Source: a virus
Reading direction: 5' to 3' (one strand)
Virus record (IMG/VR): IMGVR_UViG_3300028925_003584
Location: 1-25,676 of that record
DNA: 25,676 nt
Shown here: positions 1 through 25,676 of the stretch, piece after piece
Numbering within the stretch: position 1 is the stretch's first letter
Layout of the letters: every line of letters begins with the position of its first letter
The notes under the pieces: generated by a model
Seen by the model: only the letters and a program-made list of their open reading frames with translations
Told to the model about the DNA's origin: nothing
The model's database searches: none
Made by a program: the position numbers and the translations under genes

Positions 1-55
1 TCGCTTTCCCAACACTTTTTACTGCTGATATCGCTAGTGTAAGTTCTGCTATCAT
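1..55 (-). CDS. Unidentified late protein, N-terminus only
   Basis: The minus strand opens a reading frame at base 55 after the purine-rich stretch AGAGGTGG, which can act as a ribosome binding site. It runs off the window edge. Eighteen residues are visible, beginning MIAELTLAISAVKSVGKA, an amphipathic helix-like start. The position after the tail-fibre chaperone makes it the next gene of the virion operon, probably a tail or internal virion component, but the visible part is too short to name a family. Confidence 0.5.
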   Translation of the reverse strand, partial: MIAELTLAISAVKSVGKA

Positions 56-64
56 TAGCCACCT

Positions 65-136
65 CTACCACCACCAATAGACTGGACGTAAAAACCTAGA
101 TTTAAATTTAAATAAACTAAGTATTCTTACGAACAT
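65..136 (-). CDS. Possible 23-aa basic/aromatic peptide
   Basis: A short frame starts with an ATG that overlaps the stop of the preceding gene (TGATG arrangement), suggesting translational coupling. The product is rich in Phe, Arg and Lys and ends in Trp-Trp-Trp. It would fill the otherwise empty gap between the chaperone gene and the next late gene. No family is recognised, and a frame this short could occur by chance. Confidence 0.3.
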   Translation of the reverse strand: MFVRILSLFKFKSRFLRPVYWWW

Positions 137-555
137 CACGGCGCAGCAGGCCATGTTACATCAGCAGCATCAAAGCCATCTGTTGCAGGTAGATCTCTTA
201 GTAGTTTTCTGTAAGCAATCCATTTATTCTTATCTCCATCGCTTAGTGCTGTATCGCTAGCTTGCGTCCAATCACAGCTAATTAACAAATCACTGCGATT
301 TTGATTAAATTTAGCTAATGCTAACGCTGCAACGGCAGCATTATATGCTGATGCATTATAAGTAACTGTCTTTTCATCAAGGTCAGCAACAAAATACTTA
401 TTGTTGCCATCTGGCATTTCTACATAAAAAGCTTTTGAGTAGCCCTCGCCCACCATAATTAAGCGCATTGCTTCCGCTTCCGCTTCTGTCCCTGCCCTAT
501 TTTCACCTGTGATTTTACCGTCTGAATCACAACTTGCGACAATTAAATAGCTCAT
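136..555 (-). CDS. Tail fibre assembly chaperone-like protein
   Basis: This 139-aa protein probably helps fold or attach the fibre encoded just upstream. The C-terminal third has the layout of phage tail-assembly chaperones (Phage_tail_APC / tail-fibre-assembly type): a segment reading LLISCDWTQASDTAL, then a helix with KWIAYRKLLRDLP, then a Pro/Trp-rich end (VTWPAAP). The N-terminal half is variable, with an Ala-rich helix around residues 65-82. The gene starts with an ATGA overlap on the stop of the 253-aa fibre gene, the usual fibre-then-chaperone arrangement. The family call rests on the C-terminal pattern and context; a specific fibre partner is inferred. Confidence 0.7.
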   Translation of the reverse strand: MSYLIVASCDSDGKITGENRAGTEAEAEAMRLIMVGEGYSKAFYVEMPDGNNKYFVADLDEKTVTYNASAYNAAVAALALAKFNQNRSDLLISCDWTQASDTALSDGDKNKWIAYRKLLRDLPATDGFDAADVTWPAAP

Positions 556-1313
556 GCTGAAGTTTTCCTTCTAAATAGTAGAAACGTCCCTGTTTCAAAA
601 TCAGACGCATCTGTGTTAACACGCAAACCTGTAACGACTGTCGCTGATGTATGGCGAGTAGAATTAAGATTAAACTCAAGGTTCCCACTAGCATCATCGT
701 TTGCAAGCGAACAAAAAGCTGTCGTTTGTTCATTTGCTCCAGGGTTTAAAATAAGCATCTTCAAGTCCCAAGTTTCAGCTACCCCTGCATTCCCCCCTGT
801 CCCTGTTTGATCTATATTAAAACCATCTGTTGCTATATCTTGTTGGGCAGCTTTTGCGGTTCCAGCGAAAGAAGCACTTTGACAAGTGTAATTTGATGTT
901 AAAAATGTTGGACCACCGCCTGAACCAACCTGAATTGTAATATTACCTGCGGCTATATCAGCAGTGTTGTTAACTTGTCGGCAGATTATTTCATAATCAT
1001 AACCAGCAGCGACAGTGTGAGCAAACGTCATCGTAGCATCAGAGGAGGCTGTTAAGGTTTCAACAAATTCAAATCCTCCTCCAGCCGCTGCCGCCGACTC
1101 CATCAAAGCAGCAACACCAGCACCACCAGATGTAAGCACTTGTCCATCTGAGCCTGTGGCGATATAAGCAGGATCACCGCTGGCATCAATACCGATTAAA
1201 TTGCCGTCCGTGCCACCCGCCATTTTAGCGAGGGTAACGGCGTTATCTGCGAGTGCGGCTGTTGAAACGGAACCCGCCCCTAAAGCCGCATTACCTGACA
1301 TAAATCCGGGCAT
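552..1313 (-). CDS. Tail fibre / virion surface protein
   Basis: This 253-aa protein is Gly/Ala/Thr/Ser-rich. Its N-terminal repeat-like part (ALADNAVTLAKMAGGTDGNL, then IGIDASGDPAYIATGSDGQV) is common in phage tail fibres and attachment proteins. The C-terminal half looks beta-rich and probably forms the distal, receptor-facing domain. A clear AAAGGA ribosome binding site lies 8 nt upstream. A fibre chaperone gene follows directly, which supports the fibre role. Its first third is noticeably richer in G+C than the replication genes, as expected for an exchanged host-range module. The exact receptor or fibre position cannot be read from sequence. Confidence 0.65.
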   Translation of the reverse strand: MPGFMSGNAALGAGSVSTAALADNAVTLAKMAGGTDGNLIGIDASGDPAYIATGSDGQVLTSGGAGVAALMESAAAAGGGFEFVETLTASSDATMTFAHTVAAGYDYEIICRQVNNTADIAAGNITIQVGSGGGPTFLTSNYTCQSASFAGTAKAAQQDIATDGFNIDQTGTGGNAGVAETWDLKMLILNPGANEQTTAFCSLANDDASGNLEFNLNSTRHTSATVVTGLRVNTDASDFETGTFLLFRRKTSA

Positions 1314-1325
1314 AATATTATTCCT

Positions 1326-1652
1326 TTACGTTTGAATTAGATAGCTGATTGAGACTTCAATCGTGCTGGCGTTTTCAGCAATGAAGTCTAGGGTGTCGCT
1401 TGCATTTAGGACAATCTTTGCACCGTTAAGTAGGTCAAGACTGTCGTTGATTGGAATTTCAATCTGGTGAATAATTTCACTGTCAACTCCCCCAGATCTG
1501 TTTACATCGCAAGTCAGCCAAGACCCTGTGTCAGCATGAATGTTCGCCGCCGCTAGGCCAATCACGGTTATTGTCTGAGAGGATGTAGCTGTCAACCCCG
1601 CCACAACACCCGTTGTGACCAGATAACCTTTACCTGTTAATACTTCTGCCAT
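1326..1652 (-). CDS. Small beta-rich virion-associated protein
   Basis: This 108-aa protein has alternating hydrophobic/Thr residues (for example TSSQTITVIGL and ASTIEVSISYLIQT), suggesting an all-beta fold. It lies between two fibre-type genes with only short gaps, so a structural role (fibre, tail or decoration protein) is likely. Start chosen at the first ATG, with TAGGA 8 nt upstream. No named family is recognised. Confidence 0.55.
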   Translation of the reverse strand: MAEVLTGKGYLVTTGVVAGLTATSSQTITVIGLAAANIHADTGSWLTCDVNRSGGVDSEIIHQIEIPINDSLDLLNGAKIVLNASDTLDFIAENASTIEVSISYLIQT

Positions 1653-1656
1653 TTTT

Positions 1657-2805
1657 TTATCCTAATGCTAAGACCATGCCAAGACCGACACCGCCGAGGT
1701 TTGTGAGAGAGGTAGATGCGGAGCCAACATCTGATAAATTATTTGAGGCCAATAAGTCACCTGTGCCTGAACCAGTATTGCCTTTATCTCCTGCTCTTGA
1801 AAAAGATAGGTGTACTAAATCGCCATCAGAAATAGTTCCTACACTTGCAACATGAGCTACGGGAATTTTAGAGTACGTGCTTGCTGAAGTAACGCTGCCG
1901 TTCACGTTAAACATATGATAATTTTCAGGAGCAACTTTCTTTTTAACTGTAATTCTTCCTTTAATTGTACTGCCAGAATCATCAAAAGTATCTACAAAAG
2001 TATTAACATTTGCTCCATCAGCATCTACATCATCAATATAAACTATTGAAGCTGAAGCAACTGTTCCATGATTATAAAATACTTTTCCTACTCCTTGATC
2101 TGCATCTGTTGTTGTAGATTCAAATGCAAATGCAAGACCTTCTCCAGAGCCTTGTGCTCCAGTAGGTCCAGTACTACCAGTACTTCCAGTTGCTCCTTTA
2201 TCTCCAGTCTTTATAAAGTTAACTGTAACAGGATCTCCATCTGCTAATGTTCCTGCACCAATTACATAATTGACGGGAATTTTATTATAACCAGTTGCAT
2301 CGGTAACGGCCCCGTCAATTTCAAATAAAGCATAGTTTACAGCAGAAGCTTTTTGTATAACGTATATATACCCTCGACTTGCAGTAGTAGTACTATCATC
2401 CCAAGTTTGTGCAAAGGTAGAAATATTAGCACTGTTAGTATCTGCATCATCTACATAAATAATAGTTGCTGATGCTACGGCAGCATTAAACCAAACTTTA
2501 CCAGCCCCTTGATCTGAATCTGTTGTAGTGGTTTCCATAAGCATGGACAAACCAGGAACTTGACCAGTTGCTGATGTTAATTGAGCAAGGTTAACTCCAT
2601 CTGTAGAAGCAGTTCCAGAAGCAACATTAATAATTTTTTGACTATTTACATCTAACGATGCAGACATAGTATTAGGAGAAGAACCATCACGACTAAGAGT
2701 CTTTTCCATTGCTACTTCTACAGCTGCAAAGTTAGCATTTATTTGACTAATAGCTGTAGATTCATTTGTAAGAGAAGTTAAATCAGTTGCGGTTAATTTA
2801 GGCAT
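1657..2805 (-). CDS. Collagen-like tail fibre protein with a duplicated domain
   Basis: This 382-aa protein reads as a fibre. Residues 1-80 have the helical start common to phage fibres (INANFAAVEVAMEK, then LDVNSQKIINVA). Residues 85-204 and 223-345 are two copies of the same roughly 120-aa domain: TTTDxDQGxGKV at the start, YxKIPV in the middle, GDKGxTG at the end. They are joined by a collagen-like Gly-X-Y stretch at 201-222 (GDKGATGSTGSTGPTGAQG). The C-terminus has ASNNLSDVGSASTSLTNLGG, a motif seen at the end of many phage fibre domains. Its start overlaps the upstream stop (TAATG). A trimeric fibre is expected from the collagen-like linker. Confidence 0.75.
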   Translation of the reverse strand: MPKLTATDLTSLTNESTAISQINANFAAVEVAMEKTLSRDGSSPNTMSASLDVNSQKIINVASGTASTDGVNLAQLTSATGQVPGLSMLMETTTTDSDQGAGKVWFNAAVASATIIYVDDADTNSANISTFAQTWDDSTTTASRGYIYVIQKASAVNYALFEIDGAVTDATGYNKIPVNYVIGAGTLADGDPVTVNFIKTGDKGATGSTGSTGPTGAQGSGEGLAFAFESTTTDADQGVGKVFYNHGTVASASIVYIDDVDADGANVNTFVDTFDDSGSTIKGRITVKKKVAPENYHMFNVNGSVTSASTYSKIPVAHVASVGTISDGDLVHLSFSRAGDKGNTGSGTGDLLASNNLSDVGSASTSLTNLGGVGLGMVLALG

Positions 2806-3311
2806 TAGCTTACATCCACTAAAATAGTTACAGTTGCAAAAGCGGTACTAGTATCTGTTCCACCATTTCCTGCAATTTCTATTGCTTGTCCTGCGGTTAC
2901 AGTCCTAGCTCCAGTAGGACTAGCTAAATCTATATCACCAACAGCAGAACTGGCTGTAGCAATTGTTATAGCCCCATTAGTAATGTTAGTTCCTGCAATC
3001 TGAGGAGTTAAAACTACATCAGCAGTTGCAATTGCTTGATGTAGGACAGTATAAATTTTAGTAATAATTCCAGCTAAAGGGCAGACAACCCACCAAGATT
3101 GTGCGGTAGCTATATCGTCAAGTTGAAGATTTAAAGTAAGTAAATTTACGTTTTTAATACTTGCTGTATTAATTTGCCCTGAAGCAACTTGTTGCCATGT
3201 GCCTGAACCTGAACCATTTGACACATACACTGTATTAGAGGAAGCACTGTTAGCTCCTTTAGGTTCATGGATATCAGAGCCAGTTAAACTTGCATGTTGT
3301 ACATTTGCCAT
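2805..3311 (-). CDS. Virion decoration/fibre-like protein
   Basis: This 168-aa protein begins MANVQHASLTGSDIHEPKGA, a start I associate with small structural proteins of marine podoviruses, and continues as a Thr/Ala/Ile-rich beta protein. It has an AGAGGAAATCA ribosome binding region before the ATG and couples to the collagen-like fibre gene through a TAATG junction. A head fibre or capsid decoration role is plausible from its place after the capsid gene, but it is not shown by a diagnostic motif. Confidence 0.6.
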   Translation of the reverse strand: MANVQHASLTGSDIHEPKGANSASSNTVYVSNGSGSGTWQQVASGQINTASIKNVNLLTLNLQLDDIATAQSWWVVCPLAGIITKIYTVLHQAIATADVVLTPQIAGTNITNGAITIATASSAVGDIDLASPTGARTVTAGQAIEIAGNGGTDTSTAFATVTILVDVS

Positions 3312-3336
3312 TGATTTCCTCTAAAAATTAAAGATA

Positions 3337-3389
3337 CCAAGGTATGGACTTACAAGCTAAATATGCTACGCCAGTTGACCTTGGATATC
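3337..3389 (-). terminator. Stem-loop between capsid block and fibre block (possible terminator)
   Basis: In the roughly 100-bp gap before the fibre genes the arms CCAAGGT (3337-3343) and ACCTTGG (3378-3384) pair. The stem is extended by GATA/TATC with one bulged base. Read leftwards, the second arm is followed by TTTAATTTTT, giving the look of a Rho-independent terminator or attenuator. The 34-nt loop is long for a strong terminator. The place, just after the capsid and a small decoration-type gene, matches where T7 has its terminator. Confidence 0.45.
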
Positions 3390-3408
3390 TAAAGACTAGT
3401 TATTGTTA

Positions 3409-3909
3409 TTAATCGTGTGAGACTTTATAACTAATAACTAGTTCCGCAAGACCAGCGGTAAATGCCGCTGTGTTAAACCCTGCCGATACTGGTAGGGGTA
3501 GTCCATCAGAAGAACTAACAATAGTATTAATTTGTGCTCCATTGCAAACAATTCTAACATTAGCAACTAGAGTACCTACTGCAATTGCAGCATCAATACC
3601 ATTATCGTCCTTAGTACTATACGTACCATCTCCATCATCAAGCATAGTGCCGACATCAAGAGTGGCTGATCCACCAGATGTAAAGGCAGTAGCTCCGACA
3701 GTCAGGATTGCACTTTCAATATAAGAGCCACTAGGAATAGTAACTTTTTTATCTATAGGTGCATCTGTCGTTGGAACTTCTGTACCTGTGATTGTCAAAC
3801 GGACTTGTTGGAGGTCACCAAATGTTTTTAAATCACCACCTTTTAGTTCAGTAGCTTTAGAGGTTCCATAACGAACTTCTAATCCATCACTATTTACATT
3901 AATAGTCAT
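3409..3909 (-). CDS. Probable capsid decoration or head-associated protein
   Basis: This 166-aa protein lies immediately after the major capsid gene. The start is set at the ATG at 3909 because a perfect AGGAGG lies 7 nt upstream; an earlier in-frame ATG would overlap the capsid gene and has no such site. The sequence is beta-rich (VRLTITGTEVP, then KVTIPSGSYIESAILTVGA) with an acidic turn near TMLDDGDGTYSTKDDNG, consistent with a surface-exposed head protein. No exact family is recognised. Confidence 0.6.
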   Translation of the reverse strand: MTINVNSDGLEVRYGTSKATELKGGDLKTFGDLQQVRLTITGTEVPTTDAPIDKKVTIPSGSYIESAILTVGATAFTSGGSATLDVGTMLDDGDGTYSTKDDNGIDAAIAVGTLVANVRIVCNGAQINTIVSSSDGLPLPVSAGFNTAAFTAGLAELVISYKVSHD

Positions 3910-3923
3910 ATTAAATCCTCCTA

Positions 3924-4862
3924 TTAAACTTGGTCTGTGTCGGACAAGACACAAACAAGATTTTCAGGACGGAAAAGTTTTACGCCATAACGAGCAGTAA
4001 CAACATATTCATCACGTTGTTTGTCTTTATTAAACTCGCTATCAACTTTAGGCATTTGTCGCCATGCACCAATAAATGGTAGAACATCACTAGCGGCTGA
4101 GAAAAACATATTTGCTTTACCAGCAGCAGTAGTTATACCACCAATTGCTTCATTAGCATCAGCTAAATTATTGCTGACATAAACATCAAAGCCAAAGATA
4201 TTTTTTACAAACCGCATACCTGTCGCTATACCTGAAGAAACAACACCTTCCCACATTGGGTTATTGGATATATTAGCAATATTTGAAAGTGTATTAATTG
4301 TATATTCAACAGAAGGATCAACAATTGCAACCAAGTCTGTGTCTGGAACATTAGCTGTCTTTAGGCTATGTCTTGCTTTAGCAAAATCAGCAACCGTAAA
4401 GACTTCGTTTGTTCCTGTAGCACAGAATCTATGGTCAGCACCGTTAATTGCATTAACATTTGCTGAAGTTTGTGCAGATTCTAAACCAAGAATTTTAGCC
4501 TCAACCTGCTCCATAATAGCACGTTGTTGTTTAGGAACAAACTGAGAAACCAGTTGGTTCATATAGTACATATCTTGTTTAGCTTTTTCAGTTATGTAGA
4601 TACCAGAAGCCAAGTACTCTGTAATTGTAAAAGTGAATTGACCAGTATCCAAAGGTGCATAACTAATTTGATCGTTTTCAGTATAGGTTTCTACTTGGGC
4701 TTGCCCGATAGAAGGAACCTTAAACGTATCGCCATCAGGGAATTCAGTCATCCAGTTAACATAGCTTTGAGCCATGAGTTCGTCTTCAAGAACATCCTTT
4801 AGTTGAGAAGACCAGACTTCACTCCGAGTAAGATGACCTACGTTACTAGTAGTCATTGCCAT
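3924..4862 (-). CDS. Major capsid protein
   Basis: This 312-aa protein has the size, position and composition of a T7-type HK97-fold capsid subunit. The N-terminal arm is followed by VPSIGQAQVETYTENDQISY, an E-loop-like region, then the helix KQQRAIMEQVEAKILGLE. The C-terminal half (AIVDPSVEYTINTLSNIAN, then MRFVKNIFGFDVYVSNNL, then ARYGVKLFRPENLVCV) matches the P-domain and A-domain layout of these capsids. It follows the scaffold gene directly. The GAGGT ribosome binding site is about 8 nt before the ATG. A strong promoter ahead of the scaffold gene probably supplies the high expression needed. Confidence 0.85.
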   Translation of the reverse strand: MAMTTSNVGHLTRSEVWSSQLKDVLEDELMAQSYVNWMTEFPDGDTFKVPSIGQAQVETYTENDQISYAPLDTGQFTFTITEYLASGIYITEKAKQDMYYMNQLVSQFVPKQQRAIMEQVEAKILGLESAQTSANVNAINGADHRFCATGTNEVFTVADFAKARHSLKTANVPDTDLVAIVDPSVEYTINTLSNIANISNNPMWEGVVSSGIATGMRFVKNIFGFDVYVSNNLADANEAIGGITTAAGKANMFFSAASDVLPFIGAWRQMPKVDSEFNKDKQRDEYVVTARYGVKLFRPENLVCVLSDTDQV

Positions 4863-4882
4863 TTTGTCTTACCTCGTATTCA

Positions 4883-5623
4883 TTAAGCGTAAAATTTTTC
4901 AGACCCAAGCTCTTCCCTAGAAGTAAGTATTTGATTCTGAATTTCAGGAGTCCAATACTTACGTGGGTTTTCTTTTCTAATTATATCATAGTACTTTTTA
5001 GTACCAACTTGAGCCGTCTGTATTTGTGTAACATTTTGTAAACTCTCAGTATTAACTGAAGAGGTTGTTACACTTGCGTTTTTTTGAATATCAGATTCAT
5101 TTAATCCGACAGTATTGAAGAAAGCAGATGGACTTGTTTTGGCTACGTCCTCAAGAAAACCAGGATTAACTCCTAACTCTTGAGCTTTGTTTACTAGCCA
5201 ATTACCAGCCTTATCTCCAAACATTCCTACTAACTTATTGTCTACAGCTTTTAGATTTTCTTGTTTGGTTTCTTCACTACGAGTTGACTCTAAGGTCTTT
5301 TTTACCAACTCTTCTACTTTGTCTTCGCTTAATGAAGGAGTGGTATTCTCCCTCTCTTGCTGGACGGAATTTTTAGATTCTTCTTGAATTTTAGCTAGAA
5401 CTTCTTCTGAGGTCAGACGTTTATCTAGCTCTTCCCGTAACCCACTTAGTTCAGATTTAAGCTGATCTATAAAAGTATCAGCTTCTAATTTACCTTTTGC
5501 TAAATCTTCAGCAGTTTTAAATTTACGTTCATCTCCAACTAAAGTATTAAAAACACCCGGTTGTTCAACTTCTTGTGTGTTCTCACTTGGGGTAACAGCG
5601 GCAGTTTGGTCAAATGCAGACAT
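4883..5623 (-). CDS. Capsid assembly scaffolding protein
   Basis: This 246-aa protein is highly charged, Glu/Lys/Gln-rich and mostly helical, with an extended coiled-coil-like region (about residues 45-135, for example IDQLKSELSGLREELDKRL). It lacks a globular core. The C-terminal part has a compact basic segment (KKYYDIIRKENPRKYW), a likely capsid-binding end. Position between portal and capsid genes is the conserved place for scaffold in T7-like phages. It has an AAAGGGA ribosome binding site and is the first gene after a consensus sigma70 promoter. Assigned by composition and synteny rather than a sequence motif. Confidence 0.8.
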   Translation of the reverse strand: MSAFDQTAAVTPSENTQEVEQPGVFNTLVGDERKFKTAEDLAKGKLEADTFIDQLKSELSGLREELDKRLTSEEVLAKIQEESKNSVQQERENTTPSLSEDKVEELVKKTLESTRSEETKQENLKAVDNKLVGMFGDKAGNWLVNKAQELGVNPGFLEDVAKTSPSAFFNTVGLNESDIQKNASVTTSSVNTESLQNVTQIQTAQVGTKKYYDIIRKENPRKYWTPEIQNQILTSREELGSEKFYA

Positions 5624-5658
5624 AGACTTTGGTCCCTTTCTATGTTAGTTCTATACTA

Positions 5659-5687
5659 ATTATAACAAATTATTTTTTAATTGTCAA
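5659..5687 (-). promoter_or_regulatory. Perfect sigma70 promoter for scaffold/capsid genes
   Basis: Read on the minus strand: -35 TTGACA (5687-5682), 17-nt spacer, -10 TATAAT (5664-5659), with an extended -10 TG one base upstream (TGTTATAAT). Both hexamers match consensus exactly. Transcription would start near 5652, leaving a leader of about 30 nt with AAAGGGA before the scaffold ATG at 5623. The -35 overlaps the end of the 84-aa gene. The block TGTTATAATTAGTA (5667-5654) is identical to that of the promoter at 10158-10186. Confidence 0.8.
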
Positions 5688-5924
5688 TGGTAAAAGTTCT
5701 TGTATATCTTTTATTGCTCTATTATACCCATTTTGATCTGCTTGAAAGTATGCCCAAGATGGATTTAAATAATCTATTTCTTTTTGTTTGCTTACTTTAT
5801 TTTCTAGTATTGTGTTTAACTTATCCCATAAAGAGCTTGCATTTAAAAGATAGTCTTTAAACCTCTCCTTCTCCTTCTGATCCTTCAGGTGGGAGAGCCA
5901 TAGGGTCGATAGGTTGTTCTTCAT
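5670..5924 (-). CDS. Small protein between portal and scaffold
   Basis: This 84-aa protein overlaps the portal gene end by 68 bp in another frame. The start at 5924 is chosen because GGAG lies 6 nt upstream; an earlier ATG at 5951 has no such site. The product is helical and charged (LKDQKEKERFKDYL), followed by NPSWAYFQADQNGYNRAIKDIQELLPL. Small proteins of this kind occur at this place in several marine podoviruses. No function is known to me. Confidence 0.6.
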   Translation of the reverse strand: MKNNLSTLWLSHLKDQKEKERFKDYLLNASSLWDKLNTILENKVSKQKEIDYLNPSWAYFQADQNGYNRAIKDIQELLPLTIKK

Positions 5925-7689
5925 TCGGTACTCCAGACATTTCATTTGCAAACGCTTGGTTTGAATCTACATCTCTTTGTGCAGAGTTAACTAACTTTTG
6001 AGTTTCTTGTTGTTCAAAGATACGTACATTTTCTTTATAGATACCATACTTTTCTAAATCAAGCACCTCTTCAATTAACTGAGCCATTTTCTTTCCAGAC
6101 AAATGAACATTAATAGAAGGGTCTTGTCCAATAGCCGATCCTGCAAGTTGAGTTAAATTCTGAAGTAAGTTAGCTTTAGCTGCAAAATGTCTAGCTCCTA
6201 CAGGGTAAACTCTACCATTAGCAGTTAAATCATCCTTTGTAATATTTTCAAATATCTGGACTCCTAATGCGTCATCAATAGATTTTACAACATCTTTAGA
6301 GTTTAAGTTACGCCTTGCAACGGATAACATATCGTTAAGCAATGGCTCTACAAACATTTGTTCAAAGTAATTAATTTTATTTTGGAAGATTCTTCCAGAA
6401 GCATTCTGTAATGATTGAACTTCAAAGGCTGTTTTTTCACCGGGAGTACGCATACCCATAGCTTGTTTAGGTGCGCCTGCCATTTCTTCCATACGGTTTT
6501 CCATTACCGCAATTTGTGTATCTGCATTAAGAGCAGTAGGATCAGGACGTATAAAATCAACATTGCCATCATCCCCCACATAAATTCTTTCATTAGGGCC
6601 GTAGTCAAAGTCTTCTACGTAACCTTGAATTTTCATAACAGGGTGAGCAATTAAATCAAATACGTCAGCTTTTAAATTTTCTAAATGGTCAATACGGTAT
6701 TGCATACCTACAAGGTTATCTAGTGGCCCCATTGCATATAAGTTATCAGGGCGTAACCTCCAACCAACATGACGTACAATTGATTTACGCCAAGTAGGAT
6801 TAGGTATCTTACGTAAAATATGTTTACGATCTACGATAGTAATGATATGATCTTTATATAATTTGTTTTCGTTCTGATCATATATGTCTCCTATAAATTC
6901 TAGAAGCTCCACATAACCAGACTGATAATAATGATGGATAGAGCTAAAGCCGTCAATTTGGTATGCTTCGGACTTTGCTGTATCTTGCTCACTAGCTGTT
7001 TGTACTTTTTGTCTATTGTTAACCACCAATTTAAAAACATCTTCTAAATACCCCTTTTCTGGATTCTCATCTAGTTCAACTTTAAGCTCCCCTAAAGTTT
7101 TAATTGATCTTACTATCTTTGGTGCAGAATCAAAATTATTTGCTAAAGGATTAAACACTAAATCATAAGGGCTAATTCTTACAACCTTTGGTCCTACAAA
7201 ACCTGGGAACTCTTCTCCTGTTTCTTCATCTACACGGGATTCATCATAGTAATCTACAGTTGCAAATGCATTACCATAATCAATAAAATCGTAAGCTAGT
7301 TGTGACAGGACGTTACGGAAATTACCTTGACGGGTTTTATTTTTTAAGTAAGATTCAATAATCCTGCGCTTATCACCATCTGCACTTTCACGATCATCAG
7401 CTTCATAGTTTAACCAATTGTCATTAGGAAACAAAGCAGCCATATAGTTAGCGTGAAGGTTATCTCTAATCTGTGTAAGTTTTGGAGTAGTAGTGCTATT
7501 CTTCCAAGGGAGTTTATTATTACTTGTATCTTTTGTACTGGTTGCAAAAAGATAGTTGCGTAGCTCTTTCTTTTCATCTACCCAAGCATTGCGTAACATA
7601 TTCCATTCTACAAATTGATTCGCAATTGCTTCTGCAAATTTATCTACGCCATCAATAATATCTACAATGTCTAAAGTTTTTCCTGCCAT
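5857..7689 (-). CDS. Portal (head-tail connector) protein
   Basis: This 610-aa protein forms the dodecameric portal through which DNA enters the head and to which the tail attaches. It is somewhat longer than T7 gp8 (536 aa). The N-terminus is helical (FVEWNMLRNAWVDEKKELRNY). The middle contains NLHANYMAALFPNDNWLNYE and the AYDFIDYGNAFATVDYY region. The C-terminal half carries the conserved stretch around PKQAMGMRTPGEKTAFEV and NKINYFEQMFVEPLLNDML, typical of podovirus portals. The acidic tail ends EGSEGEGEV. It lies directly after terL, with GGAG 5 nt before the start. Confidence 0.85.
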   Translation of the reverse strand: MAGKTLDIVDIIDGVDKFAEAIANQFVEWNMLRNAWVDEKKELRNYLFATSTKDTSNNKLPWKNSTTTPKLTQIRDNLHANYMAALFPNDNWLNYEADDRESADGDKRRIIESYLKNKTRQGNFRNVLSQLAYDFIDYGNAFATVDYYDESRVDEETGEEFPGFVGPKVVRISPYDLVFNPLANNFDSAPKIVRSIKTLGELKVELDENPEKGYLEDVFKLVVNNRQKVQTASEQDTAKSEAYQIDGFSSIHHYYQSGYVELLEFIGDIYDQNENKLYKDHIITIVDRKHILRKIPNPTWRKSIVRHVGWRLRPDNLYAMGPLDNLVGMQYRIDHLENLKADVFDLIAHPVMKIQGYVEDFDYGPNERIYVGDDGNVDFIRPDPTALNADTQIAVMENRMEEMAGAPKQAMGMRTPGEKTAFEVQSLQNASGRIFQNKINYFEQMFVEPLLNDMLSVARRNLNSKDVVKSIDDALGVQIFENITKDDLTANGRVYPVGARHFAAKANLLQNLTQLAGSAIGQDPSINVHLSGKKMAQLIEEVLDLEKYGIYKENVRIFEQQETQKLVNSAQRDVDSNQAFANEMSGVPNEEQPIDPMALPPEGSEGEGEV

Positions 7690-7704
7690 AATAGCTCCAA
7701 AAAA

Positions 7705-9255
7705 TTATCCGTAAGAGACTCCACCGAATCTAGAATTAAAAATAGGAACAACATTTCCCTTATGTTTATTCCTCATTCCCTGTGCTGGGGGTACTGCAAT
7801 TTCTATAACAGCGGCTAAAGCATCTTTAACGTCATCATGCGGAGGTTTATCAGACATTAATTCATCTTCTAAAATCTGGCAATTTCCTCCGTAGTAATGC
7901 CAAATAGATAAGTTATCATACCGGGGTTCGAGGATAGCGCGTATTCTTTCTTCCTTTGACCCTTGATGCCGAGTAGGGGAATGCTCATCAATACTAAGGG
8001 ACAAACCATTTTGTTTAATATATGAGTATTTTAACTCTTGTACAATTGCTTTTTGTGCTGCAGTTACTTCAGCACGTAGTTTTCTAAAGTCCCATTTAGT
8101 ATGGGCTTCTAAAATTTCTTTGTAGTAATCAATAATCTTTTCAGTTTTAAATCTAATAATATCTAAAATATAATAGTTATTATAACTATCAACACCAATA
8201 ACAACAATAGCTGTACTGTCTGCACGTTTACTTAAACTATATGCAAAGTCAATAGAAGCGAATACATTTAAACGCTCTGACTTATGATACCATACTCCAC
8301 CACTACGTGTCAAGAATTGTTTATCATAGTATTGAAATTTGTCAGATGATATACCTGAACCTTCTGGGTTATTAGGATTGTTGTAGTACTGTGCATAGAA
8401 TTGTGTTCTGTCTAGATACTTCCCTCTTTTTTGAGATAAGATAGTACGATCAAATCCAAACCATTTACCGTCACCACGTTGTTGTCTAGGCCAACAAAAC
8501 TCACCTGTACCATCTCCTAAATCTTCTACTTGACGTTCAAATTTTTCATATAAAGATTCGTAATATAACACTTCTCCTTTATCATTATATATTTCACATT
8601 CCATTTCTGTCAAGTCATTGTACAAATCTTTAGGATGGTATCGAGTACCTACAACCCATTCTTCAGCTTCTGTTCCTTCAATCGAAGATAATAAAGAGTA
8701 CTGCGATTTGACTTTGTTTCTTCCTTCATTGGTATAGGCGTTTTCATATACAACGACATCATCCATAACGGCAACATCACAGTGTAGCCCAGTAATACTA
8801 GTAGTAAGGCCAGCAGTAAAAATAGATGGATCACGAACGCCCTCTTTTTTCCTTGACGGGTGGTCTAAAGATATCTCTCCGTTAGTCCACTTCTCTCGTT
8901 TAGCTTCTTCTTTGTTAACCATTTCAGGCCAATAACGTCTATATATTTTAGATGTAAGAATATCTTTTATAAACTTTAATTGTTTTTCAGCTAGGTTAGC
9001 TGTAGAAGAAATAAAAAGAATACGATGATCTGGGTGATTAGTTAAGTACCAAGCAGCTTTGTATGCTATCAATCTTGACTTTTGATGATCTCTAGGGAGC
9101 AGGGTTAATTGGTATTGTTTTTTATTTTGCCTGGTCCACCATTGGCAAAGCTCTTTATGTACTTGACCTAATACAGTTTGAGGTGCAATAAGATGGATAA
9201 AAGAAACTAAACTTTGTTCTGCTGCTATTTTAATTTCATCTTTAGGGTCATTCAT
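7705..9255 (-). CDS. terL: Terminase large subunit
   Basis: This 516-aa protein is the ATP-driven DNA packaging motor and headful or end-cutting nuclease. A deviant Walker A, LLPRDHQKSR (K59, S60), is followed by the ATPase segment RILFISSTANLAEKQLKFIKDIL. Walker B is VAVMDDV with D165/D166. The C-terminal RNase H-like nuclease shows its acidic residues at D336 (ASIDFAYS), E396 (RAEVTA) and D474/D475 (PPHDDVKDALA). Length and motif order fit the T7 gp19 class. The start overlaps the TerS stop by 8 bp, the normal terS-terL arrangement. Confidence 0.9.
   Translation of the reverse strand: MNDPKDEIKIAAEQSLVSFIHLIAPQTVLGQVHKELCQWWTRQNKKQYQLTLLPRDHQKSRLIAYKAAWYLTNHPDHRILFISSTANLAEKQLKFIKDILTSKIYRRYWPEMVNKEEAKREKWTNGEISLDHPSRKKEGVRDPSIFTAGLTTSITGLHCDVAVMDDVVVYENAYTNEGRNKVKSQYSLLSSIEGTEAEEWVVGTRYHPKDLYNDLTEMECEIYNDKGEVLYYESLYEKFERQVEDLGDGTGEFCWPRQQRGDGKWFGFDRTILSQKRGKYLDRTQFYAQYYNNPNNPEGSGISSDKFQYYDKQFLTRSGGVWYHKSERLNVFASIDFAYSLSKRADSTAIVVIGVDSYNNYYILDIIRFKTEKIIDYYKEILEAHTKWDFRKLRAEVTAAQKAIVQELKYSYIKQNGLSLSIDEHSPTRHQGSKEERIRAILEPRYDNLSIWHYYGGNCQILEDELMSDKPPHDDVKDALAAVIEIAVPPAQGMRNKHKGNVVPIFNSRFGGVSYG
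8584..8613 (-). promoter_or_regulatory. Possible internal sigma70 promoter inside terL
   Basis: On the minus strand TTGACA (8613-8608) and TATAAT (8589-8584) both match consensus, with an 18-nt spacer. The site lies inside terL, in the sense direction, and could add transcripts for portal. There is no extended -10 and it does not share the 14-nt block of the other two late promoters, so it may be a coincidence of coding sequence (codons for LTEMECEIYN). Confidence 0.35.
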
Positions 9256-9778
9256 TTTTAGAATCTTTAACCAAATGTAGCCCTAGGCGTGCAGCATCTT
9301 CACCTATTTCAGACTCTAGTTTAGCTGCAATCTTTAATTCTCTGTGGAGTTCTTCCTTGCTTGGACGGCCCCGTTTGTTATCTGACTTCTTCCATTGCCC
9401 TTCTGCTAAAAACTTAGCGGCATGGAATTTAGATTTACCATCTATAGCTTCCTGTGCGACAAGTCTAATTCCTTTAGAGCGTAAAGAAACTTCTAACTCT
9501 ATGGGCCAATCCTCAATAAAAGTTTTAATTGCAGCAGAAGATTTAATTTTAATCCAATGATTCCAAGAACCAAATGCTTGCATAGCAAACTCATATTCAG
9601 TTGGGTCTTCACATTCTATGTAGAGCTTTTTTAAACTAGGGAGAATACCTTGAGAGTCTTCATCTTTTAAACTCCACAAAGGTTCTAAGTCTTTAATATA
9701 AAACTCACGAAATAAAGACTGAGTCCTATACCTTCCTTGAACATCTTTTAAAACTTTTTTGTGATCTGGGTAGATCAT
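9248..9778 (-). CDS. terS: Terminase small subunit
   Basis: This 176-aa protein should bind the packaging site and feed DNA to TerL. The first part is helical with several Trp residues (FGSWNHWIKIKSS). The C-terminal part has a basic KRGRPSKEE motif at residues 135-143, followed by a helix; this is typical of small terminase subunits of T7-like phages, where it sits next to a DNA-contacting region. It lies immediately upstream of terL with an overlapping stop/start. The start overlaps the upstream stop (ATGA). Synteny carries much of this call. Confidence 0.75.
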   Translation of the reverse strand: MIYPDHKKVLKDVQGRYRTQSLFREFYIKDLEPLWSLKDEDSQGILPSLKKLYIECEDPTEYEFAMQAFGSWNHWIKIKSSAAIKTFIEDWPIELEVSLRSKGIRLVAQEAIDGKSKFHAAKFLAEGQWKKSDNKRGRPSKEELHRELKIAAKLESEIGEDAARLGLHLVKDSKNE

Positions 9779-10149
9779 ACTTGGATTCCTTTTAGTTTAA
9801 CTGATGTTATTATACTATAGTAAATAATATTCTGGTCATCTTCAACAGTTATAAATAAAGTTTTAGCACCTTCTGAATCTATATAAACTTCTAAGATTTC
9901 TTTAATTTGTACTGGCCCACCTCTATAAAAAGCACATTGTTTTAAATAAATCATCATATTAAAGATAGTCATAGCTTTGGCTGCATTGACTTTATCCGCT
10001 TCTATTAAAGGCTGAATAGCTTCTTTTTTGAAACAAACCATACGTATTGGAGCATCTTTACTAAACGCAGCAGCCGAACAAAAAACAAGAAACAGTAATA
10101 GGATAAATGTCAAGCATATCTTAAATAAACGCGAATCAAAGTTTTGCAT
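9775..10149 (-). CDS. Small secreted/periplasmic protein, first gene of the late operon
   Basis: This 124-aa protein begins with a clear export signal: basic start (SRLFK), hydrophobic core of about 15 residues (ICLTFILLLFLVF), then a small-residue cleavage region (CSAAAFSKDA). The mature part of roughly 93 residues has two Cys (C39 and C72) that could form a disulfide in the periplasm. No family is recognised. Candidates are a superinfection-exclusion or envelope-modifying protein, by analogy with other exported phage proteins; this is inference. The ATG lacks a Shine-Dalgarno and lies about 9 nt from the -10 of a strong promoter, so the mRNA may be leaderless. It couples to terS through ATGA. 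Confidence 0.65.
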   Translation of the reverse strand: MQNFDSRLFKICLTFILLLFLVFCSAAAFSKDAPIRMVCFKKEAIQPLIEADKVNAAKAMTIFNMMIYLKQCAFYRGGPVQIKEILEVYIDSEGAKTLFITVEDDQNIIYYSIITSVKLKGIQV

Positions 10150-10157
10150 GATTACTA

Positions 10158-10186
10158 ATTATAACATGAAGACACTAAGAAGTCAA
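10158..10186 (-). promoter_or_regulatory. Strong sigma70 promoter for the leftward late operon
   Basis: On the minus strand: -35 TTGACT (10186-10181), 17-nt spacer, -10 TATAAT (10163-10158), with an extended TG (TGTTATAAT). The start point would fall about 10149-10153, essentially at the ATG of the secreted protein gene. The 14-nt block TGTTATAATTAGTA (10166-10153) also occurs in the promoter before the scaffold gene. Confidence 0.75.
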
Positions 10187-10248
10187 TAGAACTTATATAG
10201 ATCCATTGGTGGCAAAAATCTAAGTTATTGAAGTTACTTATATTATTA

Positions 10249-10330
10249 CAGTATGTATATTAATATAAGTACTATAAAGTAATTATAATTATAATATTAT
10301 AGATTAATATATCTATATAGATATATATTA
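10249..10330. repeat. AT-only block with palindromes (possible DNA unwinding element)
   Basis: About 80 bp are almost entirely A and T. They include the perfect 20-bp palindrome ATATATCTATATAGATATAT (10307-10326) and shorter ones such as TATAATATTATA. Easily melted AT blocks beside a main promoter are typical of T7-type replication origins, but in an A/T-only stretch palindromes are also expected by chance. Confidence 0.4.
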
Positions 10331-10353
10331 GCGCGATCTGTGTAGATTGTCAA
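10325..10353 (-). promoter_or_regulatory. Second candidate leftward promoter
   Basis: On the minus strand TTGACA (10353-10348) is followed after 17 nt by TAATAT (10330-10325), which keeps the key second A and last T of the -10. It would give a long leader for the late operon and lies upstream of the stronger promoter at 10158-10186. Confidence 0.4.
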
Positions 10354-10436
10354 GCTATAAAAATGTATAGCGCAATTTCTGTTAGTAATTTTTCTTGTCT
10401 GTGAAAAAGAATACAGCATAATGCAACCCCCCCTAG

Positions 10437-10566
10437 CACATATTCACTAATTATATAATATAAAAATATATATTATCTTTTCTGCATATGATAATGGTTC
10501 GCACCTACACATATTCATAAATTATATAATATAAATTTATATATTATCTTTTTTGAATGTGAAAAT
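10437..10566. repeat. Two 59-bp direct repeats, each an imperfect large palindrome
   Basis: Units at 10437-10495 and 10508-10566 match at about 51 of 59 positions by eye and are 71 bp apart. Both start CACATATTCA, contain ATTATATAATATAAA and end near TATATTATCTTTT. In the second unit the ends CACATATTC and GAATGTG are roughly inverted and the centre ATATAAATTTATAT is a perfect 14-bp palindrome. They may bind a protein or form part of the origin. Confidence 0.65.
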
Positions 10567-10605
10567 AGAATCCGATTCAGGTTATTGTGATACGTTTAGC
10601 CTGTC

Positions 10606-10634
10606 ATATCATAGGGCTAGCCTATTGATATAAT
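10606..10634 (+). promoter_or_regulatory. Extended -10 rightward promoter inside a palindrome
   Basis: TGATATAAT at 10626-10634 is an exact extended -10 (TGnTATAAT); no good -35 is seen. It overlaps a 26-bp imperfect palindrome at 10606-10631: outer arms ATATCA and TGATAT, inner TAG/CTA with one extra base, and a GCTAGC core. An overlapping palindrome suggests a repressor or activator site on the early promoter. Transcription would start near 10641, about 277 nt before the first early gene. Confidence 0.5.
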
Positions 10635-10643
10635 TACGTTATA

Positions 10644-10701
10644 CCATGCAAGAACCATGCCAACTATTCCAGCTGGGTTACCCATGCAAAGACTATGCCA
10701 A
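10644..10701. repeat. ATGC-type iteron pair
   Basis: CCATGCAAGAACCATGCCAA (10644-10663) and CCATGCAAAGACTATGCCAA (10682-10701) match at 17 of 20 positions, starts 38 bp apart. Each contains two ATGC elements 11 bp apart, so four elements fall on one DNA face within each unit. This is the layout of initiator or regulator binding sites; the binding protein is unknown. Confidence 0.5.
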
Positions 10702-10705
10702 TTCA

Positions 10706-10783
10706 TTCATATCTACCTATGAAATCTATTCATACTAGGTATGAACAAATCCCTGGGGCTGAATGGTTCATGGTAGGTATGAG
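10706..10783. promoter_or_regulatory. Cluster of three related operator-like palindromes
   Basis: Site 1 TTCATATCTACCTATGAA (10706-10723), site 2 TTCATACTAGGTATGAA (10729-10745) and site 3 TTCATGGTAGGTATGAG (10767-10783). All have TTCAT and TATGA half-sites around a 5-6-bp core. Site 1 is the same motif in the opposite orientation (its reverse complement is TTCATAGGTAGATATGAA). Half-site size, 17-18-bp length and three copies resemble a dimeric repressor operator cluster. They lie between the early promoter and the first early gene. Confidence 0.6.
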
Positions 10784-10880
10784 TATTATCCCAAAATTAA
10801 TGCTTTATTTTTGAGCTATTTCGTGCCTATACTAACGTATGTAAATCGGTAATAAAATCTAGTTAAGAATAGTTCTCAAT

Positions 10881-10901
10881 TAGGTAGTTACCTAAAGTAA
10901 C
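10881..10901 (+). promoter_or_regulatory. Leader hairpin before the first early gene
   Basis: TAGGTAGTTACCTA (10881-10894) is an inverted repeat, and GTTACCTAAAGTAAC (10887-10901) forms an alternative 5-bp stem with a 5-nt loop just before the GAAGGG ribosome binding site of the 160-aa gene. The 16-nt sequence AGTTACCTAAAGTAAC recurs unchanged at 11481-11496 before the next gene. A translational or processing signal is possible. Confidence 0.45.
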
Positions 10902-10917
10902 CGAAGGGTAAAAAAAA

Positions 10918-11400
10918 ATGACAAAGATAAATGAAGAAGAATTCTTTACAGTTTGTAAAGCAATCGCAAAAGCGGATCATACCATTAATTCAGAAAAAGC
11001 AGGACAAGAGAACAGATCCTCAAAATTCTTAAATTACATTCAACAATATCCAACAGTGAGAGAAGCTCAAATAGCTTTTTGCATTAGACACAACCACTCA
11101 GTTTTTGTAATTGATGAAATAACTGGTACAAGAAAGTTACAGGAGGGACAAAATGGGGGTTTACCTAAAGGAACATTAAAGAAAATGTTTTCACAAGGTA
11201 TACGTGCAGAATATGCTGTAGGTCAAGAAAAGTTTAGGACATTTACAAAATGGCAAGAAGTTGTAGAAGCAGGTAAAAAACAAAAATCAGAATATAGAAT
11301 TAAATATGAGGAATACATGAAAGCACTTAGTGAGAATTTTATTACTGAAAATCAAAGTAATCTAGATAAACTAGGGGAATTTGTTAAGACTTTTAAATAA
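10918..11400 (+). CDS. Unidentified early protein (160 aa)
   Basis: This is the first gene of the rightward operon, so it is likely expressed early, with a host-takeover or regulatory role by position only. The product is soluble, charged and mostly helical. The middle has a YPTVREAQIAFCIRHNHSVFV segment and a Gly-rich turn (KLQEGQNGGLPKGTLKKMF); the C-terminal part is a long charged helix (KKQKSEYRIKYEEYMKAL). No DNA-binding motif or known family is recognised. The ribosome binding site is GAAGGG, 9 nt upstream. A terminator/attenuator-like structure follows the stop codon. Confidence 0.75.
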   Translation: MTKINEEEFFTVCKAIAKADHTINSEKAGQENRSSKFLNYIQQYPTVREAQIAFCIRHNHSVFVIDEITGTRKLQEGQNGGLPKGTLKKMFSQGIRAEYAVGQEKFRTFTKWQEVVEAGKKQKSEYRIKYEEYMKALSENFITENQSNLDKLGEFVKTFK

Positions 11401-11422
11401 GTTTATCAAGCTTTAAAATCTA

Positions 11423-11472
11423 GCAGGAGGTTCTGCCTGAATACCGGCAGGCCCTTTTGCTTGCCTGTTTTT
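11423..11472 (+). terminator. Terminator with alternative pairings (attenuator-like)
   Basis: CAGGC (11448-11452) pairs with GCCTG (11463-11467), followed by T5 (11468-11472): a short Rho-independent terminator. The same CAGGC can instead pair with an upstream GCCTG (11435-11439), and that segment can pair with CAGG at 11424-11427. These exclusive pairings are the layout of a transcription attenuator between the first and second early genes. Each stem is only 4-5 bp, so stability is uncertain. Confidence 0.45.
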
Positions 11473-11481
11473 AGGTTTTCA

Positions 11482-11496
11482 GTTACCTAAAGTAAC
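11482..11496 (+). repeat. Second copy of the GTTACCTAAAGTAAC hairpin
   Basis: This copy is identical to 10887-10901 and sits 29 nt before the ATG of the 106-aa gene, upstream of its AGGAG site. A stronger variant, GTTACCCAAGGTAAC, lies inside the 117-aa gene at 13079-13093. Confidence 0.5.
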
Positions 11497-11524
11497 TCAC
11501 TATTAATAATAGGAGTATATCGAA

Positions 11525-11845
11525 ATGGCTAAGATTAGATATCATAATATTGATGGCGAAATACGTGTAACCTATGACAACCAGCGCATAGGTACGATTG
11601 TATTCAGTACGTCAAAAGAATTGGGTTGTCGATACAATGGCAAGTATGATGCTATCATTAACCCTATCATAGGTAAGCAATACAAGCCATTGCATAACGT
11701 ATCTATGTTGGAAGCTATGAGGTATTATAATCAATTCAATTGGCGTAGTATGATTGACGTAGTAGGTTCCTTTATTCCTACTCAACAATGGGAACCTCCA
11801 AAGGGTAGACAAGTACACAAAAATAGGTGGAGTCATGCTATATAA
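11525..11845 (+). CDS. Unidentified early protein (106 aa)
   Basis: This small basic protein starts with beta-like segments (KIRYHNIDGEIRVTYDNQRIGTIVF) and has a Trp- and Pro-containing C-terminus (PTQQWEPPKGRQVHKNRW). Length and position fit the many small early proteins of T7-like phages. An AGGAG ribosome binding site lies about 9 nt before the ATG. It overlaps the next small gene by 11 bp. No family is recognised. Confidence 0.7.
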   Translation: MAKIRYHNIDGEIRVTYDNQRIGTIVFSTSKELGCRYNGKYDAIINPIIGKQYKPLHNVSMLEAMRYYNQFNWRSMIDVVGSFIPTQQWEPPKGRQVHKNRWSHAI

Positions 11846-11939
11846 ATATTTTAAAAGTTGTGCAACAAAACATTTAATGGCAACACTAGCATTATGTTTT
11901 TTAGTGTTTAGTATTTATAATGTGTTGTTAACATTTTAA
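11835..11939 (+). CDS. 34-aa single-helix membrane peptide
   Basis: A basic N-terminus (YKYFKS, with KH further on) precedes a hydrophobic helix covering about residues 14-34 (LMATLALCFLVFSIYNVLL), so the product should lie in the inner membrane with its N-terminus in the cytoplasm. AGGTGGAG just upstream of the ATG serves as ribosome binding site. The start overlaps the preceding gene. It is one of three such peptides in this early region. No homologue is recognised. Confidence 0.5.
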   Translation: MLYKYFKSCATKHLMATLALCFLVFSIYNVLLTF

Positions 11940-11995
11940 TACGCAACCGAAGCAATCCCTGGAATTGAAAAAATTTTTTTTAAAGGAGAGGTAGT

Positions 11996-12166
11996 ATGAA
12001 CAATCAAGAAAAATTTATAAGAGCATTAATATTAAAGGGAATAGATGATTTGTATTGGGAGTATGACCGAATGTCTAATGATGGAAAAGATACATTAGAT
12101 ACTCTGGCTAAAACATTAGCTCCATCTTTATTAGTGGGACTTCCTATAAATGAGGGGTTAAAATAA
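11996..12166 (+). CDS. Unidentified 56-aa early protein
   Basis: It has a strong AAAGGAGAGG ribosome binding region before the ATG. The product is a helical acidic peptide (ALILKGIDDLYWEYDRM) ending in LLVGLPINEGLK. The stop overlaps the next start by one base (TAATG), indicating coupled translation. No family is recognised. Confidence 0.55.
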   Translation: MNNQEKFIRALILKGIDDLYWEYDRMSNDGKDTLDTLAKTLAPSLLVGLPINEGLK

Positions 12167-12267
12167 TGTGGAATGGCACATTGCGTGAAAGATATGAGAT
12201 ATATGTAACAGCTATGGAAGAGTTGGGACTACCATACAAATCATTTGATGAGTGGTTGGAGGAATGA
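12166..12267 (+). CDS. Unidentified 33-aa early peptide
   Basis: It is coupled to the previous gene through TAATG, with AGGGG 8 nt upstream. It encodes a short acidic peptide with YVTAMEELGLPYKSFDEWLEE. It could be a genuine small phage protein; its length limits certainty. Confidence 0.4.
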   Translation: MWNGTLRERYEIYVTAMEELGLPYKSFDEWLEE

Positions 12268-12270
12268 GAA

Positions 12271-12387
12271 ATGACAAGACTTTCTGTTAAGGTACTGATA
12301 GGAATTAGTATGTTCCTTTGTGTTGCATTAACTTTTGTTATTGCAGTTTTAACCTTTATTGTATTGGGAGATATACCATGTCTATGA
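12271..12387 (+). CDS. 38-aa single-helix membrane peptide
   Basis: A basic start (TRLSVK) is followed by an uninterrupted hydrophobic stretch (residues about 8-32, LIGISMFLCVALTFVIAVL). It has an AGGA ribosome binding site and its 3' end overlaps the next gene by 10 bp. It is probably an inner-membrane peptide; its role is unknown. Confidence 0.5.
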   Translation: MTRLSVKVLIGISMFLCVALTFVIAVLTFIVLGDIPCL

Positions 12388-12638
12388 TAGAAAAATATAC
12401 AGATAGAACAACAATGTATTATATACAGCATAAGTATATATATGGTTGGGATTTTTTATCTGAAGGGTTAGAGAATGAATCATTTGATACTTTAGCTCAA
12501 GCTAAAAAAGAGATAGAAGATTTTGTAAAAACTACAGAAGAAGCGGTGCGTGTAGGACATATGGAAGATGCATTCACTGCTGATGAATTGCGTGTAGTTA
12601 AAATAACTAACATCAAAACAACAGAGGTAATAAAATGA
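12378..12638 (+). CDS. Unidentified 86-aa early protein
   Basis: The start is placed at 12378, where GGGAG lies 7 nt upstream; an upstream in-frame start would translate the membrane-peptide gene in the wrong frame. The product has aromatic-rich beta segments (TTMYYIQHKYIYGWDFL) followed by an acidic helix (TLAQAKKEIEDFVKTTEEA) and a short beta end (ELRVVKITNIK). It overlaps the next gene by ATGA. No family is recognised. Confidence 0.65.
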   Translation: MSMIEKYTDRTTMYYIQHKYIYGWDFLSEGLENESFDTLAQAKKEIEDFVKTTEEAVRVGHMEDAFTADELRVVKITNIKTTEVIK

Positions 12639-12847
12639 ATGATAATTTAACAGGAAATCTAAATGGTTTAGATGAACTGAATATGATTTTACGTGTTAAA
12701 AAATCTGGAATAGTTGGGGAGTTACATCCTATATGTAGGATTTCTAAGTTATTGTGTAATCTTACAGGTAAAAAAATGTTAACTTCTAATGCTATGAGTA
12801 GTATTCGTAAGCTAGGGTATTCAGTTAGATTAATAGAGGAGTTATAA
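12635..12847 (+). CDS. Unidentified 70-aa early protein
   Basis: It is coupled to the previous gene through ATGA. The C-terminal half (GKKMLTSNAMSSIRKLGYSV) looks like a compact helical motif that could be a winged or helix-turn-helix fragment, but this is weak. It is basic with two Cys (SGIVGELHPICRISKLLC). By position it is a candidate small regulator; no family match can be claimed. Confidence 0.55.
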   Translation: MNDNLTGNLNGLDELNMILRVKKSGIVGELHPICRISKLLCNLTGKKMLTSNAMSSIRKLGYSVRLIEEL

Positions 12848-12851
12848 TACC

Positions 12852-13205
12852 ATGAGTATAAAACCAAACATGAGTCGCTATGTATTTTATGAGATACCTA
12901 ACAACGTATCAGGTAGATTTTTTATAAAATTATTAAAGCGTTATTTAAATAAAGACAGATGGAGTATCTTAGTTAAAGGACAACACATGACTGAGGAAGG
13001 TAAGAAGGATAGCTATGCTCAGTATTATGGGCAATCAATTGAGCAATCAACTCACCTAAGAGTCTATATAAATGACAAGTTACCCAAGGTAACTGAAGAA
13101 ACTGTTACGACTACACCTCTTGAGAAAGAGTTTGAAGGTAGAGATGATAGGTTTAATCAAGCTATGAAAAATATTTTTGGAGATAACTATAATGTACGAT
13201 CCTAA
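12852..13205 (+). CDS. Unidentified 117-aa early protein
   Basis: The N-terminal half is basic (RFFIKLLKRYLNKDRWSILVKG) and the C-terminal half is acidic and flexible (TEETVTTTPLEKEFEGRDD). The sequence RFFIKLLKRYLN suggests an amphipathic helix. GAGGAG lies about 12 nt upstream of the ATG. The gene contains the strongest copy of the GTTACC/GGTAAC hairpin at 13079-13093. No family is recognised. Confidence 0.65.
   Translation: MSIKPNMSRYVFYEIPNNVSGRFFIKLLKRYLNKDRWSILVKGQHMTEEGKKDSYAQYYGQSIEQSTHLRVYINDKLPKVTEETVTTTPLEKEFEGRDDRFNQAMKNIFGDNYNVRS
13079..13093 (+). repeat. Perfect GTTACC-CAA-GGTAAC hairpin inside a gene
   Basis: The arms are 6 bp with a 3-nt loop, a stronger version of the 15-bp sequence at 10887-10901 and 11482-11496. 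It lies within the 117-aa gene and encodes part of KLPKVTEE. Confidence 0.45.
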
Positions 13206-13299
13206 TAGAGATAAGTTTGTTAATCGAATTATAATATTGCTAGTAGTAGCAACTGTAATCTATGTAGTACTAGGGGTAAATGAGTACCCTATTTTTTAA
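13192..13299 (+). CDS. 35-aa single-helix membrane peptide
   Basis: It begins with a charged start (MYDPNRDKFVNR) and continues as a hydrophobic helix (IIILLVVATVIYVVLG, residues about 13-28). GGAG lies 9 nt upstream, and the gene overlaps the end of the 117-aa gene. Probably inner membrane; role unknown. Confidence 0.5.
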   Translation: MYDPNRDKFVNRIIILLVVATVIYVVLGVNEYPIF

Positions 13300-13322
13300 C
13301 CAACGTGAAAGGAACTAAGACT

Positions 13323-13628
13323 ATGAAAAATCCACTAGGTAAAACAGCAGACATCAATGCTCCATATGCAGTCTTTAAAGGACCAGCAGGGTTTGAATGG
13401 AGAGTCCTAAAGTCTTACAAGCTACCTAAGAATGAAGGGATATATGGGAGATGGTTTGTTGCCGCAAAATCTGACATGACGTATGATAGATTTGAGTATG
13501 GTGACACATACATCAGTGAGATACTTGAGTATGGTAATCTATCAGAAGCAACTCCAGAATTTTTAAATGCTTATAGTAATATAAGTTTTGGTATGCAGTG
13601 GAAGGGTAAGGAGAATGAGTTATATTAA
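13323..13628 (+). CDS. Unidentified 101-aa early protein
   Basis: The start is placed at the ATG at 13323, where AAAGGA lies about 9 nt upstream; a GTG at 13305 is in frame but lacks a site. The product has a compact domain-like pattern with aromatics and Gly (PYAVFKGPAGFEWRVLKSY, GIYGRWFVAAKS, RFEYGDTYISEIL). No family is recognised. Confidence 0.65.
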   Translation: MKNPLGKTADINAPYAVFKGPAGFEWRVLKSYKLPKNEGIYGRWFVAAKSDMTYDRFEYGDTYISEILEYGNLSEATPEFLNAYSNISFGMQWKGKENELY

Positions 13629-13743
13629 ACGACACTACGAAGAATTGTTAGCAGAAAATCAACAGGAATATATTTTATCCCTGGAAAATAACTGGTGGTT
13701 TAAATTTAAAAGTATGTGTAGAAACATGTGTAGAAAGAGGTAA
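13615..13743 (+). CDS. 42-aa basic peptide
   Basis: It overlaps the previous gene, with AAGGAG directly upstream of its ATG. The product is polar and ends with a basic, Cys-containing tail (FKSMCRNMCRKR) after a Trp-Trp. Role unknown. The ribosome binding site and coupling support expression. Confidence 0.45.
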   Translation: MSYIKRHYEELLAENQQEYILSLENNWWFKFKSMCRNMCRKR

Positions 13744-13749
13744 AACACA

Positions 13750-14445
13750 ATGAAAATATTCTCTATAAATCAAGATGCTAAGACTATCAAAGGAGTTAAG
13801 TATGGCTACCTATCAGGCATACAGTATCTAGCTCCAACTTGGATATCTGGGTACAATATGTGTGCATCATCATCTGATGGTTGTGAGAAAGCTTGTCTGT
13901 ATAGTGCTGGTAGAGGTAGGTTTAACAACGTACAACAAGCACGTATACGTAAAACCAAACACTTCATGGAACATAGAAAAGAACACATGAATTTTATGAG
14001 GGTTGACATAGGAAGATTAAGACGTAAAGCAAAACGTGAAAGGTTAATTCCAGTGGCAAGACCTAATGGTACAAGTGATTACCCTTGGGAAAAAACAGGG
14101 GTAATTGAGGCTGAGCCTGACATACAGTGGTATGATTACACTAAGATACTTAAACGTGCTATACTATTTGGGCAAGGAAAGCTACCAAAAAATTATCACT
14201 TGACATTTAGTAGATCAGAAGATAACTGGTCTGATTGTGTAGTAGCATTAAAGAACATGTGTAATGTTGCTGTTGTATTCAGAGATAAGATCCCTACATC
14301 ATACAAAGGATATGAAGTTATTGTTGGTGATGACAGTGATCTAAGATTCTTAGATAAGTTTAAGTCATGGGAAACTGGTGGAATTGTAGGGTTAAAAGCA
14401 AAAGGATCAGCAAAAAAGGACAAGTCAGGTTTTGTAGTTGACTAA
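13750..14445 (+). CDS. GP88-like phage protein with a Cys cluster
   Basis: This 231-aa protein resembles the phage gene product 88 domain family, whose biochemical role is not established. The N-terminal part shows LSGIQYLAPTWISGYNMC, then C38-x6-C45-x3-C49 (MCASSSDGCEKAC), then LYSAGRGRF; Cys clusters followed by a Gly/Arg motif can hold a metal or Fe-S cluster, but none is shown. Further motifs are ARPNGTSDYPW, DIQWYDYTKI and YHLTFSRSEDN, and the C-terminus is basic (LKAKGSAKKDKSG). It closes the small early gene block and precedes the methyltransferase. The family call is from pattern memory. Confidence 0.55.
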   Translation: MKIFSINQDAKTIKGVKYGYLSGIQYLAPTWISGYNMCASSSDGCEKACLYSAGRGRFNNVQQARIRKTKHFMEHRKEHMNFMRVDIGRLRRKAKRERLIPVARPNGTSDYPWEKTGVIEAEPDIQWYDYTKILKRAILFGQGKLPKNYHLTFSRSEDNWSDCVVALKNMCNVAVVFRDKIPTSYKGYEVIVGDDSDLRFLDKFKSWETGGIVGLKAKGSAKKDKSGFVVD

Positions 14446-14539
14446 TTATAGATTATAATATATGACTTATATAATATAAGTACTATATTAATATAATTAT
14501 AATAATTATTATAATTAATAGAAAGGATATATTAATATT
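14446..14539. promoter_or_regulatory. AT-only leader with a 24-bp perfect palindrome before the methyltransferase gene
   Basis: This 94-bp gap is nearly all A/T. A perfect palindrome of 24 bp at 14494-14517 (half-site TAATTATAATAA) lies 22 bp before the ATG at 14540, with GAAAGGA between. The position fits an operator, but A/T-only palindromes can be chance. No convincing -35/-10 pair was found. Confidence 0.4.
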
Positions 14540-15520
14540 ATGAATAACATTAATGTATTGTCACTGTTTGATGGTTGTTCAGGAGCACACCAAGCTTTGT
14601 GTGATGCAGGGATTAAAGTTAAACACTACTATGCTAGTGAAGTAGATAAGTATGCAGTGAAAATTACTCAGAAGAATTTTCCGCATACGATTCAGTTGGG
14701 AGATGTTAGAGATGTAGTGTGGAAAGACAAACATCTTCATAGGCATTTGCAACCGCCTATAGATTTACTAATCGGTGGTAGCCCATGCCAAGATTTATCT
14801 TTTGCGGGTCACCAAAAGGGTTTAGTCGATGGCACTCGCTCTAATTTGTTCTATGAGTATGTTCGTATACTCAAAGAGCTAATAGAAATTAATCCTGATC
14901 TTATCTTTTTGTTAGAGAATGTAAGAATGTCAAAAGAAAATGTACAAAAAATGTCAGAGGCTTTAGGTGTAGAACCTATCACTATTAATTCTAACTTAGT
15001 GTCTGCTCAGAATAGACATCGTTTGTATTGGACTAACCTAAAAAATGTAGGTGCTCCTAAAGATACAGGTATTATGTTAAAAGATATTTTAATTGATGGG
15101 TTAACTGATCGTCAGAAAAGTCATTGCCTAGATGCAAACTATTTCAAAGGGGGTAATTTAAAATCTTACTTTGAAAAACACAGGAGACAATTAGTCTTTT
15201 CAAAAGATGGTTTATGTCATGTAGGAGATGCCGATAACATCAATGGATTTGACTCTGTTAAACGAGTGTATCATGCCAACGGGAAAGCTCCGACACTAAC
15301 CACAGTACAAGGGGGTAATCGACAACCCAAAGTATTTATCGAACCATACAATTACCGAAAGCTCTTGCCTTTAGAATGTGAAAGACTGCAAGGTTTTCCT
15401 GACAATTACACAGAAGGTGTATCAAATACTCAGCGTTATAAGATGCTGGGTAATGCGTTCAATGTTATGACTATAACACACATATTAAACCAACTTAAAA
15501 AAGGAGAAGACCATGAGTAA
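14540..15520 (+). CDS. C5 cytosine DNA methyltransferase (orphan)
   Basis: This 326-aa protein transfers a methyl group from SAM to cytosine C5 in DNA. Motif I is LSLFDGCSGA (residues 7-16), motif IV GGSPCQDLS with catalytic C83, motif VI LLENVR (E126, N127), motif VIII QNRHRLYW from Q157. The stretch about 175-275 is the likely target-recognition part. Motif IX/X regions are LLPLECERLQGFPDNYT and MLGNAFNVMT. No restriction enzyme gene is adjacent, so it probably protects phage DNA from host restriction or has a regulatory role. GAAAGGA precedes the ATG. The recognition sequence cannot be predicted. Confidence 0.9.
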   Translation: MNNINVLSLFDGCSGAHQALCDAGIKVKHYYASEVDKYAVKITQKNFPHTIQLGDVRDVVWKDKHLHRHLQPPIDLLIGGSPCQDLSFAGHQKGLVDGTRSNLFYEYVRILKELIEINPDLIFLLENVRMSKENVQKMSEALGVEPITINSNLVSAQNRHRLYWTNLKNVGAPKDTGIMLKDILIDGLTDRQKSHCLDANYFKGGNLKSYFEKHRRQLVFSKDGLCHVGDADNINGFDSVKRVYHANGKAPTLTTVQGGNRQPKVFIEPYNYRKLLPLECERLQGFPDNYTEGVSNTQRYKMLGNAFNVMTITHILNQLKKGEDHE

Positions 15521-15659
15521 AACTAAAAATAATACGAAGACCCCAGAGCAAATTTTAAATAATAGAATAATTGTGATAGGTCCAGATAAAAAAACAGAGA
15601 AGCTTTTAAAACAAAAAATTATAAAGGAAGTTATAGCAGGAGTAAAAACAAATGCCTGA
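15513..15659 (+). CDS. 48-aa basic protein
   Basis: It overlaps the methyltransferase gene end and has a strong AAGGAG site. The product is Lys/Asn-rich and helical (KTEKLLKQKIIKEVIAGVK). Its stop overlaps the next start. Role unknown. Confidence 0.45.
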   Translation: MSKTKNNTKTPEQILNNRIIVIGPDKKTEKLLKQKIIKEVIAGVKTNA

Positions 15660-15945
15660 GATAGAATTTGAAACTACTTTAAACCAAGATCAACGTATAA
15701 TTGTTAATGCTGATGTTGATCTTCCTTGTAACAGGTATACGAATGATCCAGATAGCGACTCAGGAGATGTTGAAATAAATTCAGTTGAACTTATCTTGAC
15801 AGATGAAAATCAAGAACAAGTTAAGACTATTGCATTTGACATAGATGATCTCTATACTAGAAGTTCATGTGGTAAATATTATACATCTGTGTATGATGAC
15901 ATATGTGAACTTGCTTTTGAGGAAGCTTACGAACAGTGGAACTAA
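15652..15945 (+). CDS. Acidic 97-aa unidentified protein
   Basis: This protein is strongly acidic (Asp/Glu throughout), with beta-like segments (EIEFETTLNQDQRIIVNADV and VELILTDENQEQVKTIAF) and a Cys pair. DNA-mimic proteins of phages are acidic small beta proteins, but nothing here proves that. AGGAG lies about 9 nt upstream and the gene overlaps the preceding one. Confidence 0.6.
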   Translation: MPEIEFETTLNQDQRIIVNADVDLPCNRYTNDPDSDSGDVEINSVELILTDENQEQVKTIAFDIDDLYTRSSCGKYYTSVYDDICELAFEEAYEQWN

Positions 15946-15963
15946 AACTATTAGGATAAAATT

Positions 15964-16224
15964 ATGGTAAAAATTTATAACAAACGTACAAGAGAGATTG
16001 ATAAAGGTAAAGATGGGATGTATAGGTTATGGGTACAGATGAGTAGTCGTAAACTAAACTTTATAGATAACTTTAAACTAAAACATGTTAAAAATCCTGA
16101 GTTTTCTACACCTGTGTGGGTACTTGCCGCAGTTAGTAAATCTAAACTTTATATTATTAATGCTAACAACAAGTATGCGTACAAAGAAGAGTGGAAAGCT
16201 CCCTCTCTAAGAGGTAGGAGATAA
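15964..16224 (+). CDS. Basic 86-aa unidentified protein
   Basis: It is Lys/Arg-rich, starting VKIYNKRTREIDKGKDGMYR and ending APSLRGRR, so it may bind nucleic acid. It alternates beta-like segments (MYRLWVQMSSRKLNF, TPVWVLAAVSKSKLYII). AGGA precedes the start. No family is recognised. Confidence 0.6.
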   Translation: MVKIYNKRTREIDKGKDGMYRLWVQMSSRKLNFIDNFKLKHVKNPEFSTPVWVLAAVSKSKLYIINANNKYAYKEEWKAPSLRGRR

Positions 16225-16227
16225 CAT

Positions 16228-16410
16228 ATGCGTTGTTATATATGTAATAGAGCACTAAAGGTAGGAGAAATATCTGTAGATAAAAGAACTGCTAAGTATA
16301 AGCCTTGCTCTACGTGTCTAGATGAAATACAGCAGACTATTGCTGAAGATATTTACAATAGCTATAGTGTGTTTGATTTTTTAATAACAAGGACAAAGGA
16401 TAAGGAGTGA
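16228..16410 (+). CDS. Small zinc-finger-like protein (60 aa)
   Basis: Two CxxC pairs, CYIC (C3, C6) and CSTC (C27, C30), are spaced like a zinc ribbon or treble-clef finger. The rest is a helix (LDEIQQTIAEDIYNSYSVFDFL). The stop overlaps the primase-helicase start (TGATG), so the two are probably translated together. AGGAG lies 7 nt upstream of the ATG. Role is inferred only as metal-binding. Confidence 0.6.
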   Translation: MRCYICNRALKVGEISVDKRTAKYKPCSTCLDEIQQTIAEDIYNSYSVFDFLITRTKDKE

Positions 16411-18032
16411 TGGAACATCCACGCACTAACGAAAAGTTTATTAAACATATAGCCTGTGATCATTGTGGTAGCTCAGATGCTAACGCTGAATATGAACATA
16501 GTTATTATTGTTACAGTTGTGAAACTTATATACGAAAGGATACTGATGATATGAATGTTGTTGATATTGTCAATCATGTACAAGACCCTACTCTATTTGA
16601 CATTGAAGGAACATATGTTGGTCCTCTTAATGATAGGAAATTAACTAAAGATACCGTTGCACACTTTGATGTTAAGTTAGCTGTTACGAATGGAGTTGTA
16701 GTAAAACACTACTACCCATACTGTACCTCTGAGGGTGATAAGATAGCTCATAAAATACGCAACGTATCAGAGAAAGCTTTTATTACTGAGGGTAACATAA
16801 AGAATGCGGTTCTCTTTGGACAAGATAAGTTTACATCTGGGGGTAAGTATATAACTATTTGCGAAGGTGAGATAGATACCTTGTCTGTGTTCCAGATGAA
16901 TGGGTCTAAGTTTCCTACTGTTGGTGTACGATCAGCTACCTCTGCTTATAAAGATTGTAAGAAAAACTTTGAGTGGTTAGATAGTTATGGTCAGATAGTT
17001 ATTTGTATGGATAACGATGACCCAGGAAAAAAAGCAGCCAAAGCTATAGCCTCTTTGTTTCCTAAAAAATCTAAGATTATTAAACTTAAATACAAAGATG
17101 CAGGAGAATATTTAACTAAAGATAAAACGCAAGAGTTTAGCAGTGCATGGTGGGCGGCCGAACAATATAAACCTGATGATATTCTATCTGGGTTTGATAA
17201 AATGTGGGAGATAGCCCAACAACCAAGAGCTATTGCGGTCTTTGAATACCCTTGGAGTAAGGTTAATAAACTAACTTATGGTATTCGTAGCTCTGAGTTT
17301 GTGGTAATTACTGCTGGCTCTGGTATGGGTAAGACACAAGTGACAAGGGAGATAGTTCACAACTGTTTAAAATCTACAGATAAAAATGTAGGTGTGATAT
17401 ACTTAGAAGAAACGGCATGGGAAACTGCACATGGTGTAGCCTCTGTTGAATGTGATAAGCCTCTTCACTTGCCTGATGTACACTGTACTGAAGATGAGAA
17501 GCGTGAGGCATTTCTAAAAACATGGGGTACTGATAGGCTACATACATTGAATGATAGTTGGAGAGATAACAGTCTTGATTACATTAGTGATAAGATAAGG
17601 TACTTTGCTAAAGGATTAGACTGTAAACTAATTGTTCTTGATCACATAAGCTTTATGGTTTCTAACCAGAAGGGCGATGAAAGGAAAATGTTAGATGAAA
17701 TTGCACATAATCTCAAAGCACTTACAGTCGAACTTGATATATGCTTACTCGCAGTCTCACATACCAAGAGACAAAACACAAAACCTCTTGAAGAGGGCGG
17801 CCAAACAAGTCTCTCAGATTTACGAGGAACAGCAGGGATTGGACAACTTGCAAACATCGTTATTGGATTGGAACGAAACGGACAGGCAGACGATGAGCGT
17901 GAGAGGCACACAACTCTCTTGCGAGTGTTAAAGAATAGATACAGTGGTTTAACAGGGCCAACCTCATACTTGCACTATGATCAGTTTACTGGTAGACTTA
18001 GTGAGGTAGAAGAAAAGGAAGAAAATGTCTAA
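16410..18032 (+). CDS. Bifunctional primase-helicase (T7 gp4-like)
   Basis: This 540-aa enzyme unwinds DNA ahead of the polymerase and makes primers. The N-terminal zinc-binding part uses C16, C19, C34, C37 (CDHC, CYSC). The TOPRIM primase core has CEGEID (E152, E154) and the metal pair D201/D203 in DNDDPGKKA. The RecA-like helicase has Walker A GSGMGKT (303-309), Walker B LIVLDH (D411) and the LRGTAGIGQLANIVIGLERN segment corresponding to motif H4. It is close in length to T7 gp4 (566 aa). The ATG at 16410 is chosen (TGATG); a GTG three bases upstream is possible. A second start near 16551 has its own AAAGGA site. Confidence 0.9.
   Translation: MEHPRTNEKFIKHIACDHCGSSDANAEYEHSYYCYSCETYIRKDTDDMNVVDIVNHVQDPTLFDIEGTYVGPLNDRKLTKDTVAHFDVKLAVTNGVVVKHYYPYCTSEGDKIAHKIRNVSEKAFITEGNIKNAVLFGQDKFTSGGKYITICEGEIDTLSVFQMNGSKFPTVGVRSATSAYKDCKKNFEWLDSYGQIVICMDNDDPGKKAAKAIASLFPKKSKIIKLKYKDAGEYLTKDKTQEFSSAWWAAEQYKPDDILSGFDKMWEIAQQPRAIAVFEYPWSKVNKLTYGIRSSEFVVITAGSGMGKTQVTREIVHNCLKSTDKNVGVIYLEETAWETAHGVASVECDKPLHLPDVHCTEDEKREAFLKTWGTDRLHTLNDSWRDNSLDYISDKIRYFAKGLDCKLIVLDHISFMVSNQKGDERKMLDEIAHNLKALTVELDICLLAVSHTKRQNTKPLEEGGQTSLSDLRGTAGIGQLANIVIGLERNGQADDERERHTTLLRVLKNRYSGLTGPTSYLHYDQFTGRLSEVEEKEENV
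16535..16553 (+). promoter_or_regulatory. Internal ribosome binding site and start inside the primase-helicase gene
   Basis: AAAGGA at 16535-16540 lies 10 nt before an in-frame ATG at 16551 (residue 48). Starting there would give a helicase without the zinc-binding part, like T7 gp4B, which starts at residue 64 of gp4A. It is visible as sequence; use in the cell is inferred. Confidence 0.45.
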
Positions 18033-19878
18033 ACGCACAGTAATATGTGACATTGAAGCAGACGGCTTGCTATATAATGTTACTCAAATCTGGTGCATAG
18101 TATGTAAAGATTATAATACAGGTGAAATATTTACTTGGACTCCTGATACCTTACATGAGTTCAGTGAGTTTGTTTTAACTGTAGATCAGTGGATTGGACA
18201 TAATTTTATAGCATACGATGCCAAAGTAATTAAAAAATTACTAGGTTTAAAGATTAAACTAAGTCGTATCACTGATACATTGCTAGTGTCTCGCCTACAG
18301 TCGTACTCCCGTCAAGGTGGACATTCCCTTGCGGCATGGGGGCATAGGTTGCAGTACCCTAAGTTAGATTATAAAGACTTTTCTGTGTACTCAGATGAGA
18401 TGCTAGACTACTGTATCAATGATGTTGAGTTAACGTACAAGGTAGCATGTTATTTAAAGTTAGAAGGCAAAGGGTTAGGAAGCGAAAAAGCAAGCAAGAT
18501 TGAGCACTATAGCCAGTACTTATTAGAAGAACAATCAGAGTATGGGTTTGCTTTGGATGTGCGTAAAGCTCATCAACTTTTTGTCATGTTTCATAACAAA
18601 GCTAATGAATTGGAAAGAGAAGTACTATCTGAAATAAAACCAAGAGTAAAATTTATTAAACAAGTAACCCCTAAGTACACTAAGCAAGGGGTACTGTCTA
18701 AAGTAGGGTTAAGAATGTATGGTGATGAATACATTACTGTTGGGGGTAGTTTTAGTCTAGTTGAATGGCAAGACTTTGCCTTAAAATCCCCTAAACAAAA
18801 AGTTGAAAGACTAGAGCCATACTGGAAACCTACTGTTAGAACTAAAGGGTATCGAAAACTTACACAAAAATTAAAAGATAAAGAGATAACGCAAGAACAA
18901 TTTAAAGATAAACAAAAGTATATGTGGCAACTCTGTGAAGAAAACTTTAACACTATAAGTGATGAAGCTCCTCAATCCTTAAAAAAATTAGGGGATTATG
19001 CTATGTATATATCTAGGTATAAGGAAGTAGAGGGGTGGTTAGATGCTCTTGGTAATGATAATAGGGTACATGGTAATGTGTTTTCTATTGGTGCTATCAC
19101 ACACAGGATGGCACATAATTCACCTAACATGGCTAATATTCCTGGTATTTCTTCACCGTTTGGTAAGGAATGTAGAGAGTGCTACACAGTAAGTAGCCCT
19201 GATACGCATGTTCTGTTAGGTTGTGATGCTTCTGGCATCCAGTTACGTATCCTTGCCCACTATATGAACGATAAAGATTATACAAAGGAAGTCGTGGAAG
19301 GGGATATTCATTCTAAAAATTTAGAAGCTATGGGTATAGACAAAGGGGTATACAATGAGGACACAAGAAAATGGTCAGCAAGAGATATTGCGAAAACTTT
19401 TATATACGCTTGGCTTCTCGGAGCAGGAGATGAAAAAGTCGGACTTATCTGTGGGGGTGACAGTGCTTTCGGAAGAAAGGTCAAAGACCAGTTCCTTTCT
19501 TCTTTACCTTCCCTCGCAAAACTTAAACGTAAAGCAGCAAATGCGGCTAAATCTGGGAGACTTACAGGACTAGATGGAAGACAAATAGAATTAAAATCTG
19601 CACACTTTGCTTTGTCTGCTTATCTACAAGGAGCAGAGTCCTGTATTATGAAGTATGCTATGTTACTATGGCATAGTAGAGTTAAAGAAAAAAATCTAGA
19701 TGCTAGACAAGTAGCAGTTGTCCACGATGAATTTCAAATTGAAGTAAGAAAGGAACACGCTGATGAGGTAGGTAAAATTGTAGTACGATCAATTCAAGAT
19801 GCTGGAAAATATTTTAAACTTCATTGTCCTATGGATGGTGAATATAAAATAGGAACAAACTGGTATGAGACACATTAA
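18025..19878 (+). CDS. T7-like family A DNA polymerase with 3'-5' exonuclease
   Basis: This 617-aa protein is shorter than T7 gp5 (704 aa). The exonuclease shows DIEADGL (D9, E11), HNFIAYD (D65) and YCINDVELTY (D133). The polymerase has motif A DASGIQLRILAHYM (D401), the O-helix RDIAKTFIYAWLLGAGDEK (R453, K457, Y461) and motif C VVHDEF (D568, E569). Y461 corresponds to T7 Y526 (E. coli F762). L465 sits where T7 has Y530 and E. coli Y766, an unusual substitution. The region equivalent to the T7 thioredoxin-binding insertion looks reduced. The start overlaps the helicase stop. Confidence 0.92.
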   Translation: MSKRTVICDIEADGLLYNVTQIWCIVCKDYNTGEIFTWTPDTLHEFSEFVLTVDQWIGHNFIAYDAKVIKKLLGLKIKLSRITDTLLVSRLQSYSRQGGHSLAAWGHRLQYPKLDYKDFSVYSDEMLDYCINDVELTYKVACYLKLEGKGLGSEKASKIEHYSQYLLEEQSEYGFALDVRKAHQLFVMFHNKANELEREVLSEIKPRVKFIKQVTPKYTKQGVLSKVGLRMYGDEYITVGGSFSLVEWQDFALKSPKQKVERLEPYWKPTVRTKGYRKLTQKLKDKEITQEQFKDKQKYMWQLCEENFNTISDEAPQSLKKLGDYAMYISRYKEVEGWLDALGNDNRVHGNVFSIGAITHRMAHNSPNMANIPGISSPFGKECRECYTVSSPDTHVLLGCDASGIQLRILAHYMNDKDYTKEVVEGDIHSKNLEAMGIDKGVYNEDTRKWSARDIAKTFIYAWLLGAGDEKVGLICGGDSAFGRKVKDQFLSSLPSLAKLKRKAANAAKSGRLTGLDGRQIELKSAHFALSAYLQGAESCIMKYAMLLWHSRVKEKNLDARQVAVVHDEFQIEVRKEHADEVGKIVVRSIQDAGKYFKLHCPMDGEYKIGTNWYETH

Positions 19879-19883
19879 ATACG

Positions 19884-19912
19884 TTGACACTTAAATTAGT
19901 ATTGAGTATACT
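19884..19912 (+). promoter_or_regulatory. Strong sigma70 promoter before ssb
   Basis: -35 TTGACA (19884-19889), 17-nt spacer, -10 TATACT (19907-19912). Only one base differs from consensus. The start would fall near 19919, about 30 nt before the ATG at 19949, with GAAAGGA between. It lies in the only sizeable gap within the replication genes. Confidence 0.75.
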
Positions 19913-19948
19913 AAAGTATATATATATATATGAAAGGAACTAAATATT

Positions 19949-20392
19949 ATGGCTATAACAAGCAGTGAAATTCTTAAAGGGGTAACTTTATATTGGCCCT
20001 TCCTCGCTAAGAAAAATGAGATGGCTGGTAAATATACTTGTGACCTTGCCAACCTAGACAAAGGGCAGATCAAAACCTTACAGGATATGGGTCTTGGTGA
20101 ACGTGTTAGAACTAAAGATGATGATAGAGGTATGTTTATTACCTGTAAGTCTGCCAAGCAGCCAATGGTAGTTAATCCTAAAGGTACGGCAGTTAATGGT
20201 AACATTGTAGGCAATGGTAGTGAAGCAGATGTTAAGGTACAAGCCTACACAGGTAGCTATCCTGGTACTTTTGCTGGGTTGGGGGTAGTTATGGTTACCC
20301 AACTAGTGGAGTTTAATTCCTCAGAGAATGAAGAGGATGAAGATGAAGATACAATCGAAGATGTTATGAAAGATTTTGATATAGCATCATAA
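19949..20392 (+). CDS. Single-stranded DNA-binding protein (T7 gp2.5-like)
   Basis: This 147-aa protein should coat single-stranded DNA and coordinate the replisome. It has a beta-rich OB-fold-like core (residues about 8-120) with TLYWPFLAKKNEMAGKYTCDL. It ends in an acidic tail (126-147) with an EDEDED-type run and an aromatic near the C-terminus (DFDIAS), as in gp2.5, whose acidic tail contacts polymerase and helicase. It has its own strong promoter, fitting the large amounts needed. The family call rests on length, tail and context. Confidence 0.75.
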   Translation: MAITSSEILKGVTLYWPFLAKKNEMAGKYTCDLANLDKGQIKTLQDMGLGERVRTKDDDRGMFITCKSAKQPMVVNPKGTAVNGNIVGNGSEADVKVQAYTGSYPGTFAGLGVVMVTQLVEFNSSENEEDEDEDTIEDVMKDFDIAS

Positions 20393-20396
20393 CTTA

Positions 20397-20488
20397 AACT
20401 AATAGGGCCAAGGTTGTGAGATGACGGGTAGCGTAATTGCCTTGGGAGCTAGTGAGAGGTGGTAGCCTAGCATTTTAGGAAGGTTAAC
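20397..20488 (+). ncRNA. G-rich structured leader between ssb and exonuclease; possible mini-ORF
   Basis: The gap is G-rich in an AT-rich genome. CCAAGG (20408-20413) pairs with CCTTGG (20440-20445), and GCTAG with CTAGC further on (about 20448-20472), giving two hairpins. A 14-codon frame at 20421-20465 (MTGSVIALGASERW) follows AAGG with 7-nt spacing and could be a leader peptide. A structured leader controlling the exonuclease is possible. No known RNA family is recognised. Confidence 0.4.
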
Positions 20489-21334
20489 ATGGAAAATAAA
20501 CTAGAAAATTTAGTAGATGACATCTATAATATCATAGATAAAGGCTTTTACCCAGGAAATGGGTCTGATAATTTAGAAAAATTAGGAGAGGATGTTAAAC
20601 GTGCTGTAATTAAACAGTTACACCCTGATTTACGTCAACGTAATGACAAATTACGTATGTCAAACTTAGGTAAGAAAGATAGACAACTTTGGTATGAAAT
20701 AAACAGTGATAATCGTGAAGAGTTTCAACCTCAAGTACGTTTAAAATTTCTTTTTGGGGATATCATTGAAGCTTTACTTATCTATTTAACTAAGGAAGCT
20801 AAGTATGAGGTGACGCATGAACAGGCTGAAGTGGAGATTGATGATGTTGTGGGGCATATGGATTGTAAAATTAATGGTGTTATGGTTGACATTAAAAGTG
20901 CATCTTCATTCAGTTTTAAAAAGTTTCAAGATGGTACACTAACAGACAACGATCCTTTTGGTTACATTGGACAGATAAGTGCGTATGCTTACGCTGAAAA
21001 ATGTAAGGAAGCTGGCTTCTTAGTCATGGATAAACAGTTAGGTAAGTTAACCTACATGCCTGTTAAAGATATGATTAATGTTCCTGAACGCATTAAGAAA
21101 ATAAAACAAGTTATAGCTGAAGAAGCTCCACCACCTGAAAAATGCTATGCTCCAGTAGAGGATGGAAAATCAGGCAACTATAAACTTGACTTTGGTTGTT
21201 CTTATTGTCCATTTAAACATGAGTGTTGGGCTGATGCTAATGATGGTAAAGGTTTGCGTACTTTTTTATATAGTACAGGGCCAAGGTTTCTTACTTCTGT
21301 AGGAAGGGAACCTAATGTCCATGAAATTTCGTAG
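20489..21334 (+). CDS. PD-(D/E)XK exonuclease (RecB/Cas4-type)
   Basis: This 281-aa nuclease takes the place of T7 gp6 exonuclease. The motifs run GDIIEAL (E94), GHMD (D125), VDIKS (D134, K136) and GQISAYAY (Q162), the acid/Lys/Gln set of this superfamily. The C-terminal cysteines C237, C240 and C246 (CSYCPFKHEC) resemble the Fe-S part of Cas4-type enzymes; the fourth Cys could be C219, as no N-terminal Cys is seen before the core (GKKDRQLWY). GGAAGG lies 5 nt before the ATG. Probably used in recombination and host DNA breakdown. Confidence 0.8.
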   Translation: MENKLENLVDDIYNIIDKGFYPGNGSDNLEKLGEDVKRAVIKQLHPDLRQRNDKLRMSNLGKKDRQLWYEINSDNREEFQPQVRLKFLFGDIIEALLIYLTKEAKYEVTHEQAEVEIDDVVGHMDCKINGVMVDIKSASSFSFKKFQDGTLTDNDPFGYIGQISAYAYAEKCKEAGFLVMDKQLGKLTYMPVKDMINVPERIKKIKQVIAEEAPPPEKCYAPVEDGKSGNYKLDFGCSYCPFKHECWADANDGKGLRTFLYSTGPRFLTSVGREPNVHEIS

Positions 21335-21671
21335 TGGATTAGAAGTAAGAATAGCACAACAATTAAAAAATAATAAAATAAAGTTTAAGTACGAAACTTT
21401 AAAGCTACCTTATGTTTCTAAACATAATTACATTCCAGATTTTATATTACCTAATGGAATTATTATAGAAGCTAAAGGTAGATTTACCTCACAAGATAGA
21501 AGTAAACACTTACTAGTAAAGGAACAAAACCCTACAGTAGATATCCGTTTTGTATTCTCTAACTCTAAAGCTAAGTTATACAAAGGAAGTAAAACAACTT
21601 ATGCTGCATGGTGCAGTAAATATAATTATCTATACGCAGATAAAAAAATACCAAAGGAATGGTTACAATGA
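21315..21671 (+). CDS. Endonuclease I (Holliday junction resolvase, T7 gp3-like)
   Basis: This 118-aa protein aligns well with T7 gp3: FRSGLE, KFKYE, YIPDFILPNGIIIEAKG, KHLLVKEQNP, RFVFSNSKAKLYKGS. The catalytic residues are E10, D42, E52 and K54. The equivalent of T7 E35 is K25, while a Glu two residues later (E27) is kept, as T7 E37 is. It cuts branched DNA during packaging and degrades host DNA. It lacks the basic C-terminal tail of T7 gp3. The gene overlaps the exonuclease gene by 20 bp. Confidence 0.88.
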   Translation: MSMKFRSGLEVRIAQQLKNNKIKFKYETLKLPYVSKHNYIPDFILPNGIIIEAKGRFTSQDRSKHLLVKEQNPTVDIRFVFSNSKAKLYKGSKTTYAAWCSKYNYLYADKKIPKEWLQ

Positions 21672-22429
21672 GAGATCATTTAGTAATATTTGATACACAA
21701 ATTAAACCTAACTCTGACACAAGACACATTGATGCTATAGGTAAGTACCTAGTTCGACATCAACCAGAAGTTATAGTTGTTATTGGGGATTGGTTTGATA
21801 TGCATAGCCTTAGTAGTTATGATAGGGGAACTAAGAATGCAGAAGGGGCCAGGTATTCAGATGATATTGCATGTGGGATTAAAGCACTAAAGCAATTATT
21901 TAAAAATATTAAAGAGCACAATAGGTACTGTGCTAAAAGTAAAAAGAAAAAATACATACCTGAGTTACACTTTACTATTGGTAACCATGAAGAAAGAATT
22001 ATGCGTCATGTGAATGCAAATCCTTTGTTACATGGTATGTTAAGTTATGACAATTTAAAATTAAAAGAGTTTGGATTTAAAGTACACAACTTTTTAGCTC
22101 CAGTAATTATTGATGGTGTTGAGTACGTACATTTTGTACAAAATAGAAACACTCCTAATCCTAAATCATCTAGTAAGGTGTCAATGGACCAAACTAAAAT
22201 GTCAGTAACACAAGGACACAGACCTTGTTTAGATATCAGTACTAGTTGGGCAGATGATAAAGGTATGATGTGGTCTATAACTTGTGGTTCAAGTTACTTA
22301 GACGATGAAAAATATAAGGGATCTCAAGGTAATAAACATTGGAGAGGAATTGTACACAAACGCAATGTAGAAAATGGGGATTTTGATCCTACCTTTATAA
22401 GATTATCCAGCTTAATAAAGGATTATTAG
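21668..22429 (+). CDS. Calcineurin-like metallophosphoesterase
   Basis: This 253-aa protein has the motif order of metallophosphatases: FDTQ (D9), VIGDWFD (D41), TIGNHEER (N106, H107) and TQGHRP. The first motif usually reads DxH; here it is DxQ (Q11), so one metal ligand is changed. The start is set at 21668, where AAGGA lies 9 nt upstream; an in-frame ATG at 21659 has no spacing for a site. The substrate is unknown; nucleic acid or nucleotide phosphoester cleavage is typical. It lies in the DNA metabolism block. Confidence 0.75.
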   Translation: MRDHLVIFDTQIKPNSDTRHIDAIGKYLVRHQPEVIVVIGDWFDMHSLSSYDRGTKNAEGARYSDDIACGIKALKQLFKNIKEHNRYCAKSKKKKYIPELHFTIGNHEERIMRHVNANPLLHGMLSYDNLKLKEFGFKVHNFLAPVIIDGVEYVHFVQNRNTPNPKSSSKVSMDQTKMSVTQGHRPCLDISTSWADDKGMMWSITCGSSYLDDEKYKGSQGNKHWRGIVHKRNVENGDFDPTFIRLSSLIKDY

Positions 22430-22430
22430 A

Positions 22431-22655
22431 ATGATATACTATGACGCAGAAGAATTAAGGTATGCTATTTGTGATAGGTATACAGCAGAAGAGATTGTAG
22501 AACTTTTAGATATATCTTCAGAAGAAATATATGACATACTTAAAACTAAAATTGAAAAAAATATGGATTGCTTTGAGTTAATTAATTTAGACACTGGATA
22601 TTTTTATACAGATTATGAAGATGAAAAAGAAACTAAAAAAACTTATGAAGAGTAA
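22431..22655 (+). CDS. Acidic 74-aa unidentified protein
   Basis: It is very acidic and helical (EEIVELLDISSEEIYDILKT), starting one base after the phosphoesterase stop, so probably coupled. The segment TAEEIVELLDISSEEIYDIL resembles a helix-turn-helix-like pair, but the acidity argues against DNA binding. No family is recognised. Confidence 0.55.
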   Translation: MIYYDAEELRYAICDRYTAEEIVELLDISSEEIYDILKTKIEKNMDCFELINLDTGYFYTDYEDEKETKKTYEE

Positions 22656-22758
22656 GAATTTCTATGCGTTAGCCTTAGTTGACGCATTCTTTAGACCTAA
22701 AATAGTTCAAAGTAAAAAGAAGTACAGTAGAAAAGGTAAGAATAAAAATGTTCTTTAA
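22621..22758 (+). CDS. Possible 45-aa highly basic protein
   Basis: It overlaps the end of the acidic protein gene in another frame and the start of the 80-aa gene. The product is Lys-rich (MKKKLKKLMKSK start, SKKKYSRKGKNKN end) around a hydrophobic FYALALVDAFF. There is only a weak ribosome binding site. It fills a gap, so a real gene is plausible but not certain. Confidence 0.35.
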   Translation: MKKKLKKLMKSKNFYALALVDAFFRPKIVQSKKKYSRKGKNKNVL

Positions 22759-22990
22759 GAAAGAGGTAGAAGAGACACAAGACTTTTGTGATCAATATGA
22801 ATTAATTTATAACCCTGACCCCTTTGTCAACAGGATGAATTTAATTATTAGGTTAATCAGAGAGTTAGAAGTGTCTAGTGTAGATGTAAGTAAAGAACTC
22901 TTATATGATAGTATTAAACTTACGTTGAAAAGCTTACGAGAAAATCATAAGGAAGAGGATACTATAGATGTACACACAATTACCCACTGA
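22748..22990 (+). CDS. Unidentified 80-aa protein
   Basis: This acidic, helical protein (NRMNLIIRLIRELEVSSVDV, then LLYDSIKLTLKSL) lies directly before the ribonucleotide reductase gene and overlaps it by 23 bp. An AAGGTAAG stretch precedes the ATG. No family is recognised; a role tied to the reductase is only suggested by position. Confidence 0.55.
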   Translation: MFFKKEVEETQDFCDQYELIYNPDPFVNRMNLIIRLIRELEVSSVDVSKELLYDSIKLTLKSLRENHKEEDTIDVHTITH

Positions 22991-24692
22991 TAAAATAACC
23001 TATGGTCCTCAAGTTAAAGAATGTGAGGAACTCCATGCTTCTAAATACAGATTACCTCACGAGTCTTTTGAAGAAGGAACTATACGTAATGCAGCATCTA
23101 TGGCAGACGATGAAGAGCATCGTCAAAAACTTAAATCCATTTTCAAAGAGCAACGCTTTATGCCAGCAGGTAGAGTACAGGCAGCGATGGGTAGCCCTAG
23201 AAAGATTACAGCTTATAATTGCTTTGTCAGTGGATTTGTCGAAGACTCTATGGACAGCATCATGGACAAAGCCAAAGAAGCTGCTGAGACAATGCGGCGT
23301 GGTGGTGGTATCGGTTATGATTTTAGTCGTATCCGTCCCAGTGGTGACCGTATTGTCAGTCTTGATAGTAGTGCTTCTGGTCCCGTTTCTTTTATGCGAA
23401 TTTTTGATGCAGTATGTAGAACTATTGTTAGTGCAGGACACAGACGAGGAGCTATGATGGGTGTACTCAGGGTTGATCACCCTGATATTGAAGAGTTTAT
23501 CAGAGCTAAACGTAATGAGAATGACTTAACTAACTTTAATATATCTGTTGGTGTAACAGATGAGTTTATGAATTGTGTACATGGTGGAAAACTTTTTAGT
23601 CTTACATTTAAAGGAAAAGTATATAAACAAATAGATGCTGGGATGTTATGGGATGAGATTATGCGGTCAACATGGGATTGGGCAGAACCTGGAGTTTTGT
23701 TTTTAGATCATATTAATAATGATAATCCTTTGTATTACTGTGAGACTATAGAAGCTACTAACCCATGTGGAGAACAACCACTTCCACCTTATGGTGCTTG
23801 TTTGTTAGGTTCTTTTAACCTTGTTAAGTATATACAACCTCATCCTACCGCTACTGAAGGGTACAGTTTTAACTTTAATTTATTTAAAGAAGACATTCCT
23901 TTTGTAGTACGTGCAATGGATAATGTTATAGATCGTACTTACTACCCTCTTAAAGCTCAAGAGAAAGAAGCTCAAGCAAAACGCCGCATGGGATTAGGAG
24001 TAACAGGATTAGCTAATGTACTTACTCTACTTGAGTATAAGTATGGGTATAATGCTAAACGGTTTACTCGACAGGTAATGAGAACACTGTGTTTAACAGC
24101 TTACGAATCTAGTTCTGATATCGCTGTTGAAAAAGGTTCCTTTCCTCTGTATAATAAAGAAAAGTACTTAGACAATAATTTTATGAAAAAATTTCCTGAT
24201 GAGTTAAAATTAAAAATATCTAAACAAGGTATGCGTAACAGTCACTTGACAAGTATAGCCCCTACAGGTACAATTAGTTTTACAGCAGACAATGTATCAT
24301 CAGGCATTGAGCCTGTCTTTGCCCATGAACTTAATCGTACTGTCCTTACAGAAGTAGGTTCAAAAATTGTAAAGTTAAAAGATTATGTATACAATTATTA
24401 TAATATTAAATCTGAGACTACAGATAGTTTATCTATAATTGACCACCTTGAGATCCAAGAGGCAGTACAACCTTGGGTAGATAGCGCAGTGTCTAAGACT
24501 ATTAATGTTGGAGATGATGTACACTTTATAGAGTTCAAAGAAATCTACTCAGTGGCATGGAGAAATAAATTAAAAGGAGTAACTACATTTAGACTATCAG
24601 GTAAAAGGTATGGTATATTAAACAAAGTCGAAGCTGAAGAAGGTACAGCTTGTTTTATTGACCCCGAAACAGGACAAAAGGAGTGTGCTTAA
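22968..24692 (+). CDS. nrdJ: Class II (adenosylcobalamin-dependent) ribonucleotide reductase
   Basis: This 574-aa enzyme makes deoxyribonucleotides for phage DNA synthesis. N-terminal active-site Cys C85 (TAYNCFVSG), the core NPCGE with N265, C267 (radical Cys) and E269, and the partner Cys C278 (NPCGEQPLPPYGAC) are all present. The phosphate loop is APTGTIS (about 431-437). The lack of a separate small subunit and the PLPPYGAC wording point to class II. It is short compared with many bacterial NrdJ, as in several marine phages. The C-terminus keeps a possible reducing pair, C562 and C573. Confidence 0.85.
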   Translation: MYTQLPTDKITYGPQVKECEELHASKYRLPHESFEEGTIRNAASMADDEEHRQKLKSIFKEQRFMPAGRVQAAMGSPRKITAYNCFVSGFVEDSMDSIMDKAKEAAETMRRGGGIGYDFSRIRPSGDRIVSLDSSASGPVSFMRIFDAVCRTIVSAGHRRGAMMGVLRVDHPDIEEFIRAKRNENDLTNFNISVGVTDEFMNCVHGGKLFSLTFKGKVYKQIDAGMLWDEIMRSTWDWAEPGVLFLDHINNDNPLYYCETIEATNPCGEQPLPPYGACLLGSFNLVKYIQPHPTATEGYSFNFNLFKEDIPFVVRAMDNVIDRTYYPLKAQEKEAQAKRRMGLGVTGLANVLTLLEYKYGYNAKRFTRQVMRTLCLTAYESSSDIAVEKGSFPLYNKEKYLDNNFMKKFPDELKLKISKQGMRNSHLTSIAPTGTISFTADNVSSGIEPVFAHELNRTVLTEVGSKIVKLKDYVYNYYNIKSETTDSLSIIDHLEIQEAVQPWVDSAVSKTINVGDDVHFIEFKEIYSVAWRNKLKGVTTFRLSGKRYGILNKVEAEEGTACFIDPETGQKECA

Positions 24693-24904
24693 TGTTAGAT
24701 AAAGACCCAATAGTACAAAAAGTAATGGACCGTATGAGTGTACGTAGTGAAGAAGGTATGAAAAAATATGGATGCACAATGGAGCGTACAGATTTAGGAA
24801 CTAGTGAATGGATAGACCATGCAATTGAAGAAGCATTAGACTTTGCAGTGTACTTAGAAAGATTAAAAAAGGATGTACTTAGGAATGCCATCAAAAGCCC
24901 ATAA
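24692..24904 (+). CDS. MazG-like nucleotide pyrophosphohydrolase-type protein
   Basis: This 70-aa protein starts at 24692, overlapping the reductase stop (TAATG), with AAGGAG 9 nt upstream. The core YGCTMERTDLGTSEWIDHAI, then EEALDFAVYLERL (E46, E47, D50) is the short all-alpha pattern seen in phage MazG-like proteins. The family hydrolyses nucleoside triphosphates, here perhaps keeping the dNTP pool or limiting alarmone signalling. It is much shorter than full MazG, so enzymatic activity is uncertain. Direct coupling to nrdJ fits nucleotide metabolism. Confidence 0.6.
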   Translation: MLDKDPIVQKVMDRMSVRSEEGMKKYGCTMERTDLGTSEWIDHAIEEALDFAVYLERLKKDVLRNAIKSP

Positions 24905-25088
24905 CCTATTAGTAAAATATTGTCAGGTATATTCTATGTGGCTTAACGCTTTAAATAAAGCCCCAGGTTGTAACCTTCCTACACCTAAAGAAAGAACTGA
25001 ATGGCATCAAGCTACAAAAGAAATCTATGATTATACGGGTATCCCTTATCCCGAATGGATAGCTAAAGAACTTAGGGCTATAAAGTAA
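24885..25088 (+). CDS. Unidentified 67-aa protein
   Basis: It overlaps the MazG-like gene end. The start may be 24885 or an in-frame ATG at 24873; both sit beside AAGG-type sequence, and 24885 gives better spacing. The product contains CQVYSMWLNALNKAPGCN, then EWHQATKEIYDYTGIPYPEW, with several Trp and two Cys. No family is recognised. Confidence 0.5.
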   Translation: MPSKAHNLLVKYCQVYSMWLNALNKAPGCNLPTPKERTEWHQATKEIYDYTGIPYPEWIAKELRAIK

Positions 25089-25098
25089 TATTTATCTT

Positions 25099-25275
25099 AT
25101 GTTGAAATTAATTTTGTTATCATTAATTCTTTCTGGATGTGCTGCAATTATGCCAATTGCTTCAACGGGTGGGTATCTCAGATCAGAAATCCAGATCAAA
25201 AATCTTGAGGATCAAGTTAAAGAAAATAATAATATAATCGACTTTTTATTAGACTACCATAAGGAGTTACAGTAA
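25099..25275 (+). CDS. Small lipoprotein, possible outer-membrane spanin
   Basis: This 58-aa product starts with a hydrophobic leader and a lipobox (LILSGC, lipidated C14). The mature part is about 45 residues with an acidic coiled-coil-like stretch (NLEDQVKENNNIIDFLLDY). Short lipoproteins beside a lysin gene are often o-spanins (Rz1-type), which fuse the outer membrane at lysis. No partner i-spanin with a membrane helix is seen in the window. The ribosome binding site is weak. Its stop overlaps the next start. Confidence 0.55.
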   Translation: MLKLILLSLILSGCAAIMPIASTGGYLRSEIQIKNLEDQVKENNNIIDFLLDYHKELQ

Positions 25276-25508
25276 TGGACCAATTAAGAGAAGACTACTT
25301 TAAGATGGAAGCTAGGCGTAACTCTGCTGAGTTGTATCTAAAGACTGAGCGTGAGAAAAATAAAGAATTTATGGCTACCATTAAAATATTACGTGAGGAG
25401 AAAGAAGCACTAGTCGCTCTTCTCTGCCACATACAGCAGAAGTATGGAGTTGGAGCTAACACACAGATATCGGAGGTTATAGATGATTCAAGAGTTAGTA
25501 CTTGCTAG
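25275..25508 (+). CDS. Coiled-coil protein next to lysin
   Basis: The first 55 residues of this 77-aa product are a charged helix (EARRNSAELYLKTEREKNKE, then TIKILREEKEALVALL), followed by a short tail (GVGANTQISEVIDD). It has no signal or membrane helix, so it is not a classic Rz. It is coupled to the lipoprotein gene through TAATG and overlaps the hydrolase gene by 26 bp. A spanin-like or chaperone role is possible but only by context. Confidence 0.5.
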   Translation: MDQLREDYFKMEARRNSAELYLKTEREKNKEFMATIKILREEKEALVALLCHIQQKYGVGANTQISEVIDDSRVSTC

Positions 25509-25676
25509 TATTTTAACAGTTACTCCTAACCCTCAAGCCCATTGTCTAGCTTTAAATGTTTATCATGAAGCTAGGAACCAATCATTTGCTGGGCAGTTAG
25601 CAGTAGCGAATGTGGTTATTAACAGAGTTAATGATGAAAGATTTCCGAACACAATATGTGAGGTAGTCACTCAAGG
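25483..25676 (+). CDS. Cell wall hydrolase, SleB-type endolysin (partial)
   Basis: The ATG at 25483 follows a perfect GGAGG with 6-nt spacing. Sixty-four residues are visible before the window ends. The stretch ALNVYHEARNQSFAGQLAVA and NVVINRVNDERFPNTICEVV matches the start of the SleB/Hydrolase_2 cell-wall hydrolase family, with the conserved Glu in YHEAR as the expected catalytic acid. This would break peptidoglycan at lysis. A short leader (MIQELVLASILTV) may be a weak signal, so export through a holin or SAR route cannot be decided. Confidence 0.75.
   Translation, partial: MIQELVLASILTVTPNPQAHCLALNVYHEARNQSFAGQLAVANVVINRVNDERFPNTICEVVTQ

Follow-up and report, generated by a model that had tools for sequence, protein, structure and literature searches.

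Promoters of structural genes in described phages

In the usual textbook account, T7-like phages turn to a polymerase of their own for the capsid genes. T7 itself carries separate promoters, phi9 and phi10, just before its scaffold and capsid genes, both read by the phage's own RNA polymerase (RNAP). SIO1 was described without an RNA polymerase, in a group with two opposed gene arms (PMC6775973). Siovirus phages (SIO1, ICBM1, P12053L) are RNAP-less and have two late promoters per genome with a 17-nt spacer, a common extended core (TGTATAATAGTCTTAACAAG...) and leaders, one upstream of the late operon and one downstream of the capsid gene. Vibrio phage ICP2 (Icepovirus, Zobellviridae), in which we found no RNAP, has an annotated, consensus-like sigma70 promoter before gene 17, at the scaffold position (16733-16760; spacer 16, TAGAAT, no TG extension). 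Methylophilales phage MEP401, which is in culture with its OM43 host, carries TTGACT-N17-TATAAT sites with TG, one of them at the junction between the portal and a small gene, where the ATG lies exactly 6 nt after TATAAT and the transcript is thus predicted to be leaderless. The MEP401 paper mentions neither promoters nor an RNA polymerase. Leaderless phage mRNAs are known from the cI gene of lambda and the cI and cro genes of PY54, where a strong sigma70-type promoter places the ATG at the transcript start (PMC4488713), and phage transcripts have been called often leaderless (PMC5312081). We found no paper on leaderless transcripts in podoviruses in a literature search of partial coverage, and novelty is claimed provisionally.

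Gene map of the window

The window, the whole 25,676-base IMG/VR virus record analysed here, is a fragment of a podovirus related to the Zobellviridae (SIO1, ICBM1, MEP401, ICP2). It contains a Zobellviridae-like gene set, with homologous portal, terminase, capsid and polymerase genes. A near-identity DNA search of phages with the window returned no match. Its portal matches phages of this kind (P12053L, ICBM1-3, SIO1, CRP-4, MEP401, ICP2) at less than 60% identity, so it can be placed inside the Zobellviridae only tentatively. The genes form two opposed arms, a leftward one with terminase, portal, scaffold and capsid and a rightward one with replication and nucleotide genes. The features relevant to transcription are:

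10626..10634, plus strand: candidate promoter for the rightward arm, in the divergent region; extended -10 TGATATAAT, poor -35 (3/6)
10158..10186, minus strand: extended -10 sigma70-type promoter before the first late gene, TTGACT-N17-TATAAT
10153..10166, minus strand: second copy of the 14-nt core TGTTATAATTAGTA
9775..10149, minus strand: first late gene, encoding 124 aa with a hydrophobic N-terminus; 35-38% identical to homologues in L002 and L003
9248..9778, minus strand: probable terminase small subunit; phrog_8035 (without curated function), named from its position beside terL
7705..9255, minus strand: terminase large subunit
5857..7689, minus strand: portal / head-tail adaptor
5670..5951, minus strand: small ORF between portal and scaffold, start codon uncertain
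5659..5687, minus strand: extended -10 sigma70-type promoter before scaffold; TG at 5667-5666, predicted +1 near 5652
5654..5667, minus strand: first copy of the 14-nt core TGTTATAATTAGTA
4883..5623, minus strand: scaffold protein gene; phrog_7931, same position as the annotated scaffold in ICBM1 and MEP401
3924..4862, minus strand: major capsid protein gene

Two strict promoters in the structural arm

An earlier note had placed two promoters with the same 14-nt core before the scaffold gene and the late operon, and the sequence bears this out. The scaffold promoter pairs TTGACA (5687-5682) with TATAAT (5664-5659) and the late promoter pairs TTGACT (10186-10181) with TATAAT (10163-10158), with a spacer of 17 in both and a -35 agreeing with TTGACA at 6/6 and 5/6 positions, respectively. 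Both are extended -10 promoters, with a TG one base upstream of TATAAT, and the two copies of TGTTATAATTAGTA are the only exact ones in the window. The length of this match is not itself evidence because the window holds 32 repeated 14-mers, some of them overlapping. Eight letters of the core are the sigma70 extended -10 consensus and six (the N and TAGTA) are informative, and matches with up to three mismatches are near chance (16 found versus 10.9 expected). What is above chance is that the only two zero-mismatch sites of the strict motif, defined as TTGAC[AT]-N14-TGN-TATAAT, both precede structural-arm genes and are both kept in relatives. The search that the earlier note had proposed, for further core copies with a -35 17 nt upstream, was run across the window and returned the same two sites. 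A TTGACA-18-TATAAT at 8613-8584 lacks the TG and lies inside the terminase gene. We also considered TGATATAATTAGAA at 4975-4988 (TTGGTA, spacer 16), before the capsid gene, as a third member and rejected it because relatives do not have it.

These two sites can be compared with those of the described systems. Like ICP2, the window has a consensus-like sigma70 promoter before the scaffold and no RNAP that we could find, but its site has the 17-nt spacer, TATAAT and the TG. Like Siovirus, it has two late promoters sharing an extended core, although the core and the positions differ. The motif itself is that of MEP401, but transcripts from the window's scaffold promoter would carry a leader with a Shine-Dalgarno sequence. 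The location of a promoter just before the scaffold recalls T7, where the reading enzyme is the phage's own. The predicted start at an ATG recalls lambda and PY54; there the genes encode repressors in temperate phages and the starts are mapped, whereas in the window group the operons are late and structural and the starts are predicted.

Conservation of the promoter design

Counted over 387 related loci, the strict motif has 195 occurrences with a 17-nt spacer, against 0-3 for each of the other spacers between 10 and 24. We also searched the portal-scaffold junction (portal stop -60 to +540, sense strand) of 104 dereplicated relatives and found the motif, with at most one mismatch, in 40, always with spacer 17. 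The controls gave 2 matches on the antisense strand (spacer 18) and 0 in equal stretches inside the portal gene. The other 64 of the 104 relatives have no strict site at the junction, a count taken on strict sites alone. After the -10 hexamer, 21 of 28 sites have T at position 6 and 22 of 28 have A at position 7, which fits a -1T/+1A initiator; the -16 region is TRTG-like, with T in 24 of 28 sites.

The sequence TTGACA-N17-TGTTATAAT is kept before the scaffold in L001-L005, L034 and G001, a 69-kb contig holding a close relative of the window phage (portal 94% identical). The late promoter is kept in G001 and L003 too. The G001 contig (L087-L090) resembles two related phages joined end to end near 32 kb, because late and early gene sets occur twice, and is probably a chimeric assembly.

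The position of the promoter around the portal-scaffold junction varies among relatives. It lies directly after the portal and before the small gene in the MEP401 group, the L035 group and L006-L021. In L269, L272, L274, L275, L280, L283 and comparable loci, the promoter appears to fall within the small gene, whose reading frame, as judged from the sequences, continues past the motif. In the window group it sits at the small gene's end, where L-T codons give TTGACA; the -35 of the window's scaffold promoter is the 3' end of the small ORF. In relatives further away, the L-T codons read TTGACC or TTGACA and no -10 follows. The group seems to retain very strong host promoters at one functional place, with shifts in their exact position.

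Start codons close to the predicted transcript start

An ATG opening an ORF of at least 40 codons follows TATAAT by 6-8 nt in 17 of 41 non-redundant strict promoters, a set reduced by sequence similarity alone, so that related small genes still supply many of the 17. The distance is exactly 6 nt in 12 of them; from the rate at offsets 14-57, about 1.1 such ATGs would be expected in a 5-nt interval. This layout predicts leaderless mRNAs. MEP401 gp43 and gp21 are annotated from the ATG of the leaderless layout, which is also present at several terS genes (L149, L258, L153, L128). The first late gene of the window has its ATG at 10149, 8 nt after TATAAT, a spacing also found in G001 and L003, and a leaderless or nearly leaderless mRNA is therefore predicted for the late promoter. 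A Shine-Dalgarno sequence cannot fit downstream of its predicted start. Unlike the late promoter, the scaffold promoter is followed by a predicted leader of about 29 nt with a Shine-Dalgarno-like AGAAAGG.

Alternative readings of the two sites

The earlier note had interpreted the identity beyond the hexamers as a deliberately conserved promoter class read by host sigma70 in place of phage-RNAP promoters. The sigma70-type promoters serving structural genes withstood comparison with relatives; the conserved 14-nt late core did not. In a within- versus between-genome comparison of the two promoters that covers only four genomes and from which we draw no statistic, identity beyond TGTTATAAT decays from 6/6 in the window to 4/6 in G001 (TATAATTAGTC and TATAATTAGGA) and 2/6 in L003 (TATAATTAGCT and TATAATAGATT). 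Furthermore, strict sites also precede gp07 and gp21 in the early arm of MEP401, so the promoter type is not late-specific and cannot alone explain timing. We therefore regard as unlikely a special late class whose discriminator is read by a phage-encoded regulator or sigma factor. As such a class would have it, both G001 sites and the late site of L003 retain the TAG that follows TATAAT, and the two Siovirus late promoters have 31 nt (GTGTATAATAGTCTTAACAAGTCTCCCCTGC) in common that run into the transcript. However, the motif is a plain sigma70 consensus, and none of the window proteins searched, many small ORFs without a match among them, was recognisable as a sigma factor or regulator.

A phage RNAP encoded outside the window, with the sigma70-like sites being early promoters or unused leftovers, is very improbable. 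With 25.7 kb in the window and a genome size of probably about 37-43 kb, some genes lie outside, and against an RNAP gene among these there is only the analogy with G001 and the named relatives. A profile search for single-subunit RNAPs (PF00940; positive control, T7 RNAP, E = 1e-109) gave no match in the window, G001, ICBM1, MEP401, SIO1, ICP2 or CRP-4, and tblastn with T7 RNAP agreed. The earlier note had named such a gene as grounds for abandoning its reading; none turned up in the close relative or the five named ones. G001 covers the region that the window lacks; its late proteins there have matches in tail and internal virion families, except for one 979-aa protein without a match. The own RNAP and cognate promoters of the Autographiviridae (T7-type) were not found, and strong selection keeps both the spacer and the sequence of the sites. 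Chance in AT-rich DNA is harder still to credit. Loose promoter-like matches in the window do equal those in shuffles (73 found versus 76 expected) and repeated 14-mers are common, but strict matches prefer spacer 17 (195 versus at most 3) and sit at homologous junctions.

Probable host-type promoters for structural genes

The reading of both sites as sigma70 promoters is strongly supported, as the earlier note had proposed in preference to phage-RNAP promoters: no RNAP was found and the design recurs among the group's members. What the sequence shows is a motif whose spacer is fixed at 17 nt and which returns at homologous junctions, in phages where no RNAP could be detected. From this we infer use by the sigma70 of the host, whose sigma70 preference is assumed, with transcripts predicted to start about 7 nt after TATAAT and the first late gene to be translated leaderless. 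Very probably, both sites are promoters for host RNA polymerase carrying its housekeeping sigma factor, the one at 10158 starting the late operon and the one at 5659 acting as an internal booster. The former would start leftward transcription of the late genes, and the latter would add scaffold and capsid transcripts, the job of phi9 and phi10 in T7. The delay of late expression may be due, most simply, to the order in which genes enter and to their copy number after replication.

More tentatively, a large RNAP-less marine podovirus group may express its late structural operons from host-consensus promoters, with the start point fused to the start codon, leaderless late mRNAs and a promoter rebuilt at several places near the portal-scaffold junction; we consider this about as likely to fail as to hold, perhaps slightly more so. 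A widespread group of marine relatives appears to keep the host enzyme throughout.

Other promoter-like sequences

The 31-nt GTGTATAATAGTCTTAACAAGTCTCCCCTGC of SIO1, ICBM1 and L335 reaches well into the predicted transcript and has two copies per genome, one preceding the late arm and the other following the capsid gene (L091, 39865 and 29354, minus strand; L093, 8589 and 37489, minus strand; L335, 232 and 8738, plus strand). The shorter TATAATAGTCTTAAC has one copy in 35 further loci. Siovirus also has a TTGACA-N17-TATTAT with TG between terminase and portal (L091, 33212-33240, minus strand; L093, 1525-1553, plus strand), a junction different from that of the window group. In the window, the divergent region between the arms (10449-10558) contains two AT-rich near-copies, AATTATATAATATAAA and TATATATTATCTTTT, about 71 nt apart. 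A TTGACA-N17-TATACT at 19884-19912 (plus strand), between the genes for the DNA polymerase and a Gp2.5-like ssDNA-binding protein, is a possible internal promoter of the rightward arm.
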